Shown: positions 1 through 64,000 of the stretch, in pieces
Layout of the letters: each line of letters starts with the position of its first letter
Numbering within the stretch: position 1 is the first letter of the stretch
Source: Candidatus Fusobacterium pullicola
GTDB lineage: Bacteria; Fusobacteriota; Fusobacteriia; Fusobacteriales; Fusobacteriaceae
Assembly (NCBI GenBank): GCA_018883725.1
Contig: JAHLFN010000016.1
Location: 1 to 64,000 of the forward strand
Direction of reading: 5' to 3'
Length of the DNA: 64,000 nt
Notes under the pieces: model-generated
Told to the model about the DNA's origin: nothing
Seen by the model: the letters and a program-made list of their open reading frames with translations, nothing else
Databases searched by the model: none
Position numbers and translations under genes: made by a program

Positions 1-175
1 GCACAGCTGGGTAGTCACGTTTGGAACAGATAACCGCTGAAAGCATCTAAGCGGGAAACTGACTTCAAGATAAGTATTCTTTAAGACTCCTTCGAGCCTA
101 GGAGGTTGATAGGTTGGGGGTGTAAGGGCTGCGAGGCCTTTAGCTGACCAATACTAATAAGTCGAAGTTTTAACC
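1..175 (+). rRNA. 23S ribosomal RNA, 3' end (partial)
   Basis: The sequence matches the conserved last domain of bacterial 23S rRNA, including the segments 'gggaaactgacttcaagat' and 'agctgaccaatactaataa' near the 3' end. The 5' part lies outside the window. The end at about 175 is estimated from where similarity to the usual 23S terminus stops. Confidence 0.95.
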
Positions 176-220
176 TTGAATTTACTATATAGTTTTGAAT
201 GTCTATGCAAATAGATATAG

Positions 221-337
221 CTTGGTGAGAATAGCTATGGGGGTACACCCAGATACATTCCGAACCTGGAAGTTAAGCCCGTAAACGCTGAAAGTACTTG
301 GAGGGAAGCCTCCTGGGAGGATAGGAACTTGCCAAGC
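221..337 (+). rRNA. rrf: 5S ribosomal RNA
   Basis: A 117-nt segment between 23S and tRNA-Asn carries the 5S hallmarks: complementary ends (CTTGGTGAG with the closing GCCAAG), the conserved 'cgaacctggaagttaagccc' core and the 'cctgggagg' loop E/D region. Length and position are those of a standard 23S-5S rRNA operon. The ends are good to within a few bases. Confidence 0.95.
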
Positions 338-350
338 TCTCAATAAGAGT

Positions 351-426
351 GCTTCCTTAGCTCAGTCGGTAGAGCATGCGGCTGTTAACCGCAGTGTCAA
401 TGGTTCGAGTCCATTAGGAAGCGCCA
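351..426 (+). tRNA. tRNA-Asn (anticodon GTT)
   Basis: A 76-nt cloverleaf can be drawn by eye: acceptor stem GCTTCCT/AGGAAGC, D arm 'agctcagtcggtagagc', anticodon stem TGCGG/CCGCA around loop CTGTTAA (anticodon GTT at 384-386), T loop 'ggttcgagtcc', discriminator G and an encoded CCA end. It lies 13 nt after 5S, so it is probably cotranscribed with the rRNA operon. Confidence 0.97.
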
Positions 427-453
427 TTTTTTATTTTTTGGAAGTTATTTAAG

Positions 454-482
454 TTGACATAAATATCAAATTATGATATAAT
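454..482 (+). promoter_or_regulatory. Consensus sigma-70 promoter of rplS
   Basis: A perfect TTGACA (454-459) and a perfect TATAAT (477-482) are separated by exactly 17 nt. Transcription would start near 489, about 63 nt before the rplS start codon. Confidence 0.9.
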
Positions 483-488
483 ATCTCA

Positions 489-552
489 GTTAATTTGATA
501 TTCCGCTTTAATAGCAATAAAAATTAAATGAATATCTATAGGAGGAGAATAA
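489..552 (+). promoter_or_regulatory. Possible L19 leader (5' UTR hairpin)
   Basis: The predicted rplS 5' UTR contains GATATTC (497-503) complementary to GAATATC (530-536), which lies just upstream of the ribosome binding site GGAGGAG (541-547). Ribosomal protein leaders upstream of rplS are a known class, so L19 autoregulation is plausible. That is inferred from position and one stem only. Confidence 0.45.
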
Positions 553-903
553 ATGAAAGAAAAATTAATTCAATTAGTAGAGCAAAGCTACTTAAGAAAC
601 GACATTCCTGAATTCAAAGCTGGAGATACTATCGCAGTATACTACAAAGTTGTAGAAGGAAACAAAGAAAGAGTTCAATTATTCGAAGGAGTAGTTATCA
701 GAGTAAATGGTGGAGGAATTGCAAAAACTTTCACAATTAGAAAAGTAACTGCTGGTGTAGGAGTAGAAAGAATTATTCCTGTAAACTCTCCAATGATCGA
801 CAAAATCGAAGTATTAAAAGTTGGAAGAGTAAGAAGATCTAAGCTTTACTACTTAAGAGGACTTTCTGGTAAAAAAGCTAGAATCAAAGAAATCAGAAAA
901 TAA
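553..903 (+). CDS. rplS: 50S ribosomal protein L19
   Basis: Encodes the 116-residue large-subunit protein L19, which sits at the 30S-50S interface. The whole sequence is recognisable, including '[21 protein letters not shown]' with its conserved glycines, the '[13 protein letters not shown]' segment and the basic C-terminus '[20 protein letters not shown]'. Length is typical of the family. The ATG has a GGAGGAG site 6 nt upstream. It is monocistronic here, with its own consensus promoter and a terminator just after the stop. In many bacteria rplS follows trmD; here it directly follows an rRNA operon, so the usual rpsP-rimM-trmD neighbours are missing. Confidence 0.98.
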
Positions 904-911
904 TTTATTGG

Positions 912-940
912 GAGATGGGATTTTTAACCATCTCTTTTTC
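912..940 (+). terminator. Rho-independent terminator of rplS
   Basis: The inverted repeat GAGATGG (912-918) / CCATCTC (928-934) with a 9-nt loop is followed directly by TTTTTCTTTTT. It starts 9 nt after the rplS stop codon. Confidence 0.92.
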
Positions 941-947
941 TTTTTAC

Positions 948-975
948 TTGCTAAAAAAATGGAGTATTATAAAAT
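948..975 (+). promoter_or_regulatory. Probable promoter of the dipeptidase/carrier pair
   Basis: TTGCTA (948-953) and TAAAAT (970-975) are separated by 16 nt, just after the rplS terminator and about 30 nt before the next gene's start. The -35 is a partial match. Confidence 0.5.
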
Positions 976-1007
976 AAAGCTATAAATAAGATTAAAGGGA
1001 GGATAAA

Positions 1008-2351
1008 ATGAACGACAAAATTTATTATGACAAACTAGAAGGAAACTTTCCTAAATTTTTAAAAGATTTGGATAGAGTTATATCGATACCTAGCTATTTA
1101 CAAGAGGATAATAGCAAATATCCATTTGGTGAAAATATTCAAAAAGCATTAGAAGAAATGATAACTATCTGTAAAGAGTTAGGATTTAGAACTTATATTG
1201 ATCCACAAGGATATTATGGATATGCTGAGATAGGAAATGGAGATAAATTAGTTGGAGTATTGGGACATCTTGATGTAGTTCCTCCAGGAGATCTGAGTAA
1301 ATGGGAGAATGATCCATTTAAACCAGTAGTTAAAGATGGAAAATACTATGGAAGAGGGGCACAAGATGATAAAGGACCTACTTTAGCAGCTATATATGCA
1401 TTAAAAACGCTATTAGATTGTGGGTTTGAACTAAAATATAGAGTGAGATTTATATTTGGTACAGATGAGGAAAATTTATGGAGAGATATGCCAAAATATG
1501 TTGAAAAAGAGGAGATGCCGACAATAGGATTTACTCCTGATTCTAAATTTCCACTTATTTATTCGGAAAAGGGACTATTACAATGTAAACTTATAGCTAA
1601 AAATGAGAGTGGATTAGTATTTAAAGGCGGAGATGCAATGAATTCTGTTCCATCAAATATGATAGTTCCAAAGAGTGATGAGTTAGTAGAGATGTTAAAA
1701 GAACTAAACTATGAATTTAAGGAAAAAGATGGAAAGATTGAAATAGTTGGAAAAAGTGTTCATGCACAAGTTGCTGAAACTGGAATAAACGCTATAAATA
1801 GATATATGTATGCTTTAACAAAACTAGGAAAAGAGAGTAAATCAGGAAGATTTATAACTGAGAATTTAATAGGTTATGACTTTGCTGAACCTATTTTTGG
1901 AGTAGTAAAGGATGAGCACTCAGGAGAATTAAAGTTTAATGTAGGAAAGATTGAGTTTACAGAGGAAAATGAGATATTAGGAATTGATATGAGAATTCCA
2001 GTGACATATGATAAAGAGAAAATAGTAGAAGTACTTACTAAAAAAGCAAAAGAGTATGGATTTGAATATGCTCAACACGATTATTTAAAATCAATATATG
2101 TACCATTAGATTCAGAATTAATTACTACTCTTATGAGTGCTTATCAAGAGATAACAGGGGATATGGAATCTCAACCTGTTGCAAGTGGAGGAGCTACTTA
2201 TGCTAGAGCCATGAATAACTGTGTAGCTTTTGGTTGTGTATTACCAGGAAGTCCTAAGACTGAGCATCAACCAAATGAGTATATTATACTAGATGATATG
2301 AAAAAAGCTATGAAAATATATATGAAAGCTTTTGAAAAATTTAATAAATAA
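1008..2351 (+). CDS. pepV: Dipeptidase PepV-like, M20 family metallopeptidase
   Basis: A 447-residue cytoplasmic di-zinc peptidase of the PepV/Sapep type (M20 family), expected to cleave dipeptides. The metal-site motifs are present in order: 'GHLDVVPPGD' (H87, D89), 'GRGAQDDKGP' (D120/D121), 'GTDEENLWRD' (E154/E155) and 'TEHQPNE' near the C-terminus. 'FGTDEENLWRDMP' and the lid-domain insertion are typical of PepV rather than of DapE or ArgE. The start has 'gggagg' upstream. The next gene, 21 nt later, is a DcuC/YfcC-family carrier, so the two probably form a peptide or amino-acid uptake and breakdown unit. Exact substrate is not readable from sequence. Confidence 0.9.
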   Translation: MNDKIYYDKLEGNFPKFLKDLDRVISIPSYLQEDNSKYPFGENIQKALEEMITICKELGFRTYIDPQGYYGYAEIGNGDKLVGVLGHLDVVPPGDLSKWENDPFKPVVKDGKYYGRGAQDDKGPTLAAIYALKTLLDCGFELKYRVRFIFGTDEENLWRDMPKYVEKEEMPTIGFTPDSKFPLIYSEKGLLQCKLIAKNESGLVFKGGDAMNSVPSNMIVPKSDELVEMLKELNYEFKEKDGKIEIVGKSVHAQVAETGINAINRYMYALTKLGKESKSGRFITENLIGYDFAEPIFGVVKDEHSGELKFNVGKIEFTEENEILGIDMRIPVTYDKEKIVEVLTKKAKEYGFEYAQHDYLKSIYVPLDSELITTLMSAYQEITGDMESQPVASGGATYARAMNNCVAFGCVLPGSPKTEHQPNEYIILDDMKKAMKIYMKAFEKFNK

Positions 2352-2372
2352 TATATAAATGGAGAAATAATT

Positions 2373-3923
2373 ATGAATAAAAAGAAAATGTTAAGTGCAT
2401 ACACTATAGTTTTTATATTTCTATTAGTTACTGCTGCGTTGACGTGGATAGTACCTCAATCTGTAGTTATAACAAATGATAGTGGTACACAAGAAGTAAT
2501 ATATAATGCAGTTTTTGGAGCTAATGGAGAAGTTATCAGAGGTGCTGGAGCACAGCCAGCAGGACTTTGGGATGTTATAATGGCTCCAATAACAGGATTT
2601 CAAAATGCTGGACCAGTAAGTATTGCAATATTGATGGCAGGAGCGTTTTTAGGATTAATAAATTCGGTAGGAGCATTAGATGCAGGAATAGGAGGATTAT
2701 TAAAAAGATATACTGGAACTTCTCTTATTGTAATTTTAATGTTTGTATTTGCTGTATTTGGAAGTGTTTTTGGATTTTGGGAGGAGATACCAGCTTTCTC
2801 AATAGTTATTGTTCCATTATTTGTACTAGCTGGGTATGATGTTATGACAGGATTAGCTGTTCTATTTATAGGAGCTACTGTTGGAAATATGGCCAGTGTA
2901 GTAAATCCATTCTCAGTAGGAGCAGCTATTGGAGCTATTGGTAATCCAGAGCTTTCATTAGGAAGTGGAATGATTTTAAGAATGGTAATCTTTATAGCTA
3001 TGTATCTAGTTGGAGTGATTTATGTTATAAAGTATGCTAATAGTGTAAAAAATGATAAGGCAAAATCAGTAGTGGCAGATATAGAAGTAAATACAAGAGT
3101 TAATGAAGAGGGACATGAATTACCAGAACTTACAAAGAAAAGATTTTGGTCAATTATGGTATTGGTAGGAATAATTGTTCTATTAATTTTAGGATATATG
3201 CCTTGGTATGTAGTAGAGTTAGATGGAGGAAAAACACTTCAAGATGTTATAAATGCTCCAATAAACTTTATTGCTTCAATACCTGTATTAGGAAATTTAA
3301 GTGGACTTAAACATTTTACTCCATTTGGAGATTGGTATTTTGGAGAATTTGCTTTTGTTTTCTTACTAGGGTCTATTTTAATAGGAGTTATTAATAAAAT
3401 GCCAGAGGAGGAATTTGTAAAGGAGTTTGCAAATGGTGCTAAAGATTTATTAGGTGTAATTTTAGTTCTTTCAGTAGCAAATGGAATATCTGTACTTATG
3501 GGAAGTAAGACTTCTGGAATGTCTGTAACATTTGTTTATTGGATTCAGACAGCACTTCAAGGAATACCAGCATGGGCTTTCTCTATAGCAACAGTAGCAG
3601 CTTATGTAGGTATAGGTTTCTTCTTACAATCAACAAGTGGAGTTGCAGGGATTACAATGCCAATACTTGGTGCTGTAACTATGGCACTATTCCAAGGTAG
3701 TGATATAGGAGCTACTGGTGGACAAGTAATGTTAATTTCAGCTTTTACAGTAGGAATAAACTTTATGTGTGGAATATATCCGGGAGCTAGTACAATGGGA
3801 ACTTTAGAGTTATTCCATGTACCATATGATAGATATTTAAAGTTCACATTAAAGGTTTTTCTACCAATGTTAGTAATAGGATGTTTAATAATATCAGCCT
3901 CACAATTTGTAGGGTTAATTTAA
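2373..3923 (+). CDS. YfcC/DcuC-family membrane carrier
   Basis: A 516-residue, about 12-segment integral membrane protein of the YfcC family, which belongs to the DcuC-like C4-dicarboxylate/amino-acid carriers. The family signatures visible are the N-terminal 'LTWIVP' after the first helix, the Gly-rich 'GAFLGLINSVGALDAGIGGLL', 'FWEEIPAF', 'ATVGNMASVVNPFSVGAA' and the C-terminal 'STSGVAGITMPILG' and 'CGIYPGASTMG'. Two hairpin-like Ser/Pro/Gly motifs at about residues 170-200 and 410-425 likely form the substrate site. The family has been linked to uptake of amino acids, peptides or dicarboxylates. Pairing with a dipeptidase 21 nt upstream favours a peptide or amino-acid substrate, which is inference. 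Confidence 0.85.
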   Translation: MNKKKMLSAYTIVFIFLLVTAALTWIVPQSVVITNDSGTQEVIYNAVFGANGEVIRGAGAQPAGLWDVIMAPITGFQNAGPVSIAILMAGAFLGLINSVGALDAGIGGLLKRYTGTSLIVILMFVFAVFGSVFGFWEEIPAFSIVIVPLFVLAGYDVMTGLAVLFIGATVGNMASVVNPFSVGAAIGAIGNPELSLGSGMILRMVIFIAMYLVGVIYVIKYANSVKNDKAKSVVADIEVNTRVNEEGHELPELTKKRFWSIMVLVGIIVLLILGYMPWYVVELDGGKTLQDVINAPINFIASIPVLGNLSGLKHFTPFGDWYFGEFAFVFLLGSILIGVINKMPEEEFVKEFANGAKDLLGVILVLSVANGISVLMGSKTSGMSVTFVYWIQTALQGIPAWAFSIATVAAYVGIGFFLQSTSGVAGITMPILGAVTMALFQGSDIGATGGQVMLISAFTVGINFMCGIYPGASTMGTLELFHVPYDRYLKFTLKVFLPMLVIGCLIISASQFVGLI

Positions 3924-3942
3924 TAAACTAATAAAAGTATTT

Positions 3943-3992
3943 AATAGTAACTATTTAGAATCTTTGCGGTGACTGGATAGTTACTATTTTTT
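3943..3992. terminator. Bidirectional terminator between convergent genes
   Basis: A 12-bp stem AATAGTAACTAT (3943-3954) / ATAGTTACTATT (3977-3988) is followed by a T-run on the plus strand; A-rich sequence before it gives U-rich RNA on the minus strand. The last codons of the minus-strand small gene lie inside the 3' arm. Confidence 0.85.
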
Positions 3993-4172
3993 ATTGAAAA
4001 ATTTCTCCTTTATTTTATCAAAAAAATTTTTTTGTTTAGGATATACTTTTTCTATTTCATTTTTTAAATATCTTTTTCTTCTCCCATTTGGACAGCTTTT
4101 ACATAATTTAGCTTTACAAATACTACAACCGTTTAAAATTTTCTCAAGTTCATCTTTATATTTTTTTATCAT
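3984..4172 (-). CDS. Small Cys-rich protein, unknown function
   Basis: I do not recognise this 62-residue basic protein. It has a compact cysteine cluster, 'GCSICKAKLCKSCPNGRRKR' (CxxC..CxxC), which could bind Zn or an Fe-S cluster, then a Lys-rich C-terminus. The start chosen is the second of two ATGs (4172), because AGAGG lies 8 nt upstream of it but only 2 nt from the ATG at 4178. A strong promoter on the same strand (4211-4239) and a terminator overlapping its stop support a real, separately transcribed gene. The longer plus-strand reading frame over the same bases has no comparable signals. No neighbour points to a role. Confidence 0.65.
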   Translation of the reverse strand: MIKKYKDELEKILNGCSICKAKLCKSCPNGRRKRYLKNEIEKVYPKQKNFFDKIKEKFFNKK

Positions 4173-4210
4173 AATCATTACCTCTTTAACCTCTTTATTT
4201 AATATGATAA

Positions 4211-4239
4211 ATTTTAATTCTATAATAAAGAAATGTCAA
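4211..4239 (-). promoter_or_regulatory. Promoter of the small Cys-rich gene
   Basis: On the minus strand TTGACA (4239-4234) and TAAAAT (4216-4211) are separated by exactly 17 nt, pointing into the small gene that starts about 40 nt downstream. Confidence 0.8.
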
Positions 4240-4300
4240 CTAAATAAATTTTAAAACATTTTGTAGTGAAATTAAGTCTAAAAAATAAGTTTTCTATGAA

Positions 4301-4320
4301 AGGAGGAAATTTTAATGTAA
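4301..4320 (+). other. Start-stop element: strong SD followed by ATG-TAA
   Basis: AGGAGG (4301-4306), a perfect ribosome binding site, is followed at normal spacing (8 nt) by ATG (4315-4317) and immediately TAA. It lies 56 nt upstream of lepB. It may be a gene remnant or a minimal upstream reading frame that loads ribosomes on the lepB leader. Confidence 0.4.
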
Positions 4321-4375
4321 AAATTTTCAAAAGTGTGATAGAATATATATTATTTAAGGAATTATGGAGTGAAAT

Positions 4376-5314
4376 ATGGAAAAAAGTAAATTGATATTAA
4401 ATGGAATTTTTTATACTATTGTTACAATTATATTTATAATTTTATTTATTAAAGAGAAAAAAATAGGGGCATGGATAAAAGAACATAGAGATAAATTTTC
4501 AGATAGACTGGTTTCAAAGTTAGGATGGGAAGGAAAAAGTTCAGGGGTAGCTTTAAAGAAGACAATAGCTTTTGTAGAGAGTATAGGAACAGCTTTAATT
4601 TTAGTTTTAATTATACAAAAAATATATTTAGGAAACTTTTTAGTTCCAACTGGTTCAATGGAACCTACAATAATGCCAAAGGATAGACTTTTTGGGAATA
4701 TGGTTGTCTATAAATTTAGAAAACCAGAAAGAAATGAGATAATAGTATTTAAGGAACCAATTCAAAATAAGGTATTATATACTAAGAGGGTAATGGGATT
4801 ACCTGGAGAAAAGGTTGCTCTAAAGGATAATCATCTGTATATTAATGATCAAAAATTAGATATAAGAGAGTACTCAAGTTTAGGACAACTAGGAGAAGAT
4901 GGTTACTGGATAGTACCTAAAAAAGGTGATGTTATCGAAGTTATCCCAGGGGCTAACTATGGTGAATATGTGTGGAGTAAAGCTGGGCAACCAATAGATG
5001 TGGCTGAGGTTCAAAAACAATTGGTAGCTAATCCAGGAGCAGTGGCTCAAATACTGCCAGATTTAGAGTTTAGAGTAAATGGAGTAAAAACTGGAATGGT
5101 TTTAGATATAATACATGATTCTAATGCTGTGAAAAAAATATTTGCTGGTGAAAAAGTTACAGTAGTAGCAGATGAAGATTATTACTTAGCATTAGGAGAT
5201 AATACTAATGGTAGTTATGACTCAAGAATGTGGGGATTTGTAAAAGAGAGTAGAATAAAGGGAAAAGCTTTTGTAAGATTTTGGCCTTTAAATAGAATAT
5301 CACTTTTAAAATAA
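4376..5314 (+). CDS. lepB: Signal peptidase I
   Basis: Membrane-bound serine protease (S26) that removes signal peptides from exported proteins at the outer face of the inner membrane. Two hydrophobic segments (about 9-25 and 64-82) precede the catalytic domain. The Ser/Lys dyad is visible: S94 in 'VPTGSMEPTI' and K137 in 'LYTKRVMGLPGE'. The C-terminal boxes 'ALGDNTNGSYDSRMWGFV' and 'GKAFVRFWPL' are intact. At 312 residues it is longer than Gram-positive SipS types, because of a cytoplasmic loop between the helices and an insertion at about 165-250, as in many Gram-negative LepB proteins. It starts a run of same-strand genes and precedes rimI by 11 nt. Confidence 0.95.
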   Translation: MEKSKLILNGIFYTIVTIIFIILFIKEKKIGAWIKEHRDKFSDRLVSKLGWEGKSSGVALKKTIAFVESIGTALILVLIIQKIYLGNFLVPTGSMEPTIMPKDRLFGNMVVYKFRKPERNEIIVFKEPIQNKVLYTKRVMGLPGEKVALKDNHLYINDQKLDIREYSSLGQLGEDGYWIVPKKGDVIEVIPGANYGEYVWSKAGQPIDVAEVQKQLVANPGAVAQILPDLEFRVNGVKTGMVLDIIHDSNAVKKIFAGEKVTVVADEDYYLALGDNTNGSYDSRMWGFVKESRIKGKAFVRFWPLNRISLLK

Positions 5315-5325
5315 TTGGAGTAGAT

Positions 5326-5742
5326 ATGAAAATAGTTAATAATATAGAAGCAAAAATTTTAGAAGAATTGGAAAAAAGATGCTTCCCAAATAGTGCCTAT
5401 ACATTTAAACAAATAGAAGATATGGTAGCAGATAAAGAGAAATATCAAGTATTGGGAGTGGTTGATAATGAGATATTAATAGGATACTTGATAATATTTG
5501 ATAATAGTGAATCATTAGAGATTATGAAGATAGGTACACTACCTGAATATAGAAAACAAGGAGTAGCAAAACTTCTTATTGAAGAGTTACTAAAATTAAA
5601 AAAAGATATATTTTTAGAAGTAAGAGAGAGCAATAGTGCCAGAGAGTTCTATAAAAATTGTGGTTTTCAGGAGATAGGAAAGAGAAAAAACTATTATCCA
5701 GATACTGGTGAAGCAGCTATTATAATGATGAGAAATATTTAG
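5326..5742 (+). CDS. rimI: RimI-like GNAT N-acetyltransferase
   Basis: A 138-residue GNAT enzyme resembling RimI, which acetylates the N-terminal alanine of ribosomal protein S18 with acetyl-CoA. The acetyl-CoA binding segment is 'GTLPEYRKQGVAKLLIEELL' (about 73-92, R/QxxGxA type). The RimI-type end 'EVRESNSAREFYKNCGF' plus 'GKRKNYYPDTGEAAIIM' is well preserved. It lies 11 nt downstream of lepB and is likely cotranscribed. Substrate assignment rests on family resemblance only, since GNAT proteins are hard to tell apart by eye. Confidence 0.8.
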   Translation: MKIVNNIEAKILEELEKRCFPNSAYTFKQIEDMVADKEKYQVLGVVDNEILIGYLIIFDNSESLEIMKIGTLPEYRKQGVAKLLIEELLKLKKDIFLEVRESNSAREFYKNCGFQEIGKRKNYYPDTGEAAIIMMRNI

Positions 5743-5808
5743 AAATATACATATTTAAATCACAAAAAGACTATAAAATAACTAACATAATAAAAAGGAT
5801 GGTAAAAG

Positions 5809-7242
5809 ATGGAAACAAATATTTATTCAAACCCTCTAGCAGAAAGATATAGTTCAAAGGAGATGTTGGAAAATTTTTCTCCAGATAAAAAGTTTTCTAC
5901 ATGGAGAAAGCTTTGGGTAGCTTTAGCTGAAGCAGAAAAGGAACTTGGATTGAATATTACTGATGAGCAGATAGAGGAAATGAAAGCTAATATTTATAAC
6001 ATTGATTATGAATTAGCAGCAAAAAAAGAAGCAGAGTTTAGACATGATGTAATGGCACATGTACATACATTTGGAACACAAGCACCAAAAGCTATGCCAA
6101 TTATCCACTTAGGGGCAACAAGTGCTTATGTAGGAGATAATACTGATCTTATTCAAATAAAAGATGGTCTAGATATTATAAAGACTAAATTAGTTAATGT
6201 AATTGCAGAGATGTCAAAGTTTGCAATGGAAAATAAAGATTTACCAACTTTAGGATTTACACACTTCCAAGCAGCTCAGCTTACAACTGTTGGAAAGAGA
6301 GCTACTTTATGGTTACAAAGCTTATTATTAGATTTAGAGGAGTTAGAGTTTAGAGAAAAAACTTTAAGATTTAGAGGAGTTAAGGGAACAACAGGAACAC
6401 AAGCAAGTTTCCAAGAGTTATTTAATGGAGATTTTGAAAAAGTAAAAGAGTTAGATAGAAGAATAACTGAGAAAATGGGATTTGATAAGAGATTCTTAGT
6501 AACAGGTCAAACTTATGATAGAAAGGTTGACTCTGAAGTTATGAATTTACTTGCTAATATAGCTCAATCAGCTCATAAGTTTACAAATGATTTAAGACTT
6601 CTTCAACATTTAAAAGAGATAGAGGAACCATTTGAAAAAAGTCAAATAGGGTCATCAGCTATGGCATACAAAAGAAATCCAATGAGAAGTGAAAGAATAT
6701 CATCATTAGCAAAATTTGTAATAGCTTTACAACAAAGTACAGCTATGACTGCATCAACTCAATGGTTTGAAAGAACATTAGATGATTCTGCTAATAAGAG
6801 ATTATCTTTACCTCAAGCTTTCTTAGCAGTAGATGCTATATTAATAATTTGGAAAAATGTATTAGATGGATTAGTAGTTTATCCTAAGATGATAGAAAAA
6901 AGAATTATGGCAGAACTACCATTTATGTCAACTGAGTATATCATAATGGAGTGTGTAAAAAATGGTGGAGATAGACAGGAACTACATGAAAGAATAAGAG
7001 TTCACTCTATGGAAGCTGGAAGAAATGTAAAAGTTGAAGGAAAAGATAATGATTTAATTGAAAGAATAATAAATGATAAGTATTTTAATTTAGATAAAGA
7101 AAGATTATTAGAGATATTAGATCCTAAAAACTTTATCGGATTTGCTCCAGAGCAAACAGAGGAGTTTATAAATATAGAGGTTAAACCAATATTAGAAAAA
7201 TATAGTAATAGATTAGGAATGAAAGCAACTTTAAAGGTTTAA
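5809..7242 (+). CDS. purB: Adenylosuccinate lyase
   Basis: Fumarase/aspartase-superfamily enzyme that splits SAICAR and adenylosuccinate, releasing fumarate, in purine synthesis. The signature loop '[15 protein letters not shown]' carries the catalytic serine (S282/S283). Upstream blocks '[12 protein letters not shown]' and '[13 protein letters not shown]' with the conserved histidines, and 'GFTHFQAAQ', are also present. At 477 residues it matches the longer, eukaryote-like/Clostridial PurB group. The start follows 'aaggatgg'. Its stop codon TAA shares its last A with the ATG of the next gene. No PurR-like or guanine riboswitch element is seen upstream. Confidence 0.96.
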
Positions 7243-7757
7243 TGAAGAGTAAGCAAAGAGAAGTATATTTAACAGCCTTTGTATTAGTAGCATTATATCT
7301 TTCTCTTGCAGAAAACTTTATTCCAAAGCCATTTCCTTGGATGAAGATAGGGCTATCAAATATAGCAGTTTTGATAGCCCTTGAAAAATTTGATTCTAAA
7401 TTTACCCTTGAATTGGTAATACTTAGAATTTTTATTCAAGGACTTATGTTAGGAACACTATTTACTCCGGGATTTATAATAAGTTTTACTGCAGGAGTTT
7501 TAACAACTATATTTATGATTGGGCTATACAGATTTAGAAAATATCTTTCGTTGATAGCAATTAGTTCATTATCAGCTTTTCTACACAATCTATTTCAACT
7601 CATAGTAGTATATTTTCTTATGTTTAGAAATGTTTCTTTATATTCAAAATCTATTATGGGGTTTGTGTGGATTTTTTTAATTATTGGAGTAGGGGCAGGT
7701 ATTATTACTGGATTTATAGGAGAAAAGTTAAATTTAAGAAGGAGCAGAATAGAATGA
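7242..7757 (+). CDS. Gx transporter family membrane protein
   Basis: A 171-residue protein with about five hydrophobic segments, of the family often named Gx transporter or heptaprenyl diphosphate synthase component I. Family features seen are the N-terminal 'ENFIPKPFPWMKIGLSNIAVLIAL' stretch (Pro/Gly-rich, about 26-45), 'RIFIQGLMLGTLFTPGF' and 'LSAFLHNLFQLIVVYFL'. The fold is thought to resemble S components of ECF vitamin transporters, so a transport role is more likely than prenyl synthesis. It overlaps purB by one base and glmM by four (ATGA), a sign of translational coupling. Confidence 0.75.
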   Translation: MKSKQREVYLTAFVLVALYLSLAENFIPKPFPWMKIGLSNIAVLIALEKFDSKFTLELVILRIFIQGLMLGTLFTPGFIISFTAGVLTTIFMIGLYRFRKYLSLIAISSLSAFLHNLFQLIVVYFLMFRNVSLYSKSIMGFVWIFLIIGVGAGIITGFIGEKLNLRRSRIE

Positions 7758-9109
7758 GAAAATACTTTGGAACGGATGGAATAAGAGGAGAAGCAAATAG
7801 AGAGTTAACTGTGGATATAGCACTTAGATTAGGGTATGCACTTGGATATTATTTGAGAAGAGAGAATCCTAACAAGAAAAAGATAAAGGTTATTATGGGG
7901 TGTGATACAAGAATATCTGGATATATGTTAAGATCAGCACTACTTGCAGGCTTAACTTCTATGGGAGTACATGTGGATTTTGTAGGAGTAATATCAACTC
8001 CAGCAGTAGCATATTTAACAAAGGAAAAGAAGGCAGCAGCTGGGATAATGATATCAGCTTCACACAATCCTGCAAAAGATAATGGATTAAAGGTTTTTGC
8101 AGGAAATGGGTATAAATTACCAGATGAAGTGGAATTAGAGATTGAAAGACTTATGGATGATCCAACTATACTTATAAATCCAGTGGCTGGAGATAAAGTT
8201 GGAAAATTTAAGTATGCAGAAGATGAATATTATTCATACAGAGATCATTTGTTATCAGCTGTAAATGGAGATTTTTCAGGAATGAAAATAGTTGTTGATA
8301 CAGCTAATGGTTCAGCTTATAGAATAGCTAAAGATGTATTTTTAGCACTAGGAGCAGAGGTAGTTCTTATAAATGATGCTCCAAATGGAACAAATATAAA
8401 TGTAAAATGTGGATCTACTCACCCAGAGATACTTACAAAAGTAGTTATAGGATATGAAGCAGATTTAGGACTTGCTTATGATGGAGATGCAGATAGACTT
8501 ATTGCAGTAGATAGATTTGGAAATATAATAGATGGAGATAAAATAATAGCTACTCTTGCTATGGGAATGAAAAGAAGAGGGGAGCTAAAAGGAAATAAAG
8601 TTGTTACAACTGTAATGAGTAATATGGGATTTGAAAACTATTTAAAGGAGAATGGAATAGAGCTATTGAGAGCTAATGTAGGTGACAGATATGTACTTGA
8701 AAAAATGATTGAACATGATGTTGCTATTGGTGGAGAACAATCTGGGCACATTATATTACTACAATATGCAACAACTGGGGATGGAGTTCTAACATCATTA
8801 AAGCTAGTTGAAGCCTTAAGAGATGAGAAAAAATATTTAGATGAGATGGTTGGAGATATAAAAGATTGGCCACAAAAATTAGTGAATGTAGTTGTAGACA
8901 ATAGTAAAAAAAATATCTGGAATCAAAATAAGAATATAACTGATTTTATAGCTCAAAAAGAGCAAGAGATGGAAGGGCTTGGAAGAGTACTTGTAAGAAC
9001 ATCTGGAACTGAACCATTAGTAAGAGTAATGGTAGAGGGGAAAGAGATGGAGATGGTAGAGAGAGTTGTAAATGAGATAGCTGAAGTTGTAAAAAGAGAA
9101 TTAGCTTAA
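7754..9109 (+). CDS. glmM: Phosphoglucosamine mutase
   Basis: Converts glucosamine-6-phosphate to glucosamine-1-phosphate, the step before UDP-GlcNAc, for peptidoglycan and LPS. The phosphoserine loop is 'GIMISASHNPAKDNG' (S103 of a 451-residue protein), the metal loop 'DGDADR' follows at about 243-248, the sugar loop is 'GGEQSGHI' and the phosphate loop is 'RTSGTEPLVRVMVEG'. The start at 7754 ('MRKYFGTDGIRG') matches the family N-terminus and has AAGGAG upstream; a 29-residue longer frame is only read-through of the previous gene. The ATGA overlap suggests coupling to the upstream transporter. Confidence 0.97.
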   Translation: MRKYFGTDGIRGEANRELTVDIALRLGYALGYYLRRENPNKKKIKVIMGCDTRISGYMLRSALLAGLTSMGVHVDFVGVISTPAVAYLTKEKKAAAGIMISASHNPAKDNGLKVFAGNGYKLPDEVELEIERLMDDPTILINPVAGDKVGKFKYAEDEYYSYRDHLLSAVNGDFSGMKIVVDTANGSAYRIAKDVFLALGAEVVLINDAPNGTNINVKCGSTHPEILTKVVIGYEADLGLAYDGDADRLIAVDRFGNIIDGDKIIATLAMGMKRRGELKGNKVVTTVMSNMGFENYLKENGIELLRANVGDRYVLEKMIEHDVAIGGEQSGHIILLQYATTGDGVLTSLKLVEALRDEKKYLDEMVGDIKDWPQKLVNVVVDNSKKNIWNQNKNITDFIAQKEQEMEGLGRVLVRTSGTEPLVRVMVEGKEMEMVERVVNEIAEVVKRELA

Positions 9110-9124
9110 TTTAAGGAGAGATAG

Positions 9125-9835
9125 ATGTATAAAGTTTTCTCAAAATTATATGATAAATTTATGGAGTTTTCAGACTATGGAGCTTGGGAGAAGCAGGTAG
9201 AGGAATTGATTAAAGAGGGGCAACCTAAAGGAAAAACTCTTTTAGATATTGGGTGTGGAACTGGAGAGTTACTTCTAAGAATGACTAAAAACTATCAGTG
9301 TGATGGAATGGATCTATCTGAAGAGATGTTAAAAATAGCTCAAAGAAAGTTAAAGCATAGAGAGGTTAAGTTATTTTTAGGGGATATGGTTGAATTTAAT
9401 ACTGGTTATAAATATGATATTATGGTGTCACTATTTGATACTGTAAATCATATGGTTTCAGTAGAGGAGCTAGAGAGTCACTTACGAAGTGTAGCAAACT
9501 CTTTGAACGATGAGGGAGTATATATATTTGATATTGTAGATAGAGAGTTCATGGATACAATGTTTCCAGGAGGTCTTTTTGTGGATAATAGAAAAGATAT
9601 TACTTGTATATGGGAGCATGAGATAGAAGATGGAATTGATTATATAGATGCTACATATTTCCTAAAAAACTCTCGTGGAAGTTGGGATAAGCTTACAGAA
9701 TCATATTCTAAAAAGATTTTTACAGATGCTGAGATAGAAAAATGTAGTGAAATTTCTGGATTAAAAATAACTAAAAAAGTGATAAATGACAAAATTGCTG
9801 GAAGAAGAACTGTGTATTTATTGAAGAAAAAATAA
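9125..9835 (+). CDS. Class I SAM-dependent methyltransferase
   Basis: A 236-residue soluble protein with a Rossmann-type methyltransferase core: motif I 'LLDIGCGTGELL' (about 40-51), an acidic end to strand 2 'CDGMDLSEEML', motif III 'LFLGDMVEF' and 'MVSLFDTVNHM' as motif IV/V. This pattern is that of the small-molecule YjiC/BioC-like Methyltransf_25 group, with a C-terminal all-beta extension ending 'GRRTVYLLKKK'. The substrate is not recognisable. It follows glmM by 15 nt with 'aaggagag' upstream of the ATG and is likely the last gene of the lepB-glmM run. Confidence 0.8.
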   Translation: MYKVFSKLYDKFMEFSDYGAWEKQVEELIKEGQPKGKTLLDIGCGTGELLLRMTKNYQCDGMDLSEEMLKIAQRKLKHREVKLFLGDMVEFNTGYKYDIMVSLFDTVNHMVSVEELESHLRSVANSLNDEGVYIFDIVDREFMDTMFPGGLFVDNRKDITCIWEHEIEDGIDYIDATYFLKNSRGSWDKLTESYSKKIFTDAEIEKCSEISGLKITKKVINDKIAGRRTVYLLKKK

Positions 9836-9884
9836 AAGCTATAGGATTATAATAAATAATTATAGTAAAAAAATTATAATAAGT

Positions 9885-9913
9885 TTGACTATTTCTGTTT
9901 TATATTATAAAAT
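9885..9913 (+). promoter_or_regulatory. Promoter of the atp operon
   Basis: TTGACT (9885-9890) and TAAAAT (9908-9913) are separated by exactly 17 nt. The first gene of the ATP synthase run starts 22 nt after the -10 element. Confidence 0.8.
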
Positions 9914-9935
9914 TATACAGTAGAGAGGAGAGTAT

Positions 9936-10154
9936 ATGAAATATATCGCTTGGATCACGAAAGATGTTCTACATGCAATATCTTTATTAGGATATTTAGG
10001 TTTCTTAATGGTAGGAAATATACTCTTATATGTAGGAATTTATAAGTTAATAGAGAAATACTTATTTAAGAGCACTCTCTTGTTTATAGTTTTGATTATA
10101 ATAGGAGTTATTAGTGGTTTTTATAATTCTTATAGAGCAATAATGAAAAAATAA
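9936..10154 (+). CDS. AtpZ/AtpI-like small membrane protein
   Basis: A 72-residue protein with two hydrophobic segments (about 10-36 and 46-66), the second followed by 'GFYNSYRAIMKK'. This two-helix hairpin, ending in a YR-rich basic tail, is the usual form of the ATPase_gene1/AtpZ family found at the front of atp operons. AtpZ together with AtpI is proposed to assist c-ring assembly or to conduct divalent ions. ATG with 'gagaggagag' upstream. It is the first gene after the operon promoter. Confidence 0.7.
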   Translation: MKYIAWITKDVLHAISLLGYLGFLMVGNILLYVGIYKLIEKYLFKSTLLFIVLIIIGVISGFYNSYRAIMKK

Positions 10155-10163
10155 GGTGATTTA

Positions 10164-10541
10164 GTGGAAGAGATAAAAAAGGTTTTTAAACATTCTATAA
10201 TAACAGCGATAGCAATATTAACATATGGATTAGTATTTCAAGTTAAAGAGATATATATAGGAATGTTTAGCGGAGCTATTGTTTCATTATTGGCTTTCTA
10301 CTTAATTTGTATGGATGTAAAAAAAATAGTTGCTAGCGGAGATGGATCGTATAAAAGAGGCATTATAGGTTACTTACAAAGATATGCAATATATATTATA
10401 TACTTAGGAGTGATAGCGAAATTTTTTGGGCTATCAATGATTATAAGTTCGGGATTAGGGCTATTAAATGTAAAGGGAAATATTTTATTAATAGCTCTTT
10501 CTGATAAAATTTTGAAAATTAGGGATAAACACCTAAGATAA
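10164..10541 (+). CDS. atpI: ATP synthase subunit I (AtpI-like)
   Basis: A 125-residue protein with four predicted hydrophobic segments, between the AtpZ-like gene and atpB, the classic place of subunit I. The first helix pair 'SIITAIAILTYGLVFQV' and 'IYIGMFSGAIVSLLAFYLI' and a short positive loop agree with the family. In the related Na+-ATP synthase systems AtpI helps c-ring assembly. The start is GTG at 10164 with AAGGTGAT upstream; the preceding gene ends 9 nt earlier. The sequence is divergent, so the call leans on context and topology. Confidence 0.65.
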   Translation: MEEIKKVFKHSIITAIAILTYGLVFQVKEIYIGMFSGAIVSLLAFYLICMDVKKIVASGDGSYKRGIIGYLQRYAIYIIYLGVIAKFFGLSMIISSGLGLLNVKGNILLIALSDKILKIRDKHLR

Positions 10542-10564
10542 AAAAGGAAAGGAGGGTAAAGGCA

Positions 10565-11419
10565 ATGAAAAAGTTGAAAACAATTATTCCTATAGCCATT
10601 ATAGTAGCAATTGGAGTATTGATAAGAAGGCTGAGCTTTATAAATTTTGAAACACCCCCTTTGGTAGAAGGGCCAAGAGTAGTTTTTCTTTTACCAATAC
10701 CACAATTTCTTCATAAGTTACCTGGTCATGAAACATATGGATTACCCATTACAATTACAGTAGTAACTACATGGTTTTTAATCCTATTTATGTTTATACT
10801 ATTTAAACTAGGTACAAGAAAAATGGAGTTAATTCCTGGGAAGCTACAGTTAATACTAGAGTGTATATATGGATTTTTAGATGGAATAATAGAGCAAATG
10901 TTAGGTTCTTGGAAAAAGAAATATTTTTCATATATAGGACCATTATTTTTATTCATTTTTACAGCAAATATCATAGGATTTTTCCCAATACCTTGGTATT
11001 CAATAAATGAAGGACATATTACATTTGCCCCAGCATTTAAAACTCCAACAGCAGATTTAAATACAACTGTTGGATTAGCACTATTAACAACAATAGCTTT
11101 TGTTAGTGCAGGAATGAGAACACATGGAGTAATTGGATATTTTAAAGAGTGGTTATCACCAACTCCAATAATGTTACCATTAAACATAGTTGGAGAATTT
11201 GCAAAACCAGTAAACATTTCTGTCAGACTTTTCGGAAATGGATTTGCTGGAGGAGTAATAATGGGACTTCTATATATGGGAGCTCCAGCAGCAATACCTG
11301 CACCATTACATCTATATTTTGATCTATTTGCAGGATTGGTACAAAGTTTCGTTTTCGTAATGTTAAGTATGGTATATATTCAAGGTGGATTAGGAGACCG
11401 TGAATATGTCGAAGAATAA
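10565..11419 (+). CDS. atpB: ATP synthase F0 subunit a
   Basis: Stator channel subunit of the F0 motor. The essential stator arginine is R221 in 'PVNISVRLFGNGFAGG', and 'LPLNIVGEFAKPVN' before it and the last helix 'FDLFAGLVQSFVFVMLSMVYI' are conserved. There are about six hydrophobic segments in 284 residues; the N-terminal helix (5-20) resembles a signal anchor. Given the Na+-type c subunit downstream, this channel probably conducts Na+. The gene has a strong 'aaaggaggg' upstream and lies 23 nt after atpI. Confidence 0.96.
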   Translation: MKKLKTIIPIAIIVAIGVLIRRLSFINFETPPLVEGPRVVFLLPIPQFLHKLPGHETYGLPITITVVTTWFLILFMFILFKLGTRKMELIPGKLQLILECIYGFLDGIIEQMLGSWKKKYFSYIGPLFLFIFTANIIGFFPIPWYSINEGHITFAPAFKTPTADLNTTVGLALLTTIAFVSAGMRTHGVIGYFKEWLSPTPIMLPLNIVGEFAKPVNISVRLFGNGFAGGVIMGLLYMGAPAAIPAPLHLYFDLFAGLVQSFVFVMLSMVYIQGGLGDREYVEE

Positions 11420-11444
11420 AGTTTTTTAAAAATTTAGGAGGTAA

Positions 11445-11720
<276 letters not shown>

Positions 11721-11775
11721 TCCTTTAATCAGTAAAAAAATTAACTGATTATTATCTGGAAAGGAGGTAGAAAAT

Positions 11776-12282
11776 TTGGCGACAACAGTAATGCCAGTAG
11801 TATCAGTAGATATTAATATGTTCTGGCAGATAATAAACTTTTTTATACTTGTATTTATATTTAACAAGTATTTCAAAAAACCTATAGGTAAAATGTTAGA
11901 AAGTAGAAAAGAGAAAATAACTAGCGATTTAAGAGAAGCTGAAGAGAATAAAAAAGCAGCTATGAAACTTCAAAAGGAATCTGAAGATATAGTAAGAAAA
12001 GCTAAAATTGAAGCAAATGAAATCTTAAAAAATGCTGAGAAAAAAGCAGATGAAAGAAAAGAAAGTATTATCACTGAGGCTAAAAGCCAAAGAGATAAAA
12101 TAATAAAAACTGCAGAAATGGAAGCTCTTAAAATAAAATCAGATGCTAAAGCTATGGTACAAGAGGAAGTTAAAGTTCTTGCTGTTCAATTAGCTGAGAA
12201 GTTAATCAATGAAAAGATAAATTCAAAAATCGAGTCTACCTTAATAGATGAGTTTATAGAAGAGGTAGGGGAAGAAAGATGA
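11776..12282 (+). CDS. atpF: ATP synthase F0 subunit b
   Basis: Peripheral stalk subunit: one N-terminal membrane helix ('MFWQIINFFILVFIF', about 15-29) followed by a long, charged right-handed coiled coil rich in Lys, Glu and Ala to the end of 168 residues. The motif 'YFKKPIGKMLESRKEKI' after the membrane is typical. The start is TTG at 11776 with a full AAGGAGGT 7 nt upstream. The end overlaps atpH by four bases (ATGA). Confidence 0.95.
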   Translation: MATTVMPVVSVDINMFWQIINFFILVFIFNKYFKKPIGKMLESRKEKITSDLREAEENKKAAMKLQKESEDIVRKAKIEANEILKNAEKKADERKESIITEAKSQRDKIIKTAEMEALKIKSDAKAMVQEEVKVLAVQLAEKLINEKINSKIESTLIDEFIEEVGEER

Positions 12283-12803
12283 TAGCTAACCAAGTAGGAA
12301 AAAGATATGCTGAAGCTATCTATGAAATCGCAGTTTCTACTAACAAAATAAAAGAGATATATGGAGCTTTAAATCAATTAATGGAGCTTTATGAAAATAA
12401 TAATGAATTTAAAACTTTTATAACTCATCCACTTATTGAGTTAGATGAGAAAAAAAAGGTTTTAAATGAGATATTTAAAAATTCTGGAGAGGATATTGTT
12501 AATATTATATACTATATCCTTGATAAAAAAAGAATTGAAAATATCAGAAATATAACAGCTGAGTATTTAAAAATCTATTATGAGAGAAATCAAATATTAG
12601 ATGTTGAAGCTACTTTTGCTGTAGAGCCATCTGAGGCTCAAAAATCTAAGTTAATAGCAAACTTAGAAAAGAAAACTGGTAAAAAAGTTAAACTGGCTAT
12701 AAATATTGATAGAGCTATATTAGGAGGAGGTATCATTAGAATAGGTGATACTGTTATAGATGGTTCTATACGTAAAGAGCTAGAAAATATAAAGAAAAAG
12801 TAA
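12279..12803 (+). CDS. atpH: ATP synthase F1 subunit delta
   Basis: Connects the top of F1 to the b stalk. The 174-residue protein has the helical N-terminal domain starting 'VGKRYAEAIYEIA' and the C-terminal domain ending 'GGGIIRIGDTVIDGSIRKELE', both standard OSCP/delta signatures. ATG overlaps the atpF stop (ATGA), so translation is probably coupled. Confidence 0.95.
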   Translation: MIANQVGKRYAEAIYEIAVSTNKIKEIYGALNQLMELYENNNEFKTFITHPLIELDEKKKVLNEIFKNSGEDIVNIIYYILDKKRIENIRNITAEYLKIYYERNQILDVEATFAVEPSEAQKSKLIANLEKKTGKKVKLAINIDRAILGGGIIRIGDTVIDGSIRKELENIKKK

Positions 12804-12834
12804 TTACGACTTGTAAACAGGAGGTGTAAATCAG

Positions 12835-14337
12835 TTGAACATTAGACCAGAAGAGATTAGCAGCATAATCAAAAATGAGATAGAAAACTACAAAAAAAGT
12901 CTAGATATAAAAACTTCAGGTTCAGTATTAGAAGTTGGAGACGGTATTGCTAGAATATATGGACTTAGCAGTGCAATGTCAGGAGAGCTTCTTGAGTTCC
13001 CACACGGAGTAATGGGAATGGCACTAAACCTAGAAGAGGATAACGTTGGAGCCGTTATTCTAGGAGACTTCTCTCTAATTAAAGAAGGAGATGAAGTTAA
13101 AGCTACTGGAAGAGTTGTTTCAGTTCCTGCAGGGGAAGCTATGTTAGGAAGAGTAGTTAATGCCCTTGGAGAACCAATTGATGGAAAAGGTGAAATAAAA
13201 CCTGAAAAATACATGGAGATAGAGAGAAAAGCGTCAGGAATTATCTCTAGAAAACCTGTATCTGAACCACTACAAACAGGTATTAAATCAATAGATGGAA
13301 TGGTACCTATTGGAAGAGGACAAAGGGAATTAATCATCGGAGACAGACAAACAGGAAAAACAGCTATAGCTATTGATGCTATTATCAACCAAAAAGGAAC
13401 AGGGGTAAAATGTATCTATGTTGCTATTGGACAAAAAAGATCAACTGTAGCACAAATATATAAAAAGCTAGAAGATGCAGGAGCTATGGAGTACACTACT
13501 ATCGTTGCTGCTACAGCGTCTGAAGCTGCACCATTACAATATATGGCACCATACTCAGGAGTAGCTATGGGAGAGTACTTCATGGATAAGGGAGAGCATG
13601 TATTAATAATATATGATGATCTTTCTAAACATGCGGTAGCTTATAGAGAGATGTCTCTATTACTTAAGAGACCACCTGGAAGAGAAGCTTACCCAGGAGA
13701 CGTATTCTATCTACACTCAAGATTACTTGAAAGAGCAGCGAAACTATCTGATAAATTAGGTGGAGGATCAATAACAGCTCTTCCTATAATTGAAACACAA
13801 GCAGGGGACGTATCAGCATATATCCCTACAAACGTAATTTCAATTACAGATGGACAAATATTCCTAGATTCACAATTATTCAACTCAGGATTCAGACCAG
13901 CTATCAATGCCGGAATATCAGTTTCAAGGGTTGGGGGATCTGCTCAAATAAAAGCTATGAAACAAGTTGCTGCTAAAGTAAAACTTGAATTAGCACAATA
14001 CAACGAGTTATTAACATTTGCTCAATTCGGTTCTGATCTAGATAAAGCTACAAAAGCTCAACTAGAAAGAGGACACAGAATAATGGAAGTATTAAAGCAA
14101 GCACAATACAAACCTTATTCAGTAGAAGAGCAAGTTGTTTCTTTCTTTGCTTTAATCAATGGATACTTAGATTCTGTTGAATTAGAAAAAGTAAGAAGAT
14201 TTGAATCAGAATTAATGGTAGAATTAAGAAATACAACTACAATTCTTGATGAAATAAAAACTAAGAAGGCTTTAGATAAAGAGCTTGAAGCAAAATTAGG
14301 AGATGCTATAAACGCATTTAAAAAGAATTTTAACTAG
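12835..14337 (+). CDS. atpA: ATP synthase F1 subunit alpha
   Basis: Non-catalytic nucleotide-binding subunit of F1, 500 residues. Walker A is '[15 protein letters not shown]' (about 169-183), Walker B lies in '[13 protein letters not shown]', the Arg-finger region is '[17 protein letters not shown]' and the N-terminal beta-barrel begins '[16 protein letters not shown]'. The start is TTG at 12835 with CAGGAGGTG upstream; the protein then begins '[18 protein letters not shown]', as expected for alpha. It follows atpH by 31 nt. Confidence 0.98.
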
Positions 14338-14351
14338 AAAGAGGTGAGAAC

Positions 14352-15203
14352 ATGGCTGGAGCTAAAGAGATAAAAAATAGAATAAAAAGTGTTCAGTCTA
14401 CTCACCAAATTACTAAAGCCATGGAAATTGTTTCCACTACAAAATTTAAAAGATTTTCAGCTCTAGTTGTAAAATCAAGACCATTTGCAGAGAGTATTCA
14501 AACTATACTTTCAAATATAGCATCTGGTGTAAAAAGTGAAAAGCACCCTCTTTTTGATGGAAGAGATAAAGTTAAGAAGATAGGTGTAATAGTTATGACT
14601 TCTGATACAGGACTTTGTGGAAGTTTTAACCATGCAACACTAAAAGAGTTAGAAAAAATTAGAAAAGAGAATAGTGGAAAAGAGGTTTCAGTAATTGCTA
14701 TCGGAAAGAAAGCAAGAGATTACTGTACTAAGAGAAATTATGACCTAAAAGCAAGCTATGTACAGCTTGTTCCTGAAACTATGGGTAAAAAAGCTCAAGA
14801 GATCAGTGAAAATATTGTAGAGTATTACTATGAACACATCTTTGATGAGGTATATGTAATATACAATAAATTTGTGTCAGCTCTTAGAAGTGACTTAACA
14901 GTTAAAAAACTTATTCCAATAGAAAGAGTAGAGGCTAAAGAAAATACTTCATATATTTTTGAACCAGATGCAGAATCAATATTATCTGCACTTCTTCCTA
15001 AATATTTAAATGTTGAGCTTTATCAAGCATTATTAAATAATGCTGCAAGTGAACATTCAGCTAGAAAGAACTCAATGAAGAGTGCTACTGAAAACGCAGA
15101 AGAGATGATAACAATGCTTAACTTGAAGTATAATAGAGAAAGACAAGCAGCAATCACACAAGAGATCACAGAGATCGTTGGTGGAGCTGCAGCTTTAAAT
15201 TAA
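14352..15203 (+). CDS. atpG: ATP synthase F1 subunit gamma
   Basis: Central stalk subunit, 283 residues. The N-terminal helix '[31 protein letters not shown]' (recognisable in pieces) and the C-terminal helix '[17 protein letters not shown]...[20 protein letters not shown]' form the rotating coiled coil; the middle '[13 protein letters not shown]' is the Rossmann-like domain. ATG with 'agaggtgag' upstream, 14 nt after atpA. Confidence 0.97.
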
Positions 15204-15206
15204 TGA

Positions 15207-16622
<1,416 letters not shown>

Positions 16623-16624
16623 TT

Positions 16625-17029
16625 ATGGCTACATTTAAAATAAAAGTTGTAACTTATGAGGAAAAAGTTCTTGAGCAAGAAGCTGAATTTGTACTTGTAA
16701 GAACAACAGAGGGAGATATGGGAATACTACCAAACCACTCTCCATTTATAGCTGGACTTAGTACAGGAGAGATGAAAATAAGATTTAATGGAAAAGAGGA
16801 TAAATACTTTGTTTCAGAAGGATTATTAGAAATCTCTAACAATGTAGTAACTATTATAGCTTCTGAAGCTATACCTGCTGATCAACTAGATGTTGAAAGA
16901 GCTAGAAAAGAAGTAGAAGAGTTAAAAGCAAAACTTGCTAAGATGCAAGAGGATAAAGATATCATGCTAACTCAACAAAATCTACACAAAGCATTGATGA
17001 AAGTACAAGTTGCAGAAAAATTATTATAG
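16625..17029 (+). CDS. atpC: ATP synthase F1 subunit epsilon
   Basis: A 134-residue subunit with the N-terminal beta sandwich ('EGDMGILPNHSPFIAGLSTGEM', read in parts) and the two-helix C-terminal domain rich in Lys/Glu/Ala that regulates ATP hydrolysis. ATG lies 2 nt after the atpD stop, with the SD inside the end of atpD ('aaaggggatga'). Last gene of the operon, closed by a terminator. Confidence 0.95.
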   Translation: MATFKIKVVTYEEKVLEQEAEFVLVRTTEGDMGILPNHSPFIAGLSTGEMKIRFNGKEDKYFVSEGLLEISNNVVTIIASEAIPADQLDVERARKEVEELKAKLAKMQEDKDIMLTQQNLHKALMKVQVAEKLL

Positions 17030-17036
17030 TTACTAG

Positions 17037-17061
17037 AGCAGCCTATAGGGCTGCTTTTTTT
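17037..17061 (+). terminator. Rho-independent terminator of the atp operon
   Basis: AGCAGCC (17037-17043) and GGCTGCT (17049-17055) form a stem with a short loop, followed by seven T. It starts 8 nt after the atpC stop. Confidence 0.95.
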
Positions 17062-17127
17062 ATTTATTTTCTACTAAAAATAGAGTATAATAAAGATTGA
17101 ATTAGGAATATAGGGGGGAGATATAAA

Positions 17128-18486
17128 TTGGAAAATAGGAATGATTTTTCACAAGGAAGTATTTACAGACATATAATGTCACTTGCTATACCTATGACAA
17201 TAGCTCAAATGGTACAAGTTTTATATAATATAGTTGATAGAATATATATTGGACACTTAGAAGCTGGGTCATCATTAGCTTTAACAGGATTGGGATTAAC
17301 ATTTCCAATTATAACAATTATTTCAGCTTTTACCAATTTGTTTGGAATGGGAGGGGCACCTCTATGTTCAATAGCTAGAGGAAAAAATGATATGGAGAGA
17401 GCAGAGACAATAATGGGGAATACTTTTTTTCTATTATTGGTAAGTAGCTTTGTATTGATGTTAGCTTCATATGTATTTATGAAGCCACTTCTATATATGT
17501 TTGGAGCTAGTGATACTACTTATCCTTATGCTAAGGAGTATCTAAAAATATATTTATTGGGGACTCCTTTTGTAATGTTAGGAACAGGAATGAATGGATT
17601 TATTAATTCTCAAGGGTTTGGAAAAATAGGAATGATGACAATATTATTAGGAGCAATAGTAAATATTATTCTTGATCCAATTTTTATCTTTTATTTGAAA
17701 CTAGGAATATCAGGGGCTGCAATAGCTACAATTCTTTCTCAACTGTTATCAGCAATATGGGTAATGAAATTTTTACTAGGAGAAAAGACCATTTTAAAAT
17801 TAACTAAAAAAAATATGAGATTAGAAGGAGAGCTTATAAAGAGTATAACAGGATTAGGACTTGCAGGTTTTGTAATGTCAGCTACAAATGGAGCTGTACA
17901 GATCGTATGCAATGCAACATTAAAAGGGCATGGTGGAGATATCTATGTAGGGATAATGACTGTGTTGAGTTCAATAAGAGATGTGATAATACTACCTATA
18001 CATGGTGTAACAACAGGAGCTCAACCAGTTTTAGGTTATAATTATGGAGCTAAAAAATATGATAGAATAAAAAAAGGGATAATATTTGTTACAGTGGTAA
18101 CAGTAATTTATATGTTATTAGCTTGGATTATAGTTTTCCTATATCCAGGAAGCTTTATAAAGGTTTTTAGTTCAGATATGGAGCTTATTGTAAAAGGTAT
18201 TCCAGCTATGAATATATATTATTTTGGATTTTTTATGATGGCATTCCAAGTTGCAGGTCAATCAATTTTTGTAGCTTTGGGGCAATCAAAACAAGCTGTA
18301 TTTTTCTCGCTGTTTAGAAAGATAATAGTTGTTGTTCCATTAACTCTATTTTTGCCATATGTAGCAGATTTAGGAATAAAGGGAGTATTTTTAGCAGAGC
18401 CAATTTCAAACTTTATAGGTGGAGCTGCATGCTATATAGTTATGCTTTTTACAATAAAGAAATTGTTAAATAGTAGTGATAATTAA
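17128..18486 (+). CDS. MATE family efflux transporter
   Basis: A 452-residue, 12-helix membrane protein of the MATE family, which exports drugs or toxic cations in exchange for Na+ or H+. The N-terminal family block 'PMTIAQMVQVLYNIVDRIYIG' and its pseudo-repeat 'LPIHGVTTGAQPVLGYNYGAKKY' at about 290-312 are typical of the Clostridium/Fusobacterium MepA-like branch. The start is TTG at 17128 with 'ggggggaga' upstream. A TATAAT at 17086-17091, after the atp terminator, could be its -10 element, but no good -35 is seen. Substrate is unknown. Confidence 0.88.
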   Translation: MENRNDFSQGSIYRHIMSLAIPMTIAQMVQVLYNIVDRIYIGHLEAGSSLALTGLGLTFPIITIISAFTNLFGMGGAPLCSIARGKNDMERAETIMGNTFFLLLVSSFVLMLASYVFMKPLLYMFGASDTTYPYAKEYLKIYLLGTPFVMLGTGMNGFINSQGFGKIGMMTILLGAIVNIILDPIFIFYLKLGISGAAIATILSQLLSAIWVMKFLLGEKTILKLTKKNMRLEGELIKSITGLGLAGFVMSATNGAVQIVCNATLKGHGGDIYVGIMTVLSSIRDVIILPIHGVTTGAQPVLGYNYGAKKYDRIKKGIIFVTVVTVIYMLLAWIIVFLYPGSFIKVFSSDMELIVKGIPAMNIYYFGFFMMAFQVAGQSIFVALGQSKQAVFFSLFRKIIVVVPLTLFLPYVADLGIKGVFLAEPISNFIGGAACYIVMLFTIKKLLNSSDN

Positions 18487-18539
18487 TAGGATAAAGTATG
18501 AAAAGTTAAGAGAAAAAGGAGTTTGAAAAGGAGGGAAAT

Positions 18540-21500
18540 ATGAAAAAAAACTTTGTACATCTACATTTACATACTGAGTATAGCCTCCTTGATGGAGTTG
18601 GAAAGATAGATGATTATTTAGAGAGGGCTAAAGAGCTAGGAATGCAAGCTATAGCTATAACAGATCATGGAAATCTTTTTGGAGCTTTGGAGTTTTATAA
18701 AAAGGCGAGAAAAAAAGGAATTAAGCCAATTATAGGAATGGAAGCATATGTATGTGAAAAGGGAATGGAAGATAGAGAGGGAAGAAACTTTCATCTAATT
18801 CTTTTAGCTAGTGATGATATAGGTTATAGAAATCTTTTAAAGATAAGCTCAGAAAGTTTTATAAGAGGTTTTTATTATAAACCAAGAGTAGATAAAACTT
18901 ATCTAAAAGAGCATAGTAAAGGGCTAATAGCTCTGTCAGCTTGTATGCAGGGAGAGATCTCTAGAAGAGTTATGGATATGGAAAGTGAAAGTGAGATAGA
19001 TAGTGCAGTAGCTGAGTATATAGATATTTTTGGAAGAGAAAATTTTTATATAGAGGTACAAGCTAATGGTATAAAGGAGCAATTTGAACTAAATGAAAAA
19101 TTGTATGATATAGCAAAGAGAAATAATTTAAATTTAGTAGCTACTAATGATACTCACTATGTAAATGAAGGAGAGCACACACTGCAAGATATTTTAATAT
19201 GTGTTCAAACAGGGGCAAAGCTCTCTGATGAAAAAAGAATGAGAATAGAGACTGAGGAGCTATTTTTAAAGAGTAGAGAGCAGATATTGGAACAACTAGG
19301 TGAAAAGTACTTAGAGGCAATAGATAATACAACAGTTATAGCTGAAAGATGTAATGTGGATATAGAGTTTGGTCATTTCAAATTTCCAGAGTATAAGATA
19401 CCAAGTTGTGTAAAAACTATAGAGGCTTTTTTAAGAAAGTTAGTATATTTTGGCTTATCTAAGAGATATCCTCATGGACTTACTCAAAGTATAGTGGAAA
19501 GAGTGGAGTATGAATTAGGGATAATTGAAAAAATGGGATATGCTGGTTATTTCGTAGTAGTGTGGGATTTTATAGATTTTGCTAGAAGAAAGAATATTCC
19601 TATTGGACCAGGGAGAGGATCTGCAGCAGGAAGTTTGATAGCCTATGCACTGGGGATAACACAGTTAGATCCATTAAAATATAATCTTATCTTTGAAAGA
19701 TTTTTGAATCCAGAGAGAATATCAATGCCAGATATAGATATAGATATATGTCAAGAAAGAAGACAAGAGGTAATAGACTATGTTATAGAGAAGTATGGAG
19801 CTGATAAGGTAGCTCAGATTATTACCTTTGGAACATTGAAGGCAAGAGCTGCAATTCGGGATGTAGGTAGAGTTTTAAATACTCCACTTTCAAAGATAGA
19901 TGCAGTGGCTAAGCTCATTCCTTTTAATGTAAATATAAAGCAAGCTCTAGAGAGTGTTGATGAGTTTAGGAAACAGTATCTTGAGGATAGAGAGATACAG
20001 AGAGTGATAGATATTTCCTCAAAAATAGAGAATAAGGTAAGACACGCTTCTGTCCATGCAGCAGGAATAGTTATAACAAAGGATCCTCTTACAGATGTAG
20101 TACCACTCTATTGTGATACAAAAAATAAAGTTGTATCTACACAGTATCAGATGAAAGAGCTAGAAGAGTTAGGGCTTCTAAAAATGGATTTTTTAGGACT
20201 TAGAAATTTAACTAACCTTCAAAGAACAATTGATTATATAAAAGAGGATTTAGGTATAGAGATAAAATTAGAAGATATTCCACTAAATTCTAAAAAGGTT
20301 TATGAATTACTTTCAAGAGGAGATACCTCTGGTGTTTTCCAAATGGAATCAATAGGAATTAGAAAAATATTAGTAAAATTAAAACCTGATAAATTTGAAG
20401 ATATAATCGCCCTATTAGCTTTGTATAGACCGGGACCTCTTGGCTCTGGAATGGTAGATGACTTTATAAATGGAAAAAATGGTATTACTGAGATAAGATA
20501 TCCACACCCATCATTAGAGGAGACTCTTAAGGAAACATATGGAGTAATACTTTATCAAGAGCAAGTAATGAAGATAGCTAATATAATGGCTGGATATTCA
20601 TTAGGAGAAGCAGATCTGCTTAGAAGAGCTATGGGAAAGAAAAATATTCAAATAATGGAAGAGAATAGAGAAAAATTTATTACTCGTTCAATAGCTAATG
20701 GATACAGTGAAGAGAAAGCTTTTGAGATGTTTGAATTAATAGATAAATTTGCTGGTTATGGATTTAATAAATCTCATTCAGCTGCCTATGCTTTGATAGC
20801 TTACTGGACAGCATATTTTAAAGCTCACTATATGAAACATTACTATGCTGCTCTTATGACATCAGAGATGGCTCATATAGAGGATATAGCTTACTATGTA
20901 GAGGATGCAAAGATACATAATTTAAAATTACATCTTCCAGATGTAAATAGGGCTACATCTAAATTTATTGTAGATAAGGATGGAATAATCTTTTCTCTAG
21001 CAGCTATAAAAAATGTAGGAGAGGGAGTAGCTGAAAAAATATTGGAAGAGTATAATGAGAATGGGGAGTATAAAAATCTAGAAGATTTTGTAGTGAGAAC
21101 TAAAAAATATGGACTGAATAAAAAAGCTCTAGAGTCTTTAATATTATCTGGTGCTTTAGATGGACTTCCTGGAAATAGAAGACAAAAATTTGAGTCTGTA
21201 GATAAGATAATAGACTATGCTAATAGAAAGATAAAAGAAGATGATATTCAACAGATGAATCTTTTTGGAGAAGCAAAATCATCATTGGGAGTTTTTACTC
21301 TACCTCAAGTAAATGAATACTCTTTAGATGAGTTATTAGCAAAAGAGAAGGAGTATTTAGGTTTCTATTTTAGTGCTCATCCACTAGATAATTACAGAAA
21401 AATGATAAAAATATTTAGACTTTCAACAATAAATGAGATAAAAGAGGAAAAAACTACACAAATTTTTAAAACTTATGGTATACTAAGAGATGTGAAAAAA

Positions 21501-21956
21501 ATAGTAACAAAAAATTCTGGACAAATAATGGGAGTTTTTGAATTAGAAGATTACTTCGATAAGATATCTTGTGTACTATTCCCAAGAGATTATGAAAGTA
21601 GCTCTCATATGCTTTTAGAAGGAAAACCTGTATATATAGAGGGAAGTTTACAAGTCGATTATTTTAAGGGAGAAGAGAATAAAAAATTAATTGTTAGAAA
21701 GATAAAATTTTTAGATGATATAGTGAGAGAGAGAAACTTAAAACTGTATATATTAATGGTTGAAGAGGATAGAGAGAAATTTAGTAGGTTAAAAGAGATT
21801 TTAGCAAATTCAGTCGGAGATGTACCAGTTTTCTTTGCTATAAAGGATAGCAATCATAAAGAGATTAAAAAGAGTAGATATAGTGTGAATCCGGATAGAC
21901 TTTTCTTAGAAGAGATAACTCAACTGATGGGAGAAGAGAGGATAACTATAAAATAA
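18540..21956 (+). CDS. dnaE: DNA polymerase III subunit alpha
   Basis: Replicative polymerase catalytic subunit, 1138 residues, family C. The PHP domain is at the N-terminus ('HLHLHTEYSLLDG', 'AITDHGNLFGALEF'). The polymerase palm has 'GPGRGSAAGSLIAYALGIT' and the catalytic 'MPDIDIDICQERR' (about 396-408). The helix-hairpin-helix tandem, the OB fold and a short C-terminus follow. It is the DnaE1 type without an inserted exonuclease domain, unlike PolC. ATG with 'aaaggaggg' upstream, 54 nt after the MATE gene. Confidence 0.97.
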   Translation: MKKNFVHLHLHTEYSLLDGVGKIDDYLERAKELGMQAIAITDHGNLFGALEFYKKARKKGIKPIIGMEAYVCEKGMEDREGRNFHLILLASDDIGYRNLLKISSESFIRGFYYKPRVDKTYLKEHSKGLIALSACMQGEISRRVMDMESESEIDSAVAEYIDIFGRENFYIEVQANGIKEQFELNEKLYDIAKRNNLNLVATNDTHYVNEGEHTLQDILICVQTGAKLSDEKRMRIETEELFLKSREQILEQLGEKYLEAIDNTTVIAERCNVDIEFGHFKFPEYKIPSCVKTIEAFLRKLVYFGLSKRYPHGLTQSIVERVEYELGIIEKMGYAGYFVVVWDFIDFARRKNIPIGPGRGSAAGSLIAYALGITQLDPLKYNLIFERFLNPERISMPDIDIDICQERRQEVIDYVIEKYGADKVAQIITFGTLKARAAIRDVGRVLNTPLSKIDAVAKLIPFNVNIKQALESVDEFRKQYLEDREIQRVIDISSKIENKVRHASVHAAGIVITKDPLTDVVPLYCDTKNKVVSTQYQMKELEELGLLKMDFLGLRNLTNLQRTIDYIKEDLGIEIKLEDIPLNSKKVYELLSRGDTSGVFQMESIGIRKILVKLKPDKFEDIIALLALYRPGPLGSGMVDDFINGKNGITEIRYPHPSLEETLKETYGVILYQEQVMKIANIMAGYSLGEADLLRRAMGKKNIQIMEENREKFITRSIANGYSEEKAFEMFELIDKFAGYGFNKSHSAAYALIAYWTAYFKAHYMKHYYAALMTSEMAHIEDIAYYVEDAKIHNLKLHLPDVNRATSKFIVDKDGIIFSLAAIKNVGEGVAEKILEEYNENGEYKNLEDFVVRTKKYGLNKKALESLILSGALDGLPGNRRQKFESVDKIIDYANRKIKEDDIQQMNLFGEAKSSLGVFTLPQVNEYSLDELLAKEKEYLGFYFSAHPLDNYRKMIKIFRLSTINEIKEEKTTQIFKTYGILRDVKKIVTKNSGQIMGVFELEDYFDKISCVLFPRDYESSSHMLLEGKPVYIEGSLQVDYFKGEENKKLIVRKIKFLDDIVRERNLKLYILMVEEDREKFSRLKEILANSVGDVPVFFAIKDSNHKEIKKSRYSVNPDRLFLEEITQLMGEERITIK

Positions 21957-21971
21957 CGTATGTAATTTTTA

Positions 21972-22000
21972 TTGAAATATAGCTTAGTTAGTGGTAAAAT
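21972..22000 (+). promoter_or_regulatory. Promoter of the BCCP-like/accC run
   Basis: TTGAAA (21972-21977) and TAAAAT (21995-22000) are separated by exactly 17 nt; the next gene starts 24 nt later with TAAGGAGG between. Confidence 0.75.
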
Positions 22001-22023
22001 ATATAAAAAATAAGGAGGAATTT

Positions 22024-22449
22024 ATGAAAGGTGATATAAATACTATTGAAGAGTTAATGAAAATTCTTCAAGAAAAAAACTTGACTGAGATATCATATGA
22101 AACATCTGAAATAAAAATAAACATAAAAGGTTCGTTACAACCAGAGAAAAAACAAGTAGCTCCAAAGAAAGCTGAAGCTGTAAAAGAGGAAAAAAAGAAG
22201 GAAGTAGCAAATTGTAAAGATGTAGTTTCAGAGCATATAGGAAGATATACTTATGTAAAAAAAGATGGAACTCCAATAATAGAAGTAGGACAAGAGATAA
22301 AGGCTGGACAAGAGCTAGGAAGTGTAATAGCTGTAGGAGTAGCTTTACCAGTAGTTGCTAAGTTTTCAGGAAAAATAGAAGAGATATATATAGAAAATGG
22401 TAAGCCAGTAGATTATGGAAGACCATTAATAAAAGTAAAGATTTCATAA
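22024..22449 (+). CDS. Biotin carboxyl carrier protein-like, biotin lysine absent
   Basis: A 141-residue homologue of AccB, the biotin carrier of acetyl-CoA carboxylase: N-terminal helix 'INTIEELMKILQEKNLTEI', a Lys/Ala/Glu/Pro-type linker (about 40-62) and a biotinyl/lipoyl fold at 70-141. The fold aligns without gaps to ordinary BCCP ('EVGQEIKAGQELGSVI' ... 'FSGKIEEIYIENGKPVDYG'), but the EAMKM hairpin that carries biotin reads IAVGV (102-106), with Gly105 in place of the biotinylated lysine. It therefore cannot carry biotin in the known way. The start at 22024 is set by TAAGGAGG; an earlier frame start lacks a site. accC follows after 31 nt, in the order seen in Firmicutes, so a link to AccC is likely but its nature is unknown. 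Confidence 0.85.
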   Translation: MKGDINTIEELMKILQEKNLTEISYETSEIKINIKGSLQPEKKQVAPKKAEAVKEEKKKEVANCKDVVSEHIGRYTYVKKDGTPIIEVGQEIKAGQELGSVIAVGVALPVVAKFSGKIEEIYIENGKPVDYGRPLIKVKIS

Positions 22450-22480
22450 TCAAATTCTTGGATTATCAGGAGGAAAATAA

Positions 22481-23827
22481 ATGTTTAAAAAAATACTTAT
22501 TGCAAATAGAGGAGAGATAGCTGTAAGAGTAATCAGAGCAGCTAAGGAATTAGGAATAAAAACAGTTGCTGTATACTCTGAAGCAGATAAAGAGAGCTTA
22601 CATGTAAGATTAGCTGATGAAGCTGTATGTATAGGAGGAGTATCAAGTACAGAATCATACTTAAAAGTACCTAATATAATAGCTGCAGCTGAGATAACAG
22701 GAGCAGATGCAATTCACCCAGGATATGGATTTTTATCAGAGAATGCTAAATTTGCTTCAATATGTGAGGAGCACAATATTACTTTCATAGGACCTAGACC
22801 AGAGTGTATCACAAAGATGGGAGACAAAGCTACAGCAAGAGCAACAGCTATAGCTAATAATGTACCACTAACAAATGGAACTGGAATAGTAAGAAGTATA
22901 TCAGAAGCTAAAAAAGAGGTAAATGAGAGAATAACATATCCAGTAATGATCAAAGCCACTGCTGGTGGTGGAGGAAAGGGTATGAGAATAGCTAGAAATG
23001 ATGAGGAATTAGAACTTAACATAGTAGCAGCTCAAACTGAAGCTGGAGCAGCTTTTGGAAACCCAGATGTATATATAGAGAAATTTGTAGAAAATCCTAG
23101 ACATATAGAGGTTCAAGTTTTAGGAGATAAACATGGAAATGTTATCTATTTAGGAGAGAGAGATTGCTCTATTCAAAGAAGACATCAAAAACTTATAGAG
23201 GAAGCACCATCATTCTCTTTACCTTTTGGAGTTAGAAAAGCTATGGGAGAGGCAGCAGTAACACTAGCTAAGGCTATAAATTATGACTCAGCTGGGACTT
23301 TAGAGTTTTTAGTGGATAAGGATAATAAATTCTATTTTATGGAAATGAATACAAGAGTTCAGGTAGAACATACTGTAACTGAGATGGTAACAGGATTAGA
23401 CATTATAAAACTACAAATTCAAATAGCTTATGGAGCAAAATTAAATATAACTCAAGATGATATTCAACTTTTTGGACATGCTATTGAGTGTAGAATAAAT
23501 GCAGAGGATCCAAATAATAACTTCTTACCTTCACCAGGTGTATTGACAAAATATATAGTTCCTGGAGGAAATGGAGTTAGAGTTGACTCTCACTCATATC
23601 AAGGGTATGAAATCAGTCCATACTATGATTCTATGATAGGAAAGCTTATAACTTTTGGAATCAATAGAGAGGAAGCTATAGCTAAGATGAAAAGAGCTTT
23701 AAGTGAGTATATAATTGAGGGAATAGATACAACTATACCTTTCCACTTAGAGGTTTTAAATAATGAGCTTTATTTAGCTGGAAAAACTTCAACAAATTTT
23801 ATTGAAGAAAATTTTTCAAAAAAATAA
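22481..23827 (+). CDS. accC: Acetyl-CoA carboxylase, biotin carboxylase subunit
   Basis: ATP-grasp enzyme that carboxylates biotin on BCCP, the first half of acetyl-CoA carboxylase. Full length at 448 residues with N-terminal '[22 protein letters not shown]', the Gly-rich lid '[14 protein letters not shown]', '[20 protein letters not shown]' and the catalytic '[18 protein letters not shown]' all intact. The enzyme looks fully active, in contrast to the lysine-less carrier encoded just upstream. ATG with 'caggaggaaaata' upstream. accA and accD are not in the window. Confidence 0.95.
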
Positions 23828-23900
23828 TTTTATAAATAGTAGTTTTTTTTGAAAAAATTAGGTATAATATATAGTAGAAGATTACACGGAGGTGTTACAA

Positions 23901-24278
23901 ATGAGCGAATTAGGAAATATAAGAATATCTGATGATGTAGTAAAAACAATAGCAGCTAAGGCAGCTTCAGATGTAGAAGGTGTTTATAAATTAGCTGGTG
24001 GTGTAGCTGATGAAGTTAGCAAAATTTTAGGAAAGAAAAGACCTACAAATGGGGTAAAGGTAGAAGTAGGAGAAAAAGAGTGTAGCATTGAAATATTTAT
24101 CGTTGTAGAATATGGATACCTTATCTCTGAGGTTGCTCATGATGTACAAAAATCAGTTTTAAAAGCTGTATCTGAATTGAGTGGGCTAAAAGTAGTAGAA
24201 GTAAATGTGTATGTTCAAGATGTAAAAATTAGAGCTGAAGAGACTTCTGAAGAGGAAGAGGAAGGTTTAGAAGCGTAA
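23901..24278 (+). CDS. Asp23/Gls24 family protein (YqhY-like)
   Basis: A 125-residue Asp23/Gls24 protein. The family core is seen in 'GNIRISDDVVKTIAAKAASDVEGVYKLAG' (read in parts), 'EVGEKECSIEIFIVVEYGY' and 'VVEVNVYVQDVKI', followed by an acidic tail of mainly Glu. ATG 23901 has CGGAGGTG upstream; an in-frame GTG at 23892 lies inside that site and is unlikely. In Firmicutes the homologue YqhY sits directly after accBC and affects acetyl-CoA carboxylase activity; the same order holds here. The following amaP gene suggests membrane anchoring of this protein. Confidence 0.88.
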   Translation: MSELGNIRISDDVVKTIAAKAASDVEGVYKLAGGVADEVSKILGKKRPTNGVKVEVGEKECSIEIFIVVEYGYLISEVAHDVQKSVLKAVSELSGLKVVEVNVYVQDVKIRAEETSEEEEEGLEA

Positions 24279-24284
24279 CTCCAT

Positions 24285-24306
24285 AGAGGTGTTGAAAGGC
24301 ACCTCT
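24285..24306 (+). terminator. Intercistronic hairpin, weak terminator
   Basis: AGAGGTG (24285-24291) and CACCTCT (24300-24306) form a 7-bp stem with an 8-nt loop, followed by the imperfect tract AATCTTTTATT. It may lower expression of the downstream amaP-nusB genes relative to the Asp23 gene or stabilise the upstream message. Confidence 0.5.
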
Positions 24307-24331
24307 AATCTTTTATTATAGGTGGTATTTT

Positions 24332-24856
24332 ATGATTAAAAAAATAATTTTCTTTTTTGCATGGTTAGGTATATTTTTATTATCAATAACGGGGATTGTA
24401 TATGTGACTATACCAACATATATTGTGCAGTTTAATACTTATATAGGAACATTGAGCTATGATCTAGTAGTTTTTATTATATCTGTTATTTATTTTGTTA
24501 TATCTATATTAAAATTTTTATCTCTATTTGAAAGAACGAAGGATTATGAGATAAAAACAGAGGATGGAATAGTTTATATTTCTTCTGCTTCTGTAACAAG
24601 TTTTATAAGAGAGCTTTTATCTAAAGATAAAGAGATTTCAAATATAAGAGTAGAAACTTCTAAAAAAGGAAGAAAATTCAATATAAGAGTGAGACTTGAT
24701 ATGTTATCTAATGGAAATATATCTGGAAAATCATCTTCAATTCAAAATGAGATAAAAAGTAAATTAGCTGATAAAATGGGACTAGAGGTAGGGGCTATTG
24801 AGGTAAAAATCTCTAAATTAGCTGTAAAATCTACTGAAAACCATATAGATGAATAG
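24332..24856 (+). CDS. amaP: Alkaline shock response membrane anchor protein AmaP
   Basis: A 174-residue protein with two N-terminal membrane helices (about 4-28 and 43-67) and a cytoplasmic Asp23-like domain containing 'EDGIVYISSASVTSFIRELLSKD'. This is the AmaP layout, known in Staphylococcus to tether Asp23 to the membrane. It follows the Asp23 gene and precedes a DUF2273 gene, the usual trio. ATG with 'taggtgg' upstream. Confidence 0.85.
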   Translation: MIKKIIFFFAWLGIFLLSITGIVYVTIPTYIVQFNTYIGTLSYDLVVFIISVIYFVISILKFLSLFERTKDYEIKTEDGIVYISSASVTSFIRELLSKDKEISNIRVETSKKGRKFNIRVRLDMLSNGNISGKSSSIQNEIKSKLADKMGLEVGAIEVKISKLAVKSTENHIDE

Positions 24857-24867
24857 GAGAGAGATAT

Positions 24868-25089
24868 ATGTTAGATGAAATTATAGCAAATCTTATTTTA
24901 AATAGAAAAAGATATCTTTATGCTTTTACAGGGTTTATATTAGCACTTCTATTAGTAACAGTAGGAATATTTGCAACAGTTTTTATAATATTAGTTACAA
25001 TTTTAGGTTACTGTTTAGGAAGTCCTGTTTTTGTTAAAAAAGTAAAAAAAATTAAAAATATATTGTCTGAAAAATTAAATGAAGAATAG
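24868..25089 (+). CDS. DUF2273 small membrane protein
   Basis: A 73-residue protein with one long or two short hydrophobic segments (about 15-50, 'YAFTGFILALLLVTVGIFATVFIILVTILGYCLG', read in parts) and a basic tail. Size, composition and place next to amaP and Asp23 match DUF2273, a part of the alkaline-shock/Asp23 cluster. Function unknown. ATG with 'aggagagag' upstream, 11 nt after amaP. Confidence 0.7.
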   Translation: MLDEIIANLILNRKRYLYAFTGFILALLLVTVGIFATVFIILVTILGYCLGSPVFVKKVKKIKNILSEKLNEE

Positions 25090-25101
25090 GAAAGGAAAAT
25101 A

Positions 25102-25506
25102 ATGAGTAGAAGAGTAGCAAGAGAAGAACTATTTAAATTAGTTTTTGAAAGTGAATTAAAAGAGGAGAGTACAAAAGAGGTATTAGATAACTACCTTAAA
25201 AGAGATGAAGTTCTAACTAATGAAAATGAGTTAGCATTTATAAAAAAATACATGACTGGAATGGCAGAAAATAATGATAGAATATTAGAAACTATCAATA
25301 ATAACATCACAGGATGGAGCTTTGAAAGAATAGGAAATGTTGAAAAGGCACTATTAAAATGTTCTGTATATGAGCTTTTATGTGAAACTACTCCATATGA
25401 GATAGTTGTTAATGAGGTAGTAGAGTTAGCAAAACTATATGGAGATGAAAAAACTTCTGAATTTGTAAATGGAGTATTAGCTAAGATAATAAACAACAAA
25501 AAGTAG
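25102..25506 (+). CDS. nusB: Transcription antitermination factor NusB
   Basis: A 134-residue all-helical RNA-binding protein of rRNA antitermination, partner of S10 (NusE). Recognised by 'SRRVAREELFKLVFESEL' at the N-terminus with the conserved Arg/Ala/Phe pattern, 'WSFERIGNVEKALLKCSVYELL' and the C-terminal 'VVNEVVELAKLYGDEKTSEFVNGVLAKI' (read in parts). Typical length. ATG with 'aggaaaggaaaata' upstream, 12 nt after the DUF2273 gene; it ends the accC-nusB run. Confidence 0.93.
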   Translation: MSRRVAREELFKLVFESELKEESTKEVLDNYLKRDEVLTNENELAFIKKYMTGMAENNDRILETINNNITGWSFERIGNVEKALLKCSVYELLCETTPYEIVVNEVVELAKLYGDEKTSEFVNGVLAKIINNKK

Positions 25507-25512
25507 TAAAGT

Positions 25513-25571
25513 AATTACACCTTAAAATCTTTTTATAGAGATAGAGGGTGTAATTTTATTTTCTTTTTTTT
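25513..25571 (+). terminator. Rho-independent terminator after nusB
   Basis: A 9-bp stem AATTACACC (25513-25521) / GGTGTAATT (25547-25555) is followed by TTATTTTCTTTTTTTTT. The loop is 25 nt long. Confidence 0.85.
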
Positions 25572-25593
25572 TGGATAAAATAGGGAGGTAAAG

Positions 25594-26625
25594 ATGATAA
25601 GTTTTAAAAATGATTACAGTGAGGGAGCTTTACCAGTAGTAATGGAAGCACTACTAAAAACAAACTTAGAGCAAACAGTGGGGTATGGAGAGGATGAGTA
25701 CACAGCCAAAGGGATAGAAGCTGTAAAAAAGAGTATTAAATGTGATGATTGTTATGTACGTCTTTTAGTTGGAGGGACTCAAACAAATCTTCTTACAATA
25801 TCACATATATTACGTCCATATGAAGCAGTGATATCAGCTGATACTGGACATATAAGTACCCATGAAGCTGGAGCTATAGAGGCAACTGGACATAAAGTGA
25901 TTGAGCTTTTAACAGATGGAAATGGAAAGATAGATGTAGAGATGATAAAGAAGGCATATGAGACTCATAAGAGAGATTTACATATGGTACAGCCTAAGAT
26001 GGTATATATCTCTAATCCAACTGAATTAGGAACTCTTTATACTAAAGAGGAGTTAATAAATATATCAAATTATTGTAAGGAAGTAGGAATGTATCTATAT
26101 CTTGATGGAGCAAGAATGGCATCAGCTATAGCTTCTGAAAAAAATGATATTGAATTAAGTGATTACCCTAAATATTGTGATGCTTTTTATTTAGGCGGAA
26201 CTAAATGTGGACTTTTATTTGGAGAAGCTTTAGTTATAACAAATAAGAGTTTAGCAGAAGGTTTTTTCTGTAGTACTAAGCAAAAAGGTGCTACTTTAGC
26301 TAAGGGAAGATTATTGGGGATACAGTTTATAGAGTTATTTAAAGATGATAGATATTATCAAGTAGGAAAACACTCAAATAGAATGGCTGATATGTTAAAA
26401 AAAGGAGTTTTAGAGGCTGGCTACAAATTAAAGGCAGATTCCTATACAAATCAACAGTTTTTTATATTTCCAAATAGAGTTATAGAGGAGATTGGAAAAA
26501 AATATAGATATGAGCTTTGGGAAAAGATAGATGAAGATAATTCAGTAGTAAGATTTGTTACATCTTGGGCTACAAGAGAAGAGGATGTAAAAAGTTTTAT
26601 AGGGGATTTAAAAAAGATTAAATAA
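25594..26625 (+). CDS. Low-specificity threonine aldolase-like PLP enzyme
   Basis: A 343-residue fold-type I PLP enzyme of the threonine aldolase/beta-eliminating lyase family, which would cleave threonine or allo-threonine to glycine and acetaldehyde. Key parts seen: 'GGTQTNLLTI' (phosphate/PLP stacking region), 'TGHISTHEAGAIEATGHK' with the ring-stacking His, 'LYLDGARMASAI' with the PLP Asp, and the Schiff-base lysine K204 in 'YLGGTKCGLLFGE'. ATG with 'agggaggtaaag' upstream. It is transcribed alone between a terminator and the copper promoter. Substrate stereochemistry cannot be read. Confidence 0.85.
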   Translation: MISFKNDYSEGALPVVMEALLKTNLEQTVGYGEDEYTAKGIEAVKKSIKCDDCYVRLLVGGTQTNLLTISHILRPYEAVISADTGHISTHEAGAIEATGHKVIELLTDGNGKIDVEMIKKAYETHKRDLHMVQPKMVYISNPTELGTLYTKEELINISNYCKEVGMYLYLDGARMASAIASEKNDIELSDYPKYCDAFYLGGTKCGLLFGEALVITNKSLAEGFFCSTKQKGATLAKGRLLGIQFIELFKDDRYYQVGKHSNRMADMLKKGVLEAGYKLKADSYTNQQFFIFPNRVIEEIGKKYRYELWEKIDEDNSVVRFVTSWATREEDVKSFIGDLKKIK

Positions 26626-26628
26626 ATA

Positions 26629-26657
26629 TTGACAAAAATAGTAAAAAATATTAATAT
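26629..26657 (+). promoter_or_regulatory. Promoter of the copper operon
   Basis: A perfect TTGACA (26629-26634) lies 17 nt upstream of TAATAT (26652-26657). The GC-rich palindrome at 26661-26680 begins 3 nt after the -10 element, where a repressor would block initiation. Confidence 0.75.
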
Positions 26658-26660
26658 AGA

Positions 26661-26680
26661 TATAGGGGGGTACCCCTATA
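26661..26680 (+). promoter_or_regulatory. Putative CsoR operator
   Basis: A perfect palindrome, TATAGGGG-GGTA-CCCCTATA, with 8-bp arms, GC-rich in the middle and AT-rich at the ends. This is the style of CsoR-family copper operators. It overlaps the expected transcription start of copZ-copA, and a CsoR-like gene lies at the end of the same group, so it is probably that protein's target. Confidence 0.75.
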
Positions 26681-26705
26681 TTTTTATTTGTATGGAGGTA
26701 AATTT

Positions 26706-26900
26706 ATGAAAAAAGTTATAAAGATAGATGGAATGGGTTGTCAACACTGTGTAAAAAGTGTAGCTAATACATTGGAGAATATATCTGGAGTAGAGGTATT
26801 AGAAGTAAAGATAGGAGAGGCTACTGTTAATATTCCAGATGATTTTGATATGAGTATTATAGTTGAAGCTTTAGATGATGCTGGGTATGAGGTAATCTAA
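26706..26900 (+). CDS. copZ: Copper chaperone CopZ
   Basis: A 64-residue heavy-metal-associated (HMA) domain protein: '[20 protein letters not shown]' carries the Cu(I)-binding CxxC (GMGCQHC). The ferredoxin-like fold ends '[10 protein letters not shown]'. It would carry cytoplasmic Cu(I) to CopA and perhaps to CsoR. The start at 26706 has GGAGGTAAATTT upstream; a six-codon longer frame has no site. Its TAA shares a base with the ATG of copA, and the operator/promoter lies 26 nt before its start. Confidence 0.92.
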
Positions 26901-29371
26901 TGATTAAAAAAAATTATCAGCTAGGTGGTGTTACTTGCCAAGTCTGTGTAAATAAGATTGAGAGAAAAGTTGGAAAGTTAGAGGGAGTAAAGGAGGCAGT
27001 TGTAAATCTTTCTAATGGAAAACTAACTATTGAGTATGATGAAAATCTATTAAATAGTGAAAAAATAAAAGAGGTAGTTAAAAAGTTAGGATATGAGATA
27101 GAGGAGATAAATGATTTTAAAGAGGTAGAGATAGATATTACTGGGATAACTTGCCAAGTCTGTGTAAATAAGATAGAAAGAAAAGTTGGAAAGTTGGAGG
27201 GAGTAAAGGAGATAGCAGTAAATCTAGCTAATAGTAGAGGAAAAATTCTCTATGACTCTGAAAAGATAAAGCTCTCTGAGATTTTGGAAGTTATAAAAAA
27301 GCTGGGATATGAGGGAAAAAAACATGAGGATATAGAGGAGGACAGTAAAGTTATAGAGAGTGAAAAGAAACTTAAACAGGAGTTTTTAGAGTTTAAATTA
27401 GCTATATTTTTCTCGGCTATTGTGTTTTATATCTCTATGGGAACAATGGTTGGACTTCCTGTTCCTAATATCATATCACCAGAGATAAATCCACTTAATT
27501 TCGCCTTAATTCAATTAATCTTAGCAATTCCAGTAATCTATATAGGAAGAAGATTTTATAAGGTTGGAATAAAGCAGTTAATAATGAGAAGTCCAAGCAT
27601 GGATTCATTGATAGCAACAGGTACAGGGTCAGCTATATTGTATAGTCTATACGGAACATATAAGATATATAGTGGAGATTTTCATTATGTACATTCTCTA
27701 TACTATGAATCTGGAGTAGTTATCTTAGCTCTTATTCTGTTGGGAAAATACTTAGAAAATGTGAGTAAAGGGAAGACTTCAGAAGCTATAAAAAAATTGA
27801 TGAATTTAAAAAGTAAGAAGGCTACTCTTGTAAGAGATGGAAAATTTGTACAGGTAGATATTGAAGAGGTAGAACTAGATGAGATAGTTCTTGTAAAACC
27901 TGGTGAGAGTATCCCAGTAGATGGCGTTGTAGTAGAGGGACAAAGTAGTGTAGATGAATCTATGTTAACAGGAGAGAGTATTCCGGTAGAGAAAAATATT
28001 GGAGATAAAGTTTTTGGAGCAAGCATAAATAAAAATGGAGTAATTCAGGTAAAAGCTCAAGCAATAGGTAAGGATACAGTTATCTCTAAGATAATCAAGT
28101 TAGTGGAGAATGCTCAAGGAAGTAAGGCTCCAATAGCTAAGATAGCTGATAAAGTATCTGGATACTTTGTACCAACAGTAATGTTGATAGCAACAGTGGC
28201 TGGGATAACTTGGTACTATTTAGGAAGTAGAGGAATAGTAAAGATACATGAAGCTCCATCAATATTTGCTTTAACAATATTTGTGGCTGTTATGGTTATC
28301 GCCTGTCCGTGCTCTTTAGGATTAGCTACACCTACAGCTATAATGGTAGGAACTGGAAGAGGAGCGGAACTAGGAATACTTATAAAATCTGGAGAGGCTC
28401 TTGAAAAGGCTCACAAGATAGATACAATAGTTTTTGACAAAACAGGAACGTTAACTATTGGAAAACCAAAAGTAACAGATATAATGAGCTTTAGTAATAT
28501 AGATGAAGATGAGATTTTGAGAGTGGCTGGAGCATTGGAGGAGTATTCAGAACATCCCTTGGGAGAGGCTATTGTAGAGGCTGGAAAAGAGAGAAAGTTA
28601 CAATTTCCAAAGGTTGAAAAGTTTGAATCTATAACTGGAAAGGGAGTAACTGGAGTTATAGATGGAAAAAAAGTATATATTGGAAATATAAAATTGATGA
28701 GAGATTTTTCTAGAGATATAATTAATGAGAATATTTTAGAAAAATTAGCATATCAAGGCAAGACACCAATGTATATAGCTATTGAGGATAGTTTAATTGG
28801 AGTAATAGCTGTGGCTGATATTTTGAAACCAGAGGCAATAGAAACAACAAAAGAGCTTAAAAATAGAGGATATCATGTAGGAATGATAACTGGTGATAAT
28901 AAATTAACAGCTCAAGCAATAGGAAAAGAGGCTGGAATAGATATAATATTTGCTGAGGTAACACCAGAAGAGAAGTATCTAAAAGTGAAGGAGTTACAAG
29001 AGCAAGGCAAAAATGTAGCTATGGTAGGTGATGGAATAAATGATTCACCAGCTTTAGTACAAGCCAATATAGGTATAGCTATAGGTGGAGGAACAGATAT
29101 AGCTATGGAGAGTGCTGATATTGTTCTGATGAAAAGAGATTTAAAAGATGTGCTAGTAGCTATGGAGTTGAGCCATGCTGTTATCAAAAATATAAAAGAG
29201 AATTTATTTTGGGCTTTTATATATAATACAGTGGGGATACCAGTAGCAGCAGGGGTGTTATATCCACTTACAGGTCATCTATTAAATCCTATGATAGCAG
29301 GAGCAGCTATGGCAATGAGTTCTGTATCTGTAGTTACTAATGCTCTTAGATTAAAAAAGTTTAAAAAATAA
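26900..29371 (+). CDS. copA: Copper-exporting P-type ATPase
   Basis: An 823-residue P1B ATPase that pumps Cu(I) out of the cytoplasm. Two N-terminal HMA domains (about 1-70 and 73-142) each have CQVC and share an identical 18-residue core, '[18 protein letters not shown]'. Then come eight membrane helices with the metal motif '[12 protein letters not shown]', the actuator 'TGES', the phosphorylation site 'DKTGT' (about 513), '[10 protein letters not shown]' and the hinge '[10 protein letters not shown]'. All catalytic elements are intact. It is coupled to copZ by a one-base overlap and closed by a terminator, so the csoR-like gene downstream has its own promoter. Confidence 0.96.
26933..27211 (+). 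repeat. Direct repeat encoding the two CopA HMA cores
   Basis: Two 63-bp segments (26933-26995 and 27149-27211) differ at only 3 positions and lie 216 bp apart, in frame. The flanking HMA sequence is much less alike, so the core has been duplicated recently or kept alike by gene conversion. Confidence 0.85.
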
Positions 29372-29379
29372 TTGAGAAG

Positions 29380-29427
29380 AGGTATTGTGTAAAATTTTAT
29401 TTTAAATTTGCAACAATACCTTTTTTT
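29380..29427 (+). terminator. Terminator after copA
   Basis: AGGTATTGT (29380-29388) / ACAATACCT (29413-29421) form a 9-bp stem, with a T-run of seven starting at the end of the 3' arm. The promoter of the next gene overlaps its 3' arm. Confidence 0.85.
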
Positions 29428-29437
29428 AATGTATAAT
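29408..29437 (+). promoter_or_regulatory. Probable promoter of the csoR-like gene
   Basis: TTGCAA (29408-29413) and a perfect TATAAT (29432-29437) are 18 nt apart and lie inside and just after the copA terminator. No copy of the GGGG/CCCC operator is seen here, so this promoter may be constitutive. Confidence 0.55.
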
Positions 29438-29468
29438 ATAATATACTCATAGTTAGTAAGGTGATAGA

Positions 29469-30047
29469 ATGAAGAATAGAAATATAGAAGAGGTACAAGG
29501 ACACTGTTTATCAACAGAGAATAATTTTAGAAAAAGTCTTATCTCTAGAATAAATAGAATAGCAGGGCAACTGCGAGGCATAGAAAGAATGATATTAAAT
29601 CATGTAAAGTGTGATGAGATACTAAATCAAATCTCATCTGTAAAATCAGCTTTAAATGGAATAGCTAAAGTTATCTTAGAAGCTCATTTAAGAAGTTGTG
29701 TAGTTAGTGAAATAAAATCTGGACTGGAAGAGGAAGCAACAGAGGATCTGATAAAAACCTTGGAAAGTTTATTAGATAAAAATATAAAAAAAATAAATGA
29801 GAGTAATGATAATATAATAAAAAAAGTAGAGATACAGATAGAAAAAATAAAAGAGTGTATTGAAAAAGATGAATGTTGTAGCAGTATCCTAAAAGAGATA
29901 GCTATAATAAAAAATGAACTAGATAGTGTATCAAGAGTGATTTTAGAAAGGCATATAAAAAATTGTTTAGTGAGAGATATAAAATTGGGGCTAGAGGAAA
30001 AAATCGTAAATGACTTTTTATACACAATAAATAAGATGATAAAGTAG
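29469..30047 (+). CDS. csoR: Tandem two-domain CsoR-family copper repressor
   Basis: A 192-residue protein made of two CsoR-like domains, where normal CsoR has one of 85-100 residues. Domain 1 (about 20-100) has the DNA-contact stretch 'RINRIAGQLRGIERMI' and the Cu(I) ligands C48, H73, C77 (CsoR fingerprint C-H-C). Domain 2 (about 110-192) aligns with it and keeps C137, H162, C166 at identical spacing, but the DNA-contact stretch has decayed (residues 116-130, no GQ or RG). It thus looks like a fused dimer with one DNA-binding face. Start ATG with AAGGTGAT upstream. The two-component genes follow after 13 nt. Metal specificity is inferred from the ligands and the neighbouring copZA. Confidence 0.88.
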   Translation: MKNRNIEEVQGHCLSTENNFRKSLISRINRIAGQLRGIERMILNHVKCDEILNQISSVKSALNGIAKVILEAHLRSCVVSEIKSGLEEEATEDLIKTLESLLDKNIKKINESNDNIIKKVEIQIEKIKECIEKDECCSSILKEIAIIKNELDSVSRVILERHIKNCLVRDIKLGLEEKIVNDFLYTINKMIK

Positions 30048-30060
30048 AGGAGGGAATATG

Positions 30061-30720
30061 ATGAAAAGAATACTTGTAATAGATGATGAGTGGAAGATAA
30101 GAAAATTGATAAAGGATTACCTAGTAAGAGAGGGGTATATTGTAGATGAAGCTGGAGATGGAGAAGAGGGATTAGAGAAATTTTTTACAAATATATATGA
30201 TATTGTAATTTTAGATATAATGATGCCAAAAATAGATGGTTGGAGTGTATGTAGAAAGATAAGAGAGGAATCACAGGTTCCTATTATAATGCTCACTGCA
30301 AGAGCAGATGAGGGAGATCAACTTTTTGGATTTGAATTAGAAACAGATGAGTATATGGTAAAGCCTTTCAATCCAAAACTTTTAGTAGCAAAGATAAAAG
30401 CTCTTTTAAGAAGAGATGGAAAGATTGTAGATAAAGCACCGTTGGTATTTGGAGATTTAACAATAGATGGAGTAAAGAGAGAGGTTAGATTAAAAGGGGT
30501 AGTATTGGATTTAACTCCTAAAGAGTATGATTTGCTTTACTTTTTTGTAGAAAATAAGGGTGTTGCTCTATCAAGAGAGAAAATTTTAAACTCTGTATGG
30601 GGTTGGGATTATTTTGGAGATTCGAGAACTGTAGATACTCATATTAAAAGATTGAGAAAAAAAATAGGTGAGGAGTATATTCAAACAGTAAGAGGTTTTG
30701 GTTATAAATTTGAGGAGTAG
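30061..30720 (+). CDS. OmpR-family response regulator
   Basis: A 219-residue regulator with receiver domain (acidic pair D8/D9, phospho-acceptor D52 in 'VILDIMMPKIDG', T79, K101 in 'MVKPFNP') and a winged-helix DNA-binding domain ending 'DSRTVDTHIKRLRKKIGEEYIQTVRGFGYKF' (read in parts). Two adjacent ATGs are possible; the second (30061) is better spaced from GAGGAGG (30047-30053). It directly follows the csoR-like gene and precedes its kinase by 3 nt. Its place in a copper island suggests envelope metal or redox stress sensing, like CusR/CopR, which is inference. Confidence 0.9.
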   Translation: MKRILVIDDEWKIRKLIKDYLVREGYIVDEAGDGEEGLEKFFTNIYDIVILDIMMPKIDGWSVCRKIREESQVPIIMLTARADEGDQLFGFELETDEYMVKPFNPKLLVAKIKALLRRDGKIVDKAPLVFGDLTIDGVKREVRLKGVVLDLTPKEYDLLYFFVENKGVALSREKILNSVWGWDYFGDSRTVDTHIKRLRKKIGEEYIQTVRGFGYKFEE

Positions 30721-30723
30721 ATT

Positions 30724-32130
30724 ATGAAAATAAGATGGAAGATGTTCCTGCTGATGTGGAGTATGGTATTATTGATAATAGCGGGCTTTGCTATAACTAA
30801 TACAGTATATCTTGAAAAATTCTATATAACAAATAAAAAAGAGAGATTAATACAGATGGGAAGGGTTATTAGTGATCCGAACTATATAGTTGATTTTAGA
30901 AATCTAGAGGTTCAAAATAATGCTGAAATAGTGATAAAGAAAAGAGAGCAAGTAGATAAGTATTATCAAAAGAAACAGCTTACAGAGGAAGAGGTAAACG
31001 AGATAAAGAAAAGTCTTAAAGATGAGCAACCGATATTTAAAATAGTCTCTTTTGAGGATTATAGAGGGAAAGTTTTAATTCTTTTTATGCCATATAAAGC
31101 TGATAGATATATAGAGATAATAACACCATTGAGTTTAATTCAAGAGGGGTTAGAGGTTTCTATGAACTACCATTTACAAATAATTATAGTAGCCTTTATT
31201 ATAGGTTCATCAATGGCTTTTTTCTTCTCTAAAGCAATGGTTATACCAATATTAGAGATAAAAGAGATAACTCAAAAAATAGCTAAATTAGATTTTAGTA
31301 GAAAATTTGAAGCTGATAGAAGTGATGAAATAGGAGAGCTAGGAGAAGCTATAAATCAGATGGGAGAGACTCTAGAAAAAAGTATTGATGAGATAAATAG
31401 AGTTAATAAAAAACTATTAGCTGATATTGAGAGAGAGAAGAGATTAGATAAGTTAAGAAAAGAGTTTGTTGCTTGTGTAAGTCATGAGCTAAAAACTCCT
31501 ATAGCTATAATACAAGGATATGCCCAAGGTCTTATGGAAAATGTAGCTAATGAAGAGGATAGAAACTTCTATTGTGATGTCATAGTAGAGGAAAGCTATA
31601 AAATGGATAGTCTTGTTAAAGAATTACTACTTATTTCACAAATAGAGTCTGGATACTTTAAGATGAATATGGAGAAGACAAACATCTATCATCTTATCAA
31701 AGAGATAATAGATAAATATTCAAGTAAAACTGTAAAAATTGAGTATGAAGGTAAAGAGGATATAAATGTACTTTGTGATGAAAAGTATATAGATAGAGTA
31801 TTAGATAACCTTATTTCAAATGCTATAAAGTATAGAACAGGAGAGTCTTCTATAAAGGTAAAAGTAGAAGATAAAAAAAATAGATGTATGGTAACTGTAA
31901 GTAATGAGAGTGAAAATTTAAAAGAAAAAGATTTAGAAACTATATGGACACCCTTTGTAAGATTAGATAGTGCTATTGGAAAAGAGGGACATGGTTTAGG
32001 ACTATCTATCGTAGCGGGAGTATTAGAAAATCATAAAAGTAAATATGGAATCTATCTTTCAGAAGGAAATATGGTAAATTTCTGGTTTGAAATAAAAAAA
32101 TATAATGGAGAAAAAAATGAGGAAGAATGA
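30724..32130 (+). CDS. Sensor histidine kinase
   Basis: A 468-residue membrane kinase: TM1 (about 7-26), an extracytoplasmic sensor of about 120 residues rich in Lys/Glu, TM2 (151-173), HAMP, then HisKA with H254 in 'CVSHELKTPIAI' and a GHKL ATPase domain (N box 'DNLISNAIKYRTG', G box 'GHGLGLSIV'). The G1 box DxGxG is not obvious ('VSNESENLKEKDL'), which some working kinases tolerate. The sensor has no recognisable metal motif such as HxxM. It is translationally linked to the regulator (3-nt gap) and overlaps the glycosylase gene downstream by 14 nt. Confidence 0.9.
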   Translation: MKIRWKMFLLMWSMVLLIIAGFAITNTVYLEKFYITNKKERLIQMGRVISDPNYIVDFRNLEVQNNAEIVIKKREQVDKYYQKKQLTEEEVNEIKKSLKDEQPIFKIVSFEDYRGKVLILFMPYKADRYIEIITPLSLIQEGLEVSMNYHLQIIIVAFIIGSSMAFFFSKAMVIPILEIKEITQKIAKLDFSRKFEADRSDEIGELGEAINQMGETLEKSIDEINRVNKKLLADIEREKRLDKLRKEFVACVSHELKTPIAIIQGYAQGLMENVANEEDRNFYCDVIVEESYKMDSLVKELLLISQIESGYFKMNMEKTNIYHLIKEIIDKYSSKTVKIEYEGKEDINVLCDEKYIDRVLDNLISNAIKYRTGESSIKVKVEDKKNRCMVTVSNESENLKEKDLETIWTPFVRLDSAIGKEGHGLGLSIVAGVLENHKSKYGIYLSEGNMVNFWFEIKKYNGEKNEEE

Positions 32131-32773
32131 TTATTTTTATGAAATAGAGAAGGTTTATCTTGAAAAAAAAGATGATATAGAAAAAAGATTAAAAGAGTTT
32201 AAAAAGGTATGGGAAAAAGGAAGTAATAGAGATATACATGTGGAACTATCTTTCTGTATATTAACTCCTCAATCGAAAGCTGTTAATGCTTGGAAGGCTA
32301 TCACAACATTGAGAGATAATGGATTACTTTTTAATGGAACAGCAGAGGAGATGGTAGAATATCTCAATATAGTAAGATTTAAAAATAATAAGGCTAAATA
32401 TCTAGTAGAGCTTAGAGAAAAGATGAAAAATGAGAAGGGAGAGTTTATTACAAAGGATTTCTTTTCAAGTTTTTCAGATATAAAAGAAGCTAGATTATGG
32501 ATAGTAAAAAATATAAAAGGAATGGCTTTTAAAGAGGCAAGTCACTTTTTAAGAAATGTAGGCTTTGGAAAAGAGATATCTATATTGGATAGACATATAT
32601 TGAGAAATCTAGTAAGACTCGAGGTAATAGATGAGATACCTAAAACTATAACACCTAAACTTTATTTAGAGATAGAGAAAAAAATGAAGGAGTATTGTGA
32701 ATTTGTAAATATCTCTATGGATAGTTTAGACTTATTACTGTGGTATTTAGAAGCTGGAGAGATTTTTAAGTAA
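32117..32773 (+). CDS. 8-oxoguanine DNA glycosylase/AP lyase, Ogg2 type
   Basis: A 218-residue helix-hairpin-helix glycosylase of the Ogg2/archaeal-type family, which removes 8-oxoguanine and nicks the abasic site. The HhH-like segment 'IKGMAFKEASHFLRNVGFG' carries the probable catalytic K139 and the Asp is D158 in 'ISILDRHIL'; the 19-residue Lys-Asp spacing suits this family. Start at 32117 is preferred over an in-frame ATG at 32105 because GGAG lies upstream of the former. It overlaps the kinase gene by 14 nt, so oxidative-damage repair is cotranscribed with the sensing genes. MutY and Nth are excluded by the missing Fe-S cysteines. Confidence 0.82.
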   Translation: MRKNDYFYEIEKVYLEKKDDIEKRLKEFKKVWEKGSNRDIHVELSFCILTPQSKAVNAWKAITTLRDNGLLFNGTAEEMVEYLNIVRFKNNKAKYLVELREKMKNEKGEFITKDFFSSFSDIKEARLWIVKNIKGMAFKEASHFLRNVGFGKEISILDRHILRNLVRLEVIDEIPKTITPKLYLEIEKKMKEYCEFVNISMDSLDLLLWYLEAGEIFK

Positions 32774-32779
32774 AAAAAG

Positions 32780-32811
32780 AGCTGTTGCAAATTACTTTGC
32801 AGCAGCTTTTT
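32780..32811. terminator. Bidirectional terminator between convergent genes
   Basis: AGCTGTTGCAAA (32780-32791) / TTTGCAGCAGCT (32796-32807) form a 12-bp stem with one G-T pair and the 4-nt loop TTAC; it has a T-run after and an A-run before, so it works both ways. The minus-strand gene's stop codon is in the loop. Confidence 0.93.
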
Positions 32812-33520
32812 CTACAAATTTTTCAAATATTTTTAGCATATCTGTATTTCCACGAGCTGTCATCATCTCTGGATGCCATTGAATACCGTAGAAAAATTTA
32901 TGGTTTTTCATTTGGAAAGCCTCTATAATCCCATCAGAAGCTACAGCTATAGGTGTAAGATCTTTTCCTATTTTGTTAACTGCTTGATGGTGAAAAGAGT
33001 TAGTAAAAATCTCTTCTCCAAATAAATCAGCTAGTATATTATCTTTATCTATAATTTTTACCTTATGAACAGGCATGTCAGGGTAAAAATCCTGTCTATG
33101 TTTTACCACTTCGGTATTAGTATATTTTAAATCTTGAAAAAGAGTACCACCCATAAATACATTTAAAAGTTGATGCCCACGACATATTCCAAGTATTGGT
33201 TTACCACTCTTTATAAACTCTTCAAGGAAAAGCATCTCCCCTCTATCTCTCTCAAGAGAAACGACTCCTATTCCATTTTTAAATTCTTCTCCATATAGTA
33301 GAGGATTAATATCAGCTCCTCCAGATAAAATTAATCCATCTAATAATTTAACTTGTTCCTTTATAGTATCTAAATCATCAAGAGTAGGAATAATAATTGG
33401 TGTTCCTCCAGCTGCTATAACAGATTTAGAATAATCTATACTAACACAATTTCTAAAATAATTTTTTAAATTAGGATCGTTTTCCCATGCAGAAGTTATT
33501 CCTATAACTGGTTTTTTCAT
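32792..33520 (-). CDS. Class I glutamine amidotransferase-like gamma-glutamyl hydrolase (PuuD type)
   Basis: A 242-residue peptidase C26/class I GATase, similar to gamma-glutamyl-GABA hydrolase PuuD. Catalytic triad is complete: C113 in 'ILGICRGHQLLN', H216 and E218 in 'QWHPEMM'; 'LILSGGADINPLLY' forms the oxyanion region. Its last residues (EKAAAK) are encoded by one arm of the terminator. No other putrescine-pathway gene is nearby, so the substrate could be another gamma-glutamyl amide. A good AGGAG lies upstream of the ATG, overlapping the end of the small Cys protein gene 14 nt before it. Confidence 0.85.
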   Translation of the reverse strand: MKKPVIGITSAWENDPNLKNYFRNCVSIDYSKSVIAAGGTPIIIPTLDDLDTIKEQVKLLDGLILSGGADINPLLYGEEFKNGIGVVSLERDRGEMLFLEEFIKSGKPILGICRGHQLLNVFMGGTLFQDLKYTNTEVVKHRQDFYPDMPVHKVKIIDKDNILADLFGEEIFTNSFHHQAVNKIGKDLTPIAVASDGIIEAFQMKNHKFFYGIQWHPEMMTARGNTDMLKIFEKFVEKAAAK

Positions 33521-33534
33521 AAAATCAACTCCTA

Positions 33535-33729
33535 TTAGTCTTCTATTTTTTCTAATTCTATATTTGGGAAGTTTTCTTTTAATTCCTCTTGTGTTTTTAT
33601 TTTTTTCAGAGTTTCACAAGCTGAGCAAAGTCCACTACAAGTAGAAAATCCTTCAACAAATTCTATAGTATCTCCATCTTTTAGCTGTTTACCATTTCCC
33701 TTAACTTTATATTTTCCATTTAGTATCAT
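33535..33729 (-). CDS. Small Cys-containing protein, unknown function
   Basis: I do not recognise this 64-residue acidic protein. It starts 'MILNGKYKVKGNGKQLKDGD', suggesting a small beta-rich fold, and has a cysteine cluster 'STCSGLCSACETL' (CxxxCxxC) that could bind a metal or be redox active. ATG 33729 is favoured over an upstream TTG because AGAGG lies 6 nt before it. It is cotranscribed with the gamma-glutamyl hydrolase (14-nt gap). A TATAAT on this strand at 33765-33760 may serve as -10. Role unknown. Confidence 0.65.
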   Translation of the reverse strand: MILNGKYKVKGNGKQLKDGDTIEFVEGFSTCSGLCSACETLKKIKTQEELKENFPNIELEKIED

Positions 33730-33882
33730 AAGCAACCTCTATCTTTAATTTTTTTTAATATTATATCAATTTTTTCTAAATTATTAAATAGATTTTAAAA
33801 TAATTTTTGACATACTTAGGTCATAATTAAAGGATATACTTTAACCATAAAGAATAGAGATAAAAATTAGGAGGTATATAAA

Positions 33883-34260
33883 ATGAAAAAATTAACAATG
33901 TTAGTAGGAGCAATCACATTATTAGCAGGAACTACTTTATTTGCAGCAAATACGAATGAGCCTGTAGTAAATAAAAATATTAATGAAAAATTTAACTACT
34001 CAATGAATATGGAAGGAAGAGGGAGACACCACTTTCCAAGAGGATATTGTAATGATGGAAGAATGGGATACATTCAAAATAAAGAGATAGAGAGAAATAG
34101 AATAGATATAATGGAGAAGAGATTAGAATTAAGAAAAGAGTTGATAAAAGATAGACCAGATTGGAAAAAAGTAGAGAGATTAAATCAAGAGATAGCTTTA
34201 AAAAGAGCAAATAATCAAACAATAATGATGAAAGAAAGAATGGTAAATCCTAAAGTTTAA
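33883..34260 (+). CDS. Small exported helical protein (Spy/CpxP-like), His-rich segment
   Basis: A 125-residue protein with a clear signal peptide ending 'LLAGTTLFA' (cut near 21), a short Asn-rich stretch, 'GRGRHHFPRGYC' with adjacent histidines and a cysteine, and a charged helical C-terminal part ('EIERNRIDIMEKRLELRKELI', then 'PDWKKVERLNQEIALKR'). The helical part resembles Spy/CpxP-type periplasmic chaperones or metal-resistance ZraP-like proteins, but the LTxxQ motif is absent, so this is a fold-level guess. ATG with TAGGAGGTATATAAA upstream. It has its own promoter region and terminator. Confidence 0.7.
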   Translation: MKKLTMLVGAITLLAGTTLFAANTNEPVVNKNINEKFNYSMNMEGRGRHHFPRGYCNDGRMGYIQNKEIERNRIDIMEKRLELRKELIKDRPDWKKVERLNQEIALKRANNQTIMMKERMVNPKV

Positions 34261-34271
34261 AGAGAATTAAG

Positions 34272-34317
34272 AAAAGTGGTATAAGCTGATGAGAAGTTAG
34301 TTTATACCACTTTTTTT
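34272..34317 (+). terminator. Terminator after the small exported protein
   Basis: AAGTGGTATAA (34274-34284) / TTATACCACTT (34302-34312) form an 11-bp stem followed by a T-run. Confidence 0.92.
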
Positions 34318-34332
34318 ATTTAAAAAAATATG

Positions 34333-34429
34333 TTAATAAAAATATAAAATACACATGTTTTTATATTACATTAATAAAAATATAAAAAGTAAATTCTTTT
34401 ATGTTACATTAATAAAATTATAATAAAAA
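34333..34429 (+). repeat. 38-bp tandem repeat upstream of the autotransporter
   Basis: Units begin at 34333, 34371 and 34409, exactly 38 bp apart. Units 1 and 2 agree at 31 of 38 positions, with an identical first 17 bases (TTAATAAAAATATAAAA) and similar ends (TTACA); unit 3 matches only over its first part. They lie in the otherwise non-coding 288-base stretch between the terminator and the autotransporter gene, about 120 bases upstream of its start. Confidence 0.8.
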
Positions 34430-34547
34430 AAATTAAAATTAATATATGGCGAATAAGTGACAAAAATGATAAGATTAAGACACGAAATAAAGACGAAATT
34501 TTTAAATCCAAAAAATAAGATTTGAAGGCTTGAGTGGGGGAATTAAA

Positions 34548-37500
34548 ATGAAAGGTAATGTAGAAAAAAGTATAAAAAGATGGTTGAAAAATAAAGTAAA
34601 AGTAACATTAGGGTTAATAGTTTCATTTTTAATAACTGGAAATATAGGGTATGCTGAAGTAAATCTAACTCCAGATGAAAATAATAATATAGAAATAAAG
34701 GAAGAGTCAACCAAAGAAATAGTAGGATTAGAAATAACAAAAGATAACAATATAGAAAATATAAATAATTTTGAAATTAAAGTTGATTCCGCTAAGGGAG
34801 AAAAAGGATTAAATGGTGAAGCAAAAGGAATAGGTGTTACAAATGCAAAATTTACTGTTAATGCAGAAGGAAAAATTTCTATTGTAGCAATTAATAACTC
34901 AGATGAAAATAGTGATAAAAATATTACAAATACAGCTTATGGAATATCTATGGGAATTGAAAATAAAAATTCTTCTTCAGAAATAGAATTGAAAGCTAAA
35001 GAAAATATAAAAATAGAAGCAGATTCTGGAATAGCAACAGCATATGCAATTTTTGCCAATTCAAGTGGTACTAATCCTAAAAAAATATATTTAGAATCTG
35101 AAAATAATGATATTTTTTTAAAAACAAATGCAAAAAATACTGAGAGAGATTTAGCAGCTATAATAAGTGCTGATGCTGGAAGTTGTGAAATAGATATAGA
35201 TTTAATAGCTAAAAATGGAAATGTAACATTATATGGAGAATCACAGACTGGATTAATTGTTGGAGTAAAAACATCAGTTGTTACAGGAGGAGATAAAACT
35301 TCAAATGTAAGCTTAGAAGGAAAAGATATAGTAATAGAAACTAAATCTAAAGAAAAAACTTTTGTACTTGAAAACGATAGTAAAGATAGTAGTATAAATT
35401 TAAACGGAGAAAATATAACTTTAAAGGGAACATCTAGTGATGAAACATATGCAGATTATACTTCTACCCTATACAATGCCAATGGTGTTGTAAATATAGC
35501 AGGAGGTGGAGAAGTTAATTTAGAGTCAACTTCGAATAAAATAGGTAGTTATGGAGTATTTGCATTTGATGCTAGAGATACTAATATCAAAGGAAAAATT
35601 GTTGATATAATTAGTACTTCAAATAACTCATCAGCAATTGGGGTATATGCAGATAGTATAACAAAAGATTCGTTTGTAACAGTAGATACAGTGGAAGATC
35701 TAAATATAAAGGCTCAAGGAAATTTATATTCAGCTTCTTTATTTAATAGTGCAAGAAAAAAAGATGATGAAACAAAAATTTCATTAAACTCATCAGGAAA
35801 TTTAAATTTAAGTTCAAAAGATACTATAGCATCATATGGAATATATAATAATTCTTCTGGTGGAAAAGCAACACTTTCATTAAACTCTAAAGGAGAATTA
35901 GTAGCTAATTCATTATCAAATAATGGAATAGCATATGGAGTTTATAACTATGCCACAGGTGGTAATTCAAAAATAGATATCAATGTCAAAGAAAATGTTG
36001 ATATAAATACTATTGGGAATAGTAATAGTAGTATATATGGAGTACTTTCTTTTAACGGAAGTGGAGGTTCAAGTGAAGTAGATATAAAAGCTAAAAATAT
36101 AGATATCGATTCTAAAAATAAAACTGGTAATGATTATGGTCTTTTTTTAAGAGATAAAGCTATTTTAAAAGCAGATAATAATATTATTGTTAATTCAGCA
36201 TCAGAAAACGGAAATACATATGGAATAGTAACAGGATTGACTAATAAAGAATCAGTTATATCAGGAAGTAATATTGAAATAAATAGTAAATCTGGCTTCT
36301 CTTTTGAAACTTTAGAAAAAACAGAAGGAAAGTCATCATATGGTATGTATATAGAACCAAGCAGTATTTTAAACCTTGAAGCTAGAGAAAAAGTTAATAT
36401 TTTAGCACAAACAACAGGAAATAATGCATATGGTCTTCAAGCCTTAGAAAAAAGTGATACTAAAATTAAGGGAGATACTTTGAATATTACATCTATAGGT
36501 AAAGAAATAGATGGAAGTAATGCAGGAGATATAGATACAAATGTAACAGTAAGTAAAATATTTAATACCACCCAAGGAATTAGATTACAAGATGAGGCAA
36601 CACTTGATTTAACGAATGTCAATAACTTAAATGTAACTTCAAGTGACATAGCAGTAACAGTAAAAGATACTAATTTAAAATTTGATGGAGTTAGTAAATT
36701 TGTAGGAAATAGTTATTTAATTGAAAATTATAAAGATAATAATTTATTAGTAAGACCAGTACTTCAAGCAATAAATGATGGTAATATTACATTATCTGGA
36801 GATACAACTGTAATAAGTAGAACAGGGGAAGATGGTTCAGAGGATGAGACTAAAATAAATAACGTAGGTATCTATGCTCAAGGAGATACTAATACTGCGA
36901 TGGTAGAAAATATTACTGTCAATGGAAAATTAACAGTAATATCAGGAAATGATGTATTAACAGAAAAATATGATATAGAAAATTTAGAAGAATTAAGAAA
37001 TCTTACAGCAGGGGATTTTAAAGAGTTAATATCAAATACAGATATAACGCTAATGGCAACATCTGGAGGAAAAATAAATATTGATTCAAATGATAATGTA
37101 TTCTTAATAGGAGATATACTTTCAGGTAAAGCAAATTCAGAGGTATCAGTAAAAGGTGGAAATGGAAATCCAGATTCAATGGTAGTAATAGGAGAAGTAT
37201 TAGCAGCAAATGGTGGAAAAGTAAATCTAGATATGTCTAATGGAGGATATTTTGTAGGAAGAGCTGATGACTACTTTACTATAAACGAAGGATTTAAAGA
37301 AGCAGGATTCCGTAATAATAAATTTGATGAAAATATAGCAGAAGGTGGAGAAATAAGTATAAAACTTGGAAAAAATGCAACATGGAATGCTATAGGACAA
37401 AGCTATGTAACAAATCTTGAATTTAAAGAAGGTAGTGGAGTAGTAGACTTAACACATGAAGGAAATGCATTGAGAATAAAAAATCTAGCAGGAGAAGGAA

Positions 37501-39284
37501 CATTTAATATAACTCTAGATTCAGAAAATAAAGAATCAGGAAATATGCTATATGTATACAATGTAGTTGATAATATAGATGATGTTCAACAAAATCAAAA
37601 AATGAGATCAGCAGTAGCTCTATTTGCAAATGAAGAGCCAGCTACTGAAAATAAAGTGATAACTCAAACAGTCAACTTAACAGACAGTGTATTAAATTTA
37701 CAACCTGGAGAAAAATTACGTTTTGCAACATTAGGAGACCAAGCGACAGGAAAAGTTGAATTTGTGGCAAATGAAGTAAAAGAAAGAGGTATAAATAACG
37801 TAAGTTATAATACAGAAAACTCAGCTTATGATATAAATGATGAAGAAAATGTTGTATATAATGGGGATGGAACAACAGCAACTAAACCAGGAAATAGTAT
37901 AGTAAATAGTGCAGATGGATTTAATGCAACAGAAAACTGGTACCTAACAAGAGGAATAGAAAGAATAAATGATGCAGGAAAAACTATCATAGAGATGTCA
38001 AAAGCAAACTATGCAAGTGCAGTGTACCTAGATAATTTAAACAAACGTTTAGGAGATATGACATTTGCAGAAGGAAAAGAAGGATTCTGGGTAAGATTAA
38101 GAAACGATAGAGTAGGAGAAGATGGAGAATATAGATTACACAACTATATGACACAATTAGGATATGATAAACCATATCCAATGGAAAAAGGAAAAGGAAC
38201 AGAATACAGAGGAATAGCATTTGAAATCTCAAAAGGGGATATGGAATATAAAAATATAAATGGAGATGCAAATGTAGATCGTCAAGCATTATGGCTATAT
38301 GATACAAATATGTATAATAATGGATTCTATAGTGACTATGTATTTAGATTAGGAAGAATGGAAAGTGAGTTTGATATCTCAGGAAGAGAAACAGGAGCAA
38401 AAGTAGAAGGAACATACAAAAATCTATTCTTAGGAGCAAGTGCAGAGTATGGATATAGATATGACCTAAGCGAAAAAACATACTTAGAACCACAAGTACA
38501 ACTACAATACACATATATAGATGGAACAGATTATACAACAAATCAAGAAACAAAAGTAGAATTAGATGAAATTCATAGTGTAATAGGACGTGCAGGAGCA
38601 AGATTAGGACATGACTTCTATAATAAAGAAGGAAATAAAACAGCTACATTATATGCAAAAGCAGATATAAACCATGAATTTTTAGGGGATCAAAGAGTAA
38701 AAGCAAAAGATAAAACAGGGGTAATAGATAAAAAATATGAAAACGATGCAACATGGTACGATATAGGAATAGGAGCATCAAAAGATGTAACACCAGACTT
38801 TAACGTATATATGGATGTAGAAAGACAAATAGGAAGAACAAGAGATGACCAAAGCTGGCAATTTAACTTAGGATTTAGATACAGATTTAATGATGTAAAA
38901 GATTTAAATCCAGTTGTGATGTTGAGAGACTTTACTATGAAAGCAGATAACTATTTTGATTTTGATAAGTCAGAATTAAAACCTGAAGGAAAAAAAATAG
39001 TAAAAGAGATTTCAAATGAATTAACAAAAGAAAATGCTACAGGAACATTAAAAATAGAAGGACATACAGATTCAATAGGAACAAATGAATATAACCAAAA
39101 ATTATCAGAAAGAAGAGCTCAATTTGTTGAAAATGAATTTAAACAAAATATAACAACAGATAAAATTAAATATGAAACAAGAGGTTATGGAGAAGAAAGA
39201 CCAATAGCAGACAATGCTACTAAAGAGGGAAGAGCAAAAAATAGAAGAGTTGAAATCAACTTTGGAGGAACAATAGAGAATTAG
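34548..39284 (+). CDS. Autotransporter adhesin-like protein with C-terminal OmpA domain
   Basis: A 1578-residue surface protein. A long signal peptide with basic N-region (about 1-37, ending 'ITGNIGYA') is followed by a passenger of about 1100 residues, rich in Asn, Ser, Lys and Ile, in which a '(A/S/T)YG(I/V)' motif returns every 30-38 residues between about 430 and 630, as in a beta-helix. A 12-strand-type autotransporter barrel (about 1160-1450) ends in 'WQFNLGFRYRF' with terminal Phe. Unusually, translation goes on into an OmpA-like peptidoglycan-binding domain ('NYFDFDKSELKPEG', 'IEGHTDSIGTNEYNQKLSERR', 'AKNRRVEINF'; about 1470-1575). Start 34548 is set by GTGGGGG 7 nt upstream. Confidence 0.9.
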   Translation: MKGNVEKSIKRWLKNKVKVTLGLIVSFLITGNIGYAEVNLTPDENNNIEIKEESTKEIVGLEITKDNNIENINNFEIKVDSAKGEKGLNGEAKGIGVTNAKFTVNAEGKISIVAINNSDENSDKNITNTAYGISMGIENKNSSSEIELKAKENIKIEADSGIATAYAIFANSSGTNPKKIYLESENNDIFLKTNAKNTERDLAAIISADAGSCEIDIDLIAKNGNVTLYGESQTGLIVGVKTSVVTGGDKTSNVSLEGKDIVIETKSKEKTFVLENDSKDSSINLNGENITLKGTSSDETYADYTSTLYNANGVVNIAGGGEVNLESTSNKIGSYGVFAFDARDTNIKGKIVDIISTSNNSSAIGVYADSITKDSFVTVDTVEDLNIKAQGNLYSASLFNSARKKDDETKISLNSSGNLNLSSKDTIASYGIYNNSSGGKATLSLNSKGELVANSLSNNGIAYGVYNYATGGNSKIDINVKENVDINTIGNSNSSIYGVLSFNGSGGSSEVDIKAKNIDIDSKNKTGNDYGLFLRDKAILKADNNIIVNSASENGNTYGIVTGLTNKESVISGSNIEINSKSGFSFETLEKTEGKSSYGMYIEPSSILNLEAREKVNILAQTTGNNAYGLQALEKSDTKIKGDTLNITSIGKEIDGSNAGDIDTNVTVSKIFNTTQGIRLQDEATLDLTNVNNLNVTSSDIAVTVKDTNLKFDGVSKFVGNSYLIENYKDNNLLVRPVLQAINDGNITLSGDTTVISRTGEDGSEDETKINNVGIYAQGDTNTAMVENITVNGKLTVISGNDVLTEKYDIENLEELRNLTAGDFKELISNTDITLMATSGGKINIDSNDNVFLIGDILSGKANSEVSVKGGNGNPDSMVVIGEVLAANGGKVNLDMSNGGYFVGRADDYFTINEGFKEAGFRNNKFDENIAEGGEISIKLGKNATWNAIGQSYVTNLEFKEGSGVVDLTHEGNALRIKNLAGEGTFNITLDSENKESGNMLYVYNVVDNIDDVQQNQKMRSAVALFANEEPATENKVITQTVNLTDSVLNLQPGEKLRFATLGDQATGKVEFVANEVKERGINNVSYNTENSAYDINDEENVVYNGDGTTATKPGNSIVNSADGFNATENWYLTRGIERINDAGKTIIEMSKANYASAVYLDNLNKRLGDMTFAEGKEGFWVRLRNDRVGEDGEYRLHNYMTQLGYDKPYPMEKGKGTEYRGIAFEISKGDMEYKNINGDANVDRQALWLYDTNMYNNGFYSDYVFRLGRMESEFDISGRETGAKVEGTYKNLFLGASAEYGYRYDLSEKTYLEPQVQLQYTYIDGTDYTTNQETKVELDEIHSVIGRAGARLGHDFYNKEGNKTATLYAKADINHEFLGDQRVKAKDKTGVIDKKYENDATWYDIGIGASKDVTPDFNVYMDVERQIGRTRDDQSWQFNLGFRYRFNDVKDLNPVVMLRDFTMKADNYFDFDKSELKPEGKKIVKEISNELTKENATGTLKIEGHTDSIGTNEYNQKLSERRAQFVENEFKQNITTDKIKYETRGYGEERPIADNATKEGRAKNRRVEINFGGTIEN

Positions 39285-39292
39285 TGTGAAAG

Positions 39293-39327
39293 ACTTAAAG
39301 GGATTACTTTAAGTAATCTCTTTAAGT
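39293..39327 (+). other. Long intercistronic hairpin
   Basis: A 15-bp stem, ACTTAAAGGGATTAC (39293-39307) / GTAATCTCTTTAAGT (39313-39327), with one G-T pair and a 5-nt loop TTTAA. No T-run follows, so it is more likely a message-stabilising or processing hairpin than a terminator. Confidence 0.7.
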
Positions 39328-39352
39328 TAATTTGGGAAAAGGAGTGTTAAAA

Positions 39353-39838
39353 ATGAAGAAACTTTTAATATTAGGATTTATACTGTTGATGGCAGGATGT
39401 AGTAATACTCCACCAAAAGTAGAATTAACACCAACTGAGGTTACTCAATTAAATGGAGATACAAATAAGGGAGCAGAGCTTCTAATAAGAAAAGCTATTT
39501 TAAATGATATGTCAAAGTATAACTATACATCAACTGAAAAAAATAATTTACAATTAATGGAAGAGAATTTAGAGATAGAGTATTATTTGAATACAGTTGC
39601 AGCTAAGAAGGTAAATATATCAGATGAAGAGGTTGTGGCTATCTATAATAATAATAGGGATAAATTAAAGGGGATAAAAGCAGAAGTAGCTTTACCTCAA
39701 ATAAGAGAACAGCTATATTTACAACAGATAAATAATGAAAAGGTAAACTATATAAATTCATTAGTTGAAAAATACCAATTAAATAGTAAATTAAATTCAC
39801 ATTTTCCAAAAGAAGCTGTGGAAACAGTAAAAGAATAA
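39353..39838 (+). CDS. Lipoprotein, unknown function
   Basis: A 161-residue protein with a clear lipoprotein signal: 'ILLMAGCSN', lipid-modified C16. The mature part is helical and charged; 'ISDEEVVAIYNNNRDKLKG' followed by 'LPQIREQLYLQQINNEKVN' recalls the N-terminal chaperone region of SurA/PrsA-type foldases, without a PPIase domain. That resemblance is weak. Start 39353 has AAAAGGAG upstream; an earlier in-frame ATG at 39332 does not. It follows the autotransporter after a hairpin and could help its assembly, which is inference. Confidence 0.75.
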   Translation: MKKLLILGFILLMAGCSNTPPKVELTPTEVTQLNGDTNKGAELLIRKAILNDMSKYNYTSTEKNNLQLMEENLEIEYYLNTVAAKKVNISDEEVVAIYNNNRDKLKGIKAEVALPQIREQLYLQQINNEKVNYINSLVEKYQLNSKLNSHFPKEAVETVKE

Positions 39839-39849
39839 AATTACTAACT

Positions 39850-39912
39850 AAAAAAGGAGTATTATAAATTAAGATTAATCCCCACTCAATCTTTTTAATA
39901 CTCCTTTTTTTT
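39850..39912. terminator. Bidirectional terminator between convergent genes
   Basis: GGAGTATTA (39856-39864) / TAATACTCC (39896-39904), extended by A/T pairs to an A-run before and an 8-T run after, with an inner stem AAGATT (39871-39876) / AATCTT (39888-39893). Confidence 0.9.
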
Positions 39913-39922
39913 ATTTTAATTT

Positions 39923-40678
39923 TTATTTATTTTCTTTTAAAGATTTATATTTTTCAACTTTATCTGGAAAATATTTTTGTAAAATTTGAAGATAAGTACC
40001 ATCGTTATCAAGTTTTAAAATAGCTTGATTAATTTGTTCAGCTAATTTAGTTTCTCCTTTTCTAAGAGCAATAGAAGCTCCAGGTTGAGTATCGATTACA
40101 ACATCAACTTTTTTAAGACCACTCATAGATTTTAAATATTCCTCTCCAGTTACGTCTGCAATGATAACAGCATCAATCTTATTATTTTGTAAATCCATTA
40201 ATGCTCCAGTCCAAGAGTTGTATAGTTGAGGAGTAGCTCCAAGTTCTTTTGCAAACTCTTTTTGAATAGTTCCTATTTGAACTCCTACTTTTTTACCCTT
40301 TAACTCTTCTTTTTTAACTAGAGGACTATTTTCATTTACAATAACAAAATGTTCATCAGAAGAGACTAACATATAAGGCATAGAGAAAGTAACAGCTTTT
40401 TGTCTTTCTGGAGTTTGTGACATACCAGCAATAACAGCATCAATTTTTTTCATTTGAAGAGCTGGAAGTAGTCCATCAAATCCCATATTGCTCCATACGA
40501 TTTCATAACCTAATTCTTTTCCAATGGCGTCCATAAGCTCGATATCAAATCCTACCATTTTTCCATTTTCAAGATATTCGTAAGGCATAAATTCAGCATT
40601 TGTACCTACATACAGTTTTTTAGCAGAAAATGATAGTGAAGATAAAACCAACATTAATAATAAGATAACTTTTTTCAT
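39923..40678 (-). CDS. Polar amino acid ABC transporter substrate-binding protein
   Basis: A 251-residue family 3 solute-binding protein with signal peptide (about 1-18, 'MLVLSSLSFSA'). The family signature 'GFDIELMDAIGKELGYE' follows 'YVGTNAEFMPYEY', and the ligand-binding loop is 'DAVIAGMSQTPERQKAVTFS' with the conserved Thr/Arg that hold the amino-acid backbone. No lipobox is seen, so it is a free periplasmic protein. No permease or ATPase gene is adjacent; it lies 27 nt after an M20 amidohydrolase, so binding of a peptide-derived or acylated amino acid is possible. Confidence 0.9.
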   Translation of the reverse strand: MKKVILLLMLVLSSLSFSAKKLYVGTNAEFMPYEYLENGKMVGFDIELMDAIGKELGYEIVWSNMGFDGLLPALQMKKIDAVIAGMSQTPERQKAVTFSMPYMLVSSDEHFVIVNENSPLVKKEELKGKKVGVQIGTIQKEFAKELGATPQLYNSWTGALMDLQNNKIDAVIIADVTGEEYLKSMSGLKKVDVVIDTQPGASIALRKGETKLAEQINQAILKLDNDGTYLQILQKYFPDKVEKYKSLKENK

Positions 40679-40705
40679 AAAAATCCCTCCATATTTTATA
40701 TAAGT

Positions 40706-41878
40706 TTATTTAGAACAATTTTGAAATTCCTCTTTAATCTCTTTTAAAAGTTGAGGATTAGTAAATACATCTATAGCTGTAAGAGCCATAGCAATAGCAG
40801 CTTCTTTCATTCCTTTATAGGCTTCAGGTTGAATAGTAGCACAAGCAAATTCTACACTGTGACCAGTTAGATGGTTTGTAGTAAGTGGGAATGATGGATG
40901 TATAGTAGGACAACAATGGCTTACATCACCCATATCAGTTGAACCAAATCCCTTTTTATCTACAATCTTTGTAACCCCTTGAAGTTTTAAGTTTTTCTCA
41001 TAAGTTTCAGACAATTTTTTATTTGTAACAAGGTTAGCAAAACTAGTCTCGTAGTTTTCCATCTCAAGTGTAGTACCAGTAGCAATAGCAGCTCCTCTGG
41101 CACAGTTTTTAACTCTTTCAACCAATTCCTTTAAATAAGATAAAGTTTCAGCTCTTACATAGAAATTAGCAACAGCTAAATCTGGAATAATATTAGCAGC
41201 TTTTCCACCATTACTAATGATTCCATGAATTCTAGCAGTTTCTACTGTTTGTTGTCTTAGTGCATTGATAGAATTAAATAACATAAGTACTCCATCAAGA
41301 GCATTGATTCCCTCATGTGGAGAACCGGCAGCATGGGCTGTTTTACCTTTAAATGTAAATTGAATAGCTTCCATAGCTTGAGATTTTCCACTTCTAGTAT
41401 GAGCCTCTCCAGTAGGATGAACAGCCATAGCTATATCAATATCATTAAAGATTCCAGCTTTAGCCATATCAACTTTAGCTCCACAAGTTTCTTCAGCAGG
41501 TGTACCAATTACCAATATTTCACCAGCTATATCTCCTATAACTTCTTTTAAAAGTATTCCAGTTGCAACACTAGTTACACCAAAAATATTGTGTCCACAA
41601 CCATGTCCTATTCCAGGAAGAGCATCATACTCAGCAAGGATAGCTACTTTAACTCCTCCATTTCCAGATTTATATCTTCCTATAAAAGCTGTAGGAATAT
41701 CAGCAAAATTATCAGAAGTCTCAAATCCATGTTTTTTTAAAAGTTGAGTAAGTGTACTACAAGCTTTAAACTCCTTGTGTCCAAGTTCAGGGTTATTGTA
41801 GATATACTCATTTGCTTCTTTAAACTCCTCAAGATAATTATCAAAGATCTTTGAAAGTTTTTCTTTTAATTGTTCCAT
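40706..41878 (-). CDS. M20D family amidohydrolase
   Basis: A 390-residue zinc-dependent amidohydrolase of the AbgB/HipO (aminoacylase/aminobenzoyl-glutamate hydrolase) type. Metal and catalytic motifs: 'YDALPGIGHGCGHN', 'GTPAEETCGAKVDM' and 'HPTGEAHTRSGKSQAM'; 'GSTDMGDVSH' is the usual C-terminal block. Start 41878 has CGGGAGGG upstream; a 12-codon longer frame begins inside the upstream terminator. The gene lies 96 nt after a leader peptide stop and just after an intrinsic terminator, so it seems to be controlled by attenuation together with the binding protein downstream. Confidence 0.88.
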   Translation of the reverse strand: MEQLKEKLSKIFDNYLEEFKEANEYIYNNPELGHKEFKACSTLTQLLKKHGFETSDNFADIPTAFIGRYKSGNGGVKVAILAEYDALPGIGHGCGHNIFGVTSVATGILLKEVIGDIAGEILVIGTPAEETCGAKVDMAKAGIFNDIDIAMAVHPTGEAHTRSGKSQAMEAIQFTFKGKTAHAAGSPHEGINALDGVLMLFNSINALRQQTVETARIHGIISNGGKAANIIPDLAVANFYVRAETLSYLKELVERVKNCARGAAIATGTTLEMENYETSFANLVTNKKLSETYEKNLKLQGVTKIVDKKGFGSTDMGDVSHCCPTIHPSFPLTTNHLTGHSVEFACATIQPEAYKGMKEAAIAMALTAIDVFTNPQLLKEIKEEFQNCSK

Positions 41879-41899
41879 TTTTCCCTCCCGATGTAAATA

Positions 41900-41935
41900 A
41901 ATAAAAAAAGTCAATACACCTTATATGTATTGACT
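41900..41935 (-). terminator. Attenuator-like terminator before the M20D gene
   Basis: On the minus strand AGTCAATACA (41935-41926) / TGTATTGACT (41918-41909) form a perfect 10-bp stem with a 7-nt loop, followed by seven T. It lies between the leader stop (41974) and the M20D start (41878), so the gene is expressed only by read-through. Loop bases ATAAGGT can pair with the leader codons at 42021-42015. Confidence 0.85.
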
Positions 41936-41973
41936 CAAAATTTTTCTATGTTAAAAATTGCCAATAGAAATTT

Positions 41974-42069
41974 CTATAAGCTTAGAGCAATATTAATACT
42001 AGGTATATACAAAGATAAGGTATTCAAATTTATATTAAATTTCCTTAACTTTAATGTCCTTAGTAACAT
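41974..42069 (-). CDS. Putative leader peptide, 31 residues, Leu/Ile-rich
   Basis: A short reading frame with an excellent site (AAAGGAGGAGG, 6 nt before ATG 42069) encodes 31 residues starting 'MLLRTLKLRK' and ending 'INIALSL'. Nine are Leu and four Ile. It sits between a strong promoter and an intrinsic terminator, the layout of amino-acid attenuation leaders. No homologue is recognised. The high Leu/Ile share may partly reflect AT-rich DNA, so the effector is a guess: leucine or isoleucine. Confidence 0.6.
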   Translation of the reverse strand: MLLRTLKLRKFNINLNTLSLYIPSINIALSL

Positions 42070-42107
42070 ATTGTTCCTCCTCCTTTTCAAAACTTCTATT
42101 TGAAATA

Positions 42108-42136
42108 TATATACCACATTCAGAAAGAAATGTCAA
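42108..42136 (-). promoter_or_regulatory. Promoter of the leader/M20D/binding-protein unit
   Basis: On the minus strand TTGACA (42136-42131) and TATATA (42113-42108) are separated by 17 nt. The leader start codon is about 39 nt further on. No terminator is visible between phoU and this promoter. Confidence 0.8.
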
Positions 42137-42142
42137 ACTTTT

Positions 42143-42829
42143 TTAAATTTTTTTATCTTCAAGTAACTCTAATTTTCTCATATTTTCACCTTTTAAGATG
42201 TATATTAAATCAAATACAAGGTGAAGTATGTGGTCAGCAAATCTCTCTAATTTTTTACAAAGTAGGATTAATTCGGTTCCACTTTGAATATTTTCAGGTT
42301 TTTTCTTCATAAGTTCAATAATATTTTCAATATCAGTTTTAGTTAAATCATCAATCTCTTCATCCATAGTTAAAAGTGAGAAAAGAATCTTCTCATCATT
42401 TTTTATAAAGGCATTGATATATCCTTCATAAATATTTTTTGTTTTTAGAGCTATTGGATAAATAGTGTTTTTTAATTCAGCTGCCATTTCAGTAGAACTT
42501 TCTTCAATAGACTTTATAATTTTTAAGTTAGCTTTTAAAAGGTCTCCCATTCTTTCAGTAAGTCTAGCACTATTAATTAACATTATAAGAAGTCTTAAGT
42601 TTCCAGCAGCTGGTTGGAATCTAGCCATTGTAAAGATAGAATCCTCTTTTATCTTAACTTCAAAGTTATTAATAGTATCTTCAAGTAGTAAGCACTCCCC
42701 ATAAAGAGCTGTATCAAATGAAGATTTTTCAAACATTTCGAGATTGATATCTAGAACTCTATTAAGATTTTTTAAAAGCTCTAAGTAATGCTCTCTCAAT
42801 CCTTTTATACTTTCATCTAGGTTTTTCAT
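42143..42829 (-). CDS. phoU: Phosphate signalling protein PhoU
   Basis: A 228-residue all-helical protein with two PhoU repeats; metal-cluster style acidic patches are seen, for example 'SARLTERMGDLLKANLKI' and 'LILLCKKLERFADHILHL'. PhoU links the Pst transporter to PhoR and shuts down the regulon when phosphate is plentiful. Start ATG with AGGAGGATATT upstream, 9 nt after pstB. It is the last gene of pstC-pstA-pstB-phoU. Confidence 0.93.
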   Translation of the reverse strand: MKNLDESIKGLREHYLELLKNLNRVLDINLEMFEKSSFDTALYGECLLLEDTINNFEVKIKEDSIFTMARFQPAAGNLRLLIMLINSARLTERMGDLLKANLKIIKSIEESSTEMAAELKNTIYPIALKTKNIYEGYINAFIKNDEKILFSLLTMDEEIDDLTKTDIENIIELMKKKPENIQSGTELILLCKKLERFADHILHLVFDLIYILKGENMRKLELLEDKKI

Positions 42830-42838
42830 AATATCCTC

Positions 42839-43603
42839 CTATCCAAATTTTCCTGTTATATAGTCTTCTGTTTTTTTCTTGTGTGGTGTTGTAAATATAA
42901 GCTCAGTCTTATCGAACTCTTCTAATACTCCTTGATAGAAAAATCCAGTGTATTCAGAAATTCTTGAAGCTTGTTGCATATTATGTGTAACGATGATAAT
43001 ACTATATTTTTCTTCAAGTTGTCTTATTAGCTCCTCTATTTTTGATGTAGATATAGGGTCAAGAGCAGATGTAGGCTCATCCATTAGAAGAATTTCTGGA
43101 TTGATAGAGATAGCTCTTGCTATACATAATCTTTGTTGTTGACCTCCAGAAAGTCCAAGTGATGATTTATGAAGTTTATCTTTAACCTCGTCCCAAAGAG
43201 CAACTGATTTTAGAGAAGTTTCAACTATTTCATCTAATTTATCTTTATCTTTTTCCCCATGTAATTTAGGAGCATAAACAAGATTTTCATAGATACTCTT
43301 AGGGAATGGATTTGGTTTTTGGAAAACCATTCCTATTTTTTTTCTAAGTTCAACAATATCATAGTCTTTATCGAAGATATTTTTACCATCAAAGATGATG
43401 TTTCCTTCATATTTAACATTAGGAATTAAGTCGTTCATTCTGTTGATAGATCTTAAAAATGTAGATTTTCCACAACCAGAAGGCCCTATTAGAGCAGTAA
43501 CTTTATTCTTTTTTATTTCCATATTAATATCTTTTAATGCTTTAAAATCACCATAGTAAAAGTTAAAATCTTTTACTAAAATTCTTGTATCATTAGAATT
43601 CAT
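42839..43603 (-). CDS. pstB: Phosphate ABC transporter ATP-binding protein
   Basis: A 254-residue ABC ATPase energising phosphate uptake. Walker A '[14 protein letters not shown]' (about 37-50), Q-loop '[16 protein letters not shown]' (a PstB hallmark), signature '[16 protein letters not shown]', Walker B '[14 protein letters not shown]' and the H-loop '[14 protein letters not shown]' are all intact. It lies between pstA and phoU on the same strand. Confidence 0.97.
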
Positions 43604-43635
43604 ATTTCCTCCTAAAACTCTATAAAATCTTTTCG

Positions 43636-44484
43636 TTATTTATTTTTCGAATTAAACCTTTGTCTAACAAAAGCTCCAAATAGGTTAAAGCTAAGTGTTA
43701 TTAAAACAAGAACAAATAGTGTTCCACTTATAAAAGAAGCAGGCATATTAGGTACTTGTGTAGATATAACATATAGGTGATATGGTAGAGCCATAACTTG
43801 ATCCCAATATGATATTGGTAAGAAAGGCAGGTAGAAAGCTACAGCTGTAAACATAATTGGAGCTGTTTCTCCTGCTGCTCTTGATATACTTAAGATAACT
43901 CCTGTTAAAATTCCAGGCATAGCTGCAGGAAGAATTACCTTAGTTGTAGTTTCCCATTTTGTAGCTCCAAGAGCAAGTGAAGCTTCTCTTAGATGCTTAG
44001 GAATAGCAAGTAGAGACTCTCTAGTAGCTGTTATAATAACAGGTAAACACATTATTCCTAATGTTAATGAACCTGAAAGAATCGAAACATCAAAACCTAA
44101 GAAAATTACAAATAGTGCCATACCAAATAAACCGTAGATTATACTTGGAATACCAGCTAGATTTATAATTGTAAGATTTATAATTCTAGTCAACATATTA
44201 TCTTTAGCATACTCCACTAAGTATACTCCTGTCAAGATACCAAATGGAACAGATACAATAATTGTTCCAAGTGTTAACCAAAGAGTTCCTACTATTGCTG
44301 GAAAGATTCCTCCAGCTCTCATTCCATTAGAAGGCATCTCAGTTAGGAAACTCCAAGATATTGATGGAATACCAGTGTAGAAGATATATCCTATTATTAA
44401 AAATACAGGAATTATAGTAAGTAGTGTCATTAATTTTATTATTAATTCAAGCACAGTGGCTTTAGATTTTTTTATAATAAGCAT
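43636..44484 (-). CDS. pstA: Phosphate ABC transporter permease PstA
   Basis: A 282-residue permease with six membrane segments; the EAA loop is '[31 protein letters not shown]' (read in parts). The N-terminal '[30 protein letters not shown]' region is typical of PstA. It lies 15 nt after pstC with AGGAGGAAAAG upstream of the ATG. Confidence 0.95.
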
Positions 44485-44499
44485 CTTTTCCTCCTAAAA

Positions 44500-45372
44500 T
44501 TACATCTCTCTTGCTTTTCTTATAAATCTATCAGCGATACAGTTAGTTATGAAACTTATTATGAAAAGAACAATTCCAATAGCAAATAGAGCATAGTAGT
44601 GTGTACTTCCTTGTACAACTTCTCCCATCTCAGCAGCTATAGTAGCTGTTAATGTTCTTACTGCCGAAAGAGGTGTTGTAGCTAAAATTGGTGAGTTACC
44701 TGTTATCATAAGTACAGTAAGTGTTTCTCCGATAATTCTTCCAAATCCTAACATGATACCAGCAAATATTCCTGGGAAAGCTGCTGGAAGAAGAATATTA
44801 AATATTGTTTCAACTTTGTTTGCTCCAAGGGCAAGTGAAGCTTCTTTATAAGATTTATCAAGAGCCTTTAAAGAGTCATCAGCTATACTGATTATTGTAG
44901 GAAGAGCCATGAAGGCAAGCATTATTCCACCAGTAAGTGCTGTTAGACCACTTGGAAGATTGAATAACTCTTTAATAGGACCAGATAAAACATATAGCCC
45001 GATAACTCCAAGAACAACAGATGGAATAGCTGACATTGTTTCAATAACAACTTTTAAAATTGTTCTTATTTTAGGTGAAGCATATTCAGCTATGTAAATT
45101 GCTGTAAAAATTCCAATTGGAACGGCTATAACTAAAGCTACGATAGTAACCCAGAAAGAACCAACTAAAAGAGGTAAAAGCCCATATAACTCAGATAGAG
45201 ATATCCACTTTTTACCAAAGAAGAAATCTAAAATTGGATATGAAGAGAAAAACTTCAGTCCATTAACAACTATAAATAAGAAAATTAGAAATATTATTAG
45301 TATATTTGAAACACCAACTCCGAAAAGAACATGTTTCATGGCATTATCTTTTATTCTTCTTATGCCTTGCAT
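44500..45372 (-). CDS. pstC: Phosphate ABC transporter permease PstC
   Basis: A 290-residue permease with six membrane segments and the EAA loop '[20 protein letters not shown]'. 'FFFGKKWISLSELYGLLPLLVGSFWVT' and 'AIPSVVLGVIGLYVLSGPI' (read in parts) are typical of PstC. It is the first gene of the minus-strand pst operon, just downstream of the minus-oriented Pho box, and is divergent from pstS. Confidence 0.95.
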   Translation of the reverse strand: MQGIRRIKDNAMKHVLFGVGVSNILIIFLIFLFIVVNGLKFFSSYPILDFFFGKKWISLSELYGLLPLLVGSFWVTIVALVIAVPIGIFTAIYIAEYASPKIRTILKVVIETMSAIPSVVLGVIGLYVLSGPIKELFNLPSGLTALTGGIMLAFMALPTIISIADDSLKALDKSYKEASLALGANKVETIFNILLPAAFPGIFAGIMLGFGRIIGETLTVLMITGNSPILATTPLSAVRTLTATIAAEMGEVVQGSTHYYALFAIGIVLFIISFITNCIADRFIRKAREM

Positions 45373-45436
45373 AAAAACCTCCTAAAATACATCAAATTAC
45401 ATTAATTTATATAACGAAATAATAATAAAATATTTG

Positions 45437-45475
45437 TGTAAAAAGAGTATTAATTTAATGTTAAAATTATGTAAA
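45437..45475 (-). promoter_or_regulatory. Pho box, minus orientation (pstCAB-phoU)
   Basis: Reading the minus strand from 45475: TTTACA, TTAACA, TTAATA, TTTACA, starting every 11 bp exactly. This is the PhoP/PhoB box style of Firmicutes (TT[A/T]ACA with 5-bp gaps). A TATTAT (45427-45422) after the last unit can serve as -10. Confidence 0.85.
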
Positions 45476-45481
45476 AAAATT

Positions 45482-45520
45482 TTTACATAAAATTTACATT
45501 GAATTAATATTAGATTTACA
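45482..45520 (+). promoter_or_regulatory. Pho box, plus orientation (pstS)
   Basis: TTTACA (45482), TTTACA (45493), TTAATA (45504) and TTTACA (45515) are spaced exactly 11 bp. TATTAT (45527-45532), 6 nt after the last unit, is a fitting -10. The third unit has the same deviation as in the mirrored minus box. Confidence 0.88.
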
Positions 45521-45580
45521 GAGAAATATTATATTTAATGTGTAAAATGTGAAAAAGAAAAATAAATTGGAGGGAATGAA

Positions 45581-46426
45581 ATGAATATTTTTAAAAAAGG
45601 TTTATTAGGAATGTTAGTTGTAACAGGATTATTATTAAGTGCAAATACAGCGGAAGCTAGATCAAAGGTTATCCAAGTTAAAGGATCAGATACTATATTA
45701 AATGTGTCTCAATCAATAGCTGAAAACTTTATGAAAGAGAATAGAAAAGCAAGAATAGCTGTTACAGGTGGAGGTTCAGGAGTAGGAATTTCAGCTCTTA
45801 TCAATGGAACAACAGATATAGCTATGGCTTCAAGAAATATAAAATCTAAAGAGTTAGAGCAAGCAAAAGCAAAAGGATTAGATGTAAAAGAAGTAGTATT
45901 AGGATTTGATGGAATAACAATAATAACAAACCACTCAAATCCGGTAAAAGATATTGATGATATAACATTAGGAAAAATATTTAGAGGAGAGATTACTAAC
46001 TGGAAAGAGTTAGGAGGAGACGATGCTCCAATCGTTGTACTATCAAGAGATTCATCATCAGGAACACACGAATTCTTTAAAGAGCATATAATCAGAGAAA
46101 ATAATACTAAAAAAGATTTAGAATATGGACCAAAAACTTTATATATGCCATCTAATGAAGCTATAAAACAAGAGATAAAATCAAATAAATATGCAATTGG
46201 ATATATTGGAATGGGATATATGGATGATTCAGTAGAAGCTATAAAAGTGGATGGAGTAGAAGCGAGTGTAGAGAATGTAGCAAATAAAAAATATCCAATA
46301 GCTAGAGAAGTATATTGGTATGTAGATAATAAAGCATCAGACAATGTAAAAAATCTTGTAGATTATGCACTTTCTCCAAAAGGGCAAGAATTAGTTAAAG
46401 AGGAAGGGTTTGTTCCTGTTAAATAA
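45581..46426 (+). CDS. pstS: Phosphate-binding protein PstS
   Basis: A 281-residue periplasmic phosphate receptor with signal peptide (about 1-26, ending 'LLSANTAEA'). Phosphate-loop features: 'VKGSDTILNVSQSIAENFM', 'GGGSGVGISALINGTTDIAMASR' and 'VLSRDSSSGTHEFFKEH' (read in parts). The end 'YALSPKGQELVKEEGFVPV' is standard. It is split from pstCAB-phoU, which run the other way from the same control region; monocistronic expression and a terminator allow a higher level than the permease. Confidence 0.97.
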   Translation: MNIFKKGLLGMLVVTGLLLSANTAEARSKVIQVKGSDTILNVSQSIAENFMKENRKARIAVTGGGSGVGISALINGTTDIAMASRNIKSKELEQAKAKGLDVKEVVLGFDGITIITNHSNPVKDIDDITLGKIFRGEITNWKELGGDDAPIVVLSRDSSSGTHEFFKEHIIRENNTKKDLEYGPKTLYMPSNEAIKQEIKSNKYAIGYIGMGYMDDSVEAIKVDGVEASVENVANKKYPIAREVYWYVDNKASDNVKNLVDYALSPKGQELVKEEGFVPVK

Positions 46427-46454
46427 GATACTCAAAACTAAATAAATAATTATT

Positions 46455-46520
46455 AAGAGAGAGCCTTAAAAATAGTCAAAAGTTGTAAAAATCCTTTTAC
46501 TTTTTGGGCTCTCTCTTTTA
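46455..46520 (+). terminator. Terminator after pstS
   Basis: AAGAGAGAGCC (46455-46465) / GGCTCTCTCTT (46507-46517) form an 11-bp stem ending in a T-run; the 41-nt loop holds a second small stem (GTAAAA/TTTTAC). Confidence 0.8.
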
Positions 46521-46558
46521 TAATTTATATAGAGATTAAAAGACTATGTGGAGGCAAG

Positions 46559-47242
46559 ATGAAAGTATTAGTAGTAGAGGATGATAAAGAGATACAGGAA
46601 TTAATAGCATATTTTTTAACAAAAGAGGGGTATGAAGTTGATCAAGCAGATGATGGACTAGATGGGCTTAGACTTCTAAAAGAGAAACAACATAATTTGG
46701 TAGTTTTAGATTTAATGTTACCTAATTTGGATGGAAAGAATTTTACCAAGATAGTAAAAGGGATATCTTCAGAGTATGGAAATCCAGCTATAATAATGTT
46801 AACTGCCAAAACAGAGATAGAAGATGTTTTAGAAGGATTAGAAATAGGGGCTGATGACTATATGAAGAAACCTTTCGATCCAAGAGAGTTAGTATTGAGA
46901 GTAAAAAGGTTTTTTAAAGAAGAGAAAAAAGAGGAAGAGGATAATAGAAAATATGAGTTTCTTGATTTAGTAATAGAGGATGACAAGCATAGAGTGCTTT
47001 ATAATAAAGAGGAAATAGAGCTTTCTAAAAAAGAGTATGACCTATTACTTATGTTAGTATTAAATAAAAATTTAGTTATAACTAGAGAGAAAATATTAGA
47101 TAAGATTTGGAAAAGTAATTATTATACTGGGGATAGAACAGTTGATGTTTATATATCAAAATTAAGAGATAAACTTCCAGAGATAAGCGAATATATAAAG
47201 ACAATAAAAGGAGTTGGATACAAATTAGAAGAAAAGAGATAG
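46559..47242 (+). CDS. phoB: Phosphate regulon response regulator PhoB/PhoP-like
   Basis: A 227-residue OmpR-family regulator: receiver with D51 ('LVVLDLMLPNLDG'), T82 and K104 ('YMKKPFDP'), then a winged-helix domain ('ELSKKEYDLLLMLVLNKN', 'GDRTVDVYISKLRDKL', 'IKGVGYKLEE'). It lies just after pstS and before a PhoR-like kinase, next to two Pho boxes, so it is the likely binder of those boxes. ATG with GGAGGCAAG upstream. No Pho box is seen before this gene itself. Confidence 0.92.
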   Translation: MKVLVVEDDKEIQELIAYFLTKEGYEVDQADDGLDGLRLLKEKQHNLVVLDLMLPNLDGKNFTKIVKGISSEYGNPAIIMLTAKTEIEDVLEGLEIGADDYMKKPFDPRELVLRVKRFFKEEKKEEEDNRKYEFLDLVIEDDKHRVLYNKEEIELSKKEYDLLLMLVLNKNLVITREKILDKIWKSNYYTGDRTVDVYISKLRDKLPEISEYIKTIKGVGYKLEEKR

Positions 47243-47253
47243 TAATATTAATA

Positions 47254-48918
47254 TTGATATTAATATTAGAGGGGATATTTATAGGAATAAATTCAAAAAT
47301 ACTTTCAAATCTGTATCAAGAAAGAGCAAAACAGATTTTAAAAGAGGATACAATATTAGTTAAATTAGTAGCAGAAGGAAACCCTAGAACCAAGTATCAA
47401 GAGTTATTTTCAAATAATGCTCTAAGATTTACTTTGGTAGATTTAACAGGAAGAGTTGTATTTGACTCTAAAAAGACAGAGGAAGAGGAGAAAAAGATGG
47501 AGAATCACCTCCAAAGAGAGGAGATTCAAGAGGCGATAGAGAAAAAAGAGAGTTTTAAGATTAGATATAGTAAAACTTTTGATACGGAGATGGCTTATTA
47601 TGCTGTTTATGTAAAAAATAGTATGGGAGAGGAATATATACTGAGAACAGCTAGTGATTATAGTGAAGAGCTTTTACAGATAAAAGAGTTCCTATTTGTG
47701 CAGATATTATTTTTCTTAATTTTAAACTACGCTATTCACTTTTTCTATAAAAATTATATAAAAAGAGATTTCTATACAAAGATAAAGAGAATGAGAAAAT
47801 TTCTTGAAAGTGGAGAACTAGAGAAGATAAACTATTCTAAAGATGAGTACTGGCTTTTTGAGTTTTGGGATATATTAAAGGATTGGCAAGGAAAAAATTT
47901 AGAAAATATCTCAAGATTAGAAAATGAGAGAAGAATACTTTCTGAGGTTTTACACTCAGTAGATTTATTTATAGGGCTTTTAGATAGTAACGGAAAGTTT
48001 ATAGTGAAAAATACTTCATTGAAATATATAGTTGATCCATATGAGGAGCAATATCTTGAGGCTATAAAATTTTTAGAGTTAATAAATCCGATAAAAAATG
48101 GTTTAATAACTAAAAAAGATTATAGAGAGGATATATATATTCAAAGTTTAAAGAAACATTTTCTTTTTACAATGAAATACCTTGAATTTAGTAATAGATA
48201 TATTATAACAATAAAGGATATAACTAATACTAAAGAAGCAGTAGAGGTTCAGAAAACATTTATAAATAATGTAAGTCATGAATTAAAAACACCTCTTACT
48301 AATATAAAGGGGTATCTAATAGCTTTAGAAGATGCACCAGAAACTATGAGGAAAAAATTTCTAAATACTATTAAAACTAATGTAGAGAGATTAGAAAATA
48401 TTGTTTTAGATTTTTTAAATATCTCAAAAATAGAGAATTCAAATCTTATTAATATCTCACAGGTAGGAGTTGAAAAGTTAAAAAAAGAGCTTTTAGATAT
48501 ACTTGCAGGAAAAATTAATGAGAAAAAAGCTCAGGTAGAGTTTATGATAGAGTTGACAGATAGAAGAGATTATTTAAAAGTAGATTCTGAAAAATTATCA
48601 ATGATATTAAAAAATCTTATTGAAAATGGTATTGTTTATAATAAAAATCCTCAACCTAAGGTAACTATAAAGATAATTGAAAAAGGAGATAGATACAATA
48701 TAGAAGTAGAGGATAATGGAATCGGAATACCAATCTATGAACAGGATAAAATTTTTGAAAGATTCTATAGAATAGATAAAGCTAGAACAAGCAACTTAGG
48801 AGGTACGGGGCTAGGATTATCTATAGTAAAAACCCTTGTAGAGAAATGTGGTGGAGGTTTAAGTATAGACTCTATTGAAGGAAAGGGAACTGTATTTTCT
48901 TTCTACATTTCAAAATAA
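47254..48918 (+). CDS. phoR: Phosphate regulon sensor kinase PhoR-like (start uncertain)
   Basis: Membrane histidine kinase: N-terminal hydrophobic segment, extracytoplasmic domain of about 120 residues, TM2 (145-165), a linker with a PAS-like fold (about 225-330), HisKA with H342 in 'INNVSHELKTPLTNI', and ATPase boxes 'NLIENGIVYNKN', 'VEDNGIGIPIYEQDKIFERFYR', 'GGTGLGLSIVK' (read in parts). The only regular start is TTG at 47254, which cuts the first helix and has a poor site. The frame is open upstream and encodes 'QIRRKEIVILILIL', a far better membrane start with positive charges; there AAAAGGAG (47206-47213) precedes ATA 47218 and ATT 47224. Initiation at ATT or ATA inside the end of phoB is likely. 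Confidence 0.88.
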   Translation: MILILEGIFIGINSKILSNLYQERAKQILKEDTILVKLVAEGNPRTKYQELFSNNALRFTLVDLTGRVVFDSKKTEEEEKKMENHLQREEIQEAIEKKESFKIRYSKTFDTEMAYYAVYVKNSMGEEYILRTASDYSEELLQIKEFLFVQILFFLILNYAIHFFYKNYIKRDFYTKIKRMRKFLESGELEKINYSKDEYWLFEFWDILKDWQGKNLENISRLENERRILSEVLHSVDLFIGLLDSNGKFIVKNTSLKYIVDPYEEQYLEAIKFLELINPIKNGLITKKDYREDIYIQSLKKHFLFTMKYLEFSNRYIITIKDITNTKEAVEVQKTFINNVSHELKTPLTNIKGYLIALEDAPETMRKKFLNTIKTNVERLENIVLDFLNISKIENSNLINISQVGVEKLKKELLDILAGKINEKKAQVEFMIELTDRRDYLKVDSEKLSMILKNLIENGIVYNKNPQPKVTIKIIEKGDRYNIEVEDNGIGIPIYEQDKIFERFYRIDKARTSNLGGTGLGLSIVKTLVEKCGGGLSIDSIEGKGTVFSFYISK

Positions 48919-48990
48919 AGTATAGACTAGATTAACAGAAATATGATATTATTAAATAGTGTATAAAATACAGAGAAAAGGGGTAAAAAA

Positions 48991-49698
48991 ATGGCAAAAG
49001 TAAAACATATTATAACAGCTTATAAAGCACAGATGAATCCACAAGTAAATGGAGTTATAGATATATTTGGAGAGTTTGATAACCTTATTCAACCGATGTT
49101 TCCATTCCCAATGGCAAATCTTTCTGTTGTAGTAACTATGGAAGGATTAGAGAGACCAACTATGTTTGAAGTAAGATTAAATGCTCCAGATGATACTTTA
49201 ATAACAAAGGGAGAGTTTGGAATTTTACCAGATCCTTTTGGAGTAGGAAAGAAAATTTTAGATTTAGAAAAATTCTTAGTTGGAGAAAGAGGGAAATATA
49301 CAATAGATATATTTGAGAAAGTAGCTCAAGATAAGGTAAAATTTATCTCAACTGAGGATCTATTCATAGCTGATTATCCACCTCAAAGAAGATTATCAGA
49401 TGAAGATAAAGCTAAAATTTTAGCAACAGAGGGAGTAATCAAAACAGTTAGAACTGAATTTAAAGCTGGAGATGAAATTATTAAGCTTCAAGTAAACCTA
49501 GATAAGAATGCTACTATAGATGAAGGACATATTGCTATTCCAGAAAATGATAGATTAACAGTAGGAGAAAGAGTATTTGATTTAACTGGAATTAGAAGAC
49601 AAATAGAGTGGCTATTTGGAAATCCATTACCAAAAGCTCCAGAAAAAACTGAAGAGCAAGCAGATAAAACAGTTGAAAAAGTTGAGGAAAATCAATAA
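48991..49698 (+). CDS. Conserved hypothetical protein, DUF6941-like
   Basis: A 235-residue soluble protein of unknown role. The N-terminal part (about 1-125) is beta-rich: 'IITAYKAQMNPQVNGVIDIFGEFDNL', then 'FPFPMANLSVVVTMEG' and 'RLNAPDDTLI'. This resembles DUF6941-type proteins, which I know only by pattern. A second part (135-215) begins 'RLSDEDKAKILATEGVIKT' and looks like a repeat of the fold. The C-terminus is a Glu/Lys-rich tail. ATG with 'aaaggggtaaaaaa' upstream. It lies between phoR and the rplM promoter on the same strand and seems to be its own unit. Confidence 0.7.
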   Translation: MAKVKHIITAYKAQMNPQVNGVIDIFGEFDNLIQPMFPFPMANLSVVVTMEGLERPTMFEVRLNAPDDTLITKGEFGILPDPFGVGKKILDLEKFLVGERGKYTIDIFEKVAQDKVKFISTEDLFIADYPPQRRLSDEDKAKILATEGVIKTVRTEFKAGDEIIKLQVNLDKNATIDEGHIAIPENDRLTVGERVFDLTGIRRQIEWLFGNPLPKAPEKTEEQADKTVEKVEENQ

Positions 49699-49705
49699 AA
49701 AAACC

Positions 49706-49734
49706 TTGACATAATAAAGGAAAACTAATATAAT
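49706..49734 (+). promoter_or_regulatory. Consensus promoter of rplM-rpsI
   Basis: A perfect TTGACA (49706-49711) and a perfect TATAAT (49729-49734) with a 17-nt spacer, the same quality as the rplS promoter. Confidence 0.9.
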
Positions 49735-49801
49735 AGTAAGGTATATTAAACCTTTCCCACAAAGGACCGTTGCGTTATATTAGAACGATATAACATAATT
49801 A
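49735..49801 (+). promoter_or_regulatory. Probable L13 leader RNA
   Basis: The rplM 5' UTR of about 75 nt holds GTTATAT (49774-49780) / ATATAAC (49888-49894 minus 100, that is 49788-49794), a 7-bp hairpin just before AGGAGG, and two mutually exclusive upstream stems: AAGGT/ACCTT (49738-49742 / 49750-49754) or CCTTT/AAAGG (49751-49755 / 49761-49765). Leaders controlling rplM-rpsI are a known class. Confidence 0.5.
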
Positions 49802-49816
49802 GGAGGAAATTTTAAA

Positions 49817-50251
49817 GTGAAAAAGTATACTTTTATGCAAAGAAAAGAAGATGTTGTTAGAGAATGGCATCACTATGACGCTGAAGGGCAAATATTAGGA
49901 AGATTAGCAGTTGAGATTGCTAAAAAATTAATGGGTAAAGAGAAAATAACTTTTACTCCACACGTTGACGGAGGAGACTTCGTAGTAGTTACAAACGTTG
50001 AGAAAATAGCTGTAACTGGAAAAAAATTAACAGATAAGAAATACTATAACCACTCAGGATTCCCAGGAGGAATAAGAGAAAGAAGATTAGGAGAAATCCT
50101 AGAGAAAAAGCCAGAAGAACTATTAATGCTAGCTGTTAAGAGAATGCTTCCAAAAAATAAATTAGGAAGACAACAATTAACTAGATTAAGAGTATTTGCT
50201 GGAGCAGAGCACGCTCATACTGCACAAAAACCAGTAAAGGTAGAATTTTAA
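49817..50251 (+). CDS. rplM: 50S ribosomal protein L13
   Basis: A 144-residue large-subunit protein, early in 50S assembly. Family blocks 'WHHYDAEGQILGRLAVEIAKKLMGK', 'TDKKYYNHSGFPGG', 'RMLPKNKLGRQQLTRLRVFAGAEHAH' are all visible (read in parts). The start is GTG at 49817 with AGGAGGA upstream; no better ATG fits the family N-terminus. It is followed 10 nt later by rpsI, the universal pairing. Confidence 0.98.
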   Translation: MKKYTFMQRKEDVVREWHHYDAEGQILGRLAVEIAKKLMGKEKITFTPHVDGGDFVVVTNVEKIAVTGKKLTDKKYYNHSGFPGGIRERRLGEILEKKPEELLMLAVKRMLPKNKLGRQQLTRLRVFAGAEHAHTAQKPVKVEF

Positions 50252-50261
50252 TAGGGGGTAA

Positions 50262-50666
50262 ATGACAGTGGCTGAAATGATTCAATATAGAGGAACTGGT
50301 AGAAGAAAAACTTCTGTAGCAAGAGTAAGATTAATTCCTGGAGGAAAAGGAATTGAAATAAACGGAAAAACTATGGCTGACTACTTTGGAGGAAGAGAAA
50401 TCCTTTCTAAAATAGTTGAGCAACCTTTAGCTTTAACAGAAACTTTAGATAAATTTGAAGTTAAAGTTAATGTAATCGGAGGAGGAAACTCTGGACAAGC
50501 TGGAGCTATCAGACACGGAGTAGCAAGAGCTTTAATATTAGCTGACGAGACTTTAAAAGGTGCTTTAAAAGAAGCTGGATTCTTAACTAGAGACTCAAGA
50601 ATGGTTGAAAGAAAGAAATACGGAAAGAAAAAAGCAAGAAGATCTCCTCAATTCTCAAAAAGATAA
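50262..50666 (+). CDS. rpsI: 30S ribosomal protein S9
   Basis: A 134-residue small-subunit protein whose C-terminal tail reaches the P-site tRNA. Recognised by '[19 protein letters not shown]', '[19 protein letters not shown]', '[24 protein letters not shown]' (read in parts); the final KR is the conserved tail. ATG 50262 with AGGGGG upstream; a GTG two codons later is an alternative. Ends the rplM-rpsI unit. Confidence 0.98.
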
Positions 50667-50683
50667 TTGCATGGAATTTATAT

Positions 50684-50716
50684 ACCTCACAAACTCAATG
50701 TTTGTGGGGTTTTTTC
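50684..50716 (+). terminator. Terminator after rpsI
   Basis: CCTCACAAAC (50685-50694) / GTTTGTGGGG (50700-50709) form a 10-bp stem with one G-T pair and a short loop, followed by a run of T. Confidence 0.95.
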
Positions 50717-50731
50717 TTTACAAAACCCAAA

Positions 50732-50777
50732 AAAGTAAAAAGGTGTTAATACCTAAATATCTATAGGTACCAACACC
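50732..50777 (-). terminator. Terminator after glyA
   Basis: On the minus strand GGTGTTGGTACCTA (50777-50764) / TAGGTATTAACACC (50755-50742) pair over 14 bp with two G-T pairs, followed by TTTTTACTTTTTT. It lies back to back with the rpsI terminator. Confidence 0.9.
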
Positions 50778-50797
50778 AAAAATTATACACCCGTTTT

Positions 50798-52036
50798 TTA
50801 TTGATATAATGGAAATTTAGAGCAAAGAGTTTTAACTTCTTCTTTAATTTTTAGAAGTTCACTTTCATTATTAATATTGTCTATAACTCTTAGAATAAAT
50901 TTACCAATCTCTTCCATCTCTTTTTCTTTCATACCTCTAGTTGTCATAGCCGGAGTACCTATTCTTATTCCACTTGTAACCATAGGTTTTTCAGTATCAT
51001 AAGGGATACCATTTTTGTTGACAGTTATGTGAGCAATATCTAGAGCTTTTTCAACTTGAGCCCCAGTTAATCCCTTAGATTTTACATCAATAAGCATCAT
51101 ATGATTATCAGTTCCACCACTTACAATTCTAAGTCCACCATTTTCTAAAACTTTAGCTAATGTTTGAGCATTTTTTACTATTTGCTTTTGATAGTCTACA
51201 AATTCTGGAGCAAGAGCTTCTTTAAAAGCTACAGCTTTAGCCGCTATTATATGCATAAGTGGTCCACCTTGAATTCCAGGGAATATAGCTTTATCAATCT
51301 TTTTTGCAATTTCTTCATCGTTTGTCATAATCATACCACCACGAGGACCTCTTAAAGTTTTATGTGTAGTAGTTGTTACAACATGAGCATAAGGAACAGG
51401 AGAAGGGTGTACACCAGTTGCTACAAGTCCAGCTATATGGGCTATATCAACCATAAGGTAAGCTCCAACTTTGTCAGCTATCTCTCTAAATCTTTTGAAA
51501 TCAATTATTCTAGAGTAGGCACTAGCACCAGCAATTATCATTTTAGGATGAGTTTCAAGTGCTATTCTTTCAACTTCATCATAATCTATTCTTTCATCCT
51601 CTTTAGAAACACTGTATGAAACAATATTATAATCTTTTCCTGAGAAGTTTACATTTTTACCATGAGTAAGATGCCCACCATGGTCTAATTTCATTCCTAA
51701 TACTGTATCACCAATATTTAATAGAGCTTTATAAACTCCCATATTAGCTTGAGAACCAGAGTGAGGTTGAACATTGACATAGTTCACATTAAAAAGTTTT
51801 TTAGCTCTTTCAATTGCTAATTTTTCAGCTACGTCTACAATCTGACATCCACCATAATATCTTTTGTCTGGGTATCCCTCTGCATATTTATTTGTCATTA
51901 TACTTCCAGCAGCTTCAAGTACAGCTTCAGAAACAAAGTTTTCAGAAGCTATTAACTCAATACCCTCATTTTGTCTTTTCTTTTCAGCTTCAATAGCATC
52001 AAAGATCTCTCTATCAACTTCATAAAGTTTTTTCAT
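50798..52036 (-). CDS. glyA: Serine hydroxymethyltransferase
   Basis: PLP enzyme, 412 residues, interconverting serine and glycine with transfer of the one-carbon unit to tetrahydrofolate. The Schiff-base lysine is in '[16 protein letters not shown]', with '[16 protein letters not shown]' and '[15 protein letters not shown]' before it; all are strictly conserved. ATG with AAGGAGGAATGC upstream. With the threonine aldolase at 25594-26625 this gives two routes to glycine. The ArsC-like gene lies 22 nt upstream on the same strand and probably shares its promoter. Confidence 0.98.
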
Positions 52037-52058
52037 AGCATTCCTCCTTAAAAGTTTA

Positions 52059-52415
52059 TTATTTAAAAAACTCTTCCCATTTATCTTTTTTAAAACCGAT
52101 TAAAACACCTTTATCAGTGATAACTAAAGGTCTTTTAACTAACATTCCATTCGAAGATAAAATCTCAATCATTTCATCTTCTGTAGCAGTTGTAAGTTTT
52201 TCTTTTAAATTCATCTCTCTATATAGAATTCCGCTTGTATTAAAGAATTTTTTTGCTGGCAATCCACTTAAAGATATGAAATGTTTTAACTCTTCCTTTG
52301 TAGGATTATTTTCAACAATATGTCTACTTTCAAAATCTATCTTATTTTCTTCTAACCATTTTCTTGCATTTACACAAGTACTACATTTAGGATAATTAAT
52401 AAATAATACTGACAT
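52059..52415 (-). CDS. ArsC/Spx-family (YffB-like) thioredoxin-fold protein
   Basis: A 118-residue protein of the arsenate reductase/Spx superfamily. It has the redox motif '[17 protein letters not shown]' (C11, C14) and '[17 protein letters not shown]', matching the ArsC-family basic loop. The CxxC at the N-terminus is as in Spx/MgsR and YffB, but the RNA-polymerase-contact glycine of Spx cannot be confirmed by eye. No other ars genes are near, so true arsenate reduction is doubtful. ATG with AGGAGGAAGAGT upstream; it leads the unit with glyA. Confidence 0.8.
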
Positions 52416-52447
52416 ACTCTTCCTCCTATAAATTTTCTCTTGAATTA

Positions 52448-52477
52448 ATTATACTAAATTTGTCATAATAAAAGCAA
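52448..52477 (-). promoter_or_regulatory. Possible promoter of the ArsC-like/glyA unit
   Basis: On the minus strand TTGCTT (52477-52472) and a perfect TATAAT (52453-52448) are 18 nt apart, about 30 nt before the ArsC-like start. The -35 is weak. Confidence 0.5.
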
Positions 52478-52530
52478 GATAAAATTAAAAAGCTTAAGTG
52501 TGAATATTTACAAAGTAGAGTAGTTGAAAA

Positions 52531-53895
52531 TTATGAAACTGTTCTATTGAGTTTCCAAATTATTAAGGAGAAAAATAAAATTAATGCTCCATTAAAAATT
52601 ATAGGAAAAATAGGATTATAGTTCACACTTAAAGATATAGAAGTTATTATCATCAATGGACCAACTAGGGCAGTGAGTGAAAAACCTAGAGAATAATCTC
52701 CAAGTACCGGTGAGGAAAATTCAGGATCACAAATTTTTAAAAGTAAAATTCCAGTAAGAAAAACTCCAAAACTAGTTCCTGCCATAGAGATAGCTCTTTC
52801 AAAAGGATAGTTATTTTTAAAATATTTATAGCAATAAAATTTTATACAGTACCATGTAGCTAAAAATCCAAGTATAATCATTAATGAAATAGGAATTAAA
52901 TATGTAAATATAGCTTTTAAAGGTAAAGAGGCTATTGCACTAACTACTGCAAATTCTGTAAAAAGAGCGGATATTCTACTCTTTACTTTTATATCAACAC
53001 ACCACTCTAATTTTAATTTTTTTATAGTATTCCAAACCAGCATCATAATTATCATAGCAAAAGCCCAAATAGATAGTGATGATAAAATAGGAATGTGGTA
53101 TTTTTTTACAATATTTAAAATTAGATATGATAAGCCACATACTGAAAAAATAATTGCCATATGAAAGGCTAGGGTATCAATTGATGATGAAAGCATAGTT
53201 TCTCTACCTAAAGAGTTTTGTTTTGATATATCTGTATAGTATCCACGTTTCAACTCTTGTGGAATATCATTGGGTTGTTTTAATATAGAGGTTTCTTCAT
53301 TTCTACAAGCTTTATTGATGAGAAATATTCCAATTAAAATACCACCAACTAGTCCAAAAGTGGCAGTAGTTATCGCTATTCCTTGAGCAGTAGACCAATA
53401 ATCTAAATTCATCTCTTGTAAAACTCTTCCTATCATACCAGCTGTTCCATGTCCGCCAGCAAATCCAGTATTTAATTCAGCACCAAAGGCAGAATATAGA
53501 GGTTTATCTAAAATGTATGTATAGAAGGAGTTTATAGTATATCCAAGAGCAAGCTGTAAAAAAGTTACCATAAATAGAATAAATCCAGTAATCAAGATAT
53601 CTCTAGCTTCTCCACGACTATTTTTTATTTTTAAATCCATTCCAAGAGGAATACTTGCAATAACAGGAACAATCAGTAGACTTGGAAGAAGTGAGATATC
53701 CTTACTCCAACTTATAGGGATTGAGAAAGATAGAAATCTTCCCATAACTTCTGGACTTAAAAGTAATCCAATGGCTCCTCCAATAACTGAAGCTGGAATA
53801 AAAAGTTCCTGAAAAATTTTAATCTTCGCTTTGATAATAACTCCTAAGAGAAGAAGAAAACTAAGATAACAAAGGATATAGAAAAATAGTTGCAT
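52531..53895 (-). CDS. gltS: Sodium/glutamate symporter GltS-like
   Basis: A 454-residue membrane protein of the ESS family (glutamate:Na+ symport). The family marks are 'FIPASVIGGAIGLLLSPEVMG' near the N-terminus and the repeat loop 'GAELNTGFAGGHGTAGMIGRVLQE' followed by 'TTATFGLVGGILIGIFLI'; a second, related loop 'SMAGTSFGVFLTGILLLKI' appears at about 375-395. Ten or so hydrophobic segments. It is monocistronic; TTTACC-17-TATAAT on the minus strand upstream of the start could be its promoter. Use of a Na+ gradient matches the Na+-type ATP synthase. Confidence 0.85.
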   Translation of the reverse strand: MQLFFYILCYLSFLLLLGVIIKAKIKIFQELFIPASVIGGAIGLLLSPEVMGRFLSFSIPISWSKDISLLPSLLIVPVIASIPLGMDLKIKNSRGEARDILITGFILFMVTFLQLALGYTINSFYTYILDKPLYSAFGAELNTGFAGGHGTAGMIGRVLQEMNLDYWSTAQGIAITTATFGLVGGILIGIFLINKACRNEETSILKQPNDIPQELKRGYYTDISKQNSLGRETMLSSSIDTLAFHMAIIFSVCGLSYLILNIVKKYHIPILSSLSIWAFAMIIMMLVWNTIKKLKLEWCVDIKVKSRISALFTEFAVVSAIASLPLKAIFTYLIPISLMIILGFLATWYCIKFYCYKYFKNNYPFERAISMAGTSFGVFLTGILLLKICDPEFSSPVLGDYSLGFSLTALVGPLMIITSISLSVNYNPIFPIIFNGALILFFSLIIWKLNRTVS

Positions 53896-53950
53896 AGGTA
53901 CCTCCTAAAAATTAATAAATAATTATATCATTAATTAATATTTAGGTAAA

Positions 53951-53995
53951 TAAAAAAATGACCAATGTAAAAGTTAAAATACAATAGTCATTTTT
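53951..53995 (-). terminator. Terminator after ispF
   Basis: On the minus strand AAAAATGAC (53995-53987) / GTCATTTTT (53962-53954) form a 9-bp stem with a run of T after it. The same element could also work for plus-strand transcripts, but no plus gene lies nearby. Confidence 0.75.
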
Positions 53996-54003
53996 ATTTA
54001 TTG

Positions 54004-54477
54004 TTATTTTTCTAGTAAAACAACACAGTAAGATTTTACACCAGACTCATCTCCAGTAAAACCTAACTTCTCTTCAGTAGTTGCCTTGATACTAACTTGT
54101 TCTATATCTATTTCCAATACTTCGGCTACTCTCTTTCTCATAGCGTCAATATATGGTTTTACTTTTGGTTTTTGTAAAACAATTATAGAATCAAGATTGA
54201 TAATTTTATATCCTCTTTCAGCTATTAACTCTTTAACTCTAGTTAAAAGGATAGTACTATCAATATTTTTATACTTCATATCAGTATCTGGAAAATGTTG
54301 TCCAATATCACCTAAAGCTAGAGCTCCTAACATAGCATCCATGATAGCATGGATTAGAACATCTCCATCTGAGTGTCCTAAAACTCCCTTAGCATGAGGA
54401 ATTTCAATGCCACCAAGAATTAATTTTCTACCTTCTACTAATTTATGTACATCATATCCATTTCCTATTCTAAGCAT
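54004..54477 (-). CDS. ispF: 2-C-methyl-D-erythritol 2,4-cyclodiphosphate synthase
   Basis: Non-mevalonate isoprenoid enzyme that closes the cyclodiphosphate ring. A 157-residue protein with the metal site 'GNGYDVHKL' (D, H) and '[20 protein letters not shown]', '[13 protein letters not shown]' and '[10 protein letters not shown]' all intact. Start 54477 has GGGAG 7 nt upstream and gives the normal length; a start at 54498 would add a 7-residue tail-in of the previous gene. It overlaps hldA by 8 nt and is the last gene of the long minus-strand operon. Confidence 0.96.
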
Positions 54478-55468
54478 TATGACACTCCCATCTCTCATAG
54501 ATTTGGTTATAGAATTCTAAAATCTCCTCTTTAGTAACAGTTGATGTTCCCATCTTACCCACTACTACTCCAGCAGCTGTATTAGCTATCTTAGCTGATT
54601 CATGCCAATCCACTCCAGCTGCACTAGCTAAAGTAAATACTGATATTACTGTATCTCCAGCACCTGTTACATCATATACCTCTTTAGCAAAAGTAGGTAT
54701 ATTTATAATTTCATCTAAGAATAAACTCATTCCCTCTTCACTTCTAGTTAATAAAAGATTATCAAGTTGTAATTTTTCCTTTAACTCTTTTCCTAAAGTT
54801 TCAAAATCTGTAACTTTACTTTTTCCTAGACATTCCATAGCTTCTTTTCTATTTGGAGTCATAGATGTAGCTCCAATATAGTTCATAGCATTTTTAGGTT
54901 TTGGATCAACAGTAACTATTTTCTTTTTCTCTCTACACAATTTTACTATCTCTTTTGCTACTCTTGGTGTAAGAACTCCTTTATCATAATCAGATAGTAT
55001 AACTGCATCTAAAGAATCTATTTTTGAGTTAAAATTTTCTAATAAAGCATCTTCTAACTCCTTAGATATAGGTTCAGCTTTTTCCCAATCTATTCTTAAA
55101 AGTTGTTGATTTCCAGCTAATATTCTTCTCTTTACAATAGTAGGAATATTATTAGCTCTAATTATTCCACTGTGATCTATTCCTTTTTCATCAAAAGTTT
55201 TTATAAGTCTATCCCCATTGTCATCAGCTCCAATAACACCAAAACATATAGTTTGAGCTCCTAATACAGAAAGGTTATTAACTACGTTAGCTGCCCCTCC
55301 TAGTACAAATCTTTCCTCTTTTACATTAACAACAGGAACAGGAGCTTCAGGAGATATTCTATCCACTACACCGATAATATAATCATCTAGCATTAGATCT
55401 CCTACTACACCGATCTTTATATTTTTGAAGCTATCTAATATTTTTTGTAAATCTAATCTGTTTTTCAT
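54470..55468 (-). CDS. hldA: D-glycero-beta-D-manno-heptose-7-phosphate kinase
   Basis: A 332-residue PfkB/ribokinase-family kinase corresponding to the N-terminal domain of HldE (RfaE1), which makes heptose 1,7-bisphosphate for ADP-heptose and the LPS inner core. Features: '[21 protein letters not shown]', '[16 protein letters not shown]', 'LSDYDKGVL' and the catalytic '[16 protein letters not shown]'. The nucleotidyltransferase half (RfaE2) is not attached and must be elsewhere. It lies 15 nt after the secretin gene in the filament operon, which ties this envelope gene to the operon's transcription. Confidence 0.9.
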
Positions 55469-55483
55469 ATTTATCCTCTTTTC

Positions 55484-57145
55484 TTAATAAATTTTTCTAT
55501 TTATTATATCCTTTGCTCTCTGATGTATCTCATCTTTTTCAAAGGATTCTTTTTCATTGTTAACAATATTAACTCTCATCTTTACATAGATATCAGTAAT
55601 TTCATGACTGATGTTTTGATTTTTAAAGAATAGATTGATCATAGGTAAAGTTCCAAAGAATGGAATTTGACTATTAAGATTGTGTACAGTAGCTTTCTTT
55701 AGTCCACCGATAAATATAGTTTCTCCATCTCTTATTTTGATGGTAGTTTCAAGGCTTCTACCTACCTTTGACCCACCTTCAGAATTATATGTACCACTCT
55801 CTTGAGAGTCATCTTTACTATTTTTTAATTTAAAATTACTTACTTCTATAACTACTTTCAGGATTATCCAACCATCTTTTCTAATTGTTGGTGTTACTTT
55901 TAGAATTATTCCAGCCTCTTTGAATATTGGAGTAGAGATAACCCTATCATTATTATCATTTTCCTCTCTTTTTTCTCCAACAATTACCTCTTCGGTTACC
56001 TTAAAACTTCCTTCAACACCATCTAGTACAAGTATAGAGGGTCTAGCACTTACAACTAAATCTTGTGTAGACTCTAAAAGATTAATTCCAAGATTGAGTA
56101 TATCATTTCCACTGTTAAATTGCTTAGAAATAGCAATTGAAGATGAATAAATGTTTCCTAATCCCATAAGGCTACTATTTCCAAGTAAGGAGGTAGTCCA
56201 TTCATTGCTTCCGTTTAAGTTTCCACCATTACTATATATCCAATTAAAACCAAGGGATTCAAATAGATTGTCAGTTACATCTAAAATCTGAGCATCTACC
56301 CTGATTTGTTCTATATCTCTATCTAGATCTTGAATGAGAGATTTAGAACTTTTTATAATTTCCTCTTTTCCAGAGAGAATAAGAAGATTTTTTTTAGGAA
56401 GAGTAGAGATTTTAAGAGAGTTTCCAAAGGTTTCAACTAATAGTTTCTTAATCTCTTCACAACTATTATTATATAGATATATATTTTCTGTAATGACTTC
56501 TTCTCCATTAATTATATTTTTATGGAAGTTTTTTTCTGGATAGAAAATATCTTTTTTATTTGAAAAATCATTTTTTCTTTTCATACTGATATTTAATGAG
56601 TTATTCTTTTCAGTTAAGTCAATAATATCAGTTACTGTAGAGTATCCTTCCTTTTCAAATTGTACAATATATACAGCTGGATCTATATCATTCAGTATAA
56701 AATTTCCATTATAAGCTGATAGAACTGAAGGAGAAAAGCTATTAACTAATGTTATCTTAACTCCTTCTAATCCCTTACCAGAGCTTTCAGATTGTACTCT
56801 TCCAGAAAAGATGTAGCTACTATTATTTCCTCTTTTAGACAGTATAAAAATCTCTCCACTTTTAGAAAGTTTTAAGTTATATAGATTTATAAAAGCATTG
56901 AGTATATCCTCTAATTTTGTATTTACAGGGAAATAAATATCAAGGGGAATATCTTTAATCTCGTCACTAGGAAGGATTGCAATATCACTCTCTTGACTTA
57001 TAATATTTAAAGTTTCTCCTAAAGTTATATCCTGTAAATTTAATTCATAGGTAATTTTATTTTTTAATTTTGGACTATTAAACTGTCCATAACTATTATA
57101 ACAAATAAAGAAAATTATTAAAAGTATAAGATTTCTTTTTATCAT
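55484..57145 (-). CDS. Secretin of a type IV filament/type II secretion system
   Basis: A 553-residue outer-membrane secretin (PilQ/GspD family). Signal peptide (1-20), an STN-like domain (about 30-105), then an inserted carboxypeptidase-regulatory-like beta domain (112-190: 'FSGRVQSESSGKGLEGVKI', 'SAYNGNFILNDIDPAVYIVQF'), a secretin N-domain (about 215-275) and the secretin channel (280-530) with 'LVVSARPSILVLDGVEGSF', 'GIILKVTPTIRKDGWI' and 'ETIFIGGLKK..VHNLNSQIPFFGTLP', the classic multimer signature. STN plus this beta domain is common in TonB-dependent receptors but unusual in a secretin. It lies 10 nt after the PilO-like gene. Confidence 0.88.
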   Translation of the reverse strand: MIKRNLILLIIFFICYNSYGQFNSPKLKNKITYELNLQDITLGETLNIISQESDIAILPSDEIKDIPLDIYFPVNTKLEDILNAFINLYNLKLSKSGEIFILSKRGNNSSYIFSGRVQSESSGKGLEGVKITLVNSFSPSVLSAYNGNFILNDIDPAVYIVQFEKEGYSTVTDIIDLTEKNNSLNISMKRKNDFSNKKDIFYPEKNFHKNIINGEEVITENIYLYNNSCEEIKKLLVETFGNSLKISTLPKKNLLILSGKEEIIKSSKSLIQDLDRDIEQIRVDAQILDVTDNLFESLGFNWIYSNGGNLNGSNEWTTSLLGNSSLMGLGNIYSSSIAISKQFNSGNDILNLGINLLESTQDLVVSARPSILVLDGVEGSFKVTEEVIVGEKREENDNNDRVISTPIFKEAGIILKVTPTIRKDGWIILKVVIEVSNFKLKNSKDDSQESGTYNSEGGSKVGRSLETTIKIRDGETIFIGGLKKATVHNLNSQIPFFGTLPMINLFFKNQNISHEITDIYVKMRVNIVNNEKESFEKDEIHQRAKDIINRKIY

Positions 57146-57155
57146 AAAATCTCTC

Positions 57156-57941
57156 CTAATTTTTTATAAGTTCTAAAAAAGGAGAGTTGTTATTTAAAAT
57201 AATTTTATATTTTAGATTGTTAAATACTATCTCCTCTCCATTATAAAATATCTTTTTACTGCCGTTTTTGTAATTAAGTATAATATAGATTTTGTCGTTA
57301 AATTTTATATACTTAATTTTAGTTATTTTATTATTACTTAATTTAGAGATAGGAAGAAGATTATTTTCCTTTAACTCTTCCTCTTTTAAATTCAGAATAT
57401 TAGCTGAGAGTTTAGTTGTGATTTTGCCATGGGGGAGTAAAGAGATATTGGTACTACTATCAGTAAGACTTATCTTTTTATCATTATTTTCTAGTTCTTC
57501 AATAAAAGAGAGTATATCTGATATATCCCCGTTTAAAATATAAGGAATAAATAGTTTATCAGTTTCACTTATTTTTTCAACTCTTCCAATGGTTTCAATG
57601 TTGAGATTATATAGTTGGGCTTTTTCACTGATAAACTTTTCAAAACTACTGATATTTTTAAAACTATTTTTGATATTTTTATTTTCTAAATCATTGTAAT
57701 ATTTTTTAGTTTTCTCCAATTCTTCTATCATTTTACTATGTTTTTGATTGTTAGCTTGGTTTGCTTTTTCCTCTTTACGAATTTTAACCTCAAATGAGTT
57801 AGCTCTATCTTTTTTATTTGTATAATTTTGAAAAGGTAAAAAAATAAGATAATATAGGATAAAAATACCTATAGAAAAAGATATAAGGAAGAGACATTTA
57901 CTCTTATGTTCTTGATAGTCAAATTTTTTTAGAAGTTCCAT
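57156..57941 (-). CDS. PilO/GspM-like assembly protein with PilP-like tail
   Basis: A 261-residue inner-membrane protein: short cytoplasmic start, one membrane helix (about 19-37), a coiled coil (40-95, Lys/Glu/Asn rich), then a ferredoxin-like PilO/GspM region ('FEKFISEKAQLYNLNIETIG', 'LNGDISDILSFIEELEN') and a C-terminal beta segment ('KFNDKIYIILNYKNGSKKIF') like PilP. ATG 57941, with GAGGTGG upstream, overlaps the GspL/PilN-like gene by 23 nt. The call rests mainly on topology and position between PilN-like and secretin genes. Confidence 0.7.
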   Translation of the reverse strand: MELLKKFDYQEHKSKCLFLISFSIGIFILYYLIFLPFQNYTNKKDRANSFEVKIRKEEKANQANNQKHSKMIEELEKTKKYYNDLENKNIKNSFKNISSFEKFISEKAQLYNLNIETIGRVEKISETDKLFIPYILNGDISDILSFIEELENNDKKISLTDSSTNISLLPHGKITTKLSANILNLKEEELKENNLLPISKLSNNKITKIKYIKFNDKIYIILNYKNGSKKIFYNGEEIVFNNLKYKIILNNNSPFLELIKN

Positions 57942-59082
57942 TATCCACCTCAATCTCTATATGAAATTCATAGTTCTTATCATTAAGTTTAATAAAGTCG
58001 TGATTGAAATTTTTGAAAAAATTGTAATCTAATATATTATTTTGAAATCTATAAATTTCATTTTCAGAGGAACTAAATCCCTTTAAAATTATTAATCTAT
58101 CACTATATTCAATAGATGAAAACTCCAAATCTCCACAACTATATATAGCCTTTAGAAGTTGGGTGAGTTTAATATTTTTAAACTCTCTTACTCTACTTTT
58201 CTCTTTTATATCTTTTATTTCACTCTCTAAATTTAATATCTTCTCTCTTAGTTGTAGATTTTTTTCATGTAAATTAGAATAGTTCTCTTCTAAAATATTC
58301 AATCTATTCTGCTCTTTTTTTATAAAAAATTGTAATGAAAAAAAGAGTAGTGTGGAGATAATTGTAACAACAGAAAGAGTTAAAATAGCTAGTTTTAAAT
58401 TTTTTTTATAGTTGATCTCCTTGATATAATCTGCTGGAAGAAAGTTAAGATCATCTTTAAGATTTAAAGAATAGTTATTCCAACTTCTAACCTTGAGCAT
58501 TGGAAAAAATTCTTGTATCTCTAATTGATTAGGGTATATAAAACTTTCTCCATTTAGATTTTCTTCTAAGTAAGTGGGATTAGTAATCAACTCATCTCTA
58601 TCAAAGTCAATCTCTTGATAATTTATTAACTTATTTTCTAAAAAGTGGTAAATTCTATATTTTTCACTCTCTATTTCAACATAAGTTTTTTCAATATTAT
58701 CTTTATTGAAAAGTTCAACTAAAAAGAGTGGATAGATACCTAAAAGAGAGATTTTTTTCTCTTTTAAATTATCAAGAAGTGTATAAATCTTATCCTTTTC
58801 TATTAGGATAAGAAGAGTTTTTTCAGTACTTTCATTACTTTCTAAGGAGAGCTCTTTTTCTAAAAAGTAAAAGCTATCATACTCTTCAAAAAGAGTTTCA
58901 AGCTTTTCATTTATTTCAAACTCTCTTTCTCTTTCGTCCATATCCTTAGGAAAGGTAAAAGTCAAAAGATGAAAGAAATTACTTTCAAGTAAAAGAACTC
59001 CACTTCTATAATTTTCAATATTTTCAAGTGTAAAAAAATTTAAACTCTCTTTTTTAAAAATTTTATTCAAAATTAGCCACAA
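57919..59082 (-). CDS. GspL/PilM-PilN-like inner-membrane protein
   Basis: A 387-residue protein with a cytoplasmic part of about 225 residues (a degenerate actin-like PilM/GspL domain), one membrane helix (about 228-253), a periplasmic coiled coil (257-300) and a PilN-like ferredoxin fold ('LTQLLKAIYSCGDLEFSSIEYSDRLIILKG', read in parts). This is the GspL layout, where PilM and PilN are fused. Start is uncertain: TTG 59082 is too close to AAGGAG, while TTG 59070 is 12 nt from it. It overlaps both neighbours. Confidence 0.7.
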   Translation of the reverse strand: MWLILNKIFKKESLNFFTLENIENYRSGVLLLESNFFHLLTFTFPKDMDEREREFEINEKLETLFEEYDSFYFLEKELSLESNESTEKTLLILIEKDKIYTLLDNLKEKKISLLGIYPLFLVELFNKDNIEKTYVEIESEKYRIYHFLENKLINYQEIDFDRDELITNPTYLEENLNGESFIYPNQLEIQEFFPMLKVRSWNNYSLNLKDDLNFLPADYIKEINYKKNLKLAILTLSVVTIISTLLFFSLQFFIKKEQNRLNILEENYSNLHEKNLQLREKILNLESEIKDIKEKSRVREFKNIKLTQLLKAIYSCGDLEFSSIEYSDRLIILKGFSSSENEIYRFQNNILDYNFFKNFNHDFIKLNDKNYEFHIEIEVDNGTSKKI

Positions 59083-59665
59083 ACTCCTTTAATATTTCGA
59101 CATCTGGAGAGCTTGGATCTTTATTTCCATTTTTATACTCCAGTTGAATAATAGCTGTGAGTAAAATAGAGCTATTATCATTAGTTTTAGTAAAATTCTT
59201 TCTTAGTTCAACAATTAAAGAATTTTTACTTAAACCTGATCTCATAATGTTATATGAGATAATCTCTTTAAAGTCCTCATAAACTTCAGCTTTATATGTA
59301 TAGAAGGTACTTCCATTAATTTTCATTTTATATATTTGATAGTTATTTTTACTAAAACTATTTTTACTATTCCCAAGCCAAACTCGATTGAAGTTTTCCT
59401 CTATCCCTATATATTCAGCACCATTTTTGTACTCTCCACTGGAGATTTTACTATCTATTCTCAACAATTCATCATAAACAAGTATTTTTAGGTTATGTAC
59501 TTGAGAGTTGATAGATATGCTATTGATATTTGAATTCAGTCTCTCCCCTTTTCTATAGATAATTCTATATCCTAATAGAAAATTTCCCATTATAAAAATA
59601 ATTAGAATAAGAGTACTAATTAAAATAAAACCTTTATTTTTAAATCTCTTTTTTAAAATTTGCAT
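59063..59665 (-). CDS. Pilin-like protein (PilX/GspK-like)
   Basis: A 200-residue protein with a type III-like prepilin leader: 'KNKGFILISTLILIIFIMGN', the expected cut being between Gly and Phe. The position 5 residue is Ser/Ile rather than Glu, as in GspK/PilX-type tip pseudopilins. The rest is polar and probably globular. ATG 59665 with AAGGGAT upstream; it overlaps the gene before it by 26 nt and the one after by 20 nt. Size and lack of Glu5 suggest a tip subunit. Confidence 0.7.
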   Translation of the reverse strand: MQILKKRFKNKGFILISTLILIIFIMGNFLLGYRIIYRKGERLNSNINSISINSQVHNLKILVYDELLRIDSKISSGEYKNGAEYIGIEENFNRVWLGNSKNSFSKNNYQIYKMKINGSTFYTYKAEVYEDFKEIISYNIMRSGLSKNSLIVELRKNFTKTNDNSSILLTAIIQLEYKNGNKDPSSPDVEILKEFVANFE

Positions 59666-60233
59666 ATCCCTTTAAACTCCTAGTTTCTGAAAAATCACTA
59701 TTTGAAATATTTAAATTAATAATGACACCAGTTTCTGTTTTTTCAAAACTACCATAAACCTTTTTAAGAACAATACTACTGTTTTCAACTACAATATCAT
59801 TAAAAGATTCTTTACACTCTAAAATTATTAATTCTCCAGCAAAAAATTGAAAGATAATAAAAGTGTAAAAAATAGTATTTCCGTCACTTACAGGATATTC
59901 TAAAAAGAGTGTATTACCTTTTTGAGAGACACACTTAAAAAAATTTTCTTTTAGAACAAGCTCTATTACTTGTTCATGATTTAAGATAGCAACCCCATTT
60001 TTAATATATTCTTTTCCAGAATATTCACTCTTAAGTATATTACTATTTTCAATACAATCTTCAATTAATGAGATAATTTTAACTTCATCTTTTTCAAGTA
60101 AACTCTGTTTAATAATAGCAGTATTGAGAGAGTGTGAAACTCTTAATAAAGGAAATACAATGAGTGAAAAAATAGAAAAGAGCCCTAAAGTAACTATTAA
60201 TTCGAGAAGTGAAAAACCTCTATTTTTCTTCAT
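59640..60233 (-). CDS. Pseudopilin (PilW/GspJ-like)
   Basis: A 197-residue prepilin with leader 'MKKNRG' and start of mature protein 'FSLLELIVTLGLFSIFSLIV', with Glu5 present. The globular part is beta-rich, with 'DEVKIISLIEDCIENSNILKSEYSG' like GspJ/PilW minor subunits. ATG 60233 with GGTGAG upstream; the longer frame starts at TTG inside that site. Confidence 0.78.
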   Translation of the reverse strand: MKKNRGFSLLELIVTLGLFSIFSLIVFPLLRVSHSLNTAIIKQSLLEKDEVKIISLIEDCIENSNILKSEYSGKEYIKNGVAILNHEQVIELVLKENFFKCVSQKGNTLFLEYPVSDGNTIFYTFIIFQFFAGELIILECKESFNDIVVENSSIVLKKVYGSFEKTETGVIINLNISNSDFSETRSLKGYANFKKEI

Positions 60234-60238
60234 AAAAC

Positions 60239-60661
60239 TCACCAATTACCAACTAGATTATTACTTTTAAAACTTTTATTATTGTTTATATACATAATTT
60301 TTATTTCAATATAATTATATTTTTCATCTTTAGTTTGATAGCAAACTTCAAAGATTTCAAGTTCAAGTAGAAAATTTCTATTTAATTCATATGGAAGGTA
60401 GATACTTTCAGTTAGAGAATCTTTTCCAAAGGTTTCGTAGTTGTACTCTTTTTTACCTAAATAGTTTCTTAAAAAAAGAGAGGTTTTAGCTTGCATCTGT
60501 TTTTCAAGAGCTTTAAAATTTATAAAATCCTCCTCTAATTTTAAATATTTTCTATGAGTAATAAAGGAAAAGTGCACATATTTAAGTAGTGGAAAAAGAG
60601 TGATGAAAAAAAGTGTCATTGATAAAATTAACTCAATAAATGTAAAGGCTCTTCTTTTCAT
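60239..60661 (-). CDS. Pseudopilin with Ala at the cleavage site
   Basis: A 140-residue prepilin-like protein starting 'MKRRAFTFIELILSMTLFFI'. The hydrophobic N-terminus and Glu5 are standard, but the residue before the cut is Ala instead of Gly. The globular part is short. ATG 60661 with GAGGGAATATCT upstream; it overlaps the prepilin peptidase gene by 4 nt and precedes the next pseudopilin by 5 nt. Confidence 0.72.
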   Translation of the reverse strand: MKRRAFTFIELILSMTLFFITLFPLLKYVHFSFITHRKYLKLEEDFINFKALEKQMQAKTSLFLRNYLGKKEYNYETFGKDSLTESIYLPYELNRNFLLELEIFEVCYQTKDEKYNYIEIKIMYINNNKSFKSNNLVGNW

Positions 60662-61098
60662 AGATATTCCCTCAACCACAGAAAAAGAAATCCAATTATT
60701 AAAAAAGGTGAAAATGGAATCTCTTTTCTTTTTTCTCTCCTTAATAAAAATAAAACTCCTATGATAGAAGCTGAAATAAAGGAGATAAGATAATAGATGT
60801 AGATATCAAAAAAGTTGCTATATCCAAGAATGTATCCAAAATTCATTAAAATTTTTATATCTCCAAAACCAAAGACCTCTTTTCCAAGTAAATCACTAAG
60901 ATAGCCATAAAGAATTAGTAAAGGTAGTGGATATAATCCCATACCAATTATAGAGTTTTCTATAATATTAAATTCAAAACCTTTAAAAATAATAGACAAA
61001 ATAAAAAGAAGTATATTAAGAGTATTAGGAATATACAGCTTTTTTATATCAATATAAATAATCAAAAAAAGAAGAGATATAATTAGTATTCTATCCAT
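60658..61098 (-). CDS. Prepilin peptidase (A24), short form
   Basis: A 146-residue, mostly hydrophobic aspartic protease that removes prepilin leaders in the inner membrane. The two catalytic aspartates are in 'IIYIDIKKLYIPN' and 'EVFGFGDIKILMNFG' (GxGD). It lacks the N-terminal Zn-binding methylase domain of PilD, as in short TFPP enzymes such as ComC-minus forms and archaeal types. It overlaps the major pilin-like gene by 16 nt. N-methylation of the mature pilins is therefore doubtful or done by another protein. Confidence 0.88.
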   Translation of the reverse strand: MDRILIISLLFLIIYIDIKKLYIPNTLNILLFILSIIFKGFEFNIIENSIIGMGLYPLPLLILYGYLSDLLGKEVFGFGDIKILMNFGYILGYSNFFDIYIYYLISFISASIIGVLFLLRREKRKEIPFSPFLIIGFLFLWLREYL

Positions 61099-61577
61099 TT
61101 ATTTCCCTTAGTATCATATTCTTTTCCAGCACTAGGTTTGAACCAAATGTATACACCATCACTTCCACTACTTTTGTTAATATCAGGATTTTTAAAAGTA
61201 AGAGAGATAGTTCCACCGTAGTTAATATCAGTTTCTGCCTCATCAATATCAGATTTTTGAGCTCTACTACCACCAATATCTAACTCTCCATCTTCAAGCT
61301 CTTTAAAGGTTTTCTCATCAAGATAGGGTTCAAGTTTTTTTAAAGCAGTAATAACACTTTGAGTTTCATCAGAGCTAGGAGTATCAGAGATAGGTTCATT
61401 ATTTTCAATAAAATATAGTTCACTAGCAGTTCGTAAAGTTCCAAGTGTTGCTATCGCCTTTGTATCTCTTCCTAAAGCCATCTGTCTTCTGAGTTTAGGA
61501 ACACCCACACCTGCCATAATTCCAATAAGAGCTATGGCTACAGTGATTTCAATTAAACTAAAGCCTCGATTTTTCAT
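61083..61577 (-). CDS. Major pilin/pseudopilin (GspG/PilA-like)
   Basis: A 164-residue prepilin: leader 'MKNRG', mature start 'FSLIEITVAIALIGIMAGVG' with Glu5, then a helix and a small globular domain ending 'GVYIWFKPSAGKEYDTKGNKWIEY' (read in parts). The C-terminal part with Asp/Gly-rich turns resembles the GspG major subunit, which binds Ca2+. ATG with GGAGGGAAAAATTT upstream, a strong site that fits high expression. Located between PilC-like and peptidase genes. Confidence 0.85.
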   Translation of the reverse strand: MKNRGFSLIEITVAIALIGIMAGVGVPKLRRQMALGRDTKAIATLGTLRTASELYFIENNEPISDTPSSDETQSVITALKKLEPYLDEKTFKELEDGELDIGGSRAQKSDIDEAETDINYGGTISLTFKNPDINKSSGSDGVYIWFKPSAGKEYDTKGNKWIEY

Positions 61578-61591
61578 AAATTTTTCCCTCC

Positions 61592-62758
61592 TTACATTAA
61601 TATATCTGATATATTGAATATAGGTAAATATATAGCCAAAACTATGATACCTATAATAATTCCTAAAAATAGTAGTAATAGTGGTTGTAAAAGTGTAATT
61701 AGTTTGAAGAGGTATGTTTCAAAATCTTTTTGTAAAACAAAAGATATAGATGAAAAGGCTTCACTTAATTTACCACTTCTCTCACCAATTGAGATAATTT
61801 TTAATTGAGTGGGAGAGAAGAGAGAGGTTGAAGCTAAAGCCTCCTCAATACTATTACCAATTTTTATTTTTAATTGGACCTTTTCCAAGTCCTTTTTTAA
61901 AAAAATATACGGTGTTGCTTTTTTTAAAATTTCTAAAATATCAATAATATTTATCCCTGTTTCATTCATTATAGAAAAATTTTGACATAATGAGATGATA
62001 AGCTCCTCTTTAACAATTTTCCCATAGATAGGTATTGAAATTTTTAAATTTTGTTTTTTCTCTAAAGGGAGTTTTTTTAATATAAAGAAGATAACTCCAA
62101 TGAAAGAAATTGTTATAGAGAGAATATAGAGAATATTTTGACTAATAAACATGATAATTTGTGTAAGTAATGGTAATGGAGTAGAGGTATCATGAAATAG
62201 TGTTAAAAAATTAGGAAATACAAATGTAAGCATAAATATTAGTAGAAATATTGCAAATATTAAGACTATTGTTGGATAAAAAAGAGCCTCTTTTATACTT
62301 TTTTTAATTTTTTCCATAAGAGCTATATTTTTACAAATTTTATCAAGGTTTTCTACTAAATTTCCGGATTCTTCACCTGCTAAAAGTAGATTGAGATATG
62401 TATCGTTAAATACTGTTTTATAATTTGAGAAAGCTAGATAGATACTACTTCCACTGAGTATTTGCTCCTTGATATTATTTATAATGCTACTAAAATGTTT
62501 ATCTTTTTCTTGAGATGCAAGGATACTCAAGGTTAAAGATAGCGTAAGTCCACTGTCTAGAAGAGTTTTGAAATTTTGTGTGAATACCAAAAGATTTTCT
62601 GAAGTAACTTTATATCTCGGAGTAACTAATTTGTAAGATATAAGAGTTAGTCTGTTTTTTATTAAGTATCTATGAAAATCTTGAAAAGTATTGAATTCTA
62701 AAGTATTTGATATTTTTTTTCTATCAAGAGTATAAGCTTTAAAGAAGTAGGTTTTCAT
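61592..62758 (-). CDS. PilC/GspF-like inner-membrane platform protein
   Basis: A 388-residue protein with two GspF repeats (about 60-180 and 260-380) and three membrane helices near 170-200, 215-240 and 360-383. Family motifs are 'FTQNFKTLLDSGLTLSLTLSIL' and its second copy 'LCQNFSIMNETGINIIDILEIL', and 'AGEESGNL'/'IGERSGKL', one per repeat. It forms the platform on which the ATPase acts. The start at ATG 62758 overlaps nothing; GTG 62767 is an alternative that overlaps the ATPase gene. Confidence 0.9.
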   Translation of the reverse strand: MKTYFFKAYTLDRKKISNTLEFNTFQDFHRYLIKNRLTLISYKLVTPRYKVTSENLLVFTQNFKTLLDSGLTLSLTLSILASQEKDKHFSSIINNIKEQILSGSSIYLAFSNYKTVFNDTYLNLLLAGEESGNLVENLDKICKNIALMEKIKKSIKEALFYPTIVLIFAIFLLIFMLTFVFPNFLTLFHDTSTPLPLLTQIIMFISQNILYILSITISFIGVIFFILKKLPLEKKQNLKISIPIYGKIVKEELIISLCQNFSIMNETGINIIDILEILKKATPYIFLKKDLEKVQLKIKIGNSIEEALASTSLFSPTQLKIISIGERSGKLSEAFSSISFVLQKDFETYLFKLITLLQPLLLLFLGIIIGIIVLAIYLPIFNISDILM

Positions 62759-62760
62759 AA

Positions 62761-64000
62761 TTAACACTGCCTTATAACTTCATCTAGAGAAGTTATTTTA
62801 TTTAAAGCTTTCTCTATTCCATCTTCTATTAAAGTGTTTATTTTCTTGTTTTTTAGAAGTACTTGAAGTTCATGTATAGAAGCTCCTATTTCTATAAAAT
62901 TTTTTATTTCATCATCTATTGTAAGTAGTTCAAAAATAGCAGTTCTTCCAGAATAACCAGTGTAATTACAATATTCACAACCAGCACTAGTATAAAAAGT
63001 TTTATCTCTATAAAATGTTGGATTCAATTTTAGAAGAGTAAGTTTAGCAATAGAATCTTTATCTAAGGTTAAGCAGTGTGGACAAAGTTTTCTTACTAAA
63101 CGTTGGGCTACTATTCCAATAACAGATGCTGAAATCATATATCTTTCAATCCCGATATTAAGTAATCTAAATATTCCACTTATAGTATCATAGGTATGTA
63201 AAGTTGAAAGAACAAGATGACCTGTAAGAGCTGCTTTTACTCCTATCTCTGCAGTTTCATAATCTCTTATCTCTCCAATCATTAAAATATCTGGATCCTG
63301 TCTAAGATATGCCTTTAAAATTGTAGAAAAATCTCTTCCTACATCTGAATTATACTGTACCTGATTTATTCCAGCAATCTCATATTCCACAGGATCTTCA
63401 ACAGTGGAGATATTAACCTCACCATTATTTAATCTCTTTAAAATAGAATAGATAAGACTACTTTTTCCAGAGCCAGTAGGCCCACAAGCTAAAATTATTC
63501 CATTTTTTTTGCTAATAAGTGTAGATAATTTTTTGTAATCAGTAGAGTTAAGTCCAAGATTTTCCAAGTTAAAATCATAGCTCTGACTATCTAAGATTCT
63601 AATTACTCCTTTTTCTCCAGTAATAAGAGGTACAATGGATACACGGAAATCAATAGTTTTTTCTCCTATTTTCATTCTAAATTTTCCATCTTGGGGTATT
63701 TTTTTCTCTGTAATATCTAATTTAGATAGAATTTTTAATCTAGAAATAATAGAGGAATGAAGTGATATATCAAAATCCATCTCTTCATATAGAATCCCAT
63801 CTATTCTATAGCGTATTCTACTTCGATCTTTTTGTGGCTCTATATGAATATCACTAGCTTTTTTTTCAACTCCAGACAAGATGATTGCTCCTAATCCTTT
63901 TACAACAATAGGATTATTTGTCTCTAGAGATGAATCAATTTTTAATTCAGAGGTGTTTTTAGATTTTTTAGTATGATGATTTAATTCTTTAAATATATCC
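62761..64000 (-). CDS. PilB/GspE-like filament assembly ATPase (5' part outside window)
   Basis: Assembly ATPase of the type II/IV secretion superfamily. The frame is open to the window edge, so the N-terminal part is missing; about 413 residues are visible. 'EKKASDIHIEPQKDRSRIRYRIDG' starts the N2 domain, Walker A is 'GPTGSGKSSLIYS', the Asp box 'STVEDPVEYEI', Walker B 'PDILMIGEIRDYETAEI', the His box 'GHLVLSTLHTYD', and a four-Cys zinc site is 'LCPHC' with 'GCEYCNYTGYSGR'. The zinc site marks it as an assembly, not a retraction (PilT), ATPase. It precedes the platform gene by 2 nt. Confidence 0.93.
   Translation of the reverse strand, partial: DIFKELNHHTKKSKNTSELKIDSSLETNNPIVVKGLGAIILSGVEKKASDIHIEPQKDRSRIRYRIDGILYEEMDFDISLHSSIISRLKILSKLDITEKKIPQDGKFRMKIGEKTIDFRVSIVPLITGEKGVIRILDSQSYDFNLENLGLNSTDYKKLSTLISKKNGIILACGPTGSGKSSLIYSILKRLNNGEVNISTVEDPVEYEIAGINQVQYNSDVGRDFSTILKAYLRQDPDILMIGEIRDYETAEIGVKAALTGHLVLSTLHTYDTISGIFRLLNIGIERYMISASVIGIVAQRLVRKLCPHCLTLDKDSIAKLTLLKLNPTFYRDKTFYTSAGCEYCNYTGYSGRTAIFELLTIDDEIKNFIEIGASIHELQVLLKNKKINTLIEDGIEKALNKITSLDEVIRQC

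Follow-up and report, generated by a model that had tools for sequence, protein, structure and literature searches.

Acetyl-CoA carboxylase (ACC), an antibacterial target, is the enzyme by which carbon becomes committed to fatty acids. In the window analyzed here, a stretch of 64,000 nucleotides from Candidatus Fusobacterium pullicola, the gene directly upstream of accC encodes a protein that resembles the biotin carrier AccB (BCCP) but has glycine at the position of the biotinyl lysine. We asked what such a protein could do beside biotin carboxylase. The gene is designated accB2, its product AccB2, and the canonical carrier AccB1; the features of the locus are listed in Table 1.

Table 1. Features of the accB2-accC locus (coordinates refer to the window)
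Feature	Position	Strand	Evidence
Promoter-like site TTGAAA-17-TAAAAT, TG before second hexamer	21972..22000	+	Consensus scan
accB2, lysine-less BCCP paralogue, 141 aa	22024..22449	+	ORF with RBS, profile matches, phylum-wide orthologues
N-terminal domain of AccB2, residues 1-36	22024..22131	+	AF2 secondary structure, low confidence
Biotinyl-type domain of AccB2, residues ~67-141	22222..22446	+	AF2 pLDDT ~95, Foldseek
Codon GGA, Gly105, biotinyl-lysine position	22336..22338	+	Invariant in 80/80 orthologues
accC, biotin carboxylase, the genome's only accC	22481..23827	+	TIGR00514 720 bits, cut-off 626.5
Asp23-family gene, position of YqhY	23892..24278	+	PF03780 E 2.9e-32; syntenic across the phylum
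amaP-like membrane anchor, Asp23 family	24332..24856	+	NF033218 102.9 bits, cut-off 55
DUF2273 small membrane protein	24868..25089	+	PF10031 E 1.7e-9
nusB-like gene, end of the conserved block	25102..25506	+	Named by position and sequence resemblance alone

Sequence and fold of AccB2

The accB2 gene is preceded by a good match to a ribosome-binding site (aaggagga). Residues 102-106 of its product are I-A-V-G-V, and the hairpin to which they belong reads IAVGVALPVVA in the window, where Lys, Ser, Thr, and Cys are absent and no other side chain is reactive. A profile of the AccB2 family was aligned to E. coli BCCP (4hr7 chain B; E 6e-17, profile positions 2-137 to chain positions 21-176). The alignment was ungapped through the hairpin and placed the glycine on the biotinyl lysine, confirming an earlier sequence-only reading in which the fold aligned to BCCP without a gap and Gly105 stood for lysine. 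AccB2 scored 34.3 bits against Pfam Biotin_lipoyl, above the cut-off of 22.1, and 48.9 bits against the BCCP equivalog TIGR00531, below the cut-off of 115.2. Its identity to AccB1 of the same genome was 32%.

The biotinyl-domain fold of BCCP was recovered both in the AF2 model, where strands 97-103 and 106-111 form the hairpin (pLDDT ~95), and by Foldseek searches with that model, which returned E. coli BCCP 1bdo (TMt 0.88, rmsd 1.0 Å) and the BC-BCCP complex 4hr7_G (TMt 0.89). The N-terminal domain was modeled at low confidence as a helix (5-17) and a beta-hairpin (22-27/30-35; pLDDT ~60), and the full-length match to 4hr7 together with conserved columns (E22 in 77 and K31 in 75 of 81 AccB2) identified it as the domain by which BCCP associates with biotin carboxylase. 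By analogy with a described BCCP (PMC11077971), this part may be the element linked to oligomerization with biotin carboxylase.

The same reading held that everything around the glycine is conserved, and this did not stand. The other biotinylation residues, E-A-M-K-[LM]-M-N-E and P-M-V-G, are also gone, and many members have a shorter thumb. The thumb segment between two glycines has 16 residues in all 37 AccB1 and in E. coli, as against 15 in 43 AccB2 and 9-12 in 38; in these 38 of 81, a large part of the functional thumb is lost. The fold is still kept in a divergent member that lacks the thumb. According to PMC11926652, which cites Cronan 2001, E. coli BCCP cannot function without the thumb. 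Taken as a whole, AccB2 shares with canonical AccB (E. coli AccB and AccB1) the domain order, the N-terminal helix and hairpin, a flexible linker, the biotinyl fold, and the site upstream of accC, whereas the biotinyl lysine, E-A-M-K-M-x-N-E, P-M-V-G, a 16-residue thumb, and a score above the TIGR00531 cut-off are all missing.

Conservation and gene order in Fusobacteriota

We collected 81 distinct AccB2 sequences from Fusobacteriota, 80 of which reach the hairpin. The biotinyl-lysine column held Gly in 80/80 of these orthologues and Lys in 37/37 distinct canonical AccB from the same searches. Because BCCP is defined by the biotinyl lysine in the E-A-M-K-M hairpin, AccB2 fails the defining test of a BCCP. 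The orthologues come from every Fusobacteriota family in which accC was found. Invariant residues in a 34-sequence alignment were limited to G73, G105, and G116, so the replacement glycine is among the most conserved residues of AccB2, and no reactive residue was invariant at the hairpin in the family alignment. Glycine may suit the tight geometry of the beta-turn once lysine is no longer needed, which is a plausible reason for its conservation.

Neither of the two objections raised in advance, a sequencing error in the hairpin and EAMKM at this locus in relatives, was borne out: the protein of a second genome of the same species was 99% identical and kept the glycine, and EAMKM was seen at the accB2 locus in none of the related genomes read, all of which have Gly. 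The dN/dS values of close AccB2 pairs were ~0.09-0.27, comparable to those of AccB1, with distant pairs being nearly saturated and giving higher values. These values point to purifying selection and confirm the suggestion that accB2 is not a decayed copy. One AccB2 (genome G027; L020, G027:C1:266748-267157) lacks a single base within a poly-A run of the linker, which is probably a homopolymer sequencing error because everything downstream is intact.

An accC above the cut-off was present in 81 of 98 Fusobacteriota genomes, and the same 81 had AccB2. In 80 of them accB2 lies directly upstream of accC with a gap of 13-129 bp (median 35.5; 31 bp in the window), and in the sole non-adjacent case it is on another contig of a fragmented assembly. 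No AccB2 was found in well-assembled accC-less Fusobacteriota genomes. An AccB2 fragment lies at a contig end of a 71% complete genome (G024), in which accC was not found. Among 27 loci with longer flanks, every family examined showed the order dnaE-accB2-accC-asp23-amaP-DUF2273-nusB, and a member was absent only where a contig ended or where a divergent locus left it below detection; the accB2 gene has thus kept its place before accC and the Asp23/YqhY gene throughout the phylum, as proposed for the window. This is the position of accB in the accBC-yqhY cluster of B. subtilis, a cluster reported to be conserved in Fusobacteria in the available part of PMC5437119, where no mention of lysine loss in fusobacterial accB was found.

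The promoter-like site lies 23 bp upstream of accB2 and is among the top matches in the scanned region, where the matches overall equaled the shuffled expectation and were not above chance. If the site is real, the transcript would have accB2 as its first gene. A terminator-like stem (window 24284-24307; 10 pairs, 4 GC) follows the Asp23 gene and precedes amaP; it could split an accB2-accC-asp23 transcript from the rest.

The window's genome has a canonical AccB1 (CIIEAMKLMNE) on contig C19, adjoining folD; the second BCCP with EAMKM for which a search of the same genome had been suggested is thus present, in the form EAMKLM. The genome also has one accC, accD, and one biotin protein ligase, as well as the biotinyl subunit of a decarboxylase on contig C58. 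By manual count, AccB1 was found in 79 of the 81 accC-bearing genomes; the two genomes without it are assemblies ~82% complete.

Proposed role of AccB2 and its alternatives

The strict linkage to accC, the presence of AccB1, and the retained N-terminal part together indicate a non-catalytic subunit that would assemble with AccC and AccB1. A precedent is found in plants. The BADC (biotin attachment domain-containing) proteins of the plastid heteromeric ACC, called unique to plants (PMC11926652, 2025), are BCCP paralogues without the AMKL biotinylation motif that occur alongside canonical BCCP. The same combination was found here, AccB2 being a BCCP paralogue without the biotinylation motif in an organism that has both AccB1 and AccC. 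The reported identity of BADC to BCCP is 25-30% (PMC11926652), against the 32% between AccB2 and AccB1. AccB2 differs from BADC in being bacterial and in standing first in the accC gene cluster. The resemblance is one of anatomy, and an independent origin is the default reading.

Most probably, AccB2 belongs to the AccC-AccB subcomplex as a subunit without catalytic function and acts in the manner of plant BADC. AccB2 would descend from BCCP, the biotinyl lysine having been lost before the sampled families diverged, and would be made together with AccC. It may bind AccC and AccB1 via its N-terminal helix and beta-hairpin and fill carrier positions while unable to carry biotin, and it could in this way aid the assembly or stability of AccC-AccB1 and set the number of biotinylated arms, hence the activity. 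That AccB2 is unbiotinylated is deduced from the missing lysine; its membership of the complex and its effect on ACC activity we infer. A structural or regulatory subunit of AccC was one of two roles offered by the sequence-only reading, and it is the one best supported by the present comparison; the other, a holder of a ligand other than biotin, is disfavored by the lack of a reactive side chain.

Structural work on related complexes bears on this proposal in both directions. In Chloroflexus BC1, four BCCP N-terminal beta-hairpins interlock into an eight-stranded barrel, which connects two BC dimers and increases BC activity (PMC11077971). In contrast, in the crystal complex of E. coli BC-BCCP the contacts are described as made by the biotinyl cores and not by the N-terminal hairpins (PMC11077971), which counts against hairpin assembly. 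A mixed AccB1/AccB2 assembly is also not assured because the two proteins are only 32% identical in the window's genome. A wider scheme is put forward as tentative, and we hold it to be somewhat doubtful: ACC of Fusobacteriota might have five subunits (AccA, AccD, AccC, AccB1, and an obligatory AccB2), mixed hairpin assemblies might join AccC dimers as an independent counterpart of BADC, and Asp23/AmaP might tie the complex to the membrane.

BADC has been described either as an assembly aid or as an inhibitor (PMC11926652, PMC7712654), and the same choice arises for AccB2. As an inhibitor, it would compete with AccB1 for AccC, throttle malonyl-CoA synthesis, and be released when lipid synthesis is favored. 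The same anatomy fits this model, which originated with plant BADC (as PMC11926652 and PMC7712654 report), and the downstream gene is of the Asp23/YqhY type, linked to ACC restraint in B. subtilis (PMC5437119). However, a pure inhibitor would be expected to be lost in at least some lineages, sharing a gene cluster with its target is a poor arrangement for a brake, and PMC11926652 argues that its structural data disfavor pure inhibition by BADC. Because no accC-bearing genome was found without AccB2 (0/81), an assembly aid is favored over a pure inhibitor, and we consider the latter unlikely.

AccB2 might instead take no part in catalysis or carrier assembly and serve, for instance, to dock AccC to Asp23/AmaP at the membrane. 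Such a role would be in keeping with the presence of asp23, amaP, and DUF2273 in the conserved gene block, with the assignment of AmaP to a membrane-anchor family, and with the docking of plant ACC to the envelope by other small proteins (PMC7712654). However, the asp23/accC linkage is independent of AccB2 because it also occurs in bacteria with ordinary AccB (PMC5437119), and docking seems improbable as the role of AccB2.

Another covalent ligand at the hairpin was also considered. Biotinyl and lipoyl domains have a common fold, and AccB2 gave weak profile matches to GcvH and lipoyl families. Glycine, however, offers no side chain for modification, and Lys, Ser, Thr, and Cys are absent from the hairpin in the window and none of them is invariant in the family; an alternative covalent cofactor was therefore rejected as very improbable. 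Finally, a decaying duplicate (pseudogene) or a sequencing error, to which only the one-base deletion in G027 could lend support, was rejected as having next to no likelihood, given the 80/80 Gly, the purifying selection, the fixed synteny, and the full-length fold.

If AccB2 is the proposed non-catalytic subunit, bacteria would appear to have their own version of a carrier-like non-catalytic subunit so far known from plant ACC, and BCCP-like subunits of this kind would have arisen at least twice. AccB2 would also provide a small bacterial system in which to settle the question of assembly versus inhibition, still disputed for BADC. An automatic "BCCP" label on the accC-linked gene of Fusobacteriota would name the wrong carrier. 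Some bacterial acyl-CoA carboxylases likewise have non-catalytic subunits. To our knowledge, these have no homology with BCCP. They are cited as assembly "glue" in PMC11926652, and their likeness to AccB2 would be that of a non-catalytic assembly subunit in a biotin-dependent carboxylase.

Ancestry and other carriers

In a maximum-likelihood tree with carriers from Bacillota, Actinomycetota, and E. coli, AccB2 formed one clade (100/100) and Fusobacteriota AccB1 another (100/98), with two rows outside the latter, which are a probable contaminant and a transferred second copy. Because AccB1 and AccB2 form separate clades, they must have split before the sampled families diversified; the tree, with 165 columns and long branches, did not indicate the source carrier of AccB2. 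All 109 AccB-like matches from loci of Bacillota, Actinomycetota, and E. coli had [AVS]MK and matched the AccB1 profile more closely than the AccB2 profile, and Lys was present in all of the best 30 matches from 399 Bacillota genomes. No lysine-less copy was seen among the examined Bacillota and Actinomycetota sequences. AccB2 is thus likely, though not proven, to be restricted to Fusobacteriota, other phyla having hardly been sampled. Our literature search found no published description of a lysine-less bacterial AccB, and such a carrier is unmentioned in the accessible part of PMC3199775, whose carboxylase tables include Fusobacteria.

Several genomes depart from the usual carrier set. Three genomes of one genus (g4; G016, G017, and G018) have accD above the cut-off, and accC, AccB2, and AccB1 were not detected in them; the weak carrier match in G017 corresponds to the biotinyl subunit of a decarboxylase (L139 3061-3480). 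In two genomes of two other families (G062, L125 2442-4271; G063, L126), AccB1 is fused to the C-terminus of a carboxyltransferase resembling pyruvate carboxylase B/oxaloacetate decarboxylase alpha (609 aa in G062). No further lysine-bearing AccB was found beside the fusion in either genome, and a single carrier may be shared by both enzymes. Many Bacillota genomes contain a fusion of this kind (L251-L280).

In family f4, genomes G070 (L129, L130), G071, G076, and G078 carry an additional accB/accC set next to genes resembling 5-oxoprolinase (pxp). In the tree, the AccB of this set, in which the lysine is present, falls with Bacillota sequences, suggesting horizontal transfer. A stretch of another genome (L131, G043:C2:1443500-1451000) has a high-GC look, unlike the rest of that genome, and its own accBC. 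It is probably assembly contamination and, by impression only, we take it to be Planctomycetes-like.
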